From Aurantiacibacter sp. D1-12 (lineage in GTDB: Bacteria; Pseudomonadota; Alphaproteobacteria; Sphingomonadales; Sphingomonadaceae), in the NCBI RefSeq assembly GCF_028858515.1, contig NZ_JAPJZJ010000003.1, positions 247,001 through 311,000 on the forward strand: a stretch of 64,000 bases of DNA, read 5' to 3'. A program made the translations under genes and the position numbers. Positions within the stretch are counted from its first letter, which is position 1; every line of letters starts with the position of its first letter. The notes below the pieces were generated by a model. It was not told the origin of the DNA, made no database searches, and was given only the letters and a program-made list of their open reading frames with translations. Shown here one piece after another: positions 1-64,000 of this stretch.

Positions 1-97
1 CGCTATCGACGCTGCGGCGAACGTCACTATCGGCAGGGGTCAGCTCGGCGCGACGTTCCCATGCTTCTTCGATGGCTGAAACGAGTTCGGCAGTCAT
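1..97 (-). CDS. dapD: Tetrahydrodipicolinate N-succinyltransferase, N-terminal fragment
   Basis: Only the first 32 codons lie in the window; the gene continues past the left edge. The visible N-terminus (MTAELVSAIEEAWERRAELT, then PADSDVRR) matches the start of DapD proteins, which succinylate tetrahydrodipicolinate in the lysine/diaminopimelate pathway in the cytoplasm. The start is set by ATG at 95-97 with an AAGGAG ribosome site on the minus strand about 10 bases upstream. It lies downstream of gmk on the same strand with a gap of about 110 bases, so it may have its own promoter. The hexapeptide-repeat catalytic domain is not visible, so the call rests on the N-terminal helix only. Confidence 0.75.
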   Translation of the reverse strand, partial: MTAELVSAIEEAWERRAELTPADSDVRRSVDS

Positions 98-209
98 TCT
101 ACGTGGTCTCCTTTGATGCAGAATGCGGCTAGCTTCTTCGCAAGGCATGCACAAGACGCGACGTCCGGCGCATACGTAGCCGGACACCGAACCCTCTTGG
201 CGAACAGGC

Positions 210-845
210 TCAGCGCATCAGATCGCGGGTAAAATCGACAAGGCCTGTCTGGCGCGCGCGGCGCATACGCTCTGCCTCCAGAATCATGCGGACCTTGGCA
301 AAGCACTGGTCGATATCATCGTTTACCACGACGTAGTCATACCCGTCCCAGTGGCTGATTTCATTGCGCGCGCGGGCCATTCGGCCTTCGATCACATCGT
401 CACTATCGGTGCCGCGACCGCGCAGGCGATCTTCCAGTTCCTCGATACTCGGGGGTAGAAGGAAAACGCGGACAACGTCTGTCTCCATGCGCTGGTAAAG
501 CTGCTGGGTGCCCTGCCAGTCGATATCGAACAGGAAATCGCGCCCTTCTTTCAGGCCCGCTTTGATCTGTGCTTTCGGGGTGCCGTAATTGTTGCCGAAC
601 ACTTCGGCCCATTCGACGAGCTCGCCGGCTTCCACCATGCGATCAAATCCGGCCTGATCGACGAAATGGTAGTCCTTGCCATCGACTTCACCGGGGCGCG
701 GCGGGCGCGTGGTGACCGAGACCGACATTGCTATCTCGCCATCTTCTTCGAGCAGTCGCCGCGCAATGGTCGTTTTTCCCGTGCCCGATGGCGAGGAAAG
801 GATGAACATCAGTCCACGGCGGTGCAGGCTTTGTGCTACGTCCAT
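210..845 (-). CDS. gmk: Guanylate kinase
   Basis: Converts GMP to GDP using ATP in purine nucleotide metabolism (cytoplasm). The 211-residue protein has the P-loop SSPSGTGKTT at about residues 17-26, the GMP-binding segment SVTTRPPRPGEVDGKDYHF at about 41-60, and the lid and C-terminal helices typical of the family, at the usual length. I chose ATG at 845; an in-frame TTG lies three codons further upstream but has no advantage. The ribosome site is weak. It sits between dapD and a conserved hypothetical gene on the same strand. Confidence 0.95.
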   Translation of the reverse strand: MDVAQSLHRRGLMFILSSPSGTGKTTIARRLLEEDGEIAMSVSVTTRPPRPGEVDGKDYHFVDQAGFDRMVEAGELVEWAEVFGNNYGTPKAQIKAGLKEGRDFLFDIDWQGTQQLYQRMETDVVRVFLLPPSIEELEDRLRGRGTDSDDVIEGRMARARNEISHWDGYDYVVVNDDIDQCFAKVRMILEAERMRRARQTGLVDFTRDLMR

Positions 846-903
846 GCATTGCAATTGGCCGATGGGGCGGGGGCAATCAAGCCTTCACCGCAATTGTCGT
901 CAG

Positions 904-1320
904 CTAGTCTTCACTGTTGGCCATGTCGCGAATGGTCTTGTTGCCCTGCCGGATCGCTTCGCGGCGGCGCTGGCTGCGGTCAAAAAGCGTCTTTGCGATC
1001 AGGCCCGTGGTCACGAGCGCCGCTCCTGGGAGCGAGCGGGTGGCAACCTTGGTGATTGCGAAGGCGGCAAGCGTGCTCATGGTGGAGCGGTTGTCGACCG
1101 CGTCTTGTGCCAGTTCCTTACCGTACTGTTTGCCGAGGATCGCTTTTTCGACCGTCATCCGTGAAATGCGGCCCACGCTGCGCAGGATGATGTCGTTGAT
1201 CATCAGGTTGGTAGCGGCGTTGGGGCTGGGGCCGGGAACCGGCTCGCCCGTCGTGTGATCATCGCCGCCGGCTTCGCGCAGCGCGTCCGCAGCCTGATCG
1301 GTGATGTGATTGTCGGACAT
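904..1320 (-). CDS. Conserved hypothetical protein
   Basis: 138 residues; I do not recognise a named family. The N-terminal 35 residues are polar and probably disordered (rich in G, D, P, T). The centre (NLMINDIILRSVGRISR) looks helical, and the C-terminal half has a hydrophobic stretch (about residues 78-110) followed by a basic segment FDRSQRRREA, compatible with a single membrane-associated helix. The start is placed at ATG 1320, which follows a GGGGG run at good spacing; an upstream in-frame ATG at 1338 would overlap that site. It lies 40 bases downstream of sspB, so co-transcription with sspB is likely. Confidence 0.6.
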   Translation of the reverse strand: MSDNHITDQAADALREAGGDDHTTGEPVPGPSPNAATNLMINDIILRSVGRISRMTVEKAILGKQYGKELAQDAVDNRSTMSTLAAFAITKVATRSLPGAALVTTGLIAKTLFDRSQRRREAIRQGNKTIRDMANSED

Positions 1321-1359
1321 GGTGTTGCCCCCGTTCATGAGGCGAGCTGCGCCCCGGCG

Positions 1360-1872
1360 TTACTTCTTGCGACCGAAATCGACCGTGACGACATTGGAGC
1401 CGTCTTCACTCTGGGCAATGTCTGGCGCGCCGCCTTGTTCCGCTTCGCCGCTCCCGTCGTTCTCGGCATCCTCGTGTTCTGCGGGTTCCGCATCATCGAC
1501 AGCTGCCTGGAACTGCAGGCCGAAATCGACTGCCGGGTCAACGAAGGCGGTTATGGCCGCGAAGGGGATCGATAGTTTTGAGGGGATCTGATTGAAGCTG
1601 AGGCCAACCGAAAAGCCCGTGTCGGTGACGTTCAGATCCCAGAACTTGTTCTGCAGGACAATCGTCATCTCGTCCGGAAAACGCTCGTGCAGGCTGGCGG
1701 GGATGTCCACGCCCGGCGCTGCGGTCTTGAACGTGATGTAGAAATGATGGCCGCCGGGTAGGGTGCCACCCGATTCCTCTACCGAGCCCAGGACGCGTCC
1801 GACGACAGCGCGCAGGGCTTCCTGCACGATCTCGTCATAGGGGATCAGGCTATCGGGCGTTTCGTCACTCAT
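1360..1872 (-). CDS. sspB: ClpXP adaptor protein SspB, alpha type
   Basis: Adaptor that delivers ssrA-tagged and some native substrates to the ClpXP protease. The 170-residue protein has the SspB-alpha core (YDEIVQEALRAVVGRVL near residue 12, then the HHFYITFKT strand and PGVDIPASLHERFPDEMTIV), a long acidic flexible linker (about residues 125-158), and a short C-terminal tail VVTVDFGRKK resembling the ClpX-docking tail of the family. ATG at 1872. Divergent from hisB across about 120 bases. Core, linker and tail are directly visible; the role is family knowledge. Confidence 0.88.
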   Translation of the reverse strand: MSDETPDSLIPYDEIVQEALRAVVGRVLGSVEESGGTLPGGHHFYITFKTAAPGVDIPASLHERFPDEMTIVLQNKFWDLNVTDTGFSVGLSFNQIPSKLSIPFAAITAFVDPAVDFGLQFQAAVDDAEPAEHEDAENDGSGEAEQGGAPDIAQSEDGSNVVTVDFGRKK

Positions 1873-1955
1873 GCTTCGCTAGGTGGCGAGGGGCGCGTGG
1901 GAGGTCAAGCCGCAATCGGCGCACAATCCCCGCTATCATTAGGCCTTTAGGCGGT

Positions 1956-1983
1956 TTGCACCCTGTCACATTCGCCTTATAGG
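1956..1983 (+). promoter_or_regulatory. Candidate sigma-70 type promoter for hisB
   Basis: TTGCAC at 1956-1961 and TATAGG at 1978-1983 with a 16-base spacer. The expected start of transcription would fall at about 1990, next to the hisB ATG at 1992, and no ribosome-binding site is visible before that ATG. This suggests a leaderless or nearly leaderless mRNA. Prediction from hexamer resemblance only. Confidence 0.4.
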
Positions 1984-1991
1984 CATCACCC

Positions 1992-2585
1992 ATGCGAACA
2001 GGCCGTATCGAACGAAATACCAAGGAAACCCGGATCGCTGTCGAGGTGAATCTCGACGGGACGGGCAGCTATGACATTTCCACCGGGATCGGTTTTCTCG
2101 ATCATATGGTCGAACAGTTCAGCCGCCACTCGCTGATTGACGTGACGATGAAGGTCGATGGTGATCTTCATATCGACCAGCACCACACCACCGAAGACAG
2201 CGCGCTCGCGCTGGGCCAGGCTCTGGCAGAGGCGCTGGGCGACAAGGGCGGCATCGGCCGATACGGTGAAGCACATTCGCCGATGGACGAAACTCTGAGC
2301 CGCGTGGTTGTCGATGTGTCGGGCCGCCCGTGGTGTGTGTTCAAGGCGCGCTTCACGCAGGAAAAGCTGGGTGAATGGGACACGGAGCTGATCGAGCACT
2401 GGTTCCAGTCGGTTTCGCAAACGGCGGGCCTGACGCTGCACGTGCAGCAGCTCTACGGCAGCAACAACCACCACATTTGCGAGAGCATCTACAAGGGTTT
2501 TGCCCGCGCGATGCGACAGGCGGTCGAGCTTGATCCGCGTAAAGGTGGCGCGGTGCCGAGCACCAAGGGACAGCTGGGCGGTTAG
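1992..2585 (+). CDS. hisB: Imidazoleglycerol-phosphate dehydratase
   Basis: Sixth step of histidine biosynthesis, dehydrating imidazole glycerol phosphate to imidazole acetol phosphate. The 197-residue single-domain protein contains the metal-binding signatures [14 protein letters not shown] (near residues 34-47) and [14 protein letters not shown] (near 60-73) and the later [18 protein letters not shown], all intact. It lacks the phosphatase domain of the enterobacterial fusion, as is usual for alphaproteobacteria. First gene of the his cluster; a YCII-domain gene follows after three bases. The ATG at 1992 has no visible Shine-Dalgarno. Confidence 0.97.
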
Positions 2586-2588
2586 GCG

Positions 2589-2873
2589 ATGTTCGTAATC
2601 GATCTGGAATACGTCGTCCCGCTCGAACAGGTCGATGCGCTGCTCGATGCGCATAAAGCCCATTTGAAAGCCGGGCATGCCAGCGGTCATTTCCTGCTTT
2701 GGGGGCGCAAGCAGCCGCGCACCGGCGGCGTCATCCTCGCGAGCGGCGACCGCGCGGAAGTGGAGAGCCTCGCCAATCTCGATCCCTTCGTTACCGAAGG
2801 CGCTGCGCGTGTGACGGTGACCGAAATCGCTCCCGCTTTCGCCGCCGAGGGGCTGGAAAGCCTGCTGGCGTGA
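2589..2873 (+). CDS. YciI-like (YCII domain) protein
   Basis: 94 residues spanning one YCII-related ferredoxin-like domain: strand FVIDLEYVVPLEQVD, helix DALLDAHKAHLKAGHASG, strand FLLWGRKQPRTGGVILASG, then an FVTEGAARVTVTEIAP segment. YciI proteins are small dimeric proteins with a conserved His/Asp pair; biochemical roles are mostly unknown. It is embedded between hisB and hisH: the start is 3 bases after the hisB stop and its TGA overlaps the hisH GTG (GTGA). It is therefore certainly translated with the his genes, but a role in histidine synthesis is not established. Confidence 0.8.
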   Translation: MFVIDLEYVVPLEQVDALLDAHKAHLKAGHASGHFLLWGRKQPRTGGVILASGDRAEVESLANLDPFVTEGAARVTVTEIAPAFAAEGLESLLA

Positions 2874-3496
2874 CCATCGCGCTGATCGATTATGGCGCCG
2901 GTAATCTGCACTCGGTTCACAACGCCCTGAAGGCTGCCGGGGCGCAGGAGATTGCCGTCACCGATGATCCCAATCTGGTGCGTGGTGCACGGCGCATTGT
3001 GCTGCCCGGGGTGGGTGCCTTCGGGGCTTGCCGAGATGGCTTGTGGGCAATCTCCGGCATGGTGGAGGCGCTGGAAGAGCGGGTGATCGCGGATGGCGTG
3101 CCCTTCCTCGGCATTTGCGTGGGCATGCAATTGCTCGCAACTCGCGGGTTGGAGCATGGCATGCATGACGGACTTGGCTGGATTCCGGGCGAGGTCAAAG
3201 GGATTGAGCGGACCGATCCGGCCATAAAAGTGCCGCATATGGGCTGGAACGATGTCGTCCACGCGCATCACGGCGATGGCAGCGAACTGATTGACGAGGG
3301 CGAGGCCTATTTCCTCCACTCGTATCACTTCCAGCCCGACGAAGGTCGCCACATTGCCGCGATGACCGATCACGGCGGCGGTCTTGTCGCCGCAGTCGCG
3401 CGCGGCAATATCCTCGGCGTGCAATTCCATCCGGAAAAGAGCCAGCAATACGGGCTGGACCTGCTCCGCCGTTTCCTAGATTGGGATCCGCAATGA
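2870..3496 (+). CDS. hisH: Imidazole glycerol phosphate synthase, glutamine amidotransferase subunit
   Basis: Supplies ammonia from glutamine to HisF for the cyclisation that makes imidazole glycerol phosphate and AICAR. The 208-residue class I amidotransferase has the nucleophile motif FLGICVGMQLL (Cys83) and the His/Glu pair in VQFHPEKSQ near the C-terminus. The start is the GTG at 2870, which overlaps the preceding stop in a GTGA, and gives the canonical N-terminus TIALIDYGAGNLHSV; the longer in-frame ORF upstream is only a shadow of the YciI gene. The stop overlaps hisA in an ATGA. Confidence 0.96.
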   Translation: MTIALIDYGAGNLHSVHNALKAAGAQEIAVTDDPNLVRGARRIVLPGVGAFGACRDGLWAISGMVEALEERVIADGVPFLGICVGMQLLATRGLEHGMHDGLGWIPGEVKGIERTDPAIKVPHMGWNDVVHAHHGDGSELIDEGEAYFLHSYHFQPDEGRHIAAMTDHGGGLVAAVARGNILGVQFHPEKSQQYGLDLLRRFLDWDPQ

Positions 3497-4218
3497 TTGT
3501 TTTTCCAGCCATCGATCTCAAGGGCGGCGAAGTCGTACGGCTTGCTGAGGGCGATATGGATCGCGCGACCGTTTACGGAGATGATCCGGCGGCGCAGGCG
3601 ATGCTTTTTGCTGAGGCGGGTGCCGAGCATGTCCACGTCGTCGATCTAGACGGCGCCTTTGCCGGCGAAAGCCGCAACCGCGCGGCGGTGGAAGCGATTG
3701 TCGAGCGGTTCCCCGGCTACGTGCAACTGGGCGGCGGTATTCGCGATGCGGCGGCAGTCGAAGGATGGTTCAACCTTGGTGTGGCGCGGCTGGTGATTGG
3801 CTCTGCAGCGCTCAAGAACCCTGATTTCGTCAGGCAAATGGCGCGCGAATGGGAAGGCGGCATCGTTGTCGCCGTGGACGCGCGCGATGGTATGGTCGCG
3901 ACCGAAGGCTGGGCTGAAGTATCCGACGTTCCGGTCGAGGACATGGCGCGCCGGTTCGAGGACGCAGGCGTCGCCAGCCTACTGTTCACTGATATCGGGC
4001 GTGACGGCTTGCTGAAAGGCTGCAACGTACAGGCAACGGTAGAGTTGGCGCGCATGGTCGATATCCCGGTGATTGCCAGTGGCGGGGTGAAGGGACTGGA
4101 CGATATCCATATGCTCGCGCTGCAGGCCGATCAGGGCATCGAAGGCGTGATCACGGGGCGCGCGCTTTACGAAGGGCGGCTGGACCTTGCGACCGCTATT
4201 GCGATGGCGAACCGGTAA
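3493..4218 (+). CDS. hisA: Phosphoribosylformimino-AICAR ribotide isomerase (ProFAR isomerase)
   Basis: Fourth step of histidine biosynthesis; a (beta-alpha)8-barrel enzyme of 241 residues. Catalytic aspartates are in the first strand (FPAIDLKGGEVVRL) and in the second half (LFTDIGRDGLLKG); phosphate-binding loops LGGGIRD and ASGGVKG are present. ATG at 3493 overlaps the hisH stop (ATGA). Its TAA shares one base with the ATG of the next gene, a small membrane protein rather than hisF. Confidence 0.97.
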   Translation: MIVFPAIDLKGGEVVRLAEGDMDRATVYGDDPAAQAMLFAEAGAEHVHVVDLDGAFAGESRNRAAVEAIVERFPGYVQLGGGIRDAAAVEGWFNLGVARLVIGSAALKNPDFVRQMAREWEGGIVVAVDARDGMVATEGWAEVSDVPVEDMARRFEDAGVASLLFTDIGRDGLLKGCNVQATVELARMVDIPVIASGGVKGLDDIHMLALQADQGIEGVITGRALYEGRLDLATAIAMANR

Positions 4219-4643
4219 TGGGCGGGCTTGTCTTCTGGATACTCGCGTTGGTCGTCACGGTAATCGTGATCGCCGGGTTGAGGAACAAGCTTGCGAACAG
4301 CTCTAGCGTAGTGGTCACCGGCAAAGGGGTTTTGAAAACCCACAATGTCGAGGCCAAGTTCCGCAGTGATACCGGGTATCACGGCAAGCTGGGGCAGGAT
4401 CGCTGGAGCGATGGGCAGGAACGGTTTTCGCTGCGGTTGAGCAAGCTTGGCAGTGATCACGATGGCAAGCTGCAGCTTTTCCGCAATGGTGAACAGGTGT
4501 CTGAATTTGACGTGTCGGGAAGCGCGATTGATTTCGCGTGGAAGGGCATGTCGAGAGAGGCGATCCCCCTTTTTGCTATCGGCGATCAATTGCGCGTCGA
4601 TGTCGGCTCTCTGTCGATCACCGCTACGGTTGAGGCGGATTAA
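4218..4643 (+). CDS. Membrane-anchored protein of unknown function in the his operon
   Basis: 141 residues: one N-terminal hydrophobic segment (about residues 3-21, GLVFWILALVVTVIVIAGL) followed by a soluble domain rich in beta-type sequence with charged turns (VVTGKGVLKTHNVEAKF; FSLRLSKLGSDHDGKLQLF; ITATVEAD at the end). No family recognised. The domain would face the periplasm if the segment is a signal anchor. The ATG shares its first base with the hisA TAA, so translation is probably coupled. First of three consecutive small membrane-protein genes separating hisA from hisF. Confidence 0.6.
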   Translation: MGGLVFWILALVVTVIVIAGLRNKLANSSSVVVTGKGVLKTHNVEAKFRSDTGYHGKLGQDRWSDGQERFSLRLSKLGSDHDGKLQLFRNGEQVSEFDVSGSAIDFAWKGMSREAIPLFAIGDQLRVDVGSLSITATVEAD

Positions 4644-4646
4644 GCC

Positions 4647-4913
4647 ATGACTGTTACCGACGCCGGATTTGTTGGTAGCGGTGTCATGTTGGCGACGGCG
4701 ATCATGGATGCGGTGCGCGGGCGATCAGGCCTCGGTAAATATCGGCTGACGAAGGAACGCTCACCTGATCGTTTCTGGATGGCCGTTGTGCTCTACTTCA
4801 ACATGGCGTTCCTGCTGTTCTGGGCGAGCGGGCGCGCCCTTGAAGCGGCGGTTGATGAGGAGCCGCAAGAGCACACAGTGACCTTTACGATTGCACCCGG
4901 AGAACCGACATGA
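4647..4913 (+). CDS. Small membrane protein of unknown function
   Basis: 88 residues. A glycine-rich N-terminal segment (GFVGSGVMLATAIMDAV) is followed by a basic stretch, a strongly hydrophobic segment (WMAVVLYFNMAFLLFWASG, about residues 45-63) and an acidic tail. Probably one or two membrane helices. Begins 3 bases after the previous stop and overlaps the next gene by four bases (ATGA), so it belongs to the same transcript as hisA and hisF. No family recognised. Confidence 0.55.
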   Translation: MTVTDAGFVGSGVMLATAIMDAVRGRSGLGKYRLTKERSPDRFWMAVVLYFNMAFLLFWASGRALEAAVDEEPQEHTVTFTIAPGEPT

Positions 4914-5143
4914 GTGGCTATCAGATCGACCTGCTCTTTGCGCTTGGCCTGCCATTGATTGGCATCATCCAAGCCGGGTTCCTCTGGTATGATGCGCGTG
5001 CCGGTCGCGTTCGGATCACGCCGATGCACCACATCGAAAAGCGGGAGAACCCGCGCGCCTACGCCATCGCGCTCGCGGTCAATATCTTGCTCATTGCTTT
5101 CGTGTTTCTGGTTGGCGCCTACTACATCGCGTCGGTGATCTGA
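4910..5143 (+). CDS. Small two-helix membrane protein of unknown function
   Basis: 77 residues with two predicted membrane segments ([19 protein letters not shown], about 8-26, and [20 protein letters not shown], about 54-73) joined by a basic loop with [19 protein letters not shown]. The ATG overlaps the preceding gene; the TGA shares its last base with the hisF ATG. Not recognised. Its tight coupling to hisF and the preceding membrane gene suggests a shared transcript, not necessarily a shared function. Confidence 0.55.
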
Positions 5144-5907
5144 TGACCGTTCGTATCCGCGTCATTCCCTGCCTCGACGTGGCCGATGGCCGCGTGGTGA
5201 AGGGCGTTAACTTCGTCGATCTGAAAGATGCCGGAGATCCGGTCGAGCAAGCGCAGGCCTACGATGCTGCGGGAGCGGACGAGCTATGCTTCCTTGATAT
5301 CTCCGCCAGCCATGAAGGGCGCGGGACTTTGCTCGACATTGTCCGGCGCACGGCAGAAGTGTGCTTTATGCCGTTGACCGTTGGCGGCGGTGTGTCCAGC
5401 GTGGAGGATGCGCGCAGACTGCTGTTGGCCGGGGCTGACAAGGTTGCGGTGAATTCGGCGGCTGTAAAGCGACCCGAAATCATGGCCGACATTGCCGACA
5501 AGATGGGCAGCCAGTGCGCGGTTGCCTCGGTCGATGCGCGCAAGGTGGAAGCGGACCGTTGGGAGATTTTTACCCACGGTGGTCGGCGCGAAACCGGCAT
5601 TGATGCGGTGGATCATGCCGTGCGGCTGGCGGAGCTTGGTGCGGGTGAACTTCTGGTGACCAGCATGGATGGCGATGGCACGCAGGCGGGATACGACCTT
5701 GAGCTGACGCGCGCGATTGCTGATTCGGTTTCGGTGCCCGTTGTCGCGAGTGGCGGCGTGGGCAATTTGCAGCATCTGGTCGATGGTGTGGTGAAGGGCG
5801 GGGCGAGTGCGGTGCTTGCTGCCAGCATTTTCCATTTCGGTAGTTACACCATTGCAGAGGCGCACGCGGCACTTCGTTCGGCAGGACTTCCGGCGCGAAG
5901 TAGCTGA
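5143..5907 (+). CDS. hisF: Imidazole glycerol phosphate synthase, cyclase subunit
   Basis: Condenses PRFAR with HisH-derived ammonia to yield imidazole glycerol phosphate plus AICAR. The 254-residue (beta-alpha)8-barrel shows the first-strand motif [19 protein letters not shown] with the catalytic Asp11, the mid-barrel VASVDARK Asp, and phosphate-gripping loops GGGVSS and ASGGVGN, plus [15 protein letters not shown]. Length is typical. It starts on the last base of the previous stop, and ends 148 bases before the 58-residue gene that precedes hisE. Confidence 0.97.
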
Positions 5908-6055
5908 TAATTAGGCGTTAACTTTTTAGGTGCCGTTACGAATGCCACTCCCTTGGCAATACAAGTATTTACACTTGCCAGCGGTCAGGTCCCGCAGCGG
6001 GACAGTGCTATTGGTACCATTGTGCAACGCCGAAAAAAGGCGGATTTTGTAACCC

Positions 6056-6232
6056 ATGCTCCTTCGCATCATTCCCCCCGCTGTGCTCGCCTTGATAGCA
6101 TCTCCTGCGATGGCCGCGGGGACCGCGCAGGTCCCCGAAGGTTCCAGCGTCACGCTGTTCGCTCTGGGCGTTATCGGAGTGATCATCGGGCGGCGTCTTT
6201 CAATGCGCAAATCGGACGGTCAGGACGACTGA
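6056..6232 (+). CDS. 58-residue protein: signal peptide plus PEP-CTERM-like C-terminal tail
   Basis: The reading frame runs from ATG 6056 to TGA 6230-6232. Residues 1-20 form a signal peptide (MLLRIIPPAVLALIASPAMA, cleavage expected after AMA). Only a few residues (AGTAQ) separate it from a VPEG motif, followed by a hydrophobic helix (VTLFALGVIGVIIG) and an RR-rich basic segment with a DDG-type acidic tail. This three-part order (VPE-motif, helix, arginines) is that of PEP-CTERM/exosortase sorting signals, though the second P is replaced by G and the tail is longer than usual. Almost no mature domain exists. It lies between hisF and hisE on the same strand with a 148-base gap upstream. No strong ribosome site is seen. 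Confidence 0.6.
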   Translation: MLLRIIPPAVLALIASPAMAAGTAQVPEGSSVTLFALGVIGVIIGRRLSMRKSDGQDD

Positions 6233-6283
6233 CACCATTCGGCGGTTGACGCAGACGCGCGGCTTCGCGCATTGCCAATCCCG

Positions 6284-6601
6284 ATGGATACACTCACCCG
6301 CCTCGAAAGCACGATTGCAGAGCGCCGCGTCGCGTCGCCAGATGCCAGCTATGTTGCCAAGCTCAATGCAAAGGGCCTTCCCAAGATTGCTGAGAAGGTG
6401 GGAGAAGAGGCCACCGAAACGGTCATCGCCGCGCTGACCGGTAGCGATGCAGAGCTGACCGGAGAGGCAGCCGACCTGCTCTTCCACCTGCTGGTGTTGC
6501 TGGGCGCAAAGGACATTCCGCTATCCGCCGTCCTGGCAGAGCTGGACCGTCGCGAAGGCGTGTCAGGCCTCGATGAAAAGGCCGCGAGGGAGCAGGACTG
6601 A
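6284..6601 (+). CDS. hisE: Phosphoribosyl-ATP pyrophosphatase
   Basis: Second step of histidine biosynthesis: hydrolyses PR-ATP to PR-AMP. The 105-residue all-alpha MazG-like protein contains the metal-binding helices KIAEKVGEEATETVIAA and ELTGEAADLLFHLLVLL with the expected Glu/Asp residues. The start is ATG 6284; an in-frame TTG 12 bases upstream is not needed. The stop shares one base with the start of the HIT gene. Confidence 0.95.
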   Translation: MDTLTRLESTIAERRVASPDASYVAKLNAKGLPKIAEKVGEEATETVIAALTGSDAELTGEAADLLFHLLVLLGAKDIPLSAVLAELDRREGVSGLDEKAAREQD

Positions 6602-6978
6602 TGCCAATCGATCCGACCGAGGCTTATGACCCGGACAACATTTTCGCCAAGATCCTGCGGGGAGAGATTCCGTGCAACAAGGTCTATGAAGACGATCACG
6701 CGCTCGCCTTCCATGACATCAACCCGCAGGCCGATGTGCACATCCTTGTCATTCCCAAGGGCGCCTACGTCAGTTGGGATGATTTCTCTGCCAAGGCATC
6801 TAACGAGGAAATCGCCGGTTTCGTCCGCGCAGTTGGCCACGTGGCGCGTGATCGCGGCCTCGTGGTGCGCGGGTATCGTGTACTCGCCAATATCGGCCGC
6901 AACGGCGGGCAGGAGGTGCCGCATCTGCACGCGCATCTGTTCGGTGGCGGGCCATTGGGGCCGATGCTCGCGCGCTAA
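6601..6978 (+). CDS. HIT family nucleotide hydrolase (HinT-like)
   Basis: 125 residues with a complete histidine-triad domain: DNIFAKILRGEIPCNKVYED at the N-terminus, central ADVHILVIPKGAYVSW, and the triad EVPHLHAHLFGGGPLGPM near residues 108-124 (HLHAH). HIT proteins of this size hydrolyse purine phosphoramidates such as adenosine 5'-monophosphoramidate. Starts on the last base of the hisE stop; last gene of the his cluster. An 88-base gap separates it from ybgC. Confidence 0.93.
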   Translation: MPIDPTEAYDPDNIFAKILRGEIPCNKVYEDDHALAFHDINPQADVHILVIPKGAYVSWDDFSAKASNEEIAGFVRAVGHVARDRGLVVRGYRVLANIGRNGGQEVPHLHAHLFGGGPLGPMLAR

Positions 6979-7066
6979 CGTGACTCCATCCGTCGCGGCA
7001 AAGATTCGCTTGGGCGATTAACCCTCTTTTGCGCGCAGCTTTACATCTGTAAGCACGCGTTCATCT

Positions 7067-7522
7067 ATGGACGCGCAAATGCAGCCACCCTCCGGCCAGA
7101 TCGACGGGTCACGACACCTCTATCCGGTGCGTGTTTTCTTTGAGGATACAGACCTGTCCGGCATCGCCTATCACGCGAATTATCTGAAATGGTGCGAGCG
7201 TGCGCGTTCCGACATTTTGAGACTGCTCGGCATAGACCAGCGCGCTGCCAACGAGGCGGGCGAGGGGTTCTATGCCGTGTCAGAAGCGAACATCAAATGG
7301 CGCCGTCCAGCGAAGCTGGATGACGTGCTGACCGTGGTGACAACCTGCGATCAGGTGCGCGCGGCAAGCTGCAATATGGCGCAGAAGGTGTTCCGCGGCA
7401 GTGAATTGCTGTGCGAGATTGATATTGTTGCGGCCTTCCTTGCCGCCGACGGCCGCCCCAAGCGGCAACCTGCTGCGTGGCGGGATGCCTTTGAGACCTT
7501 TGTGACGAAAGAGAGCGAATGA
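7067..7522 (+). CDS. ybgC: Tol-Pal associated acyl-CoA thioesterase YbgC
   Basis: Hotdog-fold thioesterase of 151 residues. The active-site segment VRVFFEDTDLSGIAYHANYLKW (about residues 23-44; catalytic Asp before the SGIAYHANY loop) is intact. In other proteobacteria YbgC is encoded in the tol-pal operon and acts on short acyl-CoAs or in phospholipid metabolism. Its stop overlaps the tolQ start in an ATGA, as in the classical operon. No strong Shine-Dalgarno is visible before the ATG at 7067. Confidence 0.93.
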   Translation: MDAQMQPPSGQIDGSRHLYPVRVFFEDTDLSGIAYHANYLKWCERARSDILRLLGIDQRAANEAGEGFYAVSEANIKWRRPAKLDDVLTVVTTCDQVRAASCNMAQKVFRGSELLCEIDIVAAFLAADGRPKRQPAAWRDAFETFVTKESE

Positions 7523-8217
7523 GCGTTTTGAACATCCTTGCTGTCAGTGCCCCGACACGGCTCGATCCGATCGAGCTGTTTATGCAGGCCGACATCGTCG
7601 TGCAGGTGGTAATTGCCGGACTGGTATTTGCTTCGATCTGGGTGTGGGCGATCATCTTCGGTTTCGGTCTACGCATGGGCAATACGCGGCGCAAATGCGA
7701 TGCGTTTGAGGATGAATTCTGGTCGAACGATGATCTCGACAGCCTGCTCGATGCGCGGCGGACGAAGGACAATCCGTCTGCCCGAGTAGCCTCCGCCGGA
7801 GTCAACGAATTCCGTCGCAGCCACAAGGCGGGGCTGAAAGACCGAGAAGCCGCGCGCGGCAGGATCGCGCAGGCAATGGAAGGTCAGGTCGCCTATGAAT
7901 CCGACAACCTCGCGAACCGGCTGAACTTCCTCGCCACCGTCGGCTCGGTCGCGCCGTTTGTTGGCCTGTTCGGTACTGTTTGGGGCATCATGAACAGCTT
8001 CTTCCAGATTGGCTTGCAGCAGAACTCTTCGCTCGCCGTGGTGGCCCCCGGCATCGCGGAAGCGCTGTTCGCCACCGCTATCGGCCTGTTCGCCGCGATC
8101 CCTGCGGTGATCGCTTACAACCGCCTGTCGAACACCGTGAACGGCTTTGAGGCGCGCCTGACCCGCTTTGCCGACCGTGTCTCCGCACAGATCAGCCGCG
8201 AAATGGAAGCTGTCTGA
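7519..8217 (+). CDS. tolQ: Tol-Pal system proton channel TolQ
   Basis: 232-residue inner-membrane protein of the MotA/TolQ/ExbB family. Three membrane segments are visible: about residues 28-52 (VVIAGLVFASIWVWAIIFGF), 137-157 (FLATVGSVAPFVGLFGTVWG) and 172-197 (VAPGIAEALFATAIGLFAAIPAV). With TolR it uses the proton gradient to energise TolA and Pal during outer-membrane constriction. Overlaps ybgC by 4 bases and abuts tolR through a shared base. Confidence 0.97.
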   Translation: MSVLNILAVSAPTRLDPIELFMQADIVVQVVIAGLVFASIWVWAIIFGFGLRMGNTRRKCDAFEDEFWSNDDLDSLLDARRTKDNPSARVASAGVNEFRRSHKAGLKDREAARGRIAQAMEGQVAYESDNLANRLNFLATVGSVAPFVGLFGTVWGIMNSFFQIGLQQNSSLAVVAPGIAEALFATAIGLFAAIPAVIAYNRLSNTVNGFEARLTRFADRVSAQISREMEAV

Positions 8218-8738
8218 TGGCGATGGGAATGGCAGGCGGCAGGCGCGGGCGGCGGCATGGCCACCGGCGTGCGCCGATGGCCGAGATCAACGTCACGCCT
8301 TTCGTGGACGTGATGCTGGTGCTGCTGATTATCTTCATGGTCACCGCGCCATTGCTTGCCAGCGGCGTGCCCGTTGACTTGCCTGAAAGCCGCGCCAATC
8401 CGGTTGATCAGGAGCCTGACCAGATAACCGTCGCCATCGATAACGCAGGCTTCGTTTATATCGATGATGTGCGGATTGAGACTGGCGCTCTGCCACAGGC
8501 GCTCGACTCGCTTGCAGGACCGGAGGGTGCGGAGCGCCCACTCGTCAATCTACGTGCCGATCGCAATATTGACTGGGGCCGCGCAATGGCGGTGATGGGA
8601 GAGCTGAACAGCGCCGGTTTCAACTCGATCTCTCTGATCACCGCCAGTGCTGCCGCTCCATTGGAAGCCACTGCGCCTGACAGCGGTGGTGAGCTTGAGA
8701 GCGTGGCGGTAACGCCCGGTTCAGGCGCGGCTGAATAG
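8217..8738 (+). CDS. tolR: Tol-Pal system protein TolR
   Basis: 173-residue ExbD/TolR protein: basic N-terminal region (GGRRGRRHGHRR), then AEINVTPFVDVMLVLLIIFM with the conserved proton-pathway Asp in the single membrane helix (about residues 22-46), then a periplasmic domain. The tail beyond residue 145 (S/A/E/G-rich) is longer than in E. coli TolR. Partner of TolQ; starts on the last base of tolQ. Confidence 0.96.
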   Translation: MAMGMAGGRRGRRHGHRRAPMAEINVTPFVDVMLVLLIIFMVTAPLLASGVPVDLPESRANPVDQEPDQITVAIDNAGFVYIDDVRIETGALPQALDSLAGPEGAERPLVNLRADRNIDWGRAMAVMGELNSAGFNSISLITASAAAPLEATAPDSGGELESVAVTPGSGAAE

Positions 8739-8749
8739 CCCAAGCGATT

Positions 8750-9523
8750 ATGGCTGCTCTCGCCCACCAGTCCACGGAAGAGCGCATCGGCATCGGTGCA
8801 GCAGTGGTTGCGCATGTCGCGCTCGCTGCCGGACTGGCGTGGGTGGCACAGCAGCGTGACATGGCTCCGAATGCTCCGCCCGAACGCATTGCGGTGAGCC
8901 TGGCGAGCGAAGTCAGCCTCGAGTCCACCGCGCCCGATCCCTCGGCAGAGCCAGCCGCAAGCATGGCGCCGGAACTAAGTGATCTGCCTACTCCGCCAGA
9001 AGCTATAGTGGTCCCGCAACCCGCTCCAGAAGTCCGCCCGACGCGGACCCCGCGCGTCGCTCCTACAAGCCGGCCGACCACGCGTTCTGCACCCACTCCC
9101 GCGCCGACGCCAACGGCTACGCAAAGGCCGCAGGGCAGCAGACTCAACGACAACTTCCTTGAAGGGACGAGCACCGCTGATGGCAATCGCGGATCTCCGG
9201 CTGCGACATTCGGGCCGCGCGAACGCGCTGCACTTGCTTCTGCCATCACACGCCAGTTGCGACCGCATTGGAGCGCGCCATCGGGTGTCGATGTCGACCA
9301 GCTGGTGAGCGTCGTTTCCTGGAGGCTCAACCGCGATGGTTCATTGTCCGGTCGCCCTCGCTGCGTCACCCAGCGCGGTATCAACGATTCCAACCGTCCG
9401 CAGGCCTCGCTTCACTGCGAGCGCGCAATTCGCGCGGTTCAGCTTGCCGCACCTTTCAACTTGCCCGACCAGTTCTATAGTCGTTGGGACGACCTCGAGT
9501 GGGACTTCGACCGGAGATTGTAA
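8750..9523 (+). CDS. tolA: TolA-like energy-transducing protein
   Basis: 257 residues. An N-terminal membrane anchor (about residues 14-33, IGIGAAVVAHVALAAGLAWVA) is followed by a long Pro/Thr/Arg-rich spacer (about 60-125, repeated PTP and PTA units) and a C-terminal domain beginning FGPRERAALASAITRQLRPHW that resembles TolA/TonB C-terminal modules. The order tolQ-tolR-X-tolB supports the TolA assignment although overall sequence is poorly conserved in this family. The TAA overlaps the tolB ATG. Confidence 0.85.
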   Translation: MAALAHQSTEERIGIGAAVVAHVALAAGLAWVAQQRDMAPNAPPERIAVSLASEVSLESTAPDPSAEPAASMAPELSDLPTPPEAIVVPQPAPEVRPTRTPRVAPTSRPTTRSAPTPAPTPTATQRPQGSRLNDNFLEGTSTADGNRGSPAATFGPRERAALASAITRQLRPHWSAPSGVDVDQLVSVVSWRLNRDGSLSGRPRCVTQRGINDSNRPQASLHCERAIRAVQLAAPFNLPDQFYSRWDDLEWDFDRRL

Positions 9524-10923
9524 TGCGTAAGTTTAGTCTTCTCACCGTTATCGCGTTGCTGTTCTCAGCTCCGGTTGCCGCGCAGGATGATCTCGATCCA
9601 TCGGGCATGGATGAGCAGGAGCCTGTCGCGACGGCGGATCAGGATGATGACGGGCCACTGCGTGGCACGGTAACGGACGATAGCGCGTGGCAGGACCTCG
9701 GCATCGCCATTGCCTCTTTCGCTACCAATGATGACGTACCCACACCTGCCAATGCGTCCGGCACCGCGGCGCTCGGCCTCGAACTCGCGCGCGTTGTTTA
9801 CAACGATCTGCGTTTCAACGGCTTGTTCCGCCCTGTCGGCCCCGACGCCTTGCCGCGCCCTTCTTACGCCCAGATAACCGCGCCTGCTTTTGGCACCTGG
9901 CGCGGGCGTTCGGCAGAGATGCTGGTGCACGGTTTTGTCCGCGCCAATGGTGACGGCCGTCTGACCGTCGGCTGTTATCTTTATGACGTGGCGCTGGAGA
10001 CCGAGCTGGTCCGCGAGGGCTGGGTCGTATCGCCCGCCGAGTGGCGCCGTGCGGCGCACCGCTGTGCAGACCTCGTCTATTCGCGCCTGTCGGGTGAGAG
10101 CCCGTTCTTTGATAGCCGCATTGCCTACATCGCCGAGACTGGTCCCAAGGATAACCGCGTCAAGCGCCTCGCTATTATGGATAGTGACGGGGCGAACCAT
10201 CGCTTCATCACCAATGGTCAGTCTACCGCGCTATCGCCGCGCTACTCGCCGGACTACTCGCGTATCGCTTACCTTAGCTATGTTGACGGCAACCCGCGTA
10301 TCTACGTTTACGAGATTGACAGCGGACGTCAGACGCTGGTGACCGACAGTCCCAATCCCACCTTTGCCCCGCGCTGGAGTCCGGATGGCCGCTGGATTCT
10401 CTATTCGATGGCCGTGGCCGGGAATACGGATATTTACCGCGTCTCTGCTTCCGGCGGCGGCTCGCCACAGCGCCTGACCTCTGGCCCGGCGATTGAAGTA
10501 GGCGGTTCTTACTCGCCCGACGGCAGTCGGATCGTCTTCGAAAGCGACCAGTCGGGCAGCCAACAGTGCTACATCATGGATGCTGATGGATCGAACCAGA
10601 GGCGGATCAGCTTCTTCGGCGGGCGCTGTGCCACGCCCGAATGGAGCCCGCGTGGCGACCAGATTGCCTTCACGCACATCGCCGGCGATTTCCGCATCGC
10701 GGTGATGAACCCGAATGGGCGTAACATGCGCCAGCTTACCAATGCGTGGCACGATGAGGGCCCCAGCTGGGCACCCAATGGCCGCATCATCCAGTTCTTC
10801 CGGACCGAGCGCAATTCGGGCGATACGAGCATCTGGCAGGTGGACCTGACAGGTGAAAACGAACGCCGTTTGCGCACGCCGGTTGGCGCGTCAGACCCGG
10901 CTTGGGGACCGGTTTTGCCGTAA
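9523..10923 (+). CDS. tolB: Tol-Pal system beta-propeller protein TolB
   Basis: 466-residue periplasmic protein with a signal peptide (MRKFSLLTVIALLFSAPVAA, cleavage expected before Q21), an N-terminal alpha/beta domain and a C-terminal WD40-like propeller with repeated blades (SPRYSPDYSRIAYLS, APRWSPDGRWILYS, GGSYSPDGSRIVFES, TPEWSPRGDQIAFT, GPSWAPNGRIIQFF). The acidic linker at about residues 22-45 is unusual. The start is ATG 9523, overlapping the tolA TAA. TolB binds Pal and links it to TolA. Confidence 0.96.
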   Translation: MRKFSLLTVIALLFSAPVAAQDDLDPSGMDEQEPVATADQDDDGPLRGTVTDDSAWQDLGIAIASFATNDDVPTPANASGTAALGLELARVVYNDLRFNGLFRPVGPDALPRPSYAQITAPAFGTWRGRSAEMLVHGFVRANGDGRLTVGCYLYDVALETELVREGWVVSPAEWRRAAHRCADLVYSRLSGESPFFDSRIAYIAETGPKDNRVKRLAIMDSDGANHRFITNGQSTALSPRYSPDYSRIAYLSYVDGNPRIYVYEIDSGRQTLVTDSPNPTFAPRWSPDGRWILYSMAVAGNTDIYRVSASGGGSPQRLTSGPAIEVGGSYSPDGSRIVFESDQSGSQQCYIMDADGSNQRRISFFGGRCATPEWSPRGDQIAFTHIAGDFRIAVMNPNGRNMRQLTNAWHDEGPSWAPNGRIIQFFRTERNSGDTSIWQVDLTGENERRLRTPVGASDPAWGPVLP

Positions 10924-10993
10924 GTGTGTTATATCCTCGTGGGGCCGCAAAGTTCAAAGAGTACCCATTCATAGGTTCAAGGAGAGCCACAAG

Positions 10994-11512
10994 ATGAATC
11001 GCATCGTTCTTGCCGTTACCGTTTCCAGTGCTCTGGCACTTGGTGCCTGTAGCCGTACGCCACCCGAAGTAACGCCCGATCCGCCGCAGGATGTCGTCAC
11101 AACTCCCGCGCCTACACCGACGCCGACCCCGATGGGGCCACAGCCGGGTTCGCAAACGCACTTCGCGCAGGCCATGCAGGGTGCGGACACGATCTACTTT
11201 GATACCGATCGCTACAACATCGATAGCGAGGATGCGGCCGCACTGCGCCGTCAGGCCGAATACATGCTCCAATACACCGGCAGTCGCGCGACTGTGGAAG
11301 GCCATGCCGACGAACGTGGCACGCGGGATTATAACCTCGCGCTGGGAGAGCGCCGTGCCAATGCAGCGAAGAACTATCTCGTCAGCCTTGGCGTGCCTGA
11401 AAGCCGGCTCCGCACCGTCAGCTACGGTGAGGAACGGCCCGTAGCGACTGGATCGAACGAAAGCGCCTGGGCGCGCAATCGCCGCGCGGTGACGGTGATG
11501 ATCACTCCCTGA
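10994..11512 (+). CDS. pal: Peptidoglycan-associated lipoprotein Pal
   Basis: 172 residues. Signal sequence with lipobox ALGAC (lipidated Cys19), a Pro/Thr linker (PTPTPTP, about residues 40-52) and an OmpA-like peptidoglycan-binding domain: IYFDTDRYNIDSED, VEGHADERGTRDYNLALGE and RLRTVSYGEERP, then RNRRAVTVM. Anchors the outer membrane to peptidoglycan and partners with TolB. AAGGAG-type ribosome site 10 bases before ATG 10994. Last gene of the tol-pal operon, followed by a terminator. Confidence 0.96.
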   Translation: MNRIVLAVTVSSALALGACSRTPPEVTPDPPQDVVTTPAPTPTPTPMGPQPGSQTHFAQAMQGADTIYFDTDRYNIDSEDAAALRRQAEYMLQYTGSRATVEGHADERGTRDYNLALGERRANAAKNYLVSLGVPESRLRTVSYGEERPVATGSNESAWARNRRAVTVMITP

Positions 11513-11553
11513 TCCGTATGCGTGGGCGCAAGGCCGTACAGCAACGGCCAGAC

Positions 11554-11587
11554 AGGGCGCGGTGGCTTCGGCTACCGCGCCCTTTTT
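11554..11587 (+). terminator. Intrinsic terminator of the tol-pal operon
   Basis: Stem AGGGCGCGGT at 11554-11563 pairs perfectly with ACCGCGCCCT at 11574-11583, the loop itself closes as GC-TTCG-GC, and TTTTT follows directly (11583-11587). It lies 41 bases after the pal stop. Confidence 0.9.
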
Positions 11588-11668
11588 GCTTCCGGCCAAG
11601 AGGCAGGTTCACGAAACGGTGAAGAGCGCCTATAGGGGCGGCGTGCTGAATTGTTGGGACAATCTGTA

Positions 11669-12202
11669 ATGGCCCGGTCAGGTCGTTCAAACGACTGGGG
11701 CTTTCCGCGCTGGCGTGGCTATGAGGATAGCCGCGAGGCAGCGACCGTACGCTTGTGCGATCGCCACGGATGCGAGGAGAAAGGCGATTGCCCGGCGCCC
11801 AAGAGCCCCAACAGCCCGGACAAGTGGTATTTCTGCCAGCGCCATGCGGCTGAATACAACAAAGGTTGGGACTATTTTGAAGGTCTCGACAAGGAAGAGG
11901 CGGCCAAACGTGCGAAGGCGGAGCAAGCCGAAAGCGCGGGCTACGCCGAGGCGCAGCACTATGGCTGGAGCGGCAGCGGTGACGGATCGCGTTCGGCAGA
12001 TGAAATGCGCGCGCTGGAGGTGCTGGAACTGGAAGCCGATGCCGATTTCGAAGCGATCAAGCGCGAATGGCGCGCACGGGCGAAGAAGGTTCACCCCGAC
12101 GTGAAACCGGGCGACAAGGAAGCGGCGGAAGAATTCCAGAAGCTCCAGCTCGCCTATGAAGTGCTCAAAGCTGCTGAAGAGCGGCGCGAGTGGAAGGGAT
12201 AA
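11669..12202 (+). CDS. J-domain protein with Cys/His-rich N-terminal region
   Basis: 177 residues. The C-terminal part (about residues 110-176) is a J-domain with the HPD motif in KKVHPDVKPGDKEAAEEF, which stimulates Hsp70/DnaK ATPase activity. The N-terminal part carries C30, H33, C35, C41, C56 and H59 (RLCDRHGCEEKGDC ... WYFCQRH), a possible metal site. This placement of the J-domain at the C-terminus differs from DnaJ. ATG 11669 is preferred over an in-frame TTG at 11651. Single gene between the tol-pal terminator and a hairpin at 12212. Confidence 0.85.
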   Translation: MARSGRSNDWGFPRWRGYEDSREAATVRLCDRHGCEEKGDCPAPKSPNSPDKWYFCQRHAAEYNKGWDYFEGLDKEEAAKRAKAEQAESAGYAEAQHYGWSGSGDGSRSADEMRALEVLELEADADFEAIKREWRARAKKVHPDVKPGDKEAAEEFQKLQLAYEVLKAAEERREWKG

Positions 12203-12211
12203 ATCCTCCCG

Positions 12212-12237
12212 CAGTCTAAGGGCTGACCCGTAGACTG
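12212..12237. repeat. Inverted repeat between J-domain gene and histidine kinase
   Basis: CAGTCTA (12212-12218) pairs with TAGACTG (12231-12237), and an inner GGG/CCC pair closes a small loop. No T-run follows on the plus strand, so it may be a weak terminator for the J-domain gene or an operator for the kinase gene starting at 12295. Confidence 0.4.
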
Positions 12238-12294
12238 TACAACACCCGGTTTTTGCCGCTCCTGGGTATTCCTCACGCGCAGAACGGAGCGCGC

Positions 12295-13935
12295 ATGATC
12301 GGAAATACCCGTAGTAAATCTGGCTTTATGTTGTCTCAGCCAGCCAACGATGTGATGTGCGCATCGGCAATCCGGCTGGCAGCGGCTGTGATCGTGGTGG
12401 CACTCGCTTTCTTTGCGCTGGCATCTTTTTCTATCGAACTGACCCGCGATGGAGGGCGAATAGCGGCGGTCTGGGTGCCCAATTCCGTTTTACTCGTTCT
12501 GCTCCTGCGGGGTCGGAAAGAGCATATCCCGTTCTATCTTGGCGCCGCCTTTGCCGGCAATATCTGTGCCAACCTGTTTGTGGGAGACGATCCGTGGTTT
12601 GCCGTTGGATTGGCGCTTTCCAACCAGATCGAGATGCTCACGCTTCTCTACGTCATGGCCCGTTTGCGGTGTACAAAGCCCGATTTCACGCGCTCGCGTG
12701 ACATTGTTGTTTTTGTCGGTGCGGCATTGGCAGCAGCAGCGGTTTCCGGCTTGGCAGCATCTGCTGTCATACGCGCAGGGGCACCGTCCGATGTTGTCGC
12801 GCAATGGTGGACCTGGACGAGGGCGGATGGCCTTGGACTTCTGCTCATCGTGCCATCAATCATGATCCTGATAGATGCGGCAAAGCAGTGGCGCCAGGTT
12901 ACGCGCAAAAAGCTGATCGAAGCACTGCTTGTCATAGCCTTTGGTACCGGGGCGAGCGCCTATGCTTTCTGGCAGAGCGAATACCCCCTTCTGTTTCTTG
13001 GTGCACCATTGGTAATCCTTTACGCCATGCGACTGGGGCCGGCGGGAAACTCGATCGCGCTGCTTAATCTCGCCATCGTATCAACGATTGCCACAACGCT
13101 GGGGCATGGACCAATTCACCTGATCGAAGGCTCGCTTGCCGAAAAGGCGATGGTCCTGCAATTTTTCCTCGCCAGCAGTTTTGTCGTCTGTCTGCCGATT
13201 GCATCGCTGTTGCGGCGCCAGCTTGAGGTTGCAGAGACAAAATCCCGCTTCCTGGCAGTGATGAGTCACGAAATCCGCACACCGATGAACGGTGTCATCG
13301 GCTTCACCGATCTGTTGATGCAGACCAACCTCGACGAGACCCAGCGGATATACGTGCAACGCATTGCAGACTCGGGCGAGAGTATGACCCGTCTGCTCAA
13401 TGACATCCTCGATTTTGCGAAGCTGGAAAGTGGCCGAATGGCACTCGAAAAAGAGGCTGTGGACCTGCATCACCTGCTGGAAGCTGTCACGGAACTGTTC
13501 CGCGGGGCAGCGCAGACCAAGGGCATTGCGCTGTCTTGCAAGATCGGCGCGAACGTACCGCCGATGATGGAGGGCGACTCATTGCGCTTGCGGCAGCTGC
13601 TGTCCAACCTGGTCGGCAATGCGGTGAAGTTTACAGAAACAGGTGCGGTTAGTGTGCGTGCGCAGATGCGGGGCCCGCATTTGTGCATCGCCATTCAGGA
13701 TACTGGTATTGGCATTCCGGAAGACCGGTTGGATCGTGTCTTCGGCACATTCGAACAGGTCGATCAAAGCACCGCGCGGCGGTTTGGTGGATCGGGTCTG
13801 GGGCTGGCGATCTCAGCAGACCTTGTGCGGCTGATGGGCGGGCGGATCAGCGTTCAATCCGAGCCCGGTGTCGGTTCAACCTTTCAGGTCACGCTTACCC
13901 CGACGCTGCCATCCGCCGCGCTTTCTGCGGCCTGA
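12295..13935 (+). CDS. MASE1-domain sensor histidine kinase
   Basis: 546-residue inner-membrane kinase. The N-terminal half is a MASE1-type multi-helix membrane sensor (eight or so hydrophobic segments, with the [20 protein letters not shown] and [16 protein letters not shown] motifs). Then HisKA with H-box [19 protein letters not shown] (His325) and HATPase_c with N-box [15 protein letters not shown]1 [15 protein letters not shown] and G2 [10 protein letters not shown]. No receiver domain is fused and no response regulator gene is adjacent, so it is an orphan kinase here. ATG 12295 follows a GGAG ribosome site; an in-frame TTG at 12253 has none. Signal unknown. Confidence 0.92.
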
Positions 13936-13942
13936 TCATGCA

Positions 13943-14914
13943 TCAATTGCCGATGAAGCTGCCGATGTAGACGGTGTCATTGTCCGTCTCTGTGCTGGCG
14001 ACAGAGAACAGGATCACGACCTCGTCTCGGTCGGGGCCGGCAAGCGCACCTGCGTAGGTGCCCTCAAGCGAATTGGCCGTGTCGGTGAGCGCGCCACCAA
14101 AACCTTCATTGTTGACGACTCCGCGCGTCGTCGTGGTGCCATTCGTTGTTGTAGTGACTTTCTCCATCACCAGCGTGGCTACGACAACCGGTGAGCCACT
14201 GCTCGAATCGATAATCTCGATTGTGCCGGATACGGCATCGTCGCCGTCGGCATCGTCCGCATCCACCGTAAAGGTGATGTCTGCGGCGGACAGATCGCCG
14301 CGCATGGTCGTGCCAGGAGTGCCGCCCTCTACCAGAACGCTGCCAGTGTAGCTTAGATCGGTATCCAGATCGTCCGTCGTCGTGACGGTGTTGAAGAACA
14401 CGGTCGAGCGATTGGCGTTGAGCGTTCCATCAACCGTATCGCGCGTGAATGCATCGTCACGCGAATAGTTCACGCGCAAGACGTGAGTGAATGGCCGGTC
14501 AAGGAATAGCGATTCACCCGTACGTGCATAGGTGCGAGTGCTGGCCGTGCTGGAATCGAGATCCGCATCGGTGAATTCGACCGGATTGGTGAGGTCGGGG
14601 AAGGCGAAGCGAGCCAGTTCCGGAGAGAACTGAAGCAGAACCGAGGCCGATCCATTTACGCGCGATGCGCCGTTGAAATTTTGGTCCGTTGAGCCATCGG
14701 GCGTGAAATAGGCGAAAATGGCATTCGCGTTGTTGGAATTTGCTTCGAAACCCGCCGTCAGATCAAAGTCAATCGTCCCGGAACTTGGCGTAGGAGTCGG
14801 TGTCGCCGTGCTCGTATCCGTTGGCGTTGGGGTTGGCGTGTCATCACCGCCGCATGAGGTGACCAATGCGCCGCAAGCTGCAACGCCGATGAGAAGACCG
14901 ATTTTCCGGATCAC
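13943..14914 (-). CDS. Lipoprotein of unknown function with Thr-Pro linker
   Basis: 323 residues if started at GTG 14914 (preceded by a purine-rich GGGA site); an upstream ATG would place 16 polar residues before the signal peptide. The signal sequence ends in lipobox VTSC, followed by GGDDTPTPTPTDTSTATPTP, an extended T/P linker for surface display or spacing. The rest is acidic, Thr/Asp-rich and beta-like (for example VFFNTVTTTDDLDTDLSYTG and AADITFTVDADDADGDDAV) and ends YIGSFIGN. No family is recognised with confidence; the composition recalls surface-exposed beta-barrel lipoproteins. Convergent with the kinase gene, 7 bases apart. Confidence 0.65.
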   Translation of the reverse strand: MIRKIGLLIGVAACGALVTSCGGDDTPTPTPTDTSTATPTPTPSSGTIDFDLTAGFEANSNNANAIFAYFTPDGSTDQNFNGASRVNGSASVLLQFSPELARFAFPDLTNPVEFTDADLDSSTASTRTYARTGESLFLDRPFTHVLRVNYSRDDAFTRDTVDGTLNANRSTVFFNTVTTTDDLDTDLSYTGSVLVEGGTPGTTMRGDLSAADITFTVDADDADGDDAVSGTIEIIDSSSGSPVVVATLVMEKVTTTTNGTTTTRGVVNNEGFGGALTDTANSLEGTYAGALAGPDRDEVVILFSVASTETDNDTVYIGSFIGN

Positions 14915-15010
14915 GCTATTTCCCGTCCGATTCCTGAAGTTTTTGCGATCATGCGCTATCAAAGCTTTCCCTTAGCTGTCTGAAAGGCGGCGGGGCAAGG
15001 TGCGAAGCGA

Positions 15011-15030
15011 AAAGCTGGGCTTTTTAGCCC
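15011..15030 (-). terminator. Probable intrinsic terminator of the ATP-grasp gene
   Basis: On the minus strand GGGCT-(AAAA)-AGCCC (15017-15030) is followed by AGCTTTTC (T4 at 15011-15014). It lies just past the stop of the gene at 15044-15937. Short stem and short T-run make it moderate. Confidence 0.55.
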
Positions 15031-15043
15031 GATTTTACCCCCT

Positions 15044-15937
15044 TCAACCGCGTTGCAGACGCGCGGCAAGGGCTTTCACCATGCTCTCGCCCCAGCCTGG
15101 GCCTTGTTCGGGGTAAAGGAAAGGCTCGATTAGCTCGGCCTCCATCACCGCCAATTCACCCGAGGGAACGCGCACCATATCGATCCGCGCATAGAGTGGA
15201 TTGCTGAACGGCAGAGCATTGACCACGCCCTGCGCGCGAATGAGGTCACCAGGTGAAGGGGTGAATGTGCGCTCGGTTCCGCCGAACAGCGACTGGATGC
15301 GATATTCGCCCTCGGCGGCATGCTTGCTGACGCCATGCGAGAATTCGCCATCGACGAAAATGAAGGAGAACTCTCCCTCCTCCACGATAGCGGGGAGGAA
15401 CGGCTGGATCATGCATGGCTTTCCCATGCGCCAGCTGCGTTCGGGCAGGGCAGCACGGGTGAAACTGTGTTGGTCCAGACCACCTGCGCCCACCTGGCGT
15501 TTTACGACCACCCTGTCGGTGTCGAAGTGCTTCATCGCCGCGAGTATCTCTTCGCACCCCGCATCATCGTGCCAGAGCGTGGGGACAGTGCTCACCCCGG
15601 CTTCGGCGAGCTGGGCGAGATAGCGTTTGTCACTGTTCCAGCGCACCACATCGGGCGGATTGCAAATAATGATTCCGCGCGCTTCCAGCTCTTCCAGCCG
15701 CGCGAGGAACTCTGCCTGATGGTCCTGATAGTCCCACGCCGTGCCGAGTAGGACTAGCGCGCACCCGTCGAACTCTTCGATGGGTGCGCGCCAATCTATC
15801 TCGACCAGATTCAATCCCTGCGACGCAAGCGCAGGGCGAAGTGCCTCAACCTGCAGATCGTGCTCGAAGGCATCGCCGCGCCGATCCTTGCCGCCGGGCA
15901 AGGTCTCGGCGCAGGCGAGGAAGCCGATCCGCTTCAC
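15044..15937 (-). CDS. ATP-grasp domain protein (RimK/glutathione synthetase-like ligase)
   Basis: 297 residues. Pre-ATP-grasp N-terminal domain (KRIGFLACAE ... LVEIDWRAPIEEFDGCALVLLGTAWDYQDH), then an ATP-grasp core with VVVKRQVGAGGLDQH (nucleotide-binding Lys and glycine-rich loop), MIQPFLPAIVEEGEFSFIFVDGEFSH and a C-terminal metal-binding LAVMEAELIEPFLY. These enzymes join a carboxylate to an amine or thiol using ATP; DcsG-like and RimK-like members have varied substrates, so the product is not predicted. GTG start at 15937, five bases after the stop of the trans-sulfuration enzyme gene, hence the same operon. Confidence 0.82.
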   Translation of the reverse strand: MKRIGFLACAETLPGGKDRRGDAFEHDLQVEALRPALASQGLNLVEIDWRAPIEEFDGCALVLLGTAWDYQDHQAEFLARLEELEARGIIICNPPDVVRWNSDKRYLAQLAEAGVSTVPTLWHDDAGCEEILAAMKHFDTDRVVVKRQVGAGGLDQHSFTRAALPERSWRMGKPCMIQPFLPAIVEEGEFSFIFVDGEFSHGVSKHAAEGEYRIQSLFGGTERTFTPSPGDLIRAQGVVNALPFSNPLYARIDMVRVPSGELAVMEAELIEPFLYPEQGPGWGESMVKALAARLQRG

Positions 15938-15942
15938 GCCGG

Positions 15943-17274
15943 TCAGACGGCAGCGAGAGCCTGATCGAAGTCGGCGATCAGATCATCCGGGTCTTCGATG
16001 CCGATCGATACACGTACAAGATTGTCGGTAATGCCGAGCATCTTCTTGCGCTCATCCGGTACAGAGATGTGCGTCATGCTGAACGGGTGGCTGGCGAGAG
16101 TTTCGGTGCCGCCCAAGCTCACTGCCAGTTTAGCGACTTTCAGCGCGTCCAGGAAGCGATAGCTTTCTGGCTCTCCGCCCTTGATGAACAGCGAGAACGT
16201 TGAACCTGCACCCAGGCAGTGGCGATCATAGATATCCTGCTGGCGGGCATCCTCGATCATGCCGAGGTAGCCAAGGCCTTCAACCTTGGGGTGGCCCTTC
16301 AGGAAAGCGCAGACCTTCTCGGCATTCTCGCTCGCGCGCTGCATGCGCAGCTCTACCGTTTCAAGGCTGCGGAGCAGCATCCACGCGGTGTTGGGATCGG
16401 CAATGCCCCCCATCGTGTTGCGCATGGCACGGATCGCGTCGATCCACTTCTTGCCGCCGGTAATGCCGCCTGCGACCAAATCTGAATGGCCGCCGACATA
16501 TTTGGTGAGCGAATAGACCACCAGATCAGCGCCGTGCTCGAGCGGACGCTGCCAAAGTGGGCCGAGGAAGGTGTTATCGATTGCGATGGGACAACGCGCA
16601 GGGTCGAAATGCGCATCGCGTGCTTCTTTCACAGCCTGGATATCGACCAGCGCATTGGTAGGATTGCCCGGGCTTTCCAGATAGATCAGCGGCACTTCGC
16701 CGCCCTGTTCCTCTGCCTTGGCCTTGGCTGCCTTCATCACCTCATCCAGCTCTTCCGGAGAAGCGCCGGCAGGAAATGGAATATAGGTGACGCCATAGCG
16801 GGCCATGACTTTTGCAATGAAGCCTTCCGATGCGGCGTAAAGCGGACCCGAATGCACGATCACGTCGCCCGAATTGCAAGCGGCGAGGATCAGCACGGAG
16901 ATCGCGCTCATCCCGCTGGAGAAGCACAGTGCGTCCTCTGCGCCGTCCCAGATGGCGAGCCGGTCTTCGAGGATTTCCTGGTTCGGTCCGTTGAAGCGCG
17001 AATAGACGAGTCCGTCCTTCGGCCCTTCACGCATACCGGTCTGTTCTTCGAAATGACGCCGGCCCGCGGCGGCATTTTCAAACACGAAGGTGCTGGTAAG
17101 GAAGATGGGAACCTTGATCGAGTTTTCGGAAAGCGCCGGGTCATAGCCGTGCCCCATCATCAGCGTGGCCGGCTTCATTTTCCGACCACCGATCTCGGTG
17201 ACCTCGGGCTTGGGCTTCCGGCGCGGTGTGGGGGTATCGACCGCATTCATGGGGTCGTGCGTATTGTTGGCCAT
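15943..17274 (-). CDS. Cystathionine gamma-synthase family PLP enzyme
   Basis: 443-residue PLP-dependent Cys/Met metabolism enzyme. Visible motifs: YSRFNGPNQEILEDRLA (tetramer active-site Tyr/Arg), FSSGMSAISVLILA, the cofactor Asp in AIDNTFLGPLWQRPL, and the Schiff-base Lys in VVYSLTKYVGGHSDLVAGG. The C-terminal VSLGGTETLASHPFSMTH is typical. It has an N-terminal extension of about 35 polar residues with PRRKPKPEV. It could act as cystathionine gamma-synthase, O-succinylhomoserine sulfhydrylase or methionine gamma-lyase; sequence alone does not decide. ATG 17274 has a GGAAGGAG ribosome site that lies within a leader hairpin (17283-17310). Confidence 0.88.
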   Translation of the reverse strand: MANNTHDPMNAVDTPTPRRKPKPEVTEIGGRKMKPATLMMGHGYDPALSENSIKVPIFLTSTFVFENAAAGRRHFEEQTGMREGPKDGLVYSRFNGPNQEILEDRLAIWDGAEDALCFSSGMSAISVLILAACNSGDVIVHSGPLYAASEGFIAKVMARYGVTYIPFPAGASPEELDEVMKAAKAKAEEQGGEVPLIYLESPGNPTNALVDIQAVKEARDAHFDPARCPIAIDNTFLGPLWQRPLEHGADLVVYSLTKYVGGHSDLVAGGITGGKKWIDAIRAMRNTMGGIADPNTAWMLLRSLETVELRMQRASENAEKVCAFLKGHPKVEGLGYLGMIEDARQQDIYDRHCLGAGSTFSLFIKGGEPESYRFLDALKVAKLAVSLGGTETLASHPFSMTHISVPDERKKMLGITDNLVRVSIGIEDPDDLIADFDQALAAV

Positions 17275-17282
17275 AAGTGGCT

Positions 17283-17310
17283 CCTTCCTCGGGTCTCACC
17301 CCTAGGAAGG
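17283..17310 (-). promoter_or_regulatory. Leader hairpin sequestering the ribosome site of the trans-sulfuration gene
   Basis: On the minus strand CCTTCCT (17304-17310) pairs with AGGAAGG (17283-17289), and an inner GGGT/ACCC pair (17298-17301 with 17291-17294) closes a GAG-type loop. The right arm is the Shine-Dalgarno of the gene starting at 17274. Further upstream in the leader CGTTTCT and AGAAACG can form another stem. This looks like translational control; I do not recognise a known SAM riboswitch class. Confidence 0.5.
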
Positions 17311-17376
17311 CAGGGGCCAAAAATAGCCGCCAGGGCGCCCGTTTCTAACCTCCGCAGAAACGCTTCTCCGCCAACG

Positions 17377-17402
17377 GCGATAATCGATGGCGTGATTATC
17401 GC
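17377..17402. promoter_or_regulatory. 9-bp inverted repeat upstream of the trans-sulfuration gene
   Basis: GCGATAATC (17377-17385) and GATTATCGC (17394-17402) are perfect reverse complements with an 8-base spacer. No T-run adjoins either end, so an operator is more likely than a terminator. It lies about 100 bases upstream of the gene at 17274 and 38 bases past the stop of the symporter gene. Confidence 0.45.
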
Positions 17403-17439
17403 GATGCGTCATTCTTCGCAAGAGCCTGTACGGCGTCGA

Positions 17440-18894
17440 TCAACCAAGCAATGGCGCGATGGCAAAGACGACCGCCACGATCACGAAGACACCGACCACA
17501 TCGAGCGTGAGACCGGCTTTGATAAGGCGCGGAAGCGCGATCCTTCCGGTCGACCAGGCAATGGCGTTCGGCCCTGTTCCGGCTGGAAGCACGAAGCCCC
17601 AGCTTGCCGCGAGCGCCACGGGCATGGCGAGCAGAAGCACCGTCTCCGCATCGCCGCCAATCGCGACAGCCAGAGCAGCGACCACAGGCATGATGCCGCT
17701 TGCCGTCGCGACGTTGCTGGCGAACTCGGTAATCAGTACCACCATCGCCACCAGCGCGATGGCGATCAGGAACAGTGGCACTCCGGCGAGCGGCAGCAAC
17801 GCATTGCCCAGCCAGTCTGCCAACCCTGTCCGCATCATTGCCCCTGCCAGTGCGAGGCCACCGCCGAACATCAGCAACACGCCCCACGGCGCACGATCCG
17901 CCTCGTGCCATTCGAGCATTCGGCGACCCGTGCCATCCGGAAGTATGAACAAGGCGAGGCTTGCAGCAATGGCGATGGTGCCATCTGTCATCGCGCCTTC
18001 AGGCAAGTAGGGGGCTGCAAATCCGCGCAGCATCCAGGCGAGGAATGTCACCACGATCACCGGAACCAGTCGCCTTTCCGCGCTGCTCCATTCACCAGGG
18101 GGGTCAATCGCGGCACGCGCGGCAGGAATATCGAACGGGTGCGAGGAAATGCGCTGCACCTTGGCGATGATGAAGGCGGCGATGGGAATGCCGATCACAA
18201 CGATGGGCATGCCGAACATCGCCCACACGGCGAAGGTGATCTCCACACCTGAAATCTCGCGCAGCAGGTCTGCGCCAATGGCATTGGTAGGTGAGCCGAT
18301 GATTGTTCCAAGTCCGCCGATGCTCGCGGCGAAAGCGAGACCCATAGGTAGTGCGCCGAAGAGGCCTTCTTGTTGGCCTGCCGCCTCGCTACTTGAGGCC
18401 GGTTGTTTTCCTTCCAGTGTCGAGCCTCCAGCCAGCACCGCAAGAGCCATCGGCATCATGATCAGCGCGGTCGAGGTGTTGGAAATGATGTTGGAGAGGG
18501 TCGCCGCTGCCACCATGAAGCCAAGCAGCAGGCCAAATTCCCCTCCACGCCCGCCGATCCGGTCGAGGATCCATGCGGCAAGGCGCTTGTGCAGCCCTGT
18601 GCGTTCGATAGCGAGCGCAAGGAAAGCTCCGCCCAGCAGCAGGAAGATGATCGGGGAGTAGTAATCGCCCGCCACTTCGCGCGCGCTTCCGCCGCCAAAG
18701 AATGGTGCGATGATAAAGGGCAGCAGACCGGTGACCGGCAGCGGCACTGCCTGCGTCATCCACCAGGTTGCCATCCACGCGACAAGGCCGGCGGCGTTCC
18801 ATGCAGGAGCTTCCATCCCGGCCGGAGCGGGCAACAGGATGGTCAGCGCAAAAAGTGCCGGGCCAAGCCAAAAGCCGATACGTGTGGCTGCCAT
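17440..18894 (-). CDS. DASS family sodium:dicarboxylate/anion symporter
   Basis: 484-residue inner-membrane transporter of the divalent anion:sodium symporter (SLC13/CitT) family. Hydrophobic segments fill the length. The two family signatures are visible: SNIISNTSTALIMMPMALAV in the first repeat (the SNT motif) and, in the second, ITEFASNVATASGIMPVVA, with ASWGFVLPAGTGPNAIAWSTG near the C-terminus. Substrates in the family are C4-dicarboxylates, citrate or sulfate; which one applies here is not visible. Divergent from the VOC gene across 67 bases. Confidence 0.9.
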   Translation of the reverse strand: MAATRIGFWLGPALFALTILLPAPAGMEAPAWNAAGLVAWMATWWMTQAVPLPVTGLLPFIIAPFFGGGSAREVAGDYYSPIIFLLLGGAFLALAIERTGLHKRLAAWILDRIGGRGGEFGLLLGFMVAAATLSNIISNTSTALIMMPMALAVLAGGSTLEGKQPASSSEAAGQQEGLFGALPMGLAFAASIGGLGTIIGSPTNAIGADLLREISGVEITFAVWAMFGMPIVVIGIPIAAFIIAKVQRISSHPFDIPAARAAIDPPGEWSSAERRLVPVIVVTFLAWMLRGFAAPYLPEGAMTDGTIAIAASLALFILPDGTGRRMLEWHEADRAPWGVLLMFGGGLALAGAMMRTGLADWLGNALLPLAGVPLFLIAIALVAMVVLITEFASNVATASGIMPVVAALAVAIGGDAETVLLLAMPVALAASWGFVLPAGTGPNAIAWSTGRIALPRLIKAGLTLDVVGVFVIVAVVFAIAPLLG

Positions 18895-18961
18895 ATTTCC
18901 CCTCGCGTCCTCTCTGGGCTAGGGTTCTATCTGGATGTGAGAATTGGGCAAGGAGGTGCGC

Positions 18962-19339
18962 ATGGCAGAGGGCAAGGTTCTGGGGATTGGCGGATTGTTT
19001 ATCCGGTCAAAGGACCCGGCGAAACTGTCTGCATGGTATCGTGATCACCTGGGCATCGCGGCGACCGAGAGCGGCCAGCCCACGCCCGATGGCGAATGGG
19101 TATGGATGCAGGACGCCGGACCAACCGTCTTCGCCGGGTTCAAGGCGGATACCGACTATTGGCAGAGCGAACGGCAAGTGATGCTCAACCTGCGTGTCGA
19201 GGGGCTCGAAGCTTTGCTCGAGCGGCTGGCCGATGCGGGTGTCGAACACACGCACCGCGAGGGCATGGAAGGCGTTGGCGAATTTGCGAGGATCGAAGAC
19301 TGCGAGGGCAATCCCATCGAGTTGTGGGAGCCTGCATAG
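18962..19339 (+). CDS. VOC superfamily (glyoxalase-like) protein
   Basis: 125 residues with the paired beta-alpha-beta-beta-beta module of the vicinal oxygen chelate fold: GIGGLFIRSKDPAKLSAWYRDHLGI at the start and ARIEDCEGNPIELWEPA at the end, the last holding the usual metal-ligand Glu. Substrate unknown; members include glyoxalase I and small-molecule resistance enzymes. ATG 18962 has a perfect AAGGAGG ribosome site 5 bases upstream. Followed by the PPi-phosphofructokinase gene after 46 bases. Confidence 0.88.
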   Translation: MAEGKVLGIGGLFIRSKDPAKLSAWYRDHLGIAATESGQPTPDGEWVWMQDAGPTVFAGFKADTDYWQSERQVMLNLRVEGLEALLERLADAGVEHTHREGMEGVGEFARIEDCEGNPIELWEPA

Positions 19340-19385
19340 CTATTCACTCTAGCGCGCTGCGTCGTCGCTTGGCACAACACCGCGC

Positions 19386-20585
19386 ATGGCTGTCAAAACC
19401 GTTGCAATGCTCACCGCAGGGGGTCTCGCGCCCTGTCTTTCCTCCGCCGTTGGCGGGCTGATCGAACGCTATACCGAGGTCGCGCCGGAAATCCGGCTGA
19501 TTGCTTATCGCAATGGCTATGCGGGGTTGTTGACGGGTGATTATGTCGAGGTGCCGGACCGCGTTCGTAAGACTGCCGGGCGCCTCCATGCCTTTGGTGG
19601 TAGTCCCATCGGCAACAGCCGGGTCAAGCTCACCAATGTCGATGACTGCGTAAAGCGCGGGCTGGTGAAGCCGGGCGAGAACCCGCTCAAGGTCGCCGCC
19701 GAGCAACTGACGCGCGATGGTGTGGACGTGCTACACACCATCGGCGGGGACGACACCAATACGGCGGCGGCAGACCTTGCTGCTTACCTGAAAGCCAACG
19801 GATATGACCTGACCGTGGTTGGCCTGCCCAAAACCATCGACAACGATGTGATACCGATCAAGCAGTCACTCGGTGCTTACACGGCGGCAGAGCAAGGCGC
19901 GGTCTACGCCCGCAACATTATCGCCGAACACTCGGCCAATCCGCGCATGCTGATCGTGCACGAGGTGATGGGGCGCCACTGCGGCTGGCTGACCGCGGCG
20001 ACGGGCTATGCGCACCATTCATGGGTAAAAAGCGCACCCTTTGCCGAATGGCCAGAAAACGCTGCTGCGCGTTGGGACGTGCACGGCGTCTACGTCCCCG
20101 AACGCCCCATCGACATCGCTGCCGAGGCCGAGCGTCTCAAAGCCGTGATGGACGAAAACGACGGCGTGAACCTGTTCGTGTCCGAAGGCGCGGGGGTCGA
20201 GGAAATCGTCGCCGCGATGGAAGCTGCTGGCGAAGACGTGCCGCGCGATGCCTTCGGCCATGTGAAGCTCGACAAGGTGAACCCTGGCCAGTGGTTTGCC
20301 GAGAAGATCGCCAGCGAAGTGGGCGCCGAAAAAGTGCTGGTGCAGAAGAGCGGATACTTCTCACGATCGGCCCCGGCGAACGAAGCTGACTTGGCGCTCA
20401 TCAAGGCCTGCACCAACCTTGCCGTCAGCGCAGCCCTGCGCGGCGAGTCCGGCGTAGTGGGGCAGGATGAAGAGCGCGGCGACGAACTGCGCGCCATCGA
20501 ATTCGAGCGGATCAAGGGCGGCAAGCACTTTGATCCGGGTCAGGAATGGTTCGTCGAACTGCTGCGCGATCTGGGGCAGGGTTAG
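19386..20585 (+). CDS. pfp: Pyrophosphate-dependent 6-phosphofructokinase
   Basis: 399 residues. Phosphorylates fructose 6-phosphate with pyrophosphate in a reversible step of glycolysis/gluconeogenesis. The family signature is present: MLTAGGLAPCLSSAVGG at the N-terminus, IGGDDTNTAA at residues 119-128, where the Asp at the GGDD second position marks PPi use instead of ATP (which has GGDG), and the catalytic LPKTIDNDV at 147-155, plus VMGRHCGWL. Convergent with a lipoprotein gene 5 bases away. Sphingomonads usually rely on the Entner-Doudoroff route, so this enzyme may serve gluconeogenesis. Confidence 0.93.
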   Translation: MAVKTVAMLTAGGLAPCLSSAVGGLIERYTEVAPEIRLIAYRNGYAGLLTGDYVEVPDRVRKTAGRLHAFGGSPIGNSRVKLTNVDDCVKRGLVKPGENPLKVAAEQLTRDGVDVLHTIGGDDTNTAAADLAAYLKANGYDLTVVGLPKTIDNDVIPIKQSLGAYTAAEQGAVYARNIIAEHSANPRMLIVHEVMGRHCGWLTAATGYAHHSWVKSAPFAEWPENAAARWDVHGVYVPERPIDIAAEAERLKAVMDENDGVNLFVSEGAGVEEIVAAMEAAGEDVPRDAFGHVKLDKVNPGQWFAEKIASEVGAEKVLVQKSGYFSRSAPANEADLALIKACTNLAVSAALRGESGVVGQDEERGDELRAIEFERIKGGKHFDPGQEWFVELLRDLGQG

Positions 20586-20590
20586 CGCGT

Positions 20591-21133
20591 CTATTCTGTG
20601 CGCGGTACGCAGGCTGAGCGCGTTTCCCAAGTGACGTGGAACCAGTCATGCGCGATGCCATCTGACAGGTCTCGGAACACAAAAGCGAATTCTTGGCCTT
20701 GCACGCTTTGAAAAGCGCCCTCGCGCAGCAAGGTGAAATCACAGATAGCGCTAGTTTGATCGTCACCGGTAAACCGGCAGCTGGCGCTGTCAACGGCGAG
20801 CTCTGGCGTTACGAAGTCAGCAAATTCGTCGTCATACGGATGGTCGGGGTCGTACACGACCTCACCTTCTTCAAAGGCGCACGCGCGAGCAATTGCTGCG
20901 GGCGTTATCTGTTCGCAAGCACGCACGCGGTCACCGCTACTGGCGCGACGGTAACGACCGTTCTCATCAGTCTGATGAATTGCGGACAAACCACATTGTG
21001 GTGCCCTGGGCACCACTTCGCCGTCCACGATCTGGACGGGTGAGATCAAGAGCGGAATGTTATCCGAGTGCTCGGCAGCACAGCCTGCCAGAGAAGCAAG
21101 GAGGAGGAGCGGCGGCAGCGTTTTCGCTTTCAT
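20591..21133 (-). CDS. Small lipoprotein of unknown function
   Basis: 180 residues with a signal peptide ending in a lipobox (LASLAGC, Cys18). The mature part has several cysteines (PQCGLSA, VRACEQI, RACAFEE, ASCRFTG, AICDFTL, SACVPR), an even count suggestive of disulfides in the envelope. No family recognised. It follows infC on the same strand after 24 bases and so may be read through from infC. Confidence 0.6.
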   Translation of the reverse strand: MKAKTLPPLLLLASLAGCAAEHSDNIPLLISPVQIVDGEVVPRAPQCGLSAIHQTDENGRYRRASSGDRVRACEQITPAAIARACAFEEGEVVYDPDHPYDDEFADFVTPELAVDSASCRFTGDDQTSAICDFTLLREGAFQSVQGQEFAFVFRDLSDGIAHDWFHVTWETRSACVPRTE

Positions 21134-21157
21134 CGCATCCTCCCCTTCGCAATCCTC

Positions 21158-21700
21158 TTACTTCGGTGCGAGCACCATCAGCATCTGGCGGCCTTCGAGG
21201 CGAGGGAAGGCTTCGACCTTGGCGATTTCCGCCACGTCGTCCTGCACGCGCTTGAGCAGATCCATGCCCAGGTGCTGGTGTGCCATTTCACGTCCGCGAA
21301 AGCGCAGGGTGACCTTCACCTTATCGCCATTGTCGATGAACTTGTTCACGTTGCGCATCTTCACATCGTAATCGTGCGTGTCGATGTTCGGGCGCATCTT
21401 CACTTCCTTGATGTCCTGCGTCTTCTGCGTCTTGCGCGCGGCGTTCGCCTTCTTCTGCGCTTCGTAGCGGTACTTGCCGACATCGAGGAATTTGCACACC
21501 GGCGGGTTCGCATTGGGCGAAACCTCGACGAGATTCAGGCCCTTGTCTGCGGCCTGCTCGATCGCCTCTTCGGTGTACATAACGCCGAGATTCTCGCCTT
21601 CGTCATCGATGACGCGGACCTTCTCGGACTGGATAAACTGGTCATATTTCGGGCCGGATTTGACCGGCGGTGCCATATTGCGGCGGGGTGGACGTGGTAT
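21158..21700 (-). CDS. infC: Translation initiation factor IF-3, apparent AUA start
   Basis: Binds the 30S subunit, prevents premature 50S joining and proofreads start codons. Both domains are present: the N-terminal domain (SEKVRVIDDEGENLGVMYTEEA), the KANAARKTQKTQD helical linker and the C-terminal domain (IKEVKMRPNIDTHDYDVK ... VTLRFRGREMAHQHLG). An ATG at 21676 gives 172 residues but has no ribosome site. The only Shine-Dalgarno, CAGGAG, lies 7 bases before an in-frame ATA at 21698-21700, which would add eight residues (M-PRPPRRN) similar to the basic N-terminal extension of other alphaproteobacterial IF-3. IF-3 genes often use rare start codons for autoregulation. The usual rpmI-rplT partners do not follow; a lipoprotein gene does. 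Confidence 0.9.
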   Translation of the reverse strand: MPRPPRRNMAPPVKSGPKYDQFIQSEKVRVIDDEGENLGVMYTEEAIEQAADKGLNLVEVSPNANPPVCKFLDVGKYRYEAQKKANAARKTQKTQDIKEVKMRPNIDTHDYDVKMRNVNKFIDNGDKVKVTLRFRGREMAHQHLGMDLLKRVQDDVAEIAKVEAFPRLEGRQMLMVLAPK

Positions 21701-21707
21701 GTTGCTG

Positions 21708-21712
21708 CTCCT
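21708..21712 (-). promoter_or_regulatory. Ribosome-binding site deciding the infC start
   Basis: AGGAG on the minus strand, 7 bases before ATA 21698-21700 and 31 bases before the first ATG (21676). Spacing fits the ATA only. Confidence 0.7.
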
Positions 21713-21767
21713 GTAGCGATTTGATTCTGGGGTCTATGTAAGGACTAACGCCCGCAAACGCTAGTAA

Positions 21768-22484
21768 TTACGCTGCTTCACGCCACAAGGGGAAACGAGC
21801 GAGCTTTTTGCCCGCCGGAACCAGTGCATCGACCGCGCTGGCGGGCTGCAGCGCTTTGAGGATAGCCGGATCGGCCGCGTTCATCCCACCGGTGAGTGCT
21901 CCGAAGGCGGGAAGGATCATGCGTCCGGCACCGTCTTTGCGCGACGAAACCACGGCGCAGGCGCGGCGAATGCGGCGTTTGCGGATCTCGACTTGAACCT
22001 TCGGGTGGAAGTGCCCGGAAAGCTCGGGCCGCGTCTCTCCCGGTTTGGCGATATGGCGGAGGACCGTTCCGCCGACCTCCAGTTCCTCGACCACGGTGCC
22101 GCCGCTCTTTGTTTCCATCGCCGGATCGTGGTTGCCGGTGATCCACACCCAGTCGACGGCTCGGGTGAGGGCGCTCAGCATCCCCGCTGCATGCTCCTCC
22201 AGCCGCTGCGATCCGTCTGAATCGTGGAAATTGTCGCCCAGCGTGTAAAGCCGCCGCGCGCCGGTAATGCGGATAGCATCGGCCACCCGCTCCAGCGTTT
22301 CGCGGCTGTCATAAGGCGGCAGCATCTGCCCGTGGCGGGCATAGAAGCTCGCTTTCTCGAGGTGCAGGTCTGCCACCAGCAGCGCATTCTCGCGCGGCCA
22401 GAACATTGCCCGCGCACCGCCCTGCTGCGGCACGAGCACGAACTCGTCATCGCAAAACGGGAAGGCGAACGAAACGGGAACCAT
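21768..22484 (-). CDS. PdeM-like metallophosphoesterase (ligase-associated DNA damage response endonuclease family)
   Basis: 238 residues from ATG 22484. Calcineurin-like phosphoesterase with all motif blocks: LLVADLHLEKASFYA, YTLGDNFHDSDG, VWITGNHDPAM and LSGHFHPKVQ. The arrangement and the FWPRENALLVADLHLEK start match the PdeM family, which in many bacteria is encoded with an ATP-dependent DNA ligase and Lhr helicase; neither is present nearby. A longer frame back to 22565 exists but begins with residues unlike the family. Divergent from hemF. Confidence 0.8.
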   Translation of the reverse strand: MVPVSFAFPFCDDEFVLVPQQGGARAMFWPRENALLVADLHLEKASFYARHGQMLPPYDSRETLERVADAIRITGARRLYTLGDNFHDSDGSQRLEEHAAGMLSALTRAVDWVWITGNHDPAMETKSGGTVVEELEVGGTVLRHIAKPGETRPELSGHFHPKVQVEIRKRRIRRACAVVSSRKDGAGRMILPAFGALTGGMNAADPAILKALQPASAVDALVPAGKKLARFPLWREAA

Positions 22485-22599
22485 AAGTGTCACTTGCCGC
22501 CTGCCCACGCGTTTGGCAAGTGTGGCCGCAAGGATTTTGATCTCGTGCATAGCGGGATTGGGCACGAGCGGTCATCGCGCGCGCCGAAGGAGTATTTTC

Positions 22600-23457
22600 A
22601 TGAGTGATTTGAGCAAGCAGACCCAGGCTGCCCGCACGTGGTTCGAAAGTCTGCGGGACCGCATCTGTGCCGAATTCGAAGCGATCGAGCGCGAGGCCGG
22701 ATCGGACGCGAGCTTTGAATACAAACAGTGGGATCGCGACACAGGCGATGGCTCCGATGGCGGCGGCGGCACGCAGGGCCTGATGAAGGGCAAGGTGTTC
22801 GAAAAGGTCGGTGTCAACGTCTCGACCGTCTCGGGCGCGTTTAGTCCGCAGTTTGCCGATCAGATCAATGGCGCGAGTGCGGAGCAGCCCGAATTCACCG
22901 CCACTGGCATTTCGCTCGTCGCGCACATGCGCAACCCGCACGTGCCCAACGTGCATATGAATACGCGTTTCCTGACGACGCAGGCCGCATGGTTCGGCGG
23001 CGGGGCGGACCTCAATCCTGCGCTCCCCTATGACGATGACACCAAGCGATTTCATGCCCGCCTGCGCGCGGCATGCTCGGCGCACAATCCGACCTATTAC
23101 GACAAGTTCAAGAAGTGGGCGGACGACTATTTCTTCATCCCGCACCGCAATGTCCACCGCGGCGTGGGCGGAATTTTCTACGACCACCTCGAATGCGATG
23201 ACGACCCGTCATTCGACCGCAATTTCGCTTTCACAAAGGACGTGGGCGAGGCCTTCCTCGACGTGTACCCGCAACTGGTGCGTAGTCGGATGAAGACCGA
23301 ATGGACCGACGAAGAGAAGCTCCAGCAACTCGAATGGCGCGGTCGCTATGCTGAGTTCAACCTCGTTTACGACCGCGGCACCCTGTTCGGCCTTAAGACC
23401 GGCGGCAATATCGACGCCATCCTGATGAGCCTCCCGCCCGAGGCAGTTTGGAGTTGA
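22600..23457 (+). CDS. hemF: Oxygen-dependent coproporphyrinogen III oxidase
   Basis: Converts coproporphyrinogen III to protoporphyrinogen IX with O2 in haem biosynthesis. The 285-residue protein contains the family signatures VHMNTRFLTTQAAWFGGGADLNP (about residues 106-128), FIPHRNVHRGVGGIFYDHLE, and the C-terminal YAEFNLVYDRGTLFGLKTGGN with RTGG-type active-site region. ATG 22600 follows AAGGAG at 8 bases. Its end overlaps the next membrane-protein gene. It suits aerobic growth; no hemN is seen near the cbb3 cluster. Confidence 0.96.
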   Translation: MSDLSKQTQAARTWFESLRDRICAEFEAIEREAGSDASFEYKQWDRDTGDGSDGGGGTQGLMKGKVFEKVGVNVSTVSGAFSPQFADQINGASAEQPEFTATGISLVAHMRNPHVPNVHMNTRFLTTQAAWFGGGADLNPALPYDDDTKRFHARLRAACSAHNPTYYDKFKKWADDYFFIPHRNVHRGVGGIFYDHLECDDDPSFDRNFAFTKDVGEAFLDVYPQLVRSRMKTEWTDEEKLQQLEWRGRYAEFNLVYDRGTLFGLKTGGNIDAILMSLPPEAVWS

Positions 23458-23930
23458 TAAAGATCCAAACTGTCAAGGAATGGTGCGGCACCATTCTAAT
23501 GTCGGCTTTCAGCGGAAGTCTGATTGTCGCTCTACTCTACGTCGCCGCCCTCTTCACCGGAGGCATGGCACTTGGGGCGGAGTTGCAGCCGCGAATCTTG
23601 GGCGAAATCTATATTCTGACAATTGTTCTTCTAGTCGGATACGGAATGTTGTGCGCCGTGCCGATCCTCGCCATTCTCGGCATTCCCGCGACATTACTTT
23701 TGCGCCGCTATGTCCGGAAATGGTGGTTCTTTGTCGCGGCAGCTTTAGCAGGTGGCACAATGGGGGCGCTGGTGAGCGTTCCTCTATCGGCCATTGCGTT
23801 GTCCGATCCAATCTATTGGGATTTGTTCAACGCCGGGTTCCTTGGCGGACCGATTGGCGTCTCTATTGGACTTTCTTGGGCATGGTTTGCGGGCCAAGTG
23901 GTCGAGAACGCCCGTTACTCAGGCGCGTAA
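23448..23930 (+). CDS. Four-helix membrane protein of unknown function
   Basis: 160 residues from a TTG at 23448 that overlaps the end of hemF by 10 bases; a second TTG at 23454 or ATG at 23499 are alternatives. Four hydrophobic segments at about residues 16-38, 53-85, 92-117 and 127-148. No family recognised. Base usage (more A/T at third positions) seems less biased than hemF, which suggests a weakly conserved or acquired gene. Convergent with the GH16 gene, which it overlaps by 16 bases. Confidence 0.5.
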   Translation: MELIKIQTVKEWCGTILMSAFSGSLIVALLYVAALFTGGMALGAELQPRILGEIYILTIVLLVGYGMLCAVPILAILGIPATLLLRRYVRKWWFFVAAALAGGTMGALVSVPLSAIALSDPIYWDLFNAGFLGGPIGVSIGLSWAWFAGQVVENARYSGA

Positions 23931-24820
23931 ACCCGCACCCAGTCCACTTCCATCGCGATCTCGCCCGCGGCGATCCGGTCTGCCGTTTCCTGCGGCATGC
24001 CGACATAGGGCTCTTCGATGCCGTTGATCTTGTAGGGGTAGATGCCGCCCACGGCGAAGTTCAGGATCACGCCTTGCGGGTTGTCGAACACCCATTCGCC
24101 GAAGAATTCGGTGTTGGTCTTGGGAATGCGGAAGGTGAGGACGTCGTCAACGAAGAATTCGATCACGTCCTCTTTCCACTCGACCGAGTAGACGTGCCAG
24201 TCGGTCACGTCCGATCCGTCGGTGAAATACTGCCGGTCGGCGATGCCCATATCGCCGGAATAGTCCGGCCCGTGCACGGCGACGCCAGTCCAGTCAGCCT
24301 CGCCCACATATTCCATAATGTCGATTTCGCCTTCGCTGGGCCACGGTGCGTCGGCGAGCAGCCAGAAGGCGGGCCAGACGCCGCGTGCATCGGGCATGCG
24401 GATGCGGGCTTCGGCGCGGCCATAGGTGAAGGTGAACTGCTCGATGCTCTCGATCCGGCCCGAGAGAAAATCGGCATTGCGCTCTTCGTTGGTGTCCTGC
24501 CCCGGCTGGTAGATCGGGCGCAGTACCAGAACGCCGCCATCAGCACCGTCCACACCATCGGCAAACTGGATGGTCTCGGGGGAGTCCACATAGGCCTGCT
24601 CTTCCCGGTTTACCCAGAAATCCATGCCGATGACGGACCATTTGCTACGATCCAGCTCTCCGTTGTTGAATTCGTCGGCAAAGATCAGCTCGCGATCCAC
24701 GCGCGGGCTCGCCGCCGCGGCCGTGTCTTCAGGCGCGGAAGTGCCCGCTTCACAGCCGCTGAGTGTCAGCGCAGCGAGAAGCGTTATCGGCGCGGCGGAT
24801 AGGAATGTGAACGTTCTCAT
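23915..24820 (-). CDS. Glycoside hydrolase family 16 lipoprotein (beta-1,3-glucanase-like)
   Basis: 301 residues. Lipobox TLSGC (Cys23), a short A/P/E linker, then a GH16 jelly-roll: ELIFADEFNNGELDRSKW at the start, catalytic GEIDIMEYVG with nucleophile Glu165, Asp167 and acid/base Glu170, and the C-terminal AMEVDWVRVYAPE typical of laminarinase-type enzymes. It probably cleaves beta-1,3- or beta-1,3-1,4-glucans such as laminarin at the outer membrane. Located 53 bases downstream of, and on the opposite side from, the tandem paralogue array; both are on the minus strand. Confidence 0.92.
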   Translation of the reverse strand: MRTFTFLSAAPITLLAALTLSGCEAGTSAPEDTAAAASPRVDRELIFADEFNNGELDRSKWSVIGMDFWVNREEQAYVDSPETIQFADGVDGADGGVLVLRPIYQPGQDTNEERNADFLSGRIESIEQFTFTYGRAEARIRMPDARGVWPAFWLLADAPWPSEGEIDIMEYVGEADWTGVAVHGPDYSGDMGIADRQYFTDGSDVTDWHVYSVEWKEDVIEFFVDDVLTFRIPKTNTEFFGEWVFDNPQGVILNFAVGGIYPYKINGIEEPYVGMPQETADRIAAGEIAMEVDWVRVYAPE

Positions 24821-24873
24821 ATGGGCGCTCTACCCTCATAAGAGACGCTTGTCACTGGAGATTTTTGCTATGC

Positions 24874-25830
24874 TCAGTCCTCAACCAGTTGCCCGGCTTC
24901 CCGCAGCAATTCCTCTTCCATGAGTTCGTCGAGGCTGGGCAGGCCTGTCGAGCTTGGGCGGTAGGCGCTTCCGTAGTTGATACTGCGCAGGTATGCACGG
25001 TCGAATGGGGTGACGCGTTGTGGAGCCAACTCGTCATCGAACACCGCCAGAACTGTGCTGTAGGCAAATTCGCTAGTGGGCGGATCGGTCCGCGCAAGCA
25101 CCCGCATGGCAGCATAATCCGCTAGCGCATAGGCATCGAGCGGCCCGATGGCGGAGCGCTGCACCAATACGAAAGAGCCGTCGATATCGCGTCGGATAGC
25201 CGTCTGCGCGCGCGACATGGTATAGACAGTGTTCCACGGGATGCTGCCATCGCCAGGCACGCCGCCATTCCGCATCAATTCTTCAAGATGCATGTTCACC
25301 GCATCATGCCCGGTAGGTACGGGGCGGCCATCGCGCGTGCGTGTGCTGGTAAGTGTCCACGCTCTGACTGGTCCGGTCTGCCGCCCGATCGCGGCAAGTT
25401 CTGAGGGTTGAAGCGCGCGGACCATCCAGCCGTTCTCATCGCGCAGCTCGGCAAAGGTAGTTGCAGGATCATCGACGATGATCACCCACAGGTTCGCTGC
25501 ACATTCAAGGTCGGAATCGACTTCAAGCCCGGCGAGCTCAGCCACGTCATGAATGCGATTGATGACCGCAATCGCGTTTTCCAGGGACAAGCCATAGACC
25601 CCGGCGCAGACCGGTCGTTGCCATCGTGCAACGGGCTCTGATGACGAATTGGCTCGCTGGGTGATCTCGCGTGCCTGCTGGCGCACGACCGTGCCATCTA
25701 CCTCGATGGTGCCTTCGACTATGATTTCTGGGTCACCCGTTTCGCCATCACCATCCTGCGCTTGTGCAGAAGTGGTGGTGCCGAGCAGTGTCAGGATCAT
25801 AGTAGAGAAAAGCAGGCAATGTGGCTTCAT
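24874..25830 (-). CDS. Periplasmic protein of unrecognised tandem family, copy 1
   Basis: 318 residues with a signal peptide (cleavage near SAQAQ, residues 21-25). Conserved with the two upstream neighbours: DPEIIVEGTIEVDGTVV then RQQAREITQR (about 35-59), SEPVARWQRPVCAGVYGLS (Cys75), NLWVIIVDDPATTFAELRD (Cys110 just before), a C-terminal SxVLVQRSAIGPLDAYALADY and FDRAYLRSINYGSA, then LPSLDELMEEELLREAGQL. Two cysteines are invariant in the three copies and may form a disulfide. I do not recognise the family. AAGGAG ribosome site before ATG 25830. Closest in sequence to copy 2. Confidence 0.75.
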   Translation of the reverse strand: MKPHCLLFSTMILTLLGTTTSAQAQDGDGETGDPEIIVEGTIEVDGTVVRQQAREITQRANSSSEPVARWQRPVCAGVYGLSLENAIAVINRIHDVAELAGLEVDSDLECAANLWVIIVDDPATTFAELRDENGWMVRALQPSELAAIGRQTGPVRAWTLTSTRTRDGRPVPTGHDAVNMHLEELMRNGGVPGDGSIPWNTVYTMSRAQTAIRRDIDGSFVLVQRSAIGPLDAYALADYAAMRVLARTDPPTSEFAYSTVLAVFDDELAPQRVTPFDRAYLRSINYGSAYRPSSTGLPSLDELMEEELLREAGQLVED

Positions 25831-25875
25831 GTCGTTCAGGCTCCTTTGCAGTTTCCCCTCGCTGGCCGGTGCGCG

Positions 25876-26841
25876 CTATTCGTTAAGCAGTTGCCCCGCT
25901 TCTCGCAGCAGTTCCTCTTCCATCAGTTCGTCGAAACTCGCCATAGCGCGGGTGCCTGGGCGATGTGCGCTGCCCTGGTTGAGACTGCGCAGATAGGCGC
26001 GGTCGAAAGCGGTGATGCGGTGCGGTGACAAGTCATCTTCAAAGACGGTCAGGATCGTGCCGTAAGGGCCTTCGCGGGAGGGCTCCTGCGTGCGGGCCAG
26101 TGCGCGCATCGCGGCGTAATCGCCAATGGTGATGGCGTCGAATTCGCCAATCGCGCTGCGCTGGATCAGTACAACCGACATGTCGATATCGAGACGGACT
26201 GCGGTGCGCAGGCGCGACATCGCACTCGATTGCACCACCGGCGCGCCGCCGGCATTGCCATTGGTCTGCTGGGCGATCTGATTGTCTCCCACCGCATCAA
26301 AGCCGGTGCGCACGGCATTGCCGTTTTCGTCACGGTAGCTGGCGATGTTCCAGGCGCGGACGGCGCCGGTCTGTCGCTCAACACGGTTGCGTTCGGAGCG
26401 GCCGAGGCCGCGCACCATCCAGTTGTTGTCATCGCGCAGAGATTCGAAGGTAGCTGCCGGATCATCGACCACGATAACCCAGACATTGGCTCCGCAGGCC
26501 TCTGTCGAATCCACCATCAGTCCGGCGATTTCGGCTACGTCATAGATACGGTTGATTACCAGCGACGCGTTTTCCTCAGTCAGGCCCCAAACGCCGGCGC
26601 AGATCGGGCGTTGCCAGCGGGCGAGCGGTTCGGACGTGGAACCAAGGCGCTGGGTGATATCGCGTGCCTGGCGGCGGGAACCGACCCCGTCGACTTCAAG
26701 CACGCCTTGGACCACAATTTCATCTTCATCAGGGTCTGGATTGGTGTCCTGCGCCATTGCCGGCAAGGCGAGAAATCCGAACACGGCACAGGCGATGCCT
26801 GCCGCCGACGCTGAGCGAAGGAGCTTGAAAGGATAGGCCAT
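25876..26841 (-). CDS. Periplasmic protein of unrecognised tandem family, copy 2
   Basis: 321 residues from ATG 26841 (GGAG ribosome site 7 bases upstream; a TTG at 26868 is in frame but lacks one). Signal peptide ending LPAMAQ. It shares with copy 1 the order of blocks: DEIVVQGVLEVDG, RRQARDITQRLGSTSEPLAR, RPICAGVWGLTEENASLVIN, CGANVWVIVVDDPAATFESL, VVLIQRSAIGEFDAITIGDY and FDRAYLRSLNQGSAHRPGT, ending FDELMEEELLREAGQL. Spacing to copy 1 is 45 bases, so one transcript is likely. Function unknown. Confidence 0.75.
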   Translation of the reverse strand: MAYPFKLLRSASAAGIACAVFGFLALPAMAQDTNPDPDEDEIVVQGVLEVDGVGSRRQARDITQRLGSTSEPLARWQRPICAGVWGLTEENASLVINRIYDVAEIAGLMVDSTEACGANVWVIVVDDPAATFESLRDDNNWMVRGLGRSERNRVERQTGAVRAWNIASYRDENGNAVRTGFDAVGDNQIAQQTNGNAGGAPVVQSSAMSRLRTAVRLDIDMSVVLIQRSAIGEFDAITIGDYAAMRALARTQEPSREGPYGTILTVFEDDLSPHRITAFDRAYLRSLNQGSAHRPGTRAMASFDELMEEELLREAGQLLNE

Positions 26842-26925
26842 AGGGTTTCTCCGGGGATCGTGAAGCAACGTCTATGACGTTACAGTTATGAACCTCCGGT
26901 GTCTAACCGATTGGCGCCGCTGGCA

Positions 26926-27843
26926 TTATTGCTCCTGCGGAGATGCCTCGCCGTACTCGCGTACAAGCTCTTGCTCCATCAGAGCGCCAACGCCACTGTG
27001 TGCGCGATTGGCAGGCGTTGTGCCGCGACCACGATAAAGGTCCTGCAGATAGGCGCGATCAAACGCGCTCATACGCAACGGAGAGGTTTCGCTCACCATG
27101 TCGCCATCGAATAGCGAAAGAATCGTATTGAATTCTGCACCCTCTTCGGGCGGGCGTGTTTCTGCGAGTAACCGCATCGTGGCATAATCCGCGACGGCAT
27201 ATGCATCGAGCTCACCGAGTACCGAACGATCGATCAGCACAACGGAAAGCAGCATGTCCTTGCGCACACCGGTATCAAGACGCGACATGGTATAGTTCTC
27301 ATTGGTCGGGGAATCGGGCGCGGCAGTGATCCCGTCCGAGTTGGAAATTTCAGATGTGCTCCAGGCGATAGTGGGGCCCTGCTGCTCCGCCACGCGGTTG
27401 CGCTGCCAGACATTCAGTCCGCGAACGAGAAAAGCGTTCTCGTCCCGCAGTTGAGCGAAAGTCGCGTGCGGATCATCGACAAAAATGACCCAAAGGTTGG
27501 CGCTGCAGCCTGCTTCCGCTCCCAACTGTGCGCCGGCACGTTCTGCATTGTCGTAAATCCGGTCGATAACCAGCTGCGCATTCTCAGGCTGCAAACCCCA
27601 TACGCCGGGACAGATCGGGCGGTTGAAGCGCGAAAGCGGTTCGGATGTCGTGCCGCGGCGATTGGTAATGTCGCGCGCCTGGTTGCGTACGGTTTCCTGA
27701 TCCAGCGTGCCTTCGACAATGATTGTATTGTCGCCCTCCGGGTCTCCTGCGTCCTGCGCTGCTGCGGGCAGGGCAAGCAGCGAGAGCGAACACGCCGTGA
27801 GGGTGGCACCAAGCGAGCGCGCGAGTTGTGGCGGTAAAAACAT
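26926..27843 (-). CDS. Periplasmic protein of unrecognised tandem family, copy 3
   Basis: 305 residues from ATG 27843 (a TTG two codons upstream is in frame). Signal peptide ending LPAAAQ. More diverged than copies 1 and 2 but with every block: NTIIVEGTLDQETVRNQARD, EPLSRFNRPICPGVWGLQPE, CSANLWVIFVDDPHATFAQL, TMSRLDTGVRKDMLLSVVLI, GELDAYAVADYATMRLLAET and FDRAYLQDLYRGRG, then a shorter C-terminus. The first gene of the tandem set; divergent from the M1 peptidase gene across 220 bases. Function unknown. Confidence 0.73.
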   Translation of the reverse strand: MFLPPQLARSLGATLTACSLSLLALPAAAQDAGDPEGDNTIIVEGTLDQETVRNQARDITNRRGTTSEPLSRFNRPICPGVWGLQPENAQLVIDRIYDNAERAGAQLGAEAGCSANLWVIFVDDPHATFAQLRDENAFLVRGLNVWQRNRVAEQQGPTIAWSTSEISNSDGITAAPDSPTNENYTMSRLDTGVRKDMLLSVVLIDRSVLGELDAYAVADYATMRLLAETRPPEEGAEFNTILSLFDGDMVSETSPLRMSAFDRAYLQDLYRGRGTTPANRAHSGVGALMEQELVREYGEASPQEQ

Positions 27844-28063
27844 GTCCAAAATCCTTCAAAAGACCGCGACCATAGGGGGGGAGAGGCCAGGAAATCGGCC
27901 AGATCGGGTTGAATAATCAGCGCGATACATTGCTGATGCGAGTCCGTCAGCGGCCTTTCGACGAAAGACCTGTGGTGTTGGACGGATGACAATCGTTCAT
28001 CTCCCTTCTATGTCGCACCGCTTAGGGCTATCACCCGGCCCGTTCGAAACTCTTGGAGATACC

Positions 28064-30004
28064 ATGCGCCTTTCCGCATTCGCCCCTCTCACCCTCGCTG
28101 CCGTGTTGCTGGCAGGCTGCACCGCTGACGACCTGCCTGATCAGGAGCGTGTAATCGCGCCGATCCTGACCAGCGAACAGGCGTTTGACGAGTTCACCTA
28201 CGCCCGTCCGCTGGAGGCGCGAGTGGCGCATGTGGCGCTCGATCTCGATCTCGATTTCGAAGGGCAGCGGGTTGAAGGCACGGCAACGCTCGATGTGCAG
28301 GCGGCCGAGGACGCGACTGAAATCGTGCTCGACAGCAATGGTCTGATCATCGGCGGCGTGACCGACGGGCTGGGTAACGAGCTTGAATTCACCATGGGCG
28401 AGGCCGATCCCGACAACGCCGAAAAGGGTGAACCCATCACGATCCAGCTCGGCGAAATGACCGGCCCGGAATTGCAGCAGGTCGTGATCTCCTACGCCAG
28501 CGGCCCGGATGCCGAAGCGCTGCAATGGCTCAGCCCCGAACAGACCGCGGGCGGCGAACATCCGTTCGTGTTCAGCCAGGGGCAGGCGATCCTCAACCGT
28601 ACATGGATTCCCACCCAGGATAGCCCCGGCATCCGCCAGACGTGGGAAGCCCGCATTACTGCGCCCGATCCGCTTACGGTGGTAATGTCCGGCATCAGCC
28701 GCGGCGATCCCGAGGTGGTCGAGGGCGCCGACAGCGATCGCCGCGCGTTCGAGTTTGTCATGGACAATTCGGTGCCGCCGTATCTGATCGCAATCGCTGC
28801 AGGTAATCTTGAATTCGCCGAGCTCGGCCCGCGTTCGGGTGTCTATGCCGAGCCTGAAATGATCGCCGCTGCCGAGCAGGAACTGGGCGATACCGAGGAA
28901 ATGATCGATGCCGGTAGCGAACTGTTCGGCGACTATCGCTGGGGCCGCTATGACATGATCATTCTGCCGCCCGCCTTCCCCTATGGCGGCATGGAAAACC
29001 CGGTGATGACCTTCCTTACGCCGACATTCATCGCGGGTGACCGTTCCAACAACGGCCTGATCGCGCATGAACTGGCGCACAGCTGGTCGGGCAACCTTAC
29101 CACCTATGCCAGCTGGCGCGACGGATGGCTGAACGAAGGCGTCACCAGCTACATCGAAAACCGCATCAGCGAAGAGGTATACGGTGAACTGCGCGCAGAG
29201 CAGGAATACACCCTCAGTTATGCCTCGCTGGTTGAAGCCGTGGAGGAAGCGGGTGCCGACAATCCGACCACCGCGATGCGCACGCCCGATGGCACCAGCC
29301 CGTTCGATACGGTTGGCCCTGCGATCTATGACAAGGGCACCGTCTTCCTGCGCACCGTCGAGAATATTGTCGGGCGCGAAGCTTTCGACACCTGGCTGAC
29401 CGCGTGGTTTGACAATCACGCTTTCCAGCCGGTCACGTCGGAAATGATGCTGGCCGATATGCGCGAAAACCTGATCGGCGATAATGCCGAGCTGGAAGAG
29501 CAGCTGATGCTGGACGAATGGGTTTACGGCACCGGCATTCCCGAGAATGCCCTGGCACCCGATCCTGCAGCCTTCGCCGATGCCGATGCAGCGGCACAGG
29601 CCTATGCCGCCGACGGCACGCTGCCCGAAACCGAGTCATGGGGTGAATGGACCGCGGCATCGCAGCGCCGCTTCCTCGAAACCCTGCCCGAAACGATGAG
29701 CGCCGAGCAGCTCGCTGCGCTCAATGAAACGCTGGGCCTTTCGGAAAGCGGTAACAACGAAGTGCTGTTCCTGTGGCTCGAAGCTGCACTGCGCAATGCC
29801 TACGATCCCGCAGTACCGCAGGCGCGCCAGTTTCTGGCGACAGTGGGCCGCAACAAGTTTGTCTCACCACTGTTCCGCGCGATGTGGGATACGGGCAGCT
29901 GGGGCCAACCTATCGCCACCGAACTCTATCAGACGACGCGGCCCGGCTATCACAGCTATACGCGTGGCAATGTAGACGAGATTGTGGGGTACAGCGAAGG
30001 CTGA
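28064..30004 (+). CDS. M1 family aminopeptidase lipoprotein (leukotriene A4 hydrolase-like)
   Basis: 646 residues from ATG 28064, preceded by GGAG. Lipobox LLAGC shows export and lipidation. The zinc-peptidase domain has the substrate-binding PYGGMENPVMTF and the zinc motif HELAHSWSGN with His335, Glu336, His339 and the third ligand Glu358 in GWLNEGVTSY. The C-terminal part resembles the helical domain of leukotriene A4 hydrolases (AQAYAADGTLPETESW, then NEVLFLWLEAALRN). It releases N-terminal amino acids from peptides, probably in the periplasm. The next gene, rsh, follows a strong hairpin. Confidence 0.93.
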   Translation: MRLSAFAPLTLAAVLLAGCTADDLPDQERVIAPILTSEQAFDEFTYARPLEARVAHVALDLDLDFEGQRVEGTATLDVQAAEDATEIVLDSNGLIIGGVTDGLGNELEFTMGEADPDNAEKGEPITIQLGEMTGPELQQVVISYASGPDAEALQWLSPEQTAGGEHPFVFSQGQAILNRTWIPTQDSPGIRQTWEARITAPDPLTVVMSGISRGDPEVVEGADSDRRAFEFVMDNSVPPYLIAIAAGNLEFAELGPRSGVYAEPEMIAAAEQELGDTEEMIDAGSELFGDYRWGRYDMIILPPAFPYGGMENPVMTFLTPTFIAGDRSNNGLIAHELAHSWSGNLTTYASWRDGWLNEGVTSYIENRISEEVYGELRAEQEYTLSYASLVEAVEEAGADNPTTAMRTPDGTSPFDTVGPAIYDKGTVFLRTVENIVGREAFDTWLTAWFDNHAFQPVTSEMMLADMRENLIGDNAELEEQLMLDEWVYGTGIPENALAPDPAAFADADAAAQAYAADGTLPETESWGEWTAASQRRFLETLPETMSAEQLAALNETLGLSESGNNEVLFLWLEAALRNAYDPAVPQARQFLATVGRNKFVSPLFRAMWDTGSWGQPIATELYQTTRPGYHSYTRGNVDEIVGYSEG

Positions 30005-30013
30005 TCCGCAAAG

Positions 30014-30055
30014 GTAATGATGGCGCGGCTGGTTCTCTGGCCGCGCCATCATTAC
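30014..30055 (+). terminator. 16-bp perfect hairpin after the M1 peptidase gene
   Basis: GTAATGATGGCGCGGC (30014-30029) pairs without mismatch with GCCGCGCCATCATTAC (30040-30055), loop of 10 bases, 10 bases after the peptidase stop. No T-run follows, so it is a strong structure of uncertain class: terminator, mRNA stabiliser or insulator before rsh. Confidence 0.6.
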
Positions 30056-30121
30056 TACCGATCACCCTGATCGCATCTTTGGGCTTGCCCAAAACCATGT
30101 CGCACCGCACAATGCGCTGCG

Positions 30122-32203
30122 ATGCTGCGCCAATATGAACTTGTTGAGCGGGTCAAATCCTACGACCCTGACGCCGATGAGGCGCTGCTCAACCGCGCCT
30201 ATGTCTACACGGTGCAAAAGCACGGCAGCCAGATGCGCGCATCGGGGGACCCCTATTTCAGCCATCCCGTAGAAGTCGCCGGGCTGATGACCGACCTGAA
30301 GCTGGATCAGGAAACCATCATTACCGCGCTGCTCCACGATACTGTGGAAGATACGCTCGCCACCATAGACGATGTTCGTGCCAACTTCGGAGACGAGGTC
30401 GCGCGGTTGGTCGACGGTGTCACCAAGCTATCCAAGATCGAGCAGATGCCGGAGAACGAGCGTGCTGCGGAAAACCTGCGCAAGTTCCTGCTCGCCATGT
30501 CGGAAGACCTGCGTGTACTGCTCGTCAAGCTGGCAGACCGGCTGCACAACATGCGGACGCTTCACCACATCAAGAAGCCGGAAAAACGCCGGCGCATTGC
30601 GCGCGAAACGATGGATATCTACGCCCCGCTGGCAGAGCGTGTGGGCATGTACGAATATATGCGTGAAATGCAGCTGCTCGCCTTCGAACAGCTTGAGCCG
30701 GAGGCCTATACCACGATCACCAAGCGGCTGGAGCAATTGCGCCAGACCGACAAAGGCGAAGTTGATCGCATCGCGCTCGATATCAAGCAGGCGCTGAGCG
30801 AAGCGGGGCTGGAAGTCGAAGTCTGGGGGCGTGAAAAGCACCCCTATTCGATCTGGAAGAAGATGGCCGAACGGCACCTGCCGTTCGAGCAGGTTTCGGA
30901 CATCATGGCCTTTCGCGTACTGACCGATAACGTTGAAGATTGTTACCGGGCACTCGGCATCCTGCATACCGCTTTCCAATTCGTGCCGGGCCGGTTCAAG
31001 GACTATATCTCTACTCCCAAGAACAATGGCTACAGGTCGCTGCACACGACGCTTTTCTATGACCAGTCGATGCGGGTGGAAGTGCAGATCCGCACGCGCG
31101 AAATGAACCAGACCAACGAATTCGGCCTCGCCGCGCACTGGGCTTACAAGCAGCAGGACAAGGCCGATGGCGCGGTCGGGTGGCTGCGCGACCTGATCGA
31201 GATTGTCGATAGCAGCCACGATGCCGAGGAACTGCTCGAACATACCAAGCTGGCGATCTACCAGGACAGGATTTTTGCCTTCACGCCCAAAGGCGCGCTG
31301 TTCCAGCTGCCCAAGGGTGCGACGCCGGTCGACTTTGCCTTCGCCGTTCACACAGATCTCGGCGCGCAGACGGTCGGTGCGAAAATCAACGGCCGGCACA
31401 TGCCGCTGCGCACCCAGCTGGGCAATGGCGATGTCGTGGAGATCATCAAGAGTAAGAATGCCGAACCGCAGCTGAGCTGGCTCGGCTTTGTGGTGACGGG
31501 CAAGGCGCGTGCCGCGATCCGCCGCGCAGTGAGGCTGAAAGAGCGCGACGAAGTTGCCGAGATCGGGCGCAAGCTGTTTGAAGAGATTGCCGATCGATTG
31601 CCTGCCAAGGTTGGCAAGAAGGCCATCCGCCAAGCGGCCGAAACGCTTGAGCTGGAGGACGCGGAAGACCTGATGTACGCGATCGGCGCGTCCAAGATCA
31701 GCGACCGCGATGTCATGGAAGCGATAGTACCGGGCAGCACCAAAGACATGCCCGAAGAGCCGCAGCTGGACCGCGCGATTTCTATCAAGGGACTGACGCC
31801 GGGTGTAGGCTTTGATCTCGCCGAATGCTGCCATCCTGTGCCGGGTGACCGGATCGTGGGCCTGCGGCGGCCCAAAAAGGGTGTGGAAGTGCACGCTATC
31901 GATTGCCTTGAACTGGCCAGTGGCGTGGATGCCGACTGGATCGATCTGTCATGGGGTGAGCGTTCGCACGGTGCGGTCGGACGACTGACCGTGGTGCTCT
32001 ACAACCGGCCCGGAACCTTGGCGGAAATGGCAGGCGTATTTGCGCGCAGCAATGCCAATGTAATGCACCTGGAACTGACCCAGCGGGACGACCCCTTTCA
32101 TACATATGAGCTCGATATCGAAGTGCAGGATCTGGCGCACCTTACCCGCATCTTGAGCGCGCTGCGCGCCAGCGATTCCGTGGCGCAGGCGGACCGGATT
32201 TAG
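30122..32203 (+). CDS. rsh: Bifunctional (p)ppGpp synthetase/hydrolase, RelA/SpoT homologue
   Basis: 693 residues. Makes and degrades the stringent-response alarmones. HD hydrolase domain with HPVEVAGLM and ALLHDTVEDT (His72, Asp73, Glu76, Asp77 intact) and KLADRLHNMRTLHH; synthetase domain with RFKDYISTPKNNGYRSLHTT; then TGS (IFAFTPKGALFQLPKGATPVDFA), a helical/zinc-finger-like region with AECCHPVPGD, and a C-terminal ACT domain (LTVVLYNRPGTLAEMAGVF). Both catalytic sites look active. ATG 30122 has no strong ribosome site. Convergent with the DUF1905 gene 3 bases away. Single Rsh is typical of alphaproteobacteria. Confidence 0.95.
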   Translation: MLRQYELVERVKSYDPDADEALLNRAYVYTVQKHGSQMRASGDPYFSHPVEVAGLMTDLKLDQETIITALLHDTVEDTLATIDDVRANFGDEVARLVDGVTKLSKIEQMPENERAAENLRKFLLAMSEDLRVLLVKLADRLHNMRTLHHIKKPEKRRRIARETMDIYAPLAERVGMYEYMREMQLLAFEQLEPEAYTTITKRLEQLRQTDKGEVDRIALDIKQALSEAGLEVEVWGREKHPYSIWKKMAERHLPFEQVSDIMAFRVLTDNVEDCYRALGILHTAFQFVPGRFKDYISTPKNNGYRSLHTTLFYDQSMRVEVQIRTREMNQTNEFGLAAHWAYKQQDKADGAVGWLRDLIEIVDSSHDAEELLEHTKLAIYQDRIFAFTPKGALFQLPKGATPVDFAFAVHTDLGAQTVGAKINGRHMPLRTQLGNGDVVEIIKSKNAEPQLSWLGFVVTGKARAAIRRAVRLKERDEVAEIGRKLFEEIADRLPAKVGKKAIRQAAETLELEDAEDLMYAIGASKISDRDVMEAIVPGSTKDMPEEPQLDRAISIKGLTPGVGFDLAECCHPVPGDRIVGLRRPKKGVEVHAIDCLELASGVDADWIDLSWGERSHGAVGRLTVVLYNRPGTLAEMAGVFARSNANVMHLELTQRDDPFHTYELDIEVQDLAHLTRILSALRASDSVAQADRI

Positions 32204-32206
32204 GGG

Positions 32207-32536
32207 CTAGAGCAGGGTGAGGCTCGCCTTCACCTCGTCACCCTCAACCAGCCCCTCCGCTTTCCTGACCGCGGCCTTTACCGGAAGCAGATAGCCGCCA
32301 TGCGATTTGCTCGGGAAGACCGATGTCTTCCAGCTAGTCTCGCCGATCTGCGCTTCGACTTTGACCGAGCCAAATCCGCGCCCGCTGCCCAGTTCCATAC
32401 GCCGCATGGCTTCATGTGCGGCGATAGCATCACCTGCTTCCCCATCGGCCGTGAGGAAATGCCATGCACCCGGACTGCTCGTCGATTGCCACACCCATAG
32501 TTTGGATGTGAATTGGACGGGGGCGCCGTCGCTCAC
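32207..32536 (-). CDS. DUF1905 domain protein
   Basis: 109 residues from GTG 32536, which overlaps the upstream stop in GTGA. The DUF1905 module is visible: FTSKLWVWQSTSSPGAWHFL at the start, GFGSVKVEAQIGETSWKTSV in the middle and KSHGGYLLPVKAAVRKAEGL, then GDEVKASLTL. Biochemical role not established. The overlap means co-translation with the cyclophilin gene. Confidence 0.82.
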   Translation of the reverse strand: MSDGAPVQFTSKLWVWQSTSSPGAWHFLTADGEAGDAIAAHEAMRRMELGSGRGFGSVKVEAQIGETSWKTSVFPSKSHGGYLLPVKAAVRKAEGLVEGDEVKASLTLL

Positions 32537-33762
32537 TCCGCAACTCGCCGCACGGGTACCTGCACGCTGCACACATCCACGCCACCCGCTGGCACGGTGT
32601 AGAACGGATCATTGCGATTAGCGCGAATCTGGACGTACTGCGCAAAGCTTTCGCTCTCGGTAGAGAGGTATTCGAACGCCGGAGAATTCTCCAGTTCGCT
32701 GCCGAGGCGGACAGACAGGATCGGCACGCGCAAATGTGCTTCCTCATCTGTGTAGAATCCCAGGTCACCCGATCCGCGCGGCAGGCTGGAAAGATGTTCC
32801 ATCCCTTCGATGATCCGCCCGACCACCGCCAGATTGCGATCCATATGCCGCTGCGGTTGTCCGATAATGGTGTAGAGTTCAGCGCCCGTGCCGGTGTCTG
32901 GTGCATAGCCGCGACCGACGCCGACGTACCCGTAGCAGTGGATTGGCCAGAAAGTACTGCTTTCAACATTGCTATAGGGAGGATCGAATTGGTGGGGTGG
33001 TCGCCTGGGACCAGGGTCTGATACAGCATTTCCCTCTTCGTCCTCCCAGCCAACGATTACTTCTTCGTTCGCGATAGGCCATCCCTGCCAGAATTCGACC
33101 CAAGGCGCGTATCCGTCTCGGTTATGCCAACCTTGTTCAGTCAGCCTAGTCTGGGTTGTGTTGATAGAAAGCATCGCGAGTTGCTCACTCGCATTGAAGC
33201 CAAGGCTGCCATCAAGGCCAAGCTCAGCTATGAGCATTTCGATGGCCCGAATGTGATCCTCGTGCGTTGAATTGGGATCTTCGAACACTTGCCGAACTGA
33301 CTCTGGAAGCTCGTCATATGCTGGGAGGGGTGGTCCAAAATCGTGGGTTGCATCTGCAACGGCTTCGACATCGGCCTCATAGTCAGCGGTCGGCGCCACA
33401 ACCCCCTCCGGCAGTGGCTTCTCCTCGGTCACATCGCCCCATTGGGTGACGTAATTGTCCTGTACGCGGTTGACGGAGGTTCCGTCCCACCAATGCGCTT
33501 CGGTGAGGGTGCGGATATTTTCCACCCACGGCTGGCTGAACGGCGCAGGAATCAGCTGGATAACCACGGTGCGCGCTCTGCCCGAGCTATCCGGCGCAAG
33601 CTCCATCACCAGCAGGTTTTCCGGCGCGATGGTCACCCATTCCTCTGGTGCGGCATTGGCGACAACCGATCCGGGGGTGACGTACTCAGGCTCAGCCTCC
33701 TGCGCGGCGAGCGGAACAGCAAACAGCAGGGGAAGGGCGGTGAGGGTGCAGAGCTTTTTCAT
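32533..33762 (-). CDS. Cyclophilin-type peptidylprolyl isomerase with large insertion
   Basis: 409 residues from ATG 33762 with a signal peptide ending VPLAAQ. The cyclophilin fold is split: strand and helix elements ENLLVMELAPDSSGRARTVV and WVENIRTLTEAHWWDGTSVNRVQDNYVTQWGD (about residues 48-110), an insertion of roughly 155 residues (about 115-270) of unknown structure, then FWPIHCYGYVGVGRG and the C-terminal ELYTIIGQPQRHMDRNLAVVGRI (about 271-317). It would catalyse proline isomerisation in the periplasm; the insertion may bind partners. The ribosome site before ATG 33762 is poor. Operon with the DUF1905 gene. Confidence 0.78.
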   Translation of the reverse strand: MKKLCTLTALPLLFAVPLAAQEAEPEYVTPGSVVANAAPEEWVTIAPENLLVMELAPDSSGRARTVVIQLIPAPFSQPWVENIRTLTEAHWWDGTSVNRVQDNYVTQWGDVTEEKPLPEGVVAPTADYEADVEAVADATHDFGPPLPAYDELPESVRQVFEDPNSTHEDHIRAIEMLIAELGLDGSLGFNASEQLAMLSINTTQTRLTEQGWHNRDGYAPWVEFWQGWPIANEEVIVGWEDEEGNAVSDPGPRRPPHQFDPPYSNVESSTFWPIHCYGYVGVGRGYAPDTGTGAELYTIIGQPQRHMDRNLAVVGRIIEGMEHLSSLPRGSGDLGFYTDEEAHLRVPILSVRLGSELENSPAFEYLSTESESFAQYVQIRANRNDPFYTVPAGGVDVCSVQVPVRRVAE

Positions 33763-33814
33763 GGTTGAGAGATTGCATAAAACCTCGCGATCGCAAACAC
33801 CCTTCATCCCGCGC

Positions 33815-33843
33815 TTGTCATTGCCCGCAACCCCCGCTAGACG
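33815..33843 (+). promoter_or_regulatory. Candidate promoter of tRNA-Ser
   Basis: TTGTCA (33815-33820) and TAGACG (33838-33843) with a 17-base spacer, about 95 bases before the tRNA. Prediction from hexamers only. Confidence 0.35.
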
Positions 33844-33937
33844 CGCGCTTCCTGTTGCAGCCGACCAGTCGTTTTCAACTTCAGTAAGGGATCATCCCTG
33901 CACTCAAGTAGCGAAGCGATAGTGCGAATAGGAACGC

Positions 33938-34028
33938 GGAGCGGTGGCCGAGTGGTCGAAGGCGCACGCCTGGAAAGTGTGTATACGGTAACCCCGTATC
34001 GAGGGTTCGAATCCCTCTCGCTCCGCCA
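33938..34028 (+). tRNA. tRNA-Ser (anticodon GGA)
   Basis: 91 bases with encoded CCA. Acceptor GGAGCGG pairs with TCGCTCC (one G-T wobble), then discriminator G and CCA. D arm GGCCGAGTGGTCGAAGGC, anticodon arm CACGCCTGGAAAGTGTG with loop CTGGAAA (anticodon GGA), a long variable arm TATACGGTAACCCCGTATC characteristic of class II serine tRNA, and T arm GAGGGTTCGAATCCCTC. The only RNA gene found in the window. Confidence 0.97.
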
Positions 34029-34108
34029 TTCACCCTGCCGGCACCGACTGCAGTTTTGCCTTGTGGTTGTCGTTGCCTAGTCTGCTTGCTTCGGCCTATT
34101 GCGGTTGA

Positions 34109-35020
34109 ATGAAAATTATCGGGATCGATGCAGGGGGGACCAGTTTCAAGGTTCTGGTGATCGATGGCAGCGACGGAATCGTCGCGCGCAATCGCGTGGC
34201 GACAACGTCTCCGCAGGAGACACTTGGCGAAGTTGCCCAGTGGATTGACTGCCAGAAATCAGAACACCCCGATATCGCCGCTATAGGGATCGCCAGCTTC
34301 GGCCCCATTGACCGTGACCCTGCCTCGCCCGACTGGGGACGCATCGGCGTAACAACGAAGGACGGGTGGGAAGGCGCCAACCCGCGCCGTGCTCTGGCGC
34401 AGTCAAGTGGATTGCCGTGCGCACTTGAAACCGATGTGAATGCCGCGCTGCTTGGCGAATGCGAGCTGGGTGCAGGGCTGGGGTTATCCGATGCCGCCTA
34501 TCTCACCATCGGGACGGGCGTCGGCGGAGCAGCCCTTGTCGATGGCGCGTTGGTCGGTGCCCCCTGGCACGGAGAGTTCGGCCATGTCCGGCTGCGTCGT
34601 GAGCCGTCCGACATCGCCGCCTTTGCCGGTTCGTGCACTTTCCACGGCGATTGCGTCGAAGGGATTGCTTCCGCCACGGCGATACGCTCGCGCTGGAAGG
34701 CGCAGCCGCATGAACTGCCCGACGATCATGAATGCTGGGTCGAGGTCAGTAGCGCCCTGGCTCAGCTGTGCCATGCGATTGCTTGCCTTGTTGCCCCGCA
34801 ACGGATCATCTTGGGCGGCGGACTGATGCTGAGAGACAGCCTGTTAGCGCGCATCCGCTCTGACTTCGATGCTGTGGTCGGCGGCTATGCCTCGCGGCCC
34901 GAGGTGCTTGATGCATCGACCTACATCGTCCGGGCGGGATTGGGTGACGATGCGGGCGCCATTGGCGGTGCTGCAGTAGCCCGGCATCACCTCGCTGTTA
35001 CCGGAGGCGTGAATGCTTGA
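34109..35020 (+). CDS. ROK family sugar kinase (fructokinase-like)
   Basis: 303 residues, actin-like ATPase fold. IIGIDAGGTSFKVLVID is the phosphate-1 motif, GIASFGPIDRDP, LETDVNAALLGE (catalytic Asp), YLTIGTGVGGAALVDGAL and PWHGEFGHVRLRREPSD (zinc-motif region, followed by FAGSCTFHGDCVEGIAS with Cys/His ligands typical of bacterial fructokinases of this family). Probable substrate a hexose such as fructose. Overlaps the next gene by 8 bases. Confidence 0.88.
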   Translation: MKIIGIDAGGTSFKVLVIDGSDGIVARNRVATTSPQETLGEVAQWIDCQKSEHPDIAAIGIASFGPIDRDPASPDWGRIGVTTKDGWEGANPRRALAQSSGLPCALETDVNAALLGECELGAGLGLSDAAYLTIGTGVGGAALVDGALVGAPWHGEFGHVRLRREPSDIAAFAGSCTFHGDCVEGIASATAIRSRWKAQPHELPDDHECWVEVSSALAQLCHAIACLVAPQRIILGGGLMLRDSLLARIRSDFDAVVGGYASRPEVLDASTYIVRAGLGDDAGAIGGAAVARHHLAVTGGVNA

Positions 35021-36176
35021 ACTGGACCCGCTCGACGAGCTGATCTGTCTGCGTTCGGCGGAACCGTTGGCGGAATGCGGGGGAATGGTGCTGCCCGCGA
35101 TTGCGCAGGCATCTATCTTCCGCAAGGAAGCGATGGAGGAATTACACCGCGATCTCGCGATCGAGAATAGAGCAAACGTTTACTCCCGCGGCACCAATCC
35201 CACAGTCCGGATCCTGGAAAATACGCTTGCCGAGCTTGAGAGGGGCGAGGCTTGCAAGTGCTTTGCAAGCGGCATGGGCGCAATCGGGGCGACATTGTTT
35301 GGCCTCCTGAAGGCAGGCGACCATGTGCTGTTCGTTAACGATACCTATGGCCCGACGCTGGAACTGGCGCGTCGCCTGCAAGATTTTGGCGTGTCGCATG
35401 ACCAGGTGTTTTCGCCAGACCTGTCTGCGATAGCCGAAGCAATGCGTGATGAAACGCGCGTGGTATTCATGGAAAGTCCGGGTTCCGCGCTGTTCCAGAT
35501 GCTCGACATTGGAGCCATCGCCAAGCTGGCGCGAGAACACGGCGCAATCAGCGTGATCGACAATACGGTTGCGACACCGCTGCTGCAGAAGCCGATTGGA
35601 CAGGGCGTGGATCTGGTGATCCACAGTTGTTCGAAATATATCGGCGGCCATAGTGATGCCGTGGGCGGCGCACTGATCGGATCAGCTGAACTGGTGGAGC
35701 GGGTTTTCTACAATGCCTACATGCTGATGGGCGCGATCATGCAGCCGCTCGAAGCTTTCTTGTTTCTGCGCGGCCTGATGACGCTGCCGACGCGCATTCG
35801 GCGGCATCATGACGACGCGCTGGCAGTGGCGCAGCACCTGCACGGTCACGCGGCTGTCGCCCAAGTATTCCACCCGCTGATAGGCGATGACGTGCAGACC
35901 GTGTCGGGCAACTGGCGCGGCCATTCCGGCCTGTTCGCCTTTGAACTCGCCTCAGGCGGTTTTGCGAGCGCGGTGGAGGTCGCCAATCGCCTGCGCCTGT
36001 TCGGCAATGCGGTCAGCTGGGGTGGTGCGGAAAGCCTGGTCATCACCGGGCACAAAAACGATCCGGTTGAACGGGGTGATAGCGCGCCGCGCATCCCCGC
36101 AGGTTTGCTCCGCCTGTCCATCGGTTTCGAGGGTGTGGATGCTTTGGTAGAAGATCTGGATCGAGCGCTGACATGA
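35013..36176 (+). CDS. Cystathionine beta/gamma-lyase family PLP enzyme
   Basis: 387 residues. Cys/Met-metabolism PLP family: VYSRGTNPTVRILENTLAEL, FASGMGAIGATLFGLLKAGD, cofactor Asp in ISVIDNTVATPLLQKPI, Schiff-base Lys in LVIHSCSKYIGGHSDAVGG, and C-terminal VSWGGAESLVITGHKN. Could be cystathionine lyase or a trans-sulfuration enzyme. The ATG at 35013 overlaps the kinase gene; a GGAGG ribosome site lies just before it. It is the second member of this family in the window and is clearly not a recent duplicate of the gene at 15943-17274. Confidence 0.87.
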   Translation: MLELDPLDELICLRSAEPLAECGGMVLPAIAQASIFRKEAMEELHRDLAIENRANVYSRGTNPTVRILENTLAELERGEACKCFASGMGAIGATLFGLLKAGDHVLFVNDTYGPTLELARRLQDFGVSHDQVFSPDLSAIAEAMRDETRVVFMESPGSALFQMLDIGAIAKLAREHGAISVIDNTVATPLLQKPIGQGVDLVIHSCSKYIGGHSDAVGGALIGSAELVERVFYNAYMLMGAIMQPLEAFLFLRGLMTLPTRIRRHHDDALAVAQHLHGHAAVAQVFHPLIGDDVQTVSGNWRGHSGLFAFELASGGFASAVEVANRLRLFGNAVSWGGAESLVITGHKNDPVERGDSAPRIPAGLLRLSIGFEGVDALVEDLDRALT

Positions 36177-37612
36177 CGACACCCGACACGCCGGAAATGA
36201 AGGCTACCGAGGCACGCCTGCCGCTTTCGTTGGGACTTGCTATGCTGCCGATACTGGCATTGTTCGCCGCCATCGGCATCAGCATGGCGACAGTGGGCAC
36301 TGGCGGTGGAGCCCTGCTGCTGTCGATCATGTTTGCGGCTGCTACGGCCGGCCTGGTCGCGAAGCATGCGGGGGCGGGCTGGGATGCCATCCAGCAGGAG
36401 ACAGGGCGGCAAATTGCCGACGCTCTACCCGCCATTTTGATCCTGCTGACGATCGGAGCGCTGATTGGCAGCTGGATGTTCAGCGGCACAATCCCCTTGA
36501 TGGTGGTTCTGGGTATCGACCTGATCAACCCGGACTTCATGGTCCTTACGGCATTTGTCGCGACGGCTCTGATGTCGCTCATTTCTGGCACGTCCTGGGG
36601 TTCTGCCGGGACAATCGGTGTGGCGCTAATGGGAGCGGCGGAAGCTCTGGGACTGCCGCTGGCACCCGTTGCAGGGGCTGTCGTTTCGGGTGCCTACTTC
36701 GGCGACAAGCTGTCCCCGCTTTCGGATATGACCAATATCGCCGCCATCGGTGCGGGGGCGGACCTGTACCGGCACATACGCTGCATGCTGTGGACGAGCC
36801 TGCCTGCAGCTGCAGTAGCGCTCCTCGCTTTTGCGGCGCTCGGCTTTGCTGGTGATGCCGGTGCAGCGCTGGACTCTTCCGATGCGGCTCTGATCAGAAG
36901 CGAACTTTCCGGCGCGTTCGACTTGGGGTTCCTTCCGGCACTGCCGTTGCTGGTCGCGCTTGCGGGAATCGTCATGCGCAAACCGCCGGCGCTGGTTATC
37001 CTTCTCTCGTCATTGCTTGCGCTGTTCATCGGGATCGTGGGCCAGGGGTTCTCTTTCGCTAACGCGGTCGCGAGTTTTGTCGACGGTTTCGCAGCTGAAA
37101 CGAACCTGCCAGATACGTCACTCTCGCCCAGCGTGGAAAATCTTCTCAACCGTGGCGGGCTGATGTCGATGGCGGGGACGCTGCTGTTCATCGTTGCCGC
37201 CTTCTTGCTGGCTGCGGGGATGAAAGTTTCGGGCGCAATCGATCGCTTGCTAGCCGCGCTGCTTGGCATCGTGCGCTCGGTCGTCAGCCTGGTGGGCGCG
37301 ACTATCGTTGCGGGGATGATGATGGTGGCCATGACCAGCCATGGTGGAGTGAGCGCACTGATCCTGGGCGGATTGTTCCGTAAGCCGTTCGCCGAGCGAG
37401 ATCTGGCCCCGGAACATCTGTCCCGTACCATAGAGGATTCGGTGACCGTCACCGAACCGCTGATGCCGTGGACGGTGTCCGGAGTGTTCATGGCATCGAC
37501 GCTCGGTGTTCCGACGCTTGCGCTTGCCCCTTGGGCGATCTTCTGCTGGCTGGGGCCGGTGACATCGCTGCTCGCCGCCGTTGTGATCGCCAGAGATCGT
37601 CGCCCGGCATGA
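36173..37612 (+). CDS. NhaC family Na+/H+ antiporter
   Basis: 479-residue polytopic inner-membrane protein. Family features: ALMSLISGTSWGSAGTIGVAL, PVAGAVVSGAYFGDKLSPLSDMTN (the conserved SGAxFGDKxSPLSDTT-type motif), and a glycine-rich C-terminal half with many membrane segments. Exchanges Na+ for H+; some relatives carry malate or lactate. Starts at ATG 36173, overlapping the PLP enzyme stop (ATGA). Third gene of the tRNA-proximal operon; convergent with the receptor gene 28 bases away. Confidence 0.9.
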   Translation: MTTPDTPEMKATEARLPLSLGLAMLPILALFAAIGISMATVGTGGGALLLSIMFAAATAGLVAKHAGAGWDAIQQETGRQIADALPAILILLTIGALIGSWMFSGTIPLMVVLGIDLINPDFMVLTAFVATALMSLISGTSWGSAGTIGVALMGAAEALGLPLAPVAGAVVSGAYFGDKLSPLSDMTNIAAIGAGADLYRHIRCMLWTSLPAAAVALLAFAALGFAGDAGAALDSSDAALIRSELSGAFDLGFLPALPLLVALAGIVMRKPPALVILLSSLLALFIGIVGQGFSFANAVASFVDGFAAETNLPDTSLSPSVENLLNRGGLMSMAGTLLFIVAAFLLAAGMKVSGAIDRLLAALLGIVRSVVSLVGATIVAGMMMVAMTSHGGVSALILGGLFRKPFAERDLAPEHLSRTIEDSVTVTEPLMPWTVSGVFMASTLGVPTLALAPWAIFCWLGPVTSLLAAVVIARDRRPA

Positions 37613-37640
37613 TCGCCGCAGGGTGCGCCCTCTCCAAGAG

Positions 37641-39698
37641 CTAGAAGCTTCGTCCCAGACTCAAAGTGATAACGGGGCCGTTCAAAGAGCGCTCCCGCTC
37701 CTCAACGCGGTCGAGCAGAGCTACATCGCGGCGTCCGGCATGGATGTCGCGCCTGAACCGGCTTTGTTGGCCAAGGAATTCGGATACCTGAAGGCGGGCC
37801 CGTAGACCGAGAAGATCGCTGTGTTCTACGTAAATGGCGTTTGTTCCGGGTGTAAGCCCGCCGCGTGGTACGTTGCGATACTCCGCTAAAGTCGACCGAA
37901 ATACAGGTGCCAGCTTTATGTCCTGAAGCACAAATCCATAGGCCCAATCTGTATCCGGCAAGTCATGTCTGAAGCTAAGTGTCAGATCGCGCAATCGCAG
38001 GTCGCCGATATCTCTTGTGAAGCCTTCAATAGGGTCGGTCACCGATGACCATTGCCACGCGCCGTTGAAATCCAATTGCGCGCCTCGCAAGCCGAACGGC
38101 GCGCCGAGCAGAGTGATGTTCGCTTCCACACCGGACCTGCGGGCGCTGGGAATATTGCCAACAGCATCGCCGCTTTCTCCAACTGGAATGCGGTCTACCA
38201 GATCGCTTATTCGCTCATGCGTGACGGAGAACGAGGCGATATGTCCGTCTGCAAAGACACGCTCCGCCCTGCCGGAGAAGACCCAGCTTTGCTGCGGCAC
38301 GAGTTCAAGGTTGTCCTGACTTGTTGTCCCGTCAAAAAGGGAAACGGTCGCGGCAAAATCCCGAAAATTGATCTGTCCGACCTCGCGAGCAATCCGGGCT
38401 GTGGCGGTCCAGCCTTCCCAAGGTTGAAGCGTGTAGGACGCAAAGCCCTTGGGCCGGAAAAAAATCCTCTCGAATTCGCCCTGACGGATCTGCGACAGCT
38501 CGCCACCGATCGAGATCTGGAGGCTACCATTCCTGCCAATTCGCCGGCGATGTGCCAGTGTCGCCTCGCCGCGAAGTTCCTCTATGGTCGTTTGCGTAGA
38601 TGCTTGAGTAGCTACTTCTGTCGGGTCCGAATTACTGAAGGTCCGGAAATCGGCCTCGAGATCAAGCGAGTTAAAGGCGCCTTCGCCCGCTAGCTGCCAG
38701 CTCTGATTATCAGAACCGCTCCATTGCTGCTCGAACCGGAAAATCGCTTCGCTGGCGGTGCTGGCCTCTTCAAAGGCCTGATCGACCAGAGTGTTTCCGG
38801 AAATATCCGCGGCTGTCAGGCGCGTGTCGGCGTTGCTGTCCCGCCGAGCGAACAGGCTGATCAGTTTCAGGTCGCCGCCGAGTGCCGGCAATGAATAGTC
38901 GGCATCGAAGCGAAGGTTGTTCTGGACGCCGAAGTTCTGGGCAATGCTTGAACCATTATCCCCTCGTGAGGAGGTGGCGGTGCTGACTGACGTTTGTCTT
39001 CTTGCGGAACTCAGTCGATCAAACGATGTCTTTGCATTCAAAACATGCCCATTCGGCCGATTCCAGGTGACACTGGTGGAAAGCTGCGGCTGATCACCAC
39101 GCAGTGCCCATTCCTCGTCGCGGGTCTCGAAGACGTTGCCGTCAGGATCGGACAAGGTTTCAGGCCCGTCTAGAACAATGCGGACCATTGCGTGGCTTAG
39201 GGTTGCAGAATAGTCGATTTGCCCGCTGCTTCCCGACACGCTTACACTGCCGTTGCCGTAGGCGGGATCCGCCCTACCGCGCAAAGTCGGCTCCCAAAGG
39301 ACTGTTCCGCTGATCGAGGAGCGACGGGTTACGATGTTGGCTACCGATCCGCTGAAGCCGGGGAGATCCAATGTGCCCGCGTCGAGGATCTCAATCCGGA
39401 TGACATTGCCCGCTACGATCTGGGCGATGCGTGTTGTTGCGGTCTCTCCTTTTCCTGTAACCGGCTCACCATTGATAAGAACATTGGTTCCTCCTTGCCC
39501 CAGACCGCGCGCTTCATCGGCCTGTTGCAGGTTGAAGCCCGGCAGACGCTCAACCATCTCCAACGCGTTCTGGGGTGCGAACTGATCGAAGAATGATCGT
39601 TCGTAAACGCGTTGATCTTCTTCCTGAGCATGCACATCGTCTCCCTGCAGCACGAGGCTGGCAACAGATGCCAGAAGAACCAGTTTTCGTAAGGACAT
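37641..39698 (-). CDS. TonB-dependent receptor-like outer membrane protein
   Basis: 685 residues from ATG 39698 (GGAAAG ribosome site). Signal peptide ending DDVHAQ. A plug-like domain (RSFFDQFAPQNALEMVERLP, GGTNVLINGEPVTGKGETA, IVAGNVIRIEILDAGTLDLP) is followed by a long beta-barrel of alternating strands, ending in GPVITLSLGRSF with the C-terminal Phe needed for outer-membrane insertion. No TonB box is obvious. Substrate unknown. Divergent from the LysR gene across 87 bases, so the regulator may control it. Confidence 0.8.
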   Translation of the reverse strand: MSLRKLVLLASVASLVLQGDDVHAQEEDQRVYERSFFDQFAPQNALEMVERLPGFNLQQADEARGLGQGGTNVLINGEPVTGKGETATTRIAQIVAGNVIRIEILDAGTLDLPGFSGSVANIVTRRSSISGTVLWEPTLRGRADPAYGNGSVSVSGSSGQIDYSATLSHAMVRIVLDGPETLSDPDGNVFETRDEEWALRGDQPQLSTSVTWNRPNGHVLNAKTSFDRLSSARRQTSVSTATSSRGDNGSSIAQNFGVQNNLRFDADYSLPALGGDLKLISLFARRDSNADTRLTAADISGNTLVDQAFEEASTASEAIFRFEQQWSGSDNQSWQLAGEGAFNSLDLEADFRTFSNSDPTEVATQASTQTTIEELRGEATLAHRRRIGRNGSLQISIGGELSQIRQGEFERIFFRPKGFASYTLQPWEGWTATARIAREVGQINFRDFAATVSLFDGTTSQDNLELVPQQSWVFSGRAERVFADGHIASFSVTHERISDLVDRIPVGESGDAVGNIPSARRSGVEANITLLGAPFGLRGAQLDFNGAWQWSSVTDPIEGFTRDIGDLRLRDLTLSFRHDLPDTDWAYGFVLQDIKLAPVFRSTLAEYRNVPRGGLTPGTNAIYVEHSDLLGLRARLQVSEFLGQQSRFRRDIHAGRRDVALLDRVEERERSLNGPVITLSLGRSF

Positions 39699-39755
39699 GA
39701 CACTTTCCAATCAGGGTGTGCTTAATCAGGAGGCGCATGGGCGTCGCGGATTGTA

Positions 39756-39784
39756 ATTCGCGGCGAATGGTGCGAATGCGCACC
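39756..39784. promoter_or_regulatory. Two adjacent inverted repeats upstream of the LysR gene
   Basis: ATTCGC-G-GCGAAT (39756-39768) and GGTGCG-AATG-CGCACC (39769-39784) lie end to end and reach to 1 base before the LysR ATG at 39786. They fall in the divergent control region shared with the receptor gene. Likely binding sites for the adjacent regulator. Confidence 0.55.
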
Positions 39785-39785
39785 A

Positions 39786-40658
39786 ATGGATTGGAATGAC
39801 TATCGGCTGGTATTGGCCGTCGTAAGAGAGAAAACCATTCGGGGTGCAGCGCGCAGCCTTGGCGTCAACCATGCAACGATATCCCGGCGGCTTAGCCATC
39901 TGAACCGTGGAACATCGGGCCCATTGGTTCAAAAATCGCCGCAAGGGTTTTGGCCGACGAGAGCGGGCGAAGCCATTGTGGAAGCCGCGGAGAAGATGGA
40001 GCTGAATAGCCAAGAGGCGCTGCGGAAGCTGCGCGCGGTCGAGCAAAACCTGTCCGGACCACTATCCATTTCCTTTCCCGTGCTGGTACTGCAGCATTTC
40101 CTGTTCGATGATGTTGCGAATTTCGCGGAGCAATATCCGGATATCGACCTGACTATCGATTCAACAGATAACCTCGTTGATCTCGATCGGGCTGAAGCCG
40201 ATATCGTTTTACGGACCTCCGCTAACCCGCCAGAGCACTGGGTGGGCAGACGACTGTTTCGATATGCGGTGTCACTTTACGCACACCGAGACTATCTCGC
40301 CCAGACACGCACGGATGACCTTACATGGATCGGTGCACCGGAAGGAGCGACAAGATGGTGGCTCTGGCTCAAGGAAACGCCGTATCGCAACAACCCTGTC
40401 GGCCCGACTGTCGCAGGAATTTCCGGTCGTTTCGGCGCGTTGAAGCAGCATTTTGGCATCGGGTGGGCCGCCTGTTTTATGGCGGACCCCGACCCGGACC
40501 TTGTACGCCTACCCGATGCCCCGGTTATGAAAGCCGACCCGTTCTGGCTTTTGACCCATCCCGACTTTGCAAAGACTTCACGAGCCAGGGTGGCAATGAA
40601 GTATTTTGCTGAAGTGATGCAGTCGCACCGCGCGCTTATTCAAGGCGATCTATCGTAG
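39786..40658 (+). CDS. LysR family transcriptional regulator
   Basis: 290 residues. N-terminal winged helix-turn-helix WNDYRLVLAVVREKTIRGAARSLGVNHATISRRLSHL, linker helix and substrate-binding periplasmic-like domain (GPLSISFPVLVLQHFLFDDV and ADIVLRTSANPPEHWVGRRL). Ligand unknown. Divergent from the TonB-dependent receptor-like gene; the ATG is immediately preceded by inverted repeats and has no separate ribosome site. Confidence 0.9.
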   Translation: MDWNDYRLVLAVVREKTIRGAARSLGVNHATISRRLSHLNRGTSGPLVQKSPQGFWPTRAGEAIVEAAEKMELNSQEALRKLRAVEQNLSGPLSISFPVLVLQHFLFDDVANFAEQYPDIDLTIDSTDNLVDLDRAEADIVLRTSANPPEHWVGRRLFRYAVSLYAHRDYLAQTRTDDLTWIGAPEGATRWWLWLKETPYRNNPVGPTVAGISGRFGALKQHFGIGWAACFMADPDPDLVRLPDAPVMKADPFWLLTHPDFAKTSRARVAMKYFAEVMQSHRALIQGDLS

Positions 40659-40691
40659 TCCATCAAGATGGACATGAGGCAGGTTCACCGC

Positions 40692-41483
40692 TCAAAGAGC
40701 GGGGCGCAGACGATAGAACGCAAAGTCTGTCGTGCCGGACGCGGCAAGATGCCTGTTCGCAGCATAGACGTCCGAAGCCAGTAGCCTATCCAACCCGTTC
40801 ACATCATCCCATTCAATGAGCGTCAATTGATCAGGAGCTGCGGCATTCGAAAGGGATTCCAGGCTTGGATCGCGCATGATGAAGATGAACTCGCCGCCGT
40901 TTCTGGCCACTTCTCCGCCAAGGCTGGAAAGGTACGTCTGGTAATCGTCGGGGTTATCCTGATTGATATGGGCAATCGCGAGCGTGTAGAACTTGTCGCT
41001 CCGAAGGGTGAGCTGCAAGCCATCCTCCTGGACATCGCGATAGTACCGAATATCGTTCCAGATCTCGGGTCGAAGAGCGTCGAATTCGGGCCACCTCGGG
41101 TCAGCCTGAAAGTTATCAAATGCCGCCTGGCTGGGCCAGCTGGCCAACAGGAATCCTTGTGGCTGGAAGGATCCTACGCCCGTGCCATTCAGTATGAGAG
41201 CTCCGTGACGCGCGAACCCGTATTCGGCTGCCATCGGCAAAGCGCGCGATTGAAAAATTTCACGCTCCTCGCTCTCGGCTGCGGAACTCTTGTAATCGAA
41301 GCCGATGAAGGTGAAGAGCGCCTGCGGCGGGAGATCGATCGTGACCGAGGTCACTGTTTCCTGCTCCGCTTCATTTTGGACCGCGCTTACGGCTTGGGTG
41401 CCTCCGGTTGTTGCGCATCCTGTCGCAAGGAGTGCCGCGCAGGCAATGACGAGATTGGAAGGCTTAAGGCTGTAGGTTTTCAT
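40692..41483 (-). CDS. DUF1330-like lipoprotein
   Basis: 263 residues from ATG 41483 (GGAG ribosome site 7 bases upstream); the longer frame back to 41615 has no signal. Signal peptide with lipobox LLATGC. Two tandem alpha/beta halves resemble the DUF1330/ABM dimeric barrel: REIFQSRALPMAAEYGFARH with FQPQGFLLASWPSQAAFDNF, and later YLSSLGGEVARNGGEFIFIM with LTLIEWDDVNGLDRLLASD. Role unknown. Convergent with the LysR gene. Confidence 0.65.
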   Translation of the reverse strand: MKTYSLKPSNLVIACAALLATGCATTGGTQAVSAVQNEAEQETVTSVTIDLPPQALFTFIGFDYKSSAAESEEREIFQSRALPMAAEYGFARHGALILNGTGVGSFQPQGFLLASWPSQAAFDNFQADPRWPEFDALRPEIWNDIRYYRDVQEDGLQLTLRSDKFYTLAIAHINQDNPDDYQTYLSSLGGEVARNGGEFIFIMRDPSLESLSNAAAPDQLTLIEWDDVNGLDRLLASDVYAANRHLAASGTTDFAFYRLRPAL

Positions 41484-41672
41484 GCTTGTCTCCGTTGGAC
41501 GCTTCAGGCCGAAGATACCTGGCTTCTGCGCGAACAAACGGATCGTTTTTGAAGTCGTGTGTTTCGAATTCTCACCACCACCACAAGGCTGAAGGAACAG
41601 TTTGCTTCTGCTCAAATCCAGTGCGCGATCCTACATCGTCTTTTCTGTCAGCCTTCCTTTGCCAGACGAGCT

Positions 41673-41689
41673 GAGGTCTTACAGACCTC
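41673..41689 (-). terminator. Possible terminator of the ompW-DUF2189 unit
   Basis: GAGGTCT (41673-41679) pairs with AGACCTC (41683-41689) around a 3-base loop, 18 bases past the stop of the DUF2189 gene. No T-run follows on the minus strand, so it may be a stabiliser instead. Confidence 0.35.
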
Positions 41690-41707
41690 GTCAAGAGTCC
41701 GGAATTC

Positions 41708-42487
41708 TCAGTTCTGTGGGCGGATGGCTGTTCGGTAGAGGTGCCATGTCGCATGGCCGAGCACGGGTAGGGCTACGAGCAATCCGAGAAAGAGCGGTAT
41801 CATCGCAACGAACAGTATCGCTGCTACCAGAAACGCCCATACCAGAAGCACGTATTTGTTGTCTCTCATCGCCTGAAGGCTGGTGATGATCGCTGTCAGG
41901 AAGTCGACATCTCGGTCCACCAGCATCGGCAAGCTGAAGACCGTGATGGAATAGAATGCCAGGGCCATCAATCCTCCAGTGACGCTACCAACAGCCAGCA
42001 TGGTAAGCCCGGCCATGCTGTTCACTATCTCCGTCGGATCGGATCCCAGTCCGCTTTCACCGAGGAAGATCGCGTAGACACCATGGGCGACAATCATCCA
42101 GAACCCGAATGCGACGAAGATGATAACGCCCATGCTCAGGATCTGGTCGTCACCTCGCCCTTTCACGGCGGTCAGCACTTTGGACCAGGTGAGTGGTAAC
42201 CCCAACTCCCTTCGTCGGCTGACCTCGTAAAGGCCGACTGCGGTGAAGGGCGCGAGGAGCGGGAACCCGGCGGCTGCGGGAATCAGCCAGGCTGTTTCAC
42301 CGCGACTCCCGAGCAGGTAGGTCAGCATGAGGCCGCCGATTGCGAAAAGCGAGGCGAAAAACAGGCCGAACGCCGGTTTCGCACGGTAATCCTGCCAGCC
42401 AGCCTTCAAGGCCCGACCAAGGTCGCCCATCGTGAGGCTATTGGAAACCGTGATGTGTTGCGTTTCGGCCTGTCTTTCTTCGTGCAT
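41708..42487 (-). CDS. DUF2189 integral membrane protein
   Basis: 259 residues with six or so hydrophobic segments. DUF2189 signature: ALKAGWQDYRAKPAFGLFFA near residue 27 and the PAAAGFPLLAPFTAVGLYEVSRRRE segment near 70-95. Role unknown; such proteins are often near respiratory gene clusters. It follows ompW by 18 bases on the same strand, and the FNR box upstream of ompW may control both. Confidence 0.82.
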   Translation of the reverse strand: MHEERQAETQHITVSNSLTMGDLGRALKAGWQDYRAKPAFGLFFASLFAIGGLMLTYLLGSRGETAWLIPAAAGFPLLAPFTAVGLYEVSRRRELGLPLTWSKVLTAVKGRGDDQILSMGVIIFVAFGFWMIVAHGVYAIFLGESGLGSDPTEIVNSMAGLTMLAVGSVTGGLMALAFYSITVFSLPMLVDRDVDFLTAIITSLQAMRDNKYVLLVWAFLVAAILFVAMIPLFLGLLVALPVLGHATWHLYRTAIRPQN

Positions 42488-42505
42488 ATGTTGCTCGTTT
42501 TCTTG

Positions 42506-43174
42506 TTAGAAGCGGAAACTCACACCTGCGCTGAGGACCCACGGATCGAGATTGTGTTCGGTCTCGATTGCCAGAGTATCACCGGCAAACCAGCGCGCTG
42601 TTGTATCAACAAAATAGCGTTTCGCATCAAGTGACAGGGCAAAGCCATTGTCGTTCAGCGGAATGTCGGCACCCGCCTGCAGGACGAACCCGAACTCATC
42701 CGAGAGCGTGGTTTCGGTTACGCCAAGCGGGATTGTCGCCGCGCCCGGGTCTACGTCCACCCATAGGAAATAGGTCGCGCCAGCTCCGACATAGGGCGTG
42801 ATGCCACCAGCATCAAAATGATACTTTGCCGTGACCGTAGCCGGGATAAGCGTTGCGTTGGAAACCAGCTCTGCCCCAGGCAAGCCGGTCGTCCCATCGA
42901 CATCGTGCTGAGTCAGGCAGCAGATCGTCTCGACCGATACATTCTCAGACAGGAAATAGGATACGGCCAGAGTCGGAACGAAATTGTCATTGGCTTCAGT
43001 TTGCGTGTCTGCAGGAAGGCCGACCAGATCGGTGTTTACCTGCTCGATCTCACCATCAGGCAGTACAGCGGTGGCGGAAGCTCGCACTTGCCAGCGACCT
43101 TCGGTGTCTTGTGCAAGGGCCGGTACAGCAGCCATTGCCAATCCCATTGCGGCTGTTGTCATCATCCATTTCAT
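42506..43174 (-). CDS. ompW: OmpW family outer membrane protein
   Basis: 222 residues. Signal peptide ending AVPALAQ, then an eight-strand beta-barrel pattern: RWQVRASATAVLPDGEIEQV, NFVPTLAVSYFLSENVSVET, the GITPYVGAGATYFLWVDVD segment and C-terminal DPWVLSAGVSFRF ending in Phe. OmpW proteins are small barrels allowing passage of small hydrophobic molecules and in several bacteria respond to oxygen or FNR. An FNR-type box lies 93 bases upstream. Confidence 0.92.
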   Translation of the reverse strand: MKWMMTTAAMGLAMAAVPALAQDTEGRWQVRASATAVLPDGEIEQVNTDLVGLPADTQTEANDNFVPTLAVSYFLSENVSVETICCLTQHDVDGTTGLPGAELVSNATLIPATVTAKYHFDAGGITPYVGAGATYFLWVDVDPGAATIPLGVTETTLSDEFGFVLQAGADIPLNDNGFALSLDAKRYFVDTTARWFAGDTLAIETEHNLDPWVLSAGVSFRF

Positions 43175-43266
43175 CAGTCTGTCCTTGGCGCTGCAGTGGC
43201 CGCACCATGCGGTCTAGGTTGATTGCAGCGTCAATCGAACATTGGCGGCAATCCAAGGCTCTCGCT

Positions 43267-43280
43267 TTGATCCAGATCAA
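43267..43280. promoter_or_regulatory. FNR/FixK box between ompW and the regulator gene
   Basis: TTGATCCAGATCAA, a perfect TTGAT-N4-ATCAA palindrome in the shared control region, centred about 99 bases before the ompW start and about 41 before the regulator ATG. Confidence 0.85.
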
Positions 43281-43314
43281 GGCGAAGAAACTCGATCTGG
43301 TCGAATAAGATCGC

Positions 43315-44016
43315 ATGAAAATACAAAGCGAGCCTTTCGACGCGTTCTCGCGGCTGGTCTTCCCCGATGCGATTGCCGAACAATCACGCAAGCGTTTCGC
43401 GGCGTTGGCGAAATCGCGTGTGCTCGACCCGGCACGCGGCAAACCGCTCGACGCGTCGGTCAGCAGTCTGGTCTTTATCAGCAGCGGGGCAGTCAAGCTG
43501 GTTGCCCATGCCTCTGCGGAGCGTGAGCAGGTCATCGCGTTCTATTTCTCTGATGACCTTTTTATTCTTCCAGAGGACGGCAAGCACAGCTTTTCCCTGC
43601 AAGCCCTCCAGCGCAGCGAAGTGCTGATTTTCCCGTATGAGGAATTTGCAGCGCTGGCGCAGAAGGATTGCGCCATCCTGCGCTATCTTCTCGACCGAAG
43701 TGCACTGTCGCTGCACCGCAGTCGGGAAAAGACCATTGCTCTCGGTCGAAAGACCGCGTTGGAGCGTACAGCGAGTTTTCTTCTCTCGATGGCAGAGCGC
43801 ATCGGCCGCCCGCGCGGAGGGAGCGTTGAGATCGAACTCCCGATGTCGAGGCGCGATATCGCAGACAGCCTCGGCCTGACAATCGAAACAATCAGCCGCC
43901 AGCTCTCGATTCTGCGAGGTGATAAGGTGATAGAAACTCATGGGCGAGCGGGTGTTCTGATCCGGTCGTGTGGTGCACTTGAGCAACGCTCCGGGAGCCT
44001 GCGCGATGCTGCATGA
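43315..44016 (+). CDS. Crp/Fnr family regulator without N-terminal iron-sulfur cysteines
   Basis: 233 residues. Cyclic-nucleotide-type sensor domain (VFISSGAVKLVAHA ... EQVIAFYFSDDLFILPED) and C-terminal winged helix with recognition helix MSRRDIADSLGLTIETISRQL, the E--SR contact residues (Glu191, Ser194, Arg195) for a TTGAT half-site. No Cys occurs before residue 119, so it lacks the N-terminal iron-sulfur cluster of FNR and is closer to FixK-like members, which are regulated by other means. It is placed between ompW and the cbb3 operon, with matching boxes at both sides. Confidence 0.9.
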   Translation: MKIQSEPFDAFSRLVFPDAIAEQSRKRFAALAKSRVLDPARGKPLDASVSSLVFISSGAVKLVAHASAEREQVIAFYFSDDLFILPEDGKHSFSLQALQRSEVLIFPYEEFAALAQKDCAILRYLLDRSALSLHRSREKTIALGRKTALERTASFLLSMAERIGRPRGGSVEIELPMSRRDIADSLGLTIETISRQLSILRGDKVIETHGRAGVLIRSCGALEQRSGSLRDAA

Positions 44017-44032
44017 GGCTTTTCTTCGAAAT

Positions 44033-44046
44033 TTGATCTGCATCAA
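44033..44046 (+). promoter_or_regulatory. FNR/FixK box of the cbb3 oxidase operon
   Basis: TTGATCTGCATCAA, perfect TTGAT-N4-ATCAA. A TAACTT -10 candidate at 44068-44073 puts the start at about 44081, so the box centre is at about -41.5, the class II activator position. The ccoN ATG follows at 44099. Confidence 0.9.
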
Positions 44047-44067
44047 TGCGGTTGTTCCTGAGCCCGC

Positions 44068-44073
44068 TAACTT
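44068..44073 (+). promoter_or_regulatory. Candidate -10 element of ccoN
   Basis: TAACTT centred 31 bases after the middle of the FNR box; leader of about 18 bases containing GGAGGG before ATG 44099. Confidence 0.5.
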
Positions 44074-44098
44074 CATCGCGACTGGAGGGTGAATTCTA

Positions 44099-45775
44099 AT
44101 GCAAGCTGAAACTGCCTTGGGGCGGGCGGGGCTATGGTTCCTGCTGTTTTTCGTTTTTCTTGCTGTCGCAGTCGCGGCGGCTGATTCCGGCTTTGCCGCG
44201 CATGCCACGATTGTCGCAATCGTCTGCTTTGGCCTGATGTGCATGAGCGCTGCCCGGTTTGATCCGACAACCAGCCTGAACAGCTTCTTCAAGATGCCGG
44301 ATGCGCCATCGGTCTATGATGATGATCCGGTGCGTTGGGGTGTTCTTGCAACGATGTTCTGGGGCCTGGCGGGGCTTTCCGCCGGTCTGTTCATCGCGCT
44401 GCAACTGGCTTGGCCTCAGCTCAATATAGAGCCCTATCTCAATTTCGGCAGGGTGCGCCCGCTTCACACTAGCGCAGTCATTTTCGCCTTTGGTGGCAAT
44501 GCTTTGCTCGCGACAAGTTTCTATGTCGTGCAGCGGACGTGTCGCACCCAGCTGGCCTTTCCGGGACTCGCGCGGTTCGTGTTCTGGGGCTATCAGCTTT
44601 TCATCGTGCTGGCCGCAACTGGCTACCTGCTCGGCATCACCCAGTCGAAGGAATATGCCGAGCCTGAATGGTATGTGGACCTCTGGCTGACAATCGTCTG
44701 GGTGGCTTACCTGATTGTCTTTGTCGGCACGCTTGCCAAGCGTAAAGAGCCGCACATCTACGTCGCCAACTGGTTCTACCTCGCCTTCATCGTGACCGTT
44801 GCGATGCTGCACGTGGTCAACAATCTGGCGCTGCCTGTCAGCATGGTGGGATCGCAAAGCTATGGCGTATTTGCCGGTGTGCAGGATGCGCTGGTGCAAT
44901 GGTGGTACGGCCACAACGCGGTCGGCTTCTTCCTGACCGCGGGCTTCCTGGCGATGATGTATTACTTCGTGCCCAAGCAGGCCGAACGCCCTGTCTACAG
45001 CTATCGCCTGTCAATCATTCACTTCTGGTCGCTGATCTTCCTCTACATCTGGGCGGGTCCGCACCACTTGCACTACACCGCGCTGCCCGATTGGGCGCAG
45101 ACGCTTGGCATGGTCTTTTCGGTCATGCTGTGGATGCCCAGCTGGGGCGGTATGATCAACGGTCTGATGACGCTCAACGGCGCTTGGGACAAGATACGCA
45201 CAGACCCGATCATCCGCATGATGGTGATGGCGCTTGCTTTCTACGGGATGAGCACTTTCGAAGGTCCGATGCTGTCGATCAAGGCGGTGAACGGCCTGTC
45301 GCATTACACCGACTGGACCATCGGCCACGTACACTCAGGCGCGCTCGGCTGGAATGGTATGATCACTTTTGCCTGTGTCTATTTCCTTGTGCCCCGGCTG
45401 TGGAAGCGCGAGCGGATGTATTCGCTGCGCATGATCAACTGGCACTTCTGGCTCGCGACGCTAGGCATCGTGTTTTACGCGGCGAGCATGTGGGTCTCCG
45501 GGATCCAGCAAGGCCTGATGTGGCGTGAGTATGGTTCGGACGGCTATCTGGTCTGGTCCTTTGCCGACACCGTGGCTGCCATGTTCCCGATGTATGTGCT
45601 GCGTGCTTTTGGCGGTGTGCTCTACCTCTCCGGCACACTGGTGATGACCTACAACATCTGGATGACGCTGGCCGGCAAGCTCCGTGAGGAGAAGGCCATG
45701 ATCGAAACGCCGTACGATCCCGAGAAGGACAGGCCGATCACCGATCCCGCACCCTCTGCCGTTCCCGCTGAATAA
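44099..45775 (+). CDS. ccoN: cbb3-type cytochrome c oxidase subunit I
   Basis: 558 residues; catalytic subunit holding haem b and the haem b3-CuB centre of the high-affinity oxidase. Conserved histidines lie in [32 protein letters not shown] (CuB/Tyr-His region), [16 protein letters not shown] (two His) and [17 protein letters not shown] (low- and high-spin haem ligands). Many membrane segments; the N-terminus adds about two helices. GGAGG ribosome site 9 bases before the ATG. First gene of the cco operon. Confidence 0.96.
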
Positions 45776-45787
45776 GGGCAACCAGCC

Positions 45788-46540
45788 ATGAGCATGACCG
45801 AACGACACAAGAAACTCGAACGCAACATTACGCTGCTGGCGGTATGCACCTTTATCACGGTTGCCATTGGTGGCCTGGTGCAGATCACACCGCTTTTCTA
45901 TCTCGACAATACGATCGAGGAAGTGGACGGCATGCGGCCTTACACGCCGCTCGAGCTGGCCGGACGCGACATCTACGTCCGCGAAGGGTGCTATGTCTGC
46001 CACAGCCAGATGATCCGTCCGTTCCGCGACGAGATCGAACGCTATGGCCATTACAGCCTGGCAGCGGAAAGCATGTACGATCGCCCGTTCCAGTGGGGCT
46101 CGAAGCGCACCGGGCCGGATCTGGCGCGTGTAGGTGGTCGGTATTCGGATGAGTGGCACGTCCAGCACCTTATTAATCCGCAGGCGGTGGTGCCGGAAAG
46201 CATCATGCCGACCTATGCTTTTCTTGCCGACACTACGCTCAACGTAAACGATCCGTCCGCAAACCTTGCAACGCTGCAAACGCTGGGCGTCCCGTACACC
46301 GATGAAGACGTAACGCAGGCGATGGCGGACCTGATCCTTCAGGGAAGCGAGTTCCCTGGTGCAGGATTGGCGGATTTCAATGCTCGTTATCCCAATGCGC
46401 AGGCGCGTGATTTCGATGGCGATCCTGATCGGTTGACCGAGATGGACGCGTTGGTTGCATACTTGCAAATGCTCGGAACGCTGGTCGACGTCGATAGCGC
46501 TGCTGCGCAGCAGGAACTGGCGGAGGAGCTGGGTCGATGA
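45788..46540 (+). CDS. ccoO: cbb3-type cytochrome c oxidase subunit II (mono-haem)
   Basis: 250 residues. N-terminal membrane anchor (about residues 15-38), then a periplasmic cytochrome c with haem motif [13 protein letters not shown] (Cys68, Cys71, His72) and downstream [20 protein letters not shown] and [12 protein letters not shown], the latter with the Met axial ligand. Starts 12 bases after ccoN; its TGA overlaps the ccoQ ATG. Confidence 0.96.
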
Positions 46541-46704
46541 GCTTTTATGAAACCCTTCGCCACTTTGCGGACAGCTACGCACTCATTGTGATGTTCGCGC
46601 TATTTACGCTCCTGTGCCTTTACCCGTTCCGGCCGGGCGCAGGCGAGCGCAACCATCACGCAGCCACATCGATTTTCAAGGGGAACGACGATGGCGACCA
46701 ATAA
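46537..46704 (+). CDS. ccoQ: cbb3 oxidase small subunit CcoQ
   Basis: 55 residues. Single membrane segment ([20 protein letters not shown], about residues 15-34), flanked by a short N-terminus ([14 protein letters not shown]) and a polar tail ([20 protein letters not shown]). CcoQ stabilises the CcoNOP complex in other bacteria. ATGA overlap with ccoO; its last 14 bases overlap the start of ccoP in another frame. Confidence 0.9.
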
Positions 46705-47620
46705 GCGGATCGACGAACCCACGGGCACCGAAACTGTTGGTCATGAGTGGGACGGGATCGAGGAACTCGATACTCCCATGCCACGCTGGTGGTTGTGGAC
46801 TTTCTACCTGTGTATCCTGTTTTCGGCCGTCTATGTCGTGCTCTACCCGGCCTGGCCGTTGGTAGATCGTGCCACAACCGGGATTTTGAACTGGTCGAGC
46901 AGAGGCGATCTCCAGCGAGAACTCGTTAATGCTGACGAGGCGCGTCAGGCGTTTCGAGCCGAACTGGCCGAAGTGGAGGTCGCCGATCTGCGCGCCGATG
47001 AGGAGCTTTTCCGTAGAGCCGTCGCGGGTGGTGAAGCAGCTTTCAAGGTGCATTGTTCGCAGTGCCACGGCTCACAGGCTGCAGGCGTGCAGAACCTTGG
47101 CTACCCCAGCCTGAGCGATGACGACTGGCTGTGGGGCGGTACACTGGAAGACATTCACTATTCGATAACGTACGGCATCCGCCAGCCCGACAATAATGAC
47201 CAGCGTCAAAGCCTTATGCCTTCCTTTGATGGCTTGCTGGATGCAGGGCAGCTTGCCGCAGTCACTTCGCATGTTCAGTCGCTGAGTGGCATTGCCGATG
47301 CCGACCCTGCAGGCGCCGGGCTTTACGAGCAGAATTGCGCCGTTTGTCATGGAGCGATGGGCGAAGGTGATCGCGATCTGGGCGCGCCCCAACTGAACGA
47401 TGCCGTCTGGCTTCGCGGAAGCAGCACGGCGGACATCACACAGCAGATACTCCACCCGCGTATGGGCGCAATGCCTGCATGGGGTGAGCGGCTGGGGCCG
47501 TCCACGGTCAAGATGCTGACTGCCTATGTCTATTCGCTGGGTGGCGGTGAGGATGCCGTGGCTCCTCCTGCTGACGAACAAGCAGTGGCAGAGGTCGAGG
47601 TGGAGAGCGGTGGCCAGTAA
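46691..47620 (+). CDS. ccoP: cbb3-type cytochrome c oxidase subunit III (di-haem)
   Basis: 309 residues. N-terminal acidic region with HEWDGIEELDTPMPRWWLWTFY (the diagnostic CcoP motif), a membrane anchor, then two cytochrome c domains with CSQCH (Cys122-His126) and CAVCH (Cys216-His220) and Met ligands near LMPSFDGLLD and GAMPAWGERL. Passes electrons from cytochrome c to CcoN. Overlaps ccoQ by 14 bases. Confidence 0.96.
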   Translation: MATNKRIDEPTGTETVGHEWDGIEELDTPMPRWWLWTFYLCILFSAVYVVLYPAWPLVDRATTGILNWSSRGDLQRELVNADEARQAFRAELAEVEVADLRADEELFRRAVAGGEAAFKVHCSQCHGSQAAGVQNLGYPSLSDDDWLWGGTLEDIHYSITYGIRQPDNNDQRQSLMPSFDGLLDAGQLAAVTSHVQSLSGIADADPAGAGLYEQNCAVCHGAMGEGDRDLGAPQLNDAVWLRGSSTADITQQILHPRMGAMPAWGERLGPSTVKMLTAYVYSLGGGEDAVAPPADEQAVAEVEVESGGQ

Positions 47621-49058
47621 CCCCGCCTCTCCAGACCCCGAAAGCTTGTACGAAGCGCGGCGGGCAGTCCATAACAAGCGTATCGACGGGCCGTTTCGCC
47701 GCTTCAAATGGGCGGTGATGATCGTCACGCTGGCGATCTATTACATCACTCCGTGGCTGCGTTGGGATCGCGGCGAGTATGCGCCCGATCAGGCTGTTCT
47801 GGTCGACCTTGCCGGGCGCCGATTCTACATGTTCGATATCGAGATCTGGCCGCACGAATTCTACTTCGTGGCCGGATTGCTCATCATGGCGGGCATCGGT
47901 CTGTTCGTGGTCACCAGCGCGGTAGGTCGCGCGTGGTGCGGCTATGCCTGCCCGCAAACGGTTTGGACGGACCTGTTCCAGCATATCGACCGCTTCGTTG
48001 ACGGAGATCGCAACGCCCGCATGCGCCTTGACAGGGCACCGTGGACGTGGGGGAAGGTCACCCGGCGAGGCTTCAAATGGTTGATCTATCTGGTCATTGG
48101 CTTTGTCACAGGCGGTGCCTGGATCCTCTATTTCGCTGACGCGCCAACGCTGTTTGCACAGTTCTTCGCGGGAGAGGCGGCAGCGGTCGCCTATGCCACG
48201 GTCGGTATTCTGACGTTGACCACGGTCACGCTTGGCGGCTTCATGCGGGAGCAGGTCTGCGTGTACATGTGCCCCTGGCCGCGCATCCAGTCTGCGATGA
48301 TGGACGAACACTCGCTGGTGGTCACCTACAAGGATTGGCGCGGAGAACCGCGTGGCAGCCTGAAGAAGGCGAAGAGGGAACCGGACAAATTCGGTGACTG
48401 CATCGATTGCACCGAATGCGTGCAGGTCTGCCCGACCGGGATAGACATTCGCGAAGGACCGCAAATCGGCTGCATCACATGCGCGCTCTGCATCGATGCC
48501 TGCGACCGCGTGATGGCTGACATAGGTCGTCCGCGCGGGCTGATCGACTATGCAACGCTCGATGACTGTGAACGCGAACAACGCGGAGAGGCCCCACGAT
48601 CACCCTGGAAGGCCGTGTTTAGGCCACGCACAATGATCTATTTCGGCATTTGGGCTGCAATCGGCATTGCTCTGCTTTTCGCGCTCGGAACGCGGACACG
48701 CACTGACCTTTCGGTAGCAGCTGACCGCAATCCGCCATTCACGATCATGAGCGATGGATCGGTGCGCAATTCCTACACGCTCAAGCTGCGCAACATGGAA
48801 AGCCGTCCGCGCGACATGGAAGTGAGCCTTGTTGGCCTTGATGGCGGTAGCTTCTGGACGGAGATGATTGACCGTTCGGAAGCCGGAGAGACCCAGCGCG
48901 TGACTGTTCCCGCCGATGAGGTGCGAGAGGTTCGTGCCTATGTCGTCGTCCCTCAAGGCACGCCGGAACAGCAATTTGCCTTCCAGTTGACCGCCCTCGA
49001 CAGCGAAGGCGAGACTGACCTGGTTGAAACGCAATTCAACGCGCCGGAGGCACGGTAA
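47610..49058 (+). CDS. ccoG: Cytochrome oxidase accessory protein CcoG (RdxA/FixG)
   Basis: 482 residues from GTG 47610, which overlaps the end of ccoP by 11 bases; longer frames are shadows. Membrane protein with ferredoxin-type 4Fe-4S motifs CIDCTECVQVCP and CITCALCIDACD near the centre, an upstream WCGYACPQTVWTDLFQHID segment, and a C-terminal Ig-like periplasmic domain (ADEVREVRAYVVVPQGTPEQQ). It reduces copper for cbb3 oxidase assembly in other bacteria. Confidence 0.93.
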   Translation: MASNPASPDPESLYEARRAVHNKRIDGPFRRFKWAVMIVTLAIYYITPWLRWDRGEYAPDQAVLVDLAGRRFYMFDIEIWPHEFYFVAGLLIMAGIGLFVVTSAVGRAWCGYACPQTVWTDLFQHIDRFVDGDRNARMRLDRAPWTWGKVTRRGFKWLIYLVIGFVTGGAWILYFADAPTLFAQFFAGEAAAVAYATVGILTLTTVTLGGFMREQVCVYMCPWPRIQSAMMDEHSLVVTYKDWRGEPRGSLKKAKREPDKFGDCIDCTECVQVCPTGIDIREGPQIGCITCALCIDACDRVMADIGRPRGLIDYATLDDCEREQRGEAPRSPWKAVFRPRTMIYFGIWAAIGIALLFALGTRTRTDLSVAADRNPPFTIMSDGSVRNSYTLKLRNMESRPRDMEVSLVGLDGGSFWTEMIDRSEAGETQRVTVPADEVREVRAYVVVPQGTPEQQFAFQLTALDSEGETDLVETQFNAPEAR

Positions 49059-49501
49059 TGGCAACGAAATTCACCGGGAAAAAGATGGCCGCGACCATGG
49101 TGGGTGGCTTTGGCATTATTATCGCGGTGAACTTCACCATGGCCTATTTCGCCACGAGCGGTTTTAGCGGTGTGGTGGTCGACAATTCCTATGTCGCCAG
49201 CCAGCAGTTCAACGATTGGCTGGATGCGGCCGAGGCGCAGGAAGCGCTCGGCTGGCACGCTGAGGTCACTCGGCAAGGGGACCGGTTGCTTGTAACGCCA
49301 TCCGGCATTCCCGATGGAGCGGAAGTCGAAGCTGTCGTGCGCCGCCCGCTTGGCGATGCGGATGTGCGTTCGATAGGTTTTGTGGCCACTGGCGACGGGG
49401 CGTTCCTTTCGGAGCAGGATCTGCCTGATGGACGGTGGATCATCCGCCTGTCTATTTCTCATGAAGGCGACGTCTGGCGTCAGGAATTCCGGCTGCAATG
49501 A
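49058..49501 (+). CDS. ccoH: FixH/CcoH family protein
   Basis: 147 residues. N-terminal membrane anchor with GKKMAATMVGGFGIIIAVNF, then the typical short periplasmic part with SGVVVDNSYVASQQFNDWLD near residue 35. FixH/CcoH is required for assembly of the cbb3 complex. Starts on the last base of ccoG; ATGA overlap with ccoI. Confidence 0.9.
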   Translation: MATKFTGKKMAATMVGGFGIIIAVNFTMAYFATSGFSGVVVDNSYVASQQFNDWLDAAEAQEALGWHAEVTRQGDRLLVTPSGIPDGAEVEAVVRRPLGDADVRSIGFVATGDGAFLSEQDLPDGRWIIRLSISHEGDVWRQEFRLQ

Positions 49502-51621
49502 ACGCACCTGTCACTCCCGCTGCCTTTGAAACAGGCCACTTCGAGGACTCGCGCTTCACCGTTCCCGGCATCCGCTGTGCAGGTTGCATCGCCAAGATCG
49601 AACGCGAGCTGGGCAAGCATTCGGCGATAGACAGCGTGCGCGTGAACTTCTCGGCAAAGCGTGTTGCGATCCGCCATTTGCCAGAGCTGGACGATGATAA
49701 TCTGATTGCAGCGCTGGCAGGGCTCGGTTTCGAAGCGCAGCGACTTGACGACAACCCTGTTGCCGAAGATGTGAGCGAGGCAAGACTGTTGCAACGATCA
49801 CTGGCGGTCGCGGGGTTCGGTATGATGAATGTCATGCTCCTTTCCGTCAGCGTATGGTCAGGAGCAGAAGGCAGCACACGTGATCTGTTTCATTGGCTTT
49901 CCGCGATTATCGCCTTGCCTGTGATTGCCTATTCCGGGCGCCCATTCTTTGCCTCGGCCTGGATGGCACTGCGCAATCGGCGCACCAATATGGATGTGCC
50001 GATTTCAATCGGGGTTCTGCTGGCGACAGGACTTTCTCTGTATGAAACGGTTGCGGGTGGCGGGCACTCCTATTTTGAAAGCGCCGTAATGTTGCTGTTC
50101 TTCCTGCTTGCAGGACGAACGCTTGATGCCGCGATGCGTTCGCGGACACGTGCCGGGATCGGGGCACTCCTTTCGCGGATGGGGCGAAGTGCGCAGGTCA
50201 TCGGCCCCGATGGCAGGCTGCAAAGTATTGCTGCAGAGGATCTGCGTCCGGGCATGGTGATGCTGGTTGCTGCCGGAGAGGCTCTGGCGGCCGATGGCAT
50301 TATCGAACAAGGTTCGACTAGTATCGACAACGCCATGCTCACTGGCGAAAGCAGGCCGGAAGCGCGTGTGATCGGCGACGAAGTCCATGCAGGAGCGACG
50401 AACCTGACTGCCCCCGTTCGCGTGCGGATCACTGCTGCGGCTTCGGATACAGTGCTTGCCGAGATTGCGCGCCTGATGGACGAGGCGGGGCAATCACGCA
50501 GCCGTTATGTTCGCATCGCCGACCGTGCCTCTCGGCTCTACGCCCCGGCGGTGCATTCGCTGGCATTGCTGGCGTTTATCGGGTGGATGATTGCCGGAGC
50601 CGGTGTGCACCAATCGTTGGTCATCGCGATTGCCGTACTGATCATAACCTGCCCATGCGCAATGGGCCTCGCGGTCCCGGCAGCGCAGGTTGTCACCACA
50701 GGGGCGCTCTTGAAGCACGGCATGCTGATCAAGGATGGCAGTGCGCTTGAACGCTTTGCAGAGGTTGATCTGGCCGTGTTCGACAAGACAGGCACTCTGA
50801 CGATGGGAGCACCGGCACCTGATCTGTCTTCTCTTGATGACGACGCCCGGCGCGTTGCGCTGGCGCTCTCGAGTGCCAGCTGTCATCCGCTCAGCACCGG
50901 ACTTGCGGTTGCTCTGCGCGATGCTGGTGTAGTGTCTGCGGAGCTGAGTGATATCGCTGAACGGAGTGGAGAAGGGGTATTCGCAAGCTGGCGCGGCATC
51001 GATGTGGCGCTGGAACGCCCCGATACGGCGCAGTCCGAAATCGCGGTCCAGCTGCGTATCGGAACGACGCGCACCGTGGTCAATTTTACCGATCCTGTGC
51101 GAACAGATGCCGGGCAGACTATGGCCGTTCTGGACGCTACGGGAATTGAAAGCCGCATCCTTTCCGGTGATGCCAGTGACGCCGTGGCGCGGGTTGCCAG
51201 AGAACTGGGTGTCCATGCGCGGGCCGGAGCAAGCCCGCAGGATAAACTCGAAACGCTTGAGCACCTGCACCGCCAAGGCCGCCGTCCGCTGATGGTAGGC
51301 GATGGCATCAATGATGGGCCGGCGCTCGCTGCGGCGCATGCTTCGATAGCTCCCGGATCGGCCAGCGATATCAGTCAACAGGCTGCCGATGCAGTTTTTA
51401 CAGGTAGCAACCTGATGCCCGTTGCCGTTACTGTTCGCGGCGCCCGTGCTTGTGCGAAAGTGGTACGTCAGAACTTTGGCTTTGCCATCGTCTACAATGT
51501 GCTGGCCGTGCCGCTGGCTCTTGCCGGACTGGTGACGCCGCTCATCGCTGCGATTGCCATGTCCGCCAGTTCTATCATCGTCGTGGCCAATTCATTGCGT
51601 TTGAGGAGCCTGGTGCGATGA
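49498..51621 (+). CDS. ccoI: Copper-translocating P-type ATPase for cbb3 oxidase
   Basis: 707 residues. N-terminal metal-binding domain with FTVPGIRCAGCIAKIE (Cys27, Cys30), membrane helices, the transmembrane metal site ITCPCAMGLAVPA, phosphorylation motif VFDKTGTLTMGAP, HP motif ASCHPLSTGLAV, and GDGINDGPALAAAH. Delivers copper for the CuB centre. The HMA domain holds a single CxxC. Overlaps ccoH (ATGA) and ccoS (ATGA). Confidence 0.95.
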   Translation: MNAPVTPAAFETGHFEDSRFTVPGIRCAGCIAKIERELGKHSAIDSVRVNFSAKRVAIRHLPELDDDNLIAALAGLGFEAQRLDDNPVAEDVSEARLLQRSLAVAGFGMMNVMLLSVSVWSGAEGSTRDLFHWLSAIIALPVIAYSGRPFFASAWMALRNRRTNMDVPISIGVLLATGLSLYETVAGGGHSYFESAVMLLFFLLAGRTLDAAMRSRTRAGIGALLSRMGRSAQVIGPDGRLQSIAAEDLRPGMVMLVAAGEALAADGIIEQGSTSIDNAMLTGESRPEARVIGDEVHAGATNLTAPVRVRITAAASDTVLAEIARLMDEAGQSRSRYVRIADRASRLYAPAVHSLALLAFIGWMIAGAGVHQSLVIAIAVLIITCPCAMGLAVPAAQVVTTGALLKHGMLIKDGSALERFAEVDLAVFDKTGTLTMGAPAPDLSSLDDDARRVALALSSASCHPLSTGLAVALRDAGVVSAELSDIAERSGEGVFASWRGIDVALERPDTAQSEIAVQLRIGTTRTVVNFTDPVRTDAGQTMAVLDATGIESRILSGDASDAVARVARELGVHARAGASPQDKLETLEHLHRQGRRPLMVGDGINDGPALAAAHASIAPGSASDISQQAADAVFTGSNLMPVAVTVRGARACAKVVRQNFGFAIVYNVLAVPLALAGLVTPLIAAIAMSASSIIVVANSLRLRSLVR

Positions 51622-51770
51622 GTGGCTTGCTTGTCCTGATCCCCGTCGCTTTGGGGCTGGGCTTGCTTGGCCTTGCCACATTCTTCTGGGCCATGCGCAA
51701 AGGCCAGTTTGATGATCTTGATGGTGCCGCGCATCGCATTCTCATCGACGATGAGGACAGCGAACGCTGA
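51618..51770 (+). CDS. ccoS: cbb3 oxidase maturation protein CcoS
   Basis: 50 residues. One membrane segment (GLLVLIPVALGLGLLGLATFFWA, about residues 3-25), then KGQFDDLDGAAHRILIDDE, the CcoS signature with the acidic tail. Starts at ATG 51618, overlapping ccoI by 4 bases. Last gene of the cco operon. Confidence 0.92.
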   Translation: MSGLLVLIPVALGLGLLGLATFFWAMRKGQFDDLDGAAHRILIDDEDSER

Positions 51771-51835
51771 AAGATTACTGCGGGAGGCCTGGTTGCAGCT
51801 GCTGTTTGACTGACAACGCTGCCATCAACGCCTGG

Positions 51836-52540
51836 CTATACCCCGAAGGTGATTTCATAGCCTGGCGCAAAGCTCAGTTCGATCGCTGTGATTGTGCGCT
51901 CTTCGAACCATGTCAGGCGATGCATTGTGAACAGAGGCGCACCTTTGTCGGTCCCCAGCAGGCGAGCTTGCTTGGCGTTGGCGGCAGAGGCAGACAGGCG
52001 CACTTCGCCGCGAGAGAATGGCACGTGGCGGACCAGCCATTCATTGGCGCTCTCATGGGATAGGTCTGCATCGCTAAAGGCTGGCACGCTGCCAAGATTG
52101 ACCCAGCGCTTTTCGAACGCAAAGGGCTTGCCATCGGCAAGGTGCAGGCTTTCGACATAGGCGGCGGGATCATTGTCCGGCAGTTCCAGCTGTTTGCGAA
52201 TAGCCATTGGGGGAACGCGGACTTCGCGGCTCTCGATTCGGTGGCTGTAGCGGTGCCCTCTGCTTTCCACCTGTTCTCGCATGATCGGAATACGGAACTG
52301 GGCCTGTGACGTGGGAAGCGGCCGCACTCTTGTGCCTCCCTTGCGTTTGCGCTCGACCATCCCTTCCTGCGCGAGCGTTTGCAGCGCGCGGTTTACGGTT
52401 GTGCGCGAACAGCCATACTCTTCCGCGAGCGCGACTTCGCCGGGAATGCGCTCGCCCAGCTTCCATTCGCCCGAGATGATGCGTGCGCGGATCGCTTCGC
52501 GGATGCCCTGATGGGTTGTTCGCTTCACAGCCCGGGTCAA
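51836..52540 (-). CDS. hutC: Histidine utilisation repressor HutC (GntR family)
   Basis: 234 residues if started at TTG 52540, which overlaps the hutF stop in TTGA; a GTG at 52528 is a possible alternative (230 residues). N-terminal winged helix (REAIRARIISGEWKLGERIP, then ALAEEYGCSRTTVNRALQTLA) and C-terminal UbiC transcription-regulator-associated ligand-binding domain (VPPMAIRKQLELPDNDPAAY, later LFTMHRLTWFEERTITAIE). HutC family proteins respond to urocanate in other bacteria. Gene order fits. Confidence 0.9.
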   Translation of the reverse strand: MTRAVKRTTHQGIREAIRARIISGEWKLGERIPGEVALAEEYGCSRTTVNRALQTLAQEGMVERKRKGGTRVRPLPTSQAQFRIPIMREQVESRGHRYSHRIESREVRVPPMAIRKQLELPDNDPAAYVESLHLADGKPFAFEKRWVNLGSVPAFSDADLSHESANEWLVRHVPFSRGEVRLSASAANAKQARLLGTDKGAPLFTMHRLTWFEERTITAIELSFAPGYEITFGV

Positions 52541-53907
52541 AGGGCTGAAGCCAGCTTGCGCATGGTGCTGGCGAAGCGCGAGCCGATCTCCGCGCCGAGC
52601 ATGTGCCGGCCTTCGGAAACGATATGGCGGCCCGCGGACCACACATCGGATACGGCATTGCCTTTGAATCCGAAAATCCAGCTATCTAGCCGTTGATCGG
52701 GCTCTGCCCAGTCAAGGAACGGAGCATCGTCTCGCAAGGCCACCAGATCGGCGAATCTGCCCTGAGCAATGGCGCCGGCGTTGCGCCCTATGGCTTGTGC
52801 TCCGCCTGCTGCTGCGCGCTCGTAGAGATAACGCCCATTGGAAGGGATGGCCTCGTCTGAAAGGATCGTGCGGCCGAGGTGCGAAAGGCGTTGCGAGACT
52901 TCGAGCATTCGCAGCTCCTCGCTAACTGACAGGCGGATATTGGAATCCGATCCGATGCCAATTGCGCCGCCTGCCTTCATAAAGCGGGCGGCCGGGAAGA
53001 TTCCGTCACCAAGGTTGGCCTCTGTGGTGGGGCACAGGCCCGCAACCGCACCCGACCGGGCAAGGCCATCGGTTTCGCCGTCGTCGATATGGGTTGCGTG
53101 GATCAGGCACCAGTTTGCGTTCAAGCCCACCTCATCGAGCAGCCAGCGCACAGGGCGTTTACCGAGATGATGTTTGACCTCCTCGATCTCTTTCACTTGC
53201 TCGGCAGCGTGGATATGGACCGGGCCATCTGAGCTCAATTCGAGACAGGCATCCAATCCCGCACGATCCACCGCACGGAGCGAATGCGGAGCGACACCGA
53301 GGCGGAAATCACCGGGCATGTCCGGCGCGGCTTGCGCGACCGTTTCATATAGTCGGGCGAAGCGTTCGGGATCATTGCCGAACCTCGTCTGGCCACCTTT
53401 CAACGCGCGCTTATCCAGACCGCCGTAGGTATAGAGGACGGGCAAGTGGGTCAGGCCGACCCCGCTGCTGCGGCTGGCAGCAAGTATGCGGTGCGATGTT
53501 TCGGCAAGGTCCGCATATAGTGTGCCGTCCGGCTGGTGGTGGACATAGTGGAACTCTGCCGATGCGCTGTAGCCTGCCAGTGCCATGTCCATCTGAACCT
53601 GCGCGCAGATTGCCTCGATATCGTCGGGGTCAAGCAGGTCGAGGAAACGGTACATGACCTTGCGCCAGGTCCAGAAATCGTCACTCCCCGTCGGGCCGCG
53701 TCGCTCCGCAAGCCCTGCCATTGCGCGCTGAAAACTGTGGGTATGGACGTTGGCCATTCCGGGTAGAAGCGTGCCGACTGCGTTCGCGCCATCGAACCCG
53801 TCAGCAGTGATGCTTGTGATCACGCCATCTTCGCCAAAATGCACCGCATGATCGCGCAGCCAGCCAGCGGGCGTGAGCACGTGCCGAGCGGAGATTTTTC
53901 CAGTCAT
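52537..53907 (-). CDS. hutF: Formimidoylglutamate deiminase
   Basis: 456 residues. Amidohydrolase that removes ammonia from N-formimino-L-glutamate to give N-formyl-L-glutamate. Motifs: LLPGMANVHTHSFQRAMAGL (metal-binding His pair), WRKVMYRFLDLLDPDDI, PVHIHAAEQVKEIEEV, LIHATHIDDGE and IGIGSDSNIRLSVSEELRML with the metal-binding Asp. C-terminal ALRDDAPFLDW. It marks the five-step Hut pathway branch completed by HutG. Divergent from hutI across 64 bases. Confidence 0.95.
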   Translation of the reverse strand: MTGKISARHVLTPAGWLRDHAVHFGEDGVITSITADGFDGANAVGTLLPGMANVHTHSFQRAMAGLAERRGPTGSDDFWTWRKVMYRFLDLLDPDDIEAICAQVQMDMALAGYSASAEFHYVHHQPDGTLYADLAETSHRILAASRSSGVGLTHLPVLYTYGGLDKRALKGGQTRFGNDPERFARLYETVAQAAPDMPGDFRLGVAPHSLRAVDRAGLDACLELSSDGPVHIHAAEQVKEIEEVKHHLGKRPVRWLLDEVGLNANWCLIHATHIDDGETDGLARSGAVAGLCPTTEANLGDGIFPAARFMKAGGAIGIGSDSNIRLSVSEELRMLEVSQRLSHLGRTILSDEAIPSNGRYLYERAAAGGAQAIGRNAGAIAQGRFADLVALRDDAPFLDWAEPDQRLDSWIFGFKGNAVSDVWSAGRHIVSEGRHMLGAEIGSRFASTMRKLASAL

Positions 53908-53927
53908 TCCGGGTTGCGCCTTTCAAT

Positions 53928-53945
53928 ATTATGTGCATACATAAT
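53928..53945. promoter_or_regulatory. Inverted repeat in the hutF/hutI divergent region (likely HutC operator)
   Basis: ATTATGT (53928-53934) and ACATAAT (53939-53945) around GCAT, a perfect 7-bp inverted repeat in an A/T-rich gap between two divergent hut arms. A TACATA at 53938-53943 may be a -10 element, so binding would block transcription. Confidence 0.65.
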
Positions 53946-53971
53946 CACAGATTGATCAATAGGGCAAGCGC

Positions 53972-55183
53972 ATGGGGAAGCGGGTTTTCACAAACTGCCT
54001 CGCCGCCACAATGGTGGGCGGTGATGATGGCTACGGGCTGATTGTCGACGCAGCAATTGCCGTTTCCGATGGCCGTATCGGGTGGGTCGGTGCGCATGCT
54101 GACTTGCCGGAAGACTATGCCGATTGGCCTCATCAAGGCCTTGATGGCGCGCTCGTTACCCCAGCATTGATCGATTGCCACACACATCTCGTCTTCGGAG
54201 GAGATCGCTCGCAGGAATTTGCACTGCGATTGAATGGCGCGAGCTATGAAGAGATCGCAAGGGCGGGTGGTGGCATCCGCTCGACCGTTGGCGCAACCCG
54301 CGCTGCAAGCGACGGGGAATTGCTCACCGCTGCGCTGCCGCGTGTCGATGACCTGTTGGCTGATGGTGTGGCGGTGATCGAGGTCAAATCGGGCTATGGT
54401 CTGACCGTTGCAGACGAAATGCGCATGTTGCGTGTTGCCCGTCAGATCGAGCAGCATCGCCCTGTCCGCGTGCGCACAACCTGGCTCGCGGCGCACGCCA
54501 TTCCTGAAGAGTTCGAGGGCGAGGCGGATCGCTACATCGACGAGGTTGCAATTCCCGGACTGGAGCAGGCCGCGGACGAAGGGCTGGTCGATGCGGTTGA
54601 CGGCTTTTGCGAAGGGATCGGCTTTACGCCCGCGCAAATTCGCAGGGTGTTCGAAAAGGCGAAGGCGTTGGGCCTTCCGGTCAAACTGCATGCCGAGCAA
54701 CTGAGCGACCTAAAGGGGGCGGTGCTCGCAGCGGAATATGGTGCGCTTTCTGCTGATCACCTTGAATATCTCGATCCGCAAGACGTGCCAGCAATGGCAG
54801 CATCAGGGACTGTCGCGGTTATGCTTCCAGGCGCATTCTATGCCTTGCGCGAGACAAAGATGCCGCCGTTCGATGCGCTTAGCGAGCACGGTGTTCCGAT
54901 GGCTGTTGCCACCGATTGCAACCCGGGCAGTTCCCCGCTGCCCTCCTTGCGGCTGGCCATGAACATGGCGTGCACCCTGTTCAGGATGACCCCGCAGGAA
55001 GCATTGACCGGGACTACTCTTAATGCGGCAAAAGCCCTCGGTCTTGGTGACGAATACGGCACGATCGAAACGGGCAAGCGCGCCGAGCTCGCCGTGTGGA
55101 ACGCGCCGCATCCCAACTATCTATCCTACTGGATCGGCGGGCAACTGCTGCGCGGACGGATTTCAGGAGACACATTCGTATGA
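53972..55183 (+). CDS. hutI: Imidazolonepropionase
   Basis: 403 residues. Third step of histidine degradation, hydrolysing imidazolone propionate to formiminoglutamate. Motifs: [83 protein letters not shown] and [20 protein letters not shown], covering all metal- and substrate-binding regions. The stop overlaps hutH in an ATGA. Confidence 0.97.
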
Positions 55184-56709
55184 GCATCACCCTTTCGCCG
55201 GGCGCGGTTTCGCTCGCGCAGCTTGAGCATCTCTTGCGCTCGGGCGAATCCTTTGCGGTAGATGACAATGCGATGCGCGCCGCCGCCTCAGCTCACGAGC
55301 GCGTTGGTGAGGCGATTGCCAGTGGCGAGGCGGTTTATGGCGTCAACACTGGTTTTGGCAAGCTCGCTAGTGTGCGCATCGGAGATGATGATCTCGCCAC
55401 CCTCCAGCGCAATATCGTGCTTTCACACAGCGCCGGGTTCGGTGATCCTATTGCGCCGGATATCGTCCGCCTGATCATTGCGCTCAAATGCGTGTCGCTG
55501 GGTCGCGGAGCTTCCGGTGCCCGCCCCGAAGTGATCGAGCGGCTGCAGCAGATGGTTGCGGCAGACATTATTCCGGTCATCCCCGATAAAGGCTCGGTCG
55601 GCGCATCGGGTGACCTTGCTCCGCTCGCCCACATGGCTTCCGCATTGATCGGAGAGGGCGAGGTTTTCCATCGTGGAGTGCGCAAGCCCGCAAGGGCGGC
55701 GTTTCAGGCCGAGGGGCTGGAGCCGATCGAACTTGCGGCGAAAGAGGGTTTGGCGCTGCTCAATGGCACGCAGGTCTCCACCGCACTGGCACTCGCACAC
55801 CTGTTCGATACATGGAACCTGGCACTCAATTCGCTCGCCACGACTGCGCTCTCGCTTGATGCTGCTATGGGCTCGACCGCTCCGTTCAGGGAAGAAATTC
55901 ATACCCTTCGCGGACATCGCGGGCAGGTGGTGGCTGCGCGGCTGGTGCGCGATCTGCTCGAAGGATCGGCGATCCGCGAAAGCCACCGCGAGGATGATAT
56001 GCGGGTGCAGGACCCGTACTGCCTGCGCTGCGCGCCACAGGTTGTCGGTGCCTGTCTCGACCAGCTCCGCCATGCTGCACAGACGCTGGAGATCGAAGCC
56101 AACGCGGTGACCGACAACCCGCTGATTCTGTCCGATGGCAAGATCCATTCGGGCGGCAATTTCCATGCAGAGCCGGTCGGGCTGGTGGCAGACATGACCG
56201 CGCTCGCCATCGCAGAGGTTGGCAGTATCGCGCAGCGCCGTGTGGCTCTGCTGGTCGATCCCGCGCTCAGCTTTGGGTTGCCTGCATTCCTTTCGGCTGA
56301 TCCGGGTCTGCAATCGGGCCTGATGATCGCCGAAGTGACCTCTGCCGCGTTGATGAGCGAAAACCGCTCGCTTGCCAATCCGCGCACGGTGGATTCGACA
56401 CCGACCTCGGCCAATCAGGAAGATCATGTGTCGATGGCCTGCCATGCCGCGCGGCGTCTGGGTGAGATGAATGAAAACCTTGCTGCCATTATTGCCGTGG
56501 AGGCGCTGTCCGCCGCGCAGGGCATCGAATATCGCGCACCGGTAGAGACCAGTGCGGCTCTGCAATCGGTCATCGCACGCATCCGCGAGGTTAGTCCTAC
56601 TCTCGATCAGGATCGCGATGTGTCGGGCGATATCGCCGCGGTTACTGCGCTGGTGCGCGAAGGACCGCTTGCACCGTCTGCCGCTCTTGCAATCGGTGAT
56701 GCGCTGTAA
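55180..56709 (+). CDS. hutH: Histidine ammonia-lyase
   Basis: 509 residues from ATG 55180. First step: histidine to urocanate plus ammonia. The self-cyclising Ala142-Ser143-Gly144 that forms the MIO cofactor is in [16 protein letters not shown]; the catalytic Tyr is in [14 protein letters not shown] (Tyr53). Also [20 protein letters not shown]. The longer upstream frame is a shadow of hutI. TAA shares one base with the hutG ATG. Confidence 0.97.
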
Positions 56710-57497
56710 TGGAGCCGGTCTACGTCACTGAAGGCACATCGCCACTTATTCTTGCGCAACCGCATTCGGGCACCTTGCTGCCGGACGATGTGCTTGCTGC
56801 GTTGAATCAAGAGGGGCGCAAGCTGCTCGATACCGATTGGCGCATTCCCGAGCTTTACGAAGGGCTTGTTCCCGAAGCGAGCGTCGTTCGCGCGAATTTC
56901 AGTCGCTATGTGATCGATGCCAACCGTCCGCCTGACGGGGCTAGCCTCTATCCCGGGCAGAACACTACCGGGCTTGTGCCGCTGACGACTTTCGATGATC
57001 GCCCGATATGGCTGAACGCACCCGACGATGCAGAGATCGAGCGACGCCGCGTGGCTTTTCACCAACCCTACCATGCTACGCTGTTGGCCGAGATCGAACG
57101 CGTGCGGGTGCAGCACGGGTTCGCGGTGCTCTACGATTGCCACTCGATCCGGTCGAACATTCCCTATCTTTTCGAAGGCACACTGCCGGACCTCAATATC
57201 GGTACCAATTCGGGAACATCGTGTGCAGTAGCGATTGAGCGCGGGGTCGCCGATGCTTGCTCTGCGAGCCCATTTACCTCCGTTCTCAATGGCCGTTTCA
57301 AAGGCGGTTGGACCACGCGCCACTACGGGCAGCCAGAACAAGGCGTCCACGCGGTGCAGATGGAAATCGCCCAGTCCGCCTACCTCGAAACCGAAGCGCC
57401 ACCCTTCGTGCTTTCCCCCACAAGATCCGCCGAACTGCGCACAACATTGTCGCGCGTTTTCGACGCTATCCAGCAGACATTTGGAGACCTTGCATGA
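56709..57497 (+). CDS. hutG: N-formylglutamate deformylase
   Basis: 262 residues. Hydrolyses N-formylglutamate to glutamate and formate, the final step in this branch. FGase family features: [52 protein letters not shown], the metal-binding [16 protein letters not shown] and [20 protein letters not shown], then LEIAQ-like [16 protein letters not shown] overlap with hutU. Confidence 0.95.
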
Positions 57498-59158
57498 GCA
57501 TCGACCGTCGTAATTCGCGCGAAGTCAAAAGCCCCACCGGGCCAGACCTGACCTGCGGCAGCTGGCAGACCGAAGCGCCGTTCCGCATGCTGCAGAACAA
57601 TCTCGACCGAGAGGTGGCCGAGAACCCGGACGAACTGGTTGTATACGGCGGCATCGGCCGTGCTGCGCGAAGCTGGGATGCTTTCGATGGTATCATCAAC
57701 TCACTGAAAACACTGAAGGATGATGAGACGTTGCTCGTCCAGTCAGGCAAGCCGGTGGGCGTATTCCGCACCCATTCCGATGCCCCGCGGGTGTTGATCG
57801 CCAACTCCAATCTGGTGCCACACTGGGCGAACTGGGACCACTTCAGCGAGCTCGATAAGAAGGGCCTGATGATGTACGGCCAGATGACCGCCGGATCGTG
57901 GATTTACATTGGCACGCAAGGCATCGTGCAGGGGACCTACGAGACGTTCGTCGAGGCAGGGCGGCGGCACTACGATGGCGATCTGACCGGCAAATGGATC
58001 CTTACCGGCGGCCTTGGCGGCATGGGCGGCGCGCAGCCGCTGGCGGCCGTGATGGCAGGTGCCAGCTGCCTCGCGGTCGAGTGCAATCCCGAAAGTATCG
58101 ATTTCCGTCTGCGCACCCGATACCTCGACGAGAAGGCCGAGACGCTGGACGAAGCGCTCGCGATGATCGATCGCTGGACGGCTGCGGGTGAGGCCAAGTC
58201 GGTCGGCCTACTTGGCAATGCGGCAGAGGTCTTCGCCGAGCTGGTCGAGCGCGGCGTGCGCCCCGATATCGTCACCGACCAGACTTCCGCGCATGACCCG
58301 GTAAACGGATATCTACCCGAAGGCTGGACGATGGCCGAATGGCGCGAGAAGCGCGAAAGCGATCCCAAGTCGGTAGAGAAGGCGGCACGCGCCTCCATGC
58401 GTAAGCAGGTTGAGGCGATGCTCGCCTTCTGGGAGCGAGGCATTCCCACTGTCGATTACGGTAACAATATCAGGCAGGTGGCGCTGGAAGAGGGACTCTC
58501 CAACGCCTTCGATTTTCCGGGCTTCGTGCCCGCCTATATCCGCCCGCAATTCTGCCGCGGCATCGGACCGTTCCGCTGGGCGGCGCTATCGGGCGATCCG
58601 GAGGACATCTACAAGACCGATGCCAAGGTTAAGGAGCTGATGCCGGACAACCATCACCTCCACAACTGGCTCGACATGGCGCGCGAGCGGATTTCCTTCC
58701 AGGGCTTGCCTGCGCGCATCTGCTGGGTCGGGCTGGGGGATCGCCATCGGCTCGGCCTTGCGTTCAACGAAATGGTCGCGTCGGGCGAATTGAAAGCACC
58801 TGTCGTGATCGGAAGGGACCATCTCGACAGCGGATCAGTTGCCAGCCCCAATCGTGAAACCGAGGCCATGCAAGACGGATCGGACGCAGTCAGTGACTGG
58901 CCGCTGCTCAATGCGCTCCTTAATACCGCGAGCGGTGCGACCTGGGTCAGCCTGCATCACGGTGGCGGCGTGGGCATGGGGTTCTCTCAGCACGCCGGCA
59001 TGGTGATTGTGGCTGATGGCACCGAAGATGCCGCGCGGCGGTTGGAGCGCGTACTTTGGAATGATCCGGGCACTGGCGTGATGCGTCATGCCGATGCGGG
59101 GTATGCAAGTGCAATTGAATGCGCTGAAGAGCAGGGGCTCAACCTGCCTTCGCTGTAG
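57494..59158 (+). CDS. hutU: Urocanate hydratase (urocanase)
   Basis: 554 residues, the usual length, from ATG 57494 (ATGA overlap with hutG). Converts urocanate to imidazolone propionate using NAD+ as electrophile. Signatures: [39 protein letters not shown] (NAD-binding), [20 protein letters not shown] with the active-site Asp/His region, and [20 protein letters not shown] near the C-terminus. Last gene of the hut operon, followed by a hairpin. Confidence 0.97.
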
Positions 59159-59175
59159 TTTCCATTGCTCAAGAA

Positions 59176-59202
59176 TGCCGCGGTCCAGCGTGGACCGCGG
59201 CA
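59176..59202 (+). terminator. Perfect 11-bp hairpin after hutU
   Basis: TGCCGCGGTCC (59176-59186) pairs with GGACCGCGGCA (59192-59202), loop of 5 bases, 18 bases after the hutU stop. No clear T-run; probable terminator or mRNA-stabilising hairpin of the hut operon. The remainder of the 237-base gap holds no ORF, only the tetR control region at its right end. Confidence 0.7.
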
Positions 59203-59364
59203 GTCAATGTGACGAGCCAACTTACCGGACAGCTGAGCCTGCTAAGAGCAGGTGCCACTGGCGCTTTGTGGATATGCGGACGGGTGCTTTTTGGCTGGCG
59301 TAGCCCCTGGCTGGCGGGCAGCCTGACAGAATCGGCACCAACTGCATTCAATGATCTAGGTTGC

Positions 59365-59382
59365 AATTCGTTCGAACGAATT
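59365..59382. promoter_or_regulatory. 18-bp perfect palindrome, probable TetR operator
   Basis: AATTCGTTCGAACGAATT at 59365-59382, ending at a TATAAC -10 candidate (59382-59387). It lies 13 bases before the ATG of the TetR gene that heads the RND operon, as expected of an autoregulatory repressor site. Confidence 0.8.
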
Positions 59383-59395
59383 ATAACAATGCTGC

Positions 59396-60013
59396 ATGAG
59401 AGAACGACTCATCAGTGTGGCGATCCGGCAATTCGGCGAGCGCGGTTTTGACGGCGCGAGCACACGGGACATTGCCGCCGAGGCGGAAACCACGATGAGC
59501 AACATCACCTATCACTTCGGTGGCAAGGAAGGGCTCTACCGCGCCGCTGCGGAAGCCATCGTGATGCGATTTGCGTCGGTAACCGCAGACCTATTCCGCG
59601 ATCACCAGGACGAAGGGACCGAGCCAGATGCCGCGCGAAGGATCGAAATCGTAGGAACGGTTCTGCGCACTATCGGCGCTTTCATGCTGAGTGACGAAGC
59701 CGCACCCTTCGCGCGTTTCGTTGCGCGAGAGCAGCAGAACCCGGCTTCCGTGATGCGCGAATTCTTCGAGCGGGAAATCAAGCCAAAGGTTCGCATGCTG
59801 GAAGAACAGGTCAAGCATCTTCGCCCAGACCTTAACGACCAAGAGGTCAGCGCCACGGTTTTCTACCTTCTCAGCATGGCAATATCTCTGCGCAGTTCAC
59901 GGCTCTCGCTTTGCATGTTCATGGACGTGCCGGATATTGAAGAGCCGCTTGGCTCCCAAATGCTTGACCGGCTCGACCACATAGTTCGCGAGTTGCTGGA
60001 GGTGAAGCCATGA
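59396..60013 (+). CDS. TetR/AcrR family regulator of the RND efflux operon (CecR-like)
   Basis: 205 residues. N-terminal helix-turn-helix RERLISVAIRQFGERGFDGASTRDIAAEAETTMSN and IT YHFGGKEGLYRAAA; the C-terminal ligand domain (SDEAAPFARFVAREQQNPAS, FFEREIKPKVRMLEEQVKHL) resembles the CecR type. The ATG lies about 2 bases after the predicted transcription start and has no ribosome site. Overlaps the NodT gene (ATGA), so it is co-transcribed with the pump it probably represses. Confidence 0.9.
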   Translation: MRERLISVAIRQFGERGFDGASTRDIAAEAETTMSNITYHFGGKEGLYRAAAEAIVMRFASVTADLFRDHQDEGTEPDAARRIEIVGTVLRTIGAFMLSDEAAPFARFVAREQQNPASVMREFFEREIKPKVRMLEEQVKHLRPDLNDQEVSATVFYLLSMAISLRSSRLSLCMFMDVPDIEEPLGSQMLDRLDHIVRELLEVKP

Positions 60014-61482
60014 AGAGGGCGTTGATCATTGCTGCACCTATGCTCCTCGCCGGATGCATATCGCTTGCGCCAGATGCCGAAGTGCCGAGCGTTGCTGCCG
60101 AGATTCCGGCAAGCTTTACCTTCGATCCTGCCGACGGTGACTATGCTCCGGTAGCGTGGTGGACCGCGTTCAATGACCCCGTTCTCAACCAGCTTGTTGA
60201 CCGTGCGTTGGCCAACAATTTCGATATTGCGGAGGCGGCGGCCCGCGTCGAACAATCGCGCGCGCAGGCACGACTTGCCCGTAGTGCTCTACTGCCTGGT
60301 GTGAATGCAACAGGTGGAGCAACCTCATCCAGCACTCCCACCGCAGGCTCCGCATTCGGCGGGTTCGGCGGAGTTGACCGGATCGAGAATGATTCCTTCA
60401 CACTCGGCCTCGCGGCTTCATACGAGCTCGATCTTTTCGGTAGAGCGCGCAATGATCTGGCTGCGGCAAGGCAGGATGCACTTGCGGTTGAGCAGGATTA
60501 TAGATCGGTCCAGCTCGCCACTGCCGCTGAAGTTATTTCGGCCTATTTTGACGTCGTCGATACGCGCCGCCAAATCGCGCTGACCGAAGCGACCAGCGAA
60601 GTCCTGCTAGATCGTGCGGCGCGAACCAATGAACGCTATGAACGTGGCCTTGTCCAAAGCTTCGAGCTGTATCAGGTTCGCCAGGACCTGCGCGCGACAC
60701 AGGCTGCGCTCCCGCAATTGCGATCAGCACTGGTGGCCAATGAAGGGCGTCTTGCGACCCTGCAGGGTACTTACCGCGAAAACATCGCCGAACTGCTCGA
60801 TGGCGATTTGACGCCTCGCCTTGTGTTCGAGCCTGTGCCCGCGGGTTTGCCGGCAGAGCTACTTGAGCAAAGGCCGGATGTAGCAGCCGCGTGGGCACGT
60901 TTTGAAGCCGCTCGCTTGCGGATTGGCGCGCGGCGCGCAGAACGATTTCCCCGCCTCAGCCTGTCGGCATCGTATGGGTCGCAGGGGGGCGATGTTGGCG
61001 GCGCGCTGAACATTGTCGACAATTGGGCGGCATCGCTTGCCGCCAATATCGTTGCACCGCTCATCGATGGTGGGCGCATCTCTGCGAATATACGTGCGGC
61101 GCGGGCTACCTATGACCAGAATGCCGCAGCCTATTCGCGCGCAGTCGTGACTGCGTACAGTGATGTCGAGAGCGCGCTGGCGAATTACGAGCAGCAGCGC
61201 AGCCGCTATCTGCTCATCACCGCGCAGTTACGCGATGCACAGGCGTCGCTCGATCTGCAACGTCGTCGCTACGCTGCAGGTGTGGGCGGATACACCGCCT
61301 ATCTCGATGCCTTGCGGACCGTCTACCAGGTAGAGTCCAGCCTATCTTCGTCCGCCCGCGATACGGCGATCGCTCGCCTTGGCGTGCATCGCGCCCTGGG
61401 CGGCGACTGGGCGCCTGACACCATTCCAACCCCGATTGACATGCAGCCAGCTGACACAGGTCTGGCCGGAGAAGATCAATGA
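60010..61482 (+). CDS. NodT family RND outer membrane factor lipoprotein
   Basis: 490 residues. Lipobox MLLAGC (Cys15), then the TolC/OEP family with two helical hairpin repeats: WWTAFNDPVLNQLVDRALAN (typical NodT N-terminal motif), SYELDLFGRARNDLAAAR, LEQRPDVAAAWARFEAARLRIGARRAERFP (the LL..RPDv motif) and ATYDQNAAAYSRAVVTAYSD, then DLQRRRYAAGVGGYTAYLDA. Exports substrates through the outer membrane with the downstream adaptor and pump. ATGA overlaps at both ends. Confidence 0.95.
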   Translation: MKRALIIAAPMLLAGCISLAPDAEVPSVAAEIPASFTFDPADGDYAPVAWWTAFNDPVLNQLVDRALANNFDIAEAAARVEQSRAQARLARSALLPGVNATGGATSSSTPTAGSAFGGFGGVDRIENDSFTLGLAASYELDLFGRARNDLAAARQDALAVEQDYRSVQLATAAEVISAYFDVVDTRRQIALTEATSEVLLDRAARTNERYERGLVQSFELYQVRQDLRATQAALPQLRSALVANEGRLATLQGTYRENIAELLDGDLTPRLVFEPVPAGLPAELLEQRPDVAAAWARFEAARLRIGARRAERFPRLSLSASYGSQGGDVGGALNIVDNWAASLAANIVAPLIDGGRISANIRAARATYDQNAAAYSRAVVTAYSDVESALANYEQQRSRYLLITAQLRDAQASLDLQRRRYAAGVGGYTAYLDALRTVYQVESSLSSSARDTAIARLGVHRALGGDWAPDTIPTPIDMQPADTGLAGEDQ

Positions 61483-62744
61483 GCAAGCAAGTCAAATACG
61501 CACTCCTCTTCATCGGCGGTGCCGTGCTGCTGTCTGCGCTGATGATCTGGCTGCGTCCGGAGCCGGAAGAGCAGGAGCGGGTTGAAGCCGTGCCGCTGGT
61601 GGAAGCAGTTGCACTGCAAGCGGCAGCGGGTCCTATCCCTGTGCTGGCATCGGGAACAGTGCAGCCGCGCGAAGAAGTTGTGATCGGCGCGCAGGTTTCA
61701 GGGCGACTTGCCTACGTTCATCCAGCCTTCCGTGAAGGGGGCACAGTGCCCGCCGGTGCGACGTTGCTCAGGATTGAAGCGAGTGATTTCCGGAACCAGG
61801 TCCGGATCGCAGAAGCAGATGTCGCGGCGCAGAATGTTGCTGTTCTGCAGGCTCAGGAAGAAATGGCGATCGCGCGGCAGGAGCTTGAACGGTTTAACGC
61901 GCGCGAGCAGGCTGCAGCATCTGGCGGTGGCTCGCAGATACTTCCCCCCGAACAGCTGGCGGGCGCTGGCCCGGCGGCTGGTGGCAGCGATATTGCGGCC
62001 AACAATCTCGCGACGCGTGAGCCGCAACTGCGCTCTGCCCAGGCTGCGCGCGAGCGTGCCAATGCAAGCCTTGCGGTGGCGCAACTGTCGCTGTCGCGCA
62101 CTCGCATCACTGCGCCGTTCTCCGGCCTTGTACGGGAGGAAAACGTCTCCGTCGGCTCGCTTGTCCAGCCAGGGCAGGCGCTTGGCTCGATCGTCTCCAC
62201 TTCCTCTTTCGAGGTACGCTTGTCACTAACGCCCGATGAAGCGGCACTTATTCCCGGATTGCTTTCCGGCGGATCGGGAATTCCGGCATCGGTCTACTAT
62301 GACTTTGGCGGTCTGACCTATCGCTGGGACGCAGTGGTTGATCGCGCCGACAACAGCCTTGATGCGCAAACGCGCAATGTCGAAGTTTTCCTTCGCGTAT
62401 CGAACCCGACTTCGGGCGGCGTACAGGTGACTGACGAGGACGCTCAAAGCGCTACGCCTGCACCGCCGCTTCTCCTGGGTGCTTTCGTTCGGGCGGAAAT
62501 TACCGGCGCGTCGATTGATAGTTATGCGGCCATTCCAGCGGAAGCTTTGCGGCCCGGGAACGAGATTTGGGTCGTGCGCGATGGCAAGCTGCAGATACTC
62601 CCCGTGCGCGTAATCCAGCGCAGCGATGACTTGGCCTATGTTACGATGCCAAGCCTTGGTGAAGGCGGCTACCTGGTAACGTCCAGCCTTGGCACCCCGG
62701 TGAACGGAATGGACGTACGTCTTGCCGGCGAGTCTGCCGAATGA
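61479..62744 (+). CDS. RND efflux periplasmic adaptor (membrane fusion protein)
   Basis: 421 residues. N-terminal membrane anchor (about residues 8-25), barrel-sandwich/lipoyl halves PVLASGTVQPREEVVIGAQV and FSGLVREENVSVGSLVQPGQ, a helical hairpin (about residues 110-195) containing an inserted A/G-rich stretch, beta-barrel FEVRLSLTPDEAALIPGLLS and membrane-proximal domain EALRPGNEIWVVRDGKLQIL. Links the pump to the outer membrane factor. Stop overlaps the pump ATG (ATGA). Confidence 0.93.
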   Translation: MSKQVKYALLFIGGAVLLSALMIWLRPEPEEQERVEAVPLVEAVALQAAAGPIPVLASGTVQPREEVVIGAQVSGRLAYVHPAFREGGTVPAGATLLRIEASDFRNQVRIAEADVAAQNVAVLQAQEEMAIARQELERFNAREQAAASGGGSQILPPEQLAGAGPAAGGSDIAANNLATREPQLRSAQAARERANASLAVAQLSLSRTRITAPFSGLVREENVSVGSLVQPGQALGSIVSTSSFEVRLSLTPDEAALIPGLLSGGSGIPASVYYDFGGLTYRWDAVVDRADNSLDAQTRNVEVFLRVSNPTSGGVQVTDEDAQSATPAPPLLLGAFVRAEITGASIDSYAAIPAEALRPGNEIWVVRDGKLQILPVRVIQRSDDLAYVTMPSLGEGGYLVTSSLGTPVNGMDVRLAGESAE

Positions 62745-64000
62745 GCGATACCACACCTCCCGATACCTCTCCGGAGGAAATGGACGGAGCGCGTGACCGC
62801 TTCGGCAATACGTCGGAAGAGCGCGCGCGGGACCGTGGCGGCATCATCGCCTTCATGGCCAAGAACGGTGTCGCGGCCAATCTGCTGATGTTCTTCATGA
62901 TCGTGGCGGGCGTGGTTTCGTTCGGGCGGATCGTGCAGGAAGTCTTCCCGGAAAGCAGCCTTGATACGGTTGCGGTTACCGTTGTTTATCCCGGCGCAAC
63001 GCCGCAGGAGGTTGAGGAATCCATCCTCCAGCGTGTGGAGGAAGCTGTCGCCGCTATCGAGGGCGTCAAGGAAATCAATTCGGTCGCCAATGAAGGCTCC
63101 GGCACTGTCAATGTCGAGCTGGAACTGGGTGTTGATGTCTCGGACGCACTCGACGAGGTGAAGTCCGAAGTTGACCAGATCGACACCTTCCCTGCCGAGG
63201 CCGAAGAACCTGAAGTTCGCGAGCTAACTACACGCCAGGTGGTCTTGCGCGTAGCGGTCTTCGGCGATGTCGGAGAGCGTTCTCTAAAGGAAACGGCTTA
63301 TGGTCTGGAAGATGCCATCGCGGGCCTCGACGATGTGAGTTATGTCGAAACGAGCGGCGTGCGCGACTATCGGATCTATGCCGACGTTCCGCAAGACCGG
63401 CTCGAAGCGCTCAACCTGTCACTGACCGATGTTTCGCGCATCGTTTCTGCGAGCAGCCTTGATAGCCCTGCAGGCTCCATCGATACCGCGACGGAAGAGG
63501 TACGCGTGCGTACCGTCGGACAGAATTACAGTCAGCAGGACTTCGAAGATATCGTGCTGGTCGGCTCTGGTGAAGGAGCCTTGCTGCGGCTGGGCGATGT
63601 CGCAACCATCCGTGACGAATTCGAGGATTTCGATCTCACCACCCGGTTCAACGAACAGCCGGTAGCGTTTGTCGATGTCTACCGCACCAGTGACGAGCGT
63701 GTGCTCGATGTCGCCAGCGCGGTAAAAGGGTTGCTGGAGGAGCACAGCTTTCCCGAAGGTGTGTCCTATGCGGTCTGGGAAGATACTTCGGTCTTGCTGG
63801 AAGACCGTTTGTCCCTGCTGCTCAAGAATGCTGGTATCGGCTTGTTACTGGTGCTAGTTGCCCTCACGCTCTTCCTCGATCTGCGGTTAGCGTTCTGGAC
63901 AGCTATCGGTATCGGGGCGACCTTTACCGGAGCGATTTTCCTGCTGGAATGGGCAGGTTCAAGCATCAACATGTTCTCGCTTTTCGGGTTCATTCTCGCG
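62741..64000 (+). CDS. RND efflux transporter permease (AcrB/HAE1-like), 5' part
   Basis: 420 codons visible; the gene runs past the right edge. N-terminal cytoplasmic tail of about 40 polar residues, the first membrane helix (ANLLMFFMIVAGVVSFGRIV), then the porter domain with PGATPQEVEESILQRVEEAV, DVSDALDEVKSEVDQIDTFP and VFGDVGERSLKETAYGLED, and helices near the edge (LLLVLVALTLFLDLRLAFW, SSINMFSLFGFILA). Proton-driven export of lipophilic compounds or other substrates. No internal stop in the visible part. Confidence 0.93.
   Translation, partial: MSDTTPPDTSPEEMDGARDRFGNTSEERARDRGGIIAFMAKNGVAANLLMFFMIVAGVVSFGRIVQEVFPESSLDTVAVTVVYPGATPQEVEESILQRVEEAVAAIEGVKEINSVANEGSGTVNVELELGVDVSDALDEVKSEVDQIDTFPAEAEEPEVRELTTRQVVLRVAVFGDVGERSLKETAYGLEDAIAGLDDVSYVETSGVRDYRIYADVPQDRLEALNLSLTDVSRIVSASSLDSPAGSIDTATEEVRVRTVGQNYSQQDFEDIVLVGSGEGALLRLGDVATIRDEFEDFDLTTRFNEQPVAFVDVYRTSDERVLDVASAVKGLLEEHSFPEGVSYAVWEDTSVLLEDRLSLLLKNAGIGLLLVLVALTLFLDLRLAFWTAIGIGATFTGAIFLLEWAGSSINMFSLFGFILA

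What the first reader, a model, noticed from the sequence alone, without database searches (positions are those of the whole stretch)
21674..21713. infC appears to start at an AUA codon
The first ATG of infC (21676) has no ribosome site. The only Shine-Dalgarno (AGGAG at 21708-21712, minus strand) lies 7 bases before an in-frame ATA at 21698-21700. Starting there adds M-PRPPRRN, similar to the basic N-terminal extension of other alphaproteobacterial IF-3. Established knowledge: E. coli infC starts at AUU and is autoregulated because IF-3 rejects non-canonical start codons; rare starts are common in infC. AUA would be a further variation and annotation software would miss it.
Basis: partly seen in the sequence, partly recalled or inferred. 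Interest (0 to 1): 0.7.

Follow-up and report, generated by a model that had tools for sequence, protein, structure and literature searches.

The report
Initiation factor gene starts at AUA
The gene for the ribosome's start-codon proofreader (IF3) in this bacterium almost certainly begins at the rare codon AUA; this is a lineage-typical version of a well-known self-limiting trick, and most of the genomes we sampled from its class show the same rare-start habit.

Summary
Comparison supports AUA as the real start. ATA is at this site in 78 of 79 close relatives with upstream sequence (ATC in the other), while ATG holds the downstream codon in only 51 of 80 including the window. Among 138 infC genes sampled across Alphaproteobacteria, a rule letting seven start codons compete called ATA 78, ATC 24, ATT 8, ATG 7, TTG 4, GTG 3, unclear 14. 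The same rule on 30 rpmI loci gave ATG 25, unclear 5. The kind of feature is known: infC uses AUU in E. coli, AUC in Streptomyces and AUA in Staphylococcus aureus, and some alphaproteobacterial records are already annotated at ATA. New at most is how general AUA is in the class. The likely function, IF3 autorepression through a codon it discriminates against, is inferred by analogy and not shown. Verdict: real, well supported, a new member of a known kind.

The parts
21158..21700 (-). infC (translation initiation factor IF-3), 180 codons from ATA plus stop
   Evidence: TIGR00168 E 3.6e-69, Pfam IF3_N and IF3_C over their cut-offs; the only infC match in the window's own genome
21698..21700 (-). 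ATA, inferred start codon
   Evidence: ATA in 78 of 79 close relatives, ATC in the other; AUH called in 110 of 138 class members
21708..21712 (-). AGGAG Shine-Dalgarno, 7 nt before ATA
   Evidence: sequence; GGAG 6-8 nt before the start in 80 of 80 family members, window included
21677..21697 (-). seven codons PRPPRRN of the N-terminal extension between the inferred start and the downstream ATG
   Evidence: first six codons after the start are kept in 80 family members with changes mostly at third positions (residue 2 varies A/S/P/V); the seventh is variable
21674..21676 (-). first in-frame ATG, judged internal and not the start
   Evidence: no SD; ATG at this codon in only 51 of 80 family members
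21734..21736 (-). in-frame TAG that closes the frame upstream of ATA

Best explanation
infC is translated from AUA at 21700-21698, directed by AGGAG 7 nt upstream. The first residue is formyl-Met and the mature protein probably begins PRPPRRNMAPPVK. Because the third base of AUA does not pair properly with the initiator anticodon, IF3 itself should disfavour initiation there, so IF3 holds down its own synthesis in a homeostatic loop like that of E. coli AUU infC. Shown by comparison: the start site (about 0.93 on its own). Inferred by analogy: initiation with Met, Met removal and the autorepression loop (about 0.75 given the start).
For: Anatomy. Conservation: 79 of 80 family members have ATA, and 80 of 80 have GGAG 6-8 nt upstream; residue 2 is Ala 45, Ser 21, Pro 13, Val 1; bases -24 to -14 are highly variable (1.36-1.99 bits) while codons after the start vary mostly at third positions. 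Class: ATA 78, ATC 24, ATT 8, NUG 14, unclear 14 of 138, against ATG 25, unclear 5, AUH 0 of 30 for rpmI under the same rule (the 30 best of 56 matches). ATA is the commonest start even where third-position GC is 0.8 or more: 26 of 39, with ATC 10, ATT 1, NUG 0, unclear 2. Records annotated by others at ATA: Falsirhodobacter algicola, Azospirillum brasilense, Azospirillum sp. B510, A. argentinense. Precedents seen as passages: E. coli ATT and Streptomyces ATC with autoregulation (PMC5472188), S. aureus AUA (PMC13009471), Xanthomonas ATT by peptides (PMC5559785), Listeria ATT (PMC13068326).
Against: No protein or ribosome-profiling evidence from this organism or from any alphaproteobacterium was found here. 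Third bases next to the start are also well kept (T at +9 in 76 of 80, A at +12 in 68 of 80), so ATA is not uniquely frozen within the close family. 14 of 80 family members have an ATG, GTG or TTG in frame further upstream before a stop, not tested for an SD. 14 of 138 class members are called NUG and 14 are unclear. In the minimum-energy fold the SD lies partly in a 3-pair hairpin (unpaired in the centroid). Autoregulation is by analogy only.
Confidence: 0.7

Rival explanations
1. Translation starts at the ATG at 21676, and the upstream stretch is untranslated leader; ATA is a coincidence.
For: It is the first canonical start codon after the upstream in-frame stop here, and ATG is present at this codon in 51 of 80 family members.
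Against: No SD before it; 29 of 80 family members have no ATG at that codon; the first in-frame ATG is at codon 22 or later in 15 of the 78 in which one was found within 60 codons, and 2 of 80 had none; the stretch between ATA and ATG varies like coding sequence.
Confidence: 0.03
2. Two forms are made: a long IF3 from AUA and a short one from AUG 24 bases downstream.
For: The first in-frame ATG is at codon 8 or 9 in 63 of 80 family members.
Against: No SD of its own in the window; not constant in position or presence in the family; many extensions in the class listing hold no Met at all.
Confidence: 0.05
3. AUA is the start but serves only as a fixed brake on IF3 output, without feedback.
For: Non-canonical starts (AUA or AUU, of genes other than infC) gave about 10% of AUG in S. 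aureus reporters in poor medium, with up to 30% for one gene in rich medium (PMC13009471 passages), so a plain brake is enough to explain weak expression.
Against: In E. coli, changing AUU to AUG abolishes infC autocontrol (title of Butler 1987 in the reference list shown), and IF3 represses a non-canonical start in Streptomyces (PMC5472188, passages), so feedback follows unless this IF3 has lost discrimination; it is a normal IF3 by profile.
Confidence: 0.2

Closest known systems
E. coli infC with AUU start and IF3 autoregulation
   Same: IF3 gene, AUH start behind a normal SD
   Different: AUA instead of AUU; here the upstream neighbour is a PdeM-like phosphoesterase gene and rpmI lies on another contig; feedback not tested
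Staphylococcus aureus infC with AUA start (PMC13009471, passages seen)
   Same: same codon, same gene
   Different: different phylum; shown there by retapamulin-enriched ribosome density, here by comparison only
Streptomyces infC with ATC start (PMC5472188, passages seen)
   Same: AUH start, said there to be misannotated in most Streptomyces species
   Different: codon AUC
Alphaproteobacterial infC records already annotated at ATA (F. algicola NZ_CP047290, A. brasilense NZ_CP033323, Azospirillum sp. B510 NC_013860, A. argentinense NZ_CP007796)
   Same: same gene, same codon, homologous site
   Different: annotation only, other families of the class

Membership tests
infC genes with a non-canonical AUH start | encodes IF3 | tested here: met
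   TIGR00168 and both Pfam IF3 domains over cut-off
infC genes with a non-canonical AUH start | AUA, AUU or AUC behind a well-spaced SD, conserved in relatives | tested here: met
   79 of 80 ATA and 1 ATC; GGAG 6-8 nt upstream in 80 of 80
infC genes with a non-canonical AUH start | protein N-terminus or initiating ribosomes at that codon | not testable with these tools
   no proteomic or profiling data at hand
IF3 autoregulated infC (E. coli type) | IF3 represses its own translation in a start-codon-dependent way | not testable with these tools
   needs reporters and varied IF3 dose
IF3 autoregulated infC (E. coli type) | IF3 protein of normal domain make-up | tested here: met
   IF3_N and IF3_C domains; residues 14-172 of 172 align to a solved IF3 chain, 8jsg, E 1.3e-54

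The most novel reading that the evidence does not exclude
AUA, not AUU, is the typical and perhaps ancestral infC start of Alphaproteobacteria, kept against both back-mutation to AUG and the GC pressure that would favour AUC, so that the IF3 feedback loop of a whole class runs on a different codon, possibly with a different set-point. A minority of lineages, half of them with AT-rich infC in our sample, appear to have left it for AUG, GUG or UUG.
Probability: 0.55. Interest if true: 0.45.

Novelty: new member of a known kind. Interest (0 to 1): 0.33.

Why it matters
IF3 polices start codons, so a class-wide AUA start on its own gene is a natural test of how that feedback is tuned by codon identity. 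It also flags an annotation error: 5 of 10 annotated alphaproteobacterial infC records opened here begin at an internal ATG (4 of those 5 seen to carry ATA 23 codons upstream), which would truncate the protein.

Tried and rejected
Start at ATG 21676: rejected (no SD, not conserved).

An RNA element around the start: no Rfam family there (the one Rfam match in the window is a tRNA). The initiation region folds no better than shuffles (z -0.31); ATA is unpaired in the predicted fold, the SD partly in a 3-pair hairpin in the minimum-energy fold and unpaired in the centroid.

Lineage signal of the start codon on an IF3 tree: a quick 139-row tree with 125 labelled rows gave 39 changes of state against a shuffled mean of 43.4 (2 of 200 shuffles as low); AUH against NUG 11 against 13.4 (7 of 200); ATA against ATC/ATT 26 against 27.9 (46 of 200). 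IF3 is short and the sample is about one genome a family, so this neither dates the AUA start nor shows it to be ancestral.

A blind version that let any codon follow the strongest SD was noisy because neighbouring codons share one SD: ATA 47, ATC 12, ATT 5 of 128 in the class, and outside the class ATT 10, ATC 4, ATA 4 of 54. It is not used as a main test.

A first pass of the start rule (ATA 77, ATC 26, ATT 12, GTG 4, TTG 4, ATG 4, weak 10, none 1 of 138) was replaced by one that scores SD register, because it allowed spacings that were too loose.

A first pass of the rpmI control searched one strand and found 19 of 30; it was redone on both strands.

A sigma-70 promoter scan upstream (21600-21900) found none.

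Prior literature: Babic 1997 on Rhodobacter sphaeroides pifC (IF3) is not held. It is seen only as a citation and in reference lists and may already describe an alphaproteobacterial infC start. Gvozdjak and Samanta 2020 (arXiv) on genes preferring non-AUG starts is seen only as a reference. Searches. None of their listings or the passages I saw stated that AUA is the class-wide infC start in Alphaproteobacteria; that is not proof that none exists. Papers were seen as listings and found passages only; none was read whole.

Full report
What is there. On the minus strand, infC reads AGGAG (21712-21708), seven bases, ATA (21700-21698), seven codons (PRPPRRN), then ATG (21676). The frame is closed by TAG at 21736-21734, eleven codons above ATA, and those eleven codons hold no ATG, GTG, TTG or CTG. 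There is no Shine-Dalgarno in the 20 bases before the ATG. The protein is IF3 by TIGR00168 and both Pfam IF3 domains and is the only infC match in the genome.

Close relatives. 79 have upstream sequence. ATA stands at the homologous codon in 78 and ATC in one (L065). With the window added (80): GGAG lies 6-8 nt before the codon in 80; residue 2 is Ala 45, Ser 21, Pro 13, Val 1, small residues after which Met is usually removed (that rule is recalled); the codon of the window's ATG is ATG in 51, TTG in 12 and something else in 17; in the rest of these genes only 7 of 607 Ile codons are ATA. The script looked only at in-frame codons and found the start in frame, 8 or 9 codons before the aligned match, in 80 of 80. 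Bases -24 to -14 are highly variable (1.36-1.99 bits). Against this: neighbouring third bases are also well kept (+9 T 76 of 80, +12 A 68 of 80), and 14 of 80 have an ATG, GTG or TTG in frame further upstream, not tested for an SD.

The class. A draw of 143 alphaproteobacterial genomes, about one a family, gave 140 with infC; 138 were read (loci; the window's own genome and G018, at a contig edge, were left out). A mechanical rule that lets ATG, GTG, TTG, CTG, ATA, ATT and ATC compete by the strength and register of the Shine-Dalgarno called ATA 78, ATC 24, ATT 8, ATG 7, TTG 4, GTG 3, unclear 14. The same rule on rpmI, in the 30 best of 56 matches from the class, gave ATG 25, unclear 5 and no AUH. 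Of 110 AUH-called genes, 95 have a small residue (A, V, P, S, T, G) at position 2 and 15 do not. ATA is not explained by base composition: in the 39 genes with third-position GC of 0.8 or more, ATA is called in 26, ATC 10, ATT 1, NUG 0, unclear 2, and internal Ile codons in the class sample are ATC 604, ATT 410, ATA 133. Of the 14 NUG calls, 7 have third-position GC below 0.35.

Outside the class. Of 89 non-alphaproteobacterial genomes in a phylum draw, 62 were read (loci): ATC 25, ATT 17, ATA 14, GTG 1, unclear 5. So AUH starts on infC are general in the phylum sample, and AUA is not confined to Alphaproteobacteria; the class differs in how often the codon is AUA. Two loci (L220, L225) show TTGGAGGAATAAGGT ATT, the same leader as in model mRNAs of PMC8266586 (passage), which I recall as the E. 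coli infC leader: a positive control for the reading.

Annotation. Twelve records were opened: 10 annotated alphaproteobacterial infC genes, one without annotation (L321, which shows ATA behind AGAAGGAAGCAAACC) and one phage gene. Of the 10, 4 are annotated at ATA (L318, L319, L324, L327), 1 at ATT (S. meliloti, L316) and 5 at an internal ATG (L317, L322, L323, L325, L326). ATA is seen 23 codons upstream in L322, L323, L325 and L326; for L317 the stretch was not printed that far, but its protein accession is the same as that of L323. Eight of the 10 are Azospirillum and three pairs share a protein accession (7 distinct: 3 at ATA, 1 at ATT, 3 at ATG), so this is a small and lopsided sample. The feature is partly in public annotation already.

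How it works. The start site rests on comparison. The function is by analogy. In E. coli infC starts at ATT and IF3 limits its own translation; Streptomyces uses ATC (PMC5472188, passages). S. aureus uses AUA, with retapamulin-enriched ribosomes at it, and its authors suggest the same autoregulation (PMC13009471, passages). Xanthomonas ATT is supported by peptides (PMC5559785, passages). Listeria infC is fixed at ATT, and reporters there, on another gene, rank ATG above ATA above ATT (PMC13068326, passages). In an in vitro study IF3 favoured Watson-Crick and G/U pairs at the third base of the start codon over weaker ones (PMC10158994, abstract start and passages). AUA against the initiator anticodon CAU is a weak third-base pair, so IF3 should repress it; that exact pair was not in the passages I saw. 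I put about 0.75 on a working feedback loop in this organism, given that AUA is the start, and about 0.93 on the start itself.

Novelty. A rare AUH start on infC is long known, and AUA itself is known in S. aureus and in some annotations. What I did not find in the searches listed is a statement that AUA is the usual infC start across Alphaproteobacteria. The tree test was too weak to say whether it is ancestral. I therefore file it as a new member of a known kind with modest interest.

Noticed in passing
window 21734-21740 (minus strand): A TACATAG motif about 33 nt upstream of ATA (its last three bases are the in-frame stop) is fairly well kept in close relatives (exact TACATA within 110 nt upstream in 35 of 80); possibly a promoter element. 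No sigma-70 consensus match was found there.
   Followed up: partly
window 21158-22565; G000 contigs C6 and C9: infC is not beside rpmI here: rpmI is on another contig (C9) and the upstream neighbour on the same strand is a PdeM-like phosphoesterase gene (TIGR04123), whereas S. meliloti keeps infC-rpmI-rplT together.
   Followed up: partly
L320 571-1092 (Sinorhizobium phage Phosso): A jumbo phage carries its own IF3 gene, annotated with a GTG start behind AAAGGAG. If right, the phage copy would escape the host-style AUH brake.
   Followed up: no
window 20591-21133 (minus strand): The 180-aa ORF just downstream of infC has a lipoprotein-like start (recalled pattern) and no NCBIfam or Pfam match.
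   Followed up: no
L089, L124, L205, L210: In some class members two adjacent AUH codons share one Shine-Dalgarno, so the exact start is ambiguous (these four, plus L102, L128 and L164 with other near-tied calls: 7 of 138).
   Followed up: no
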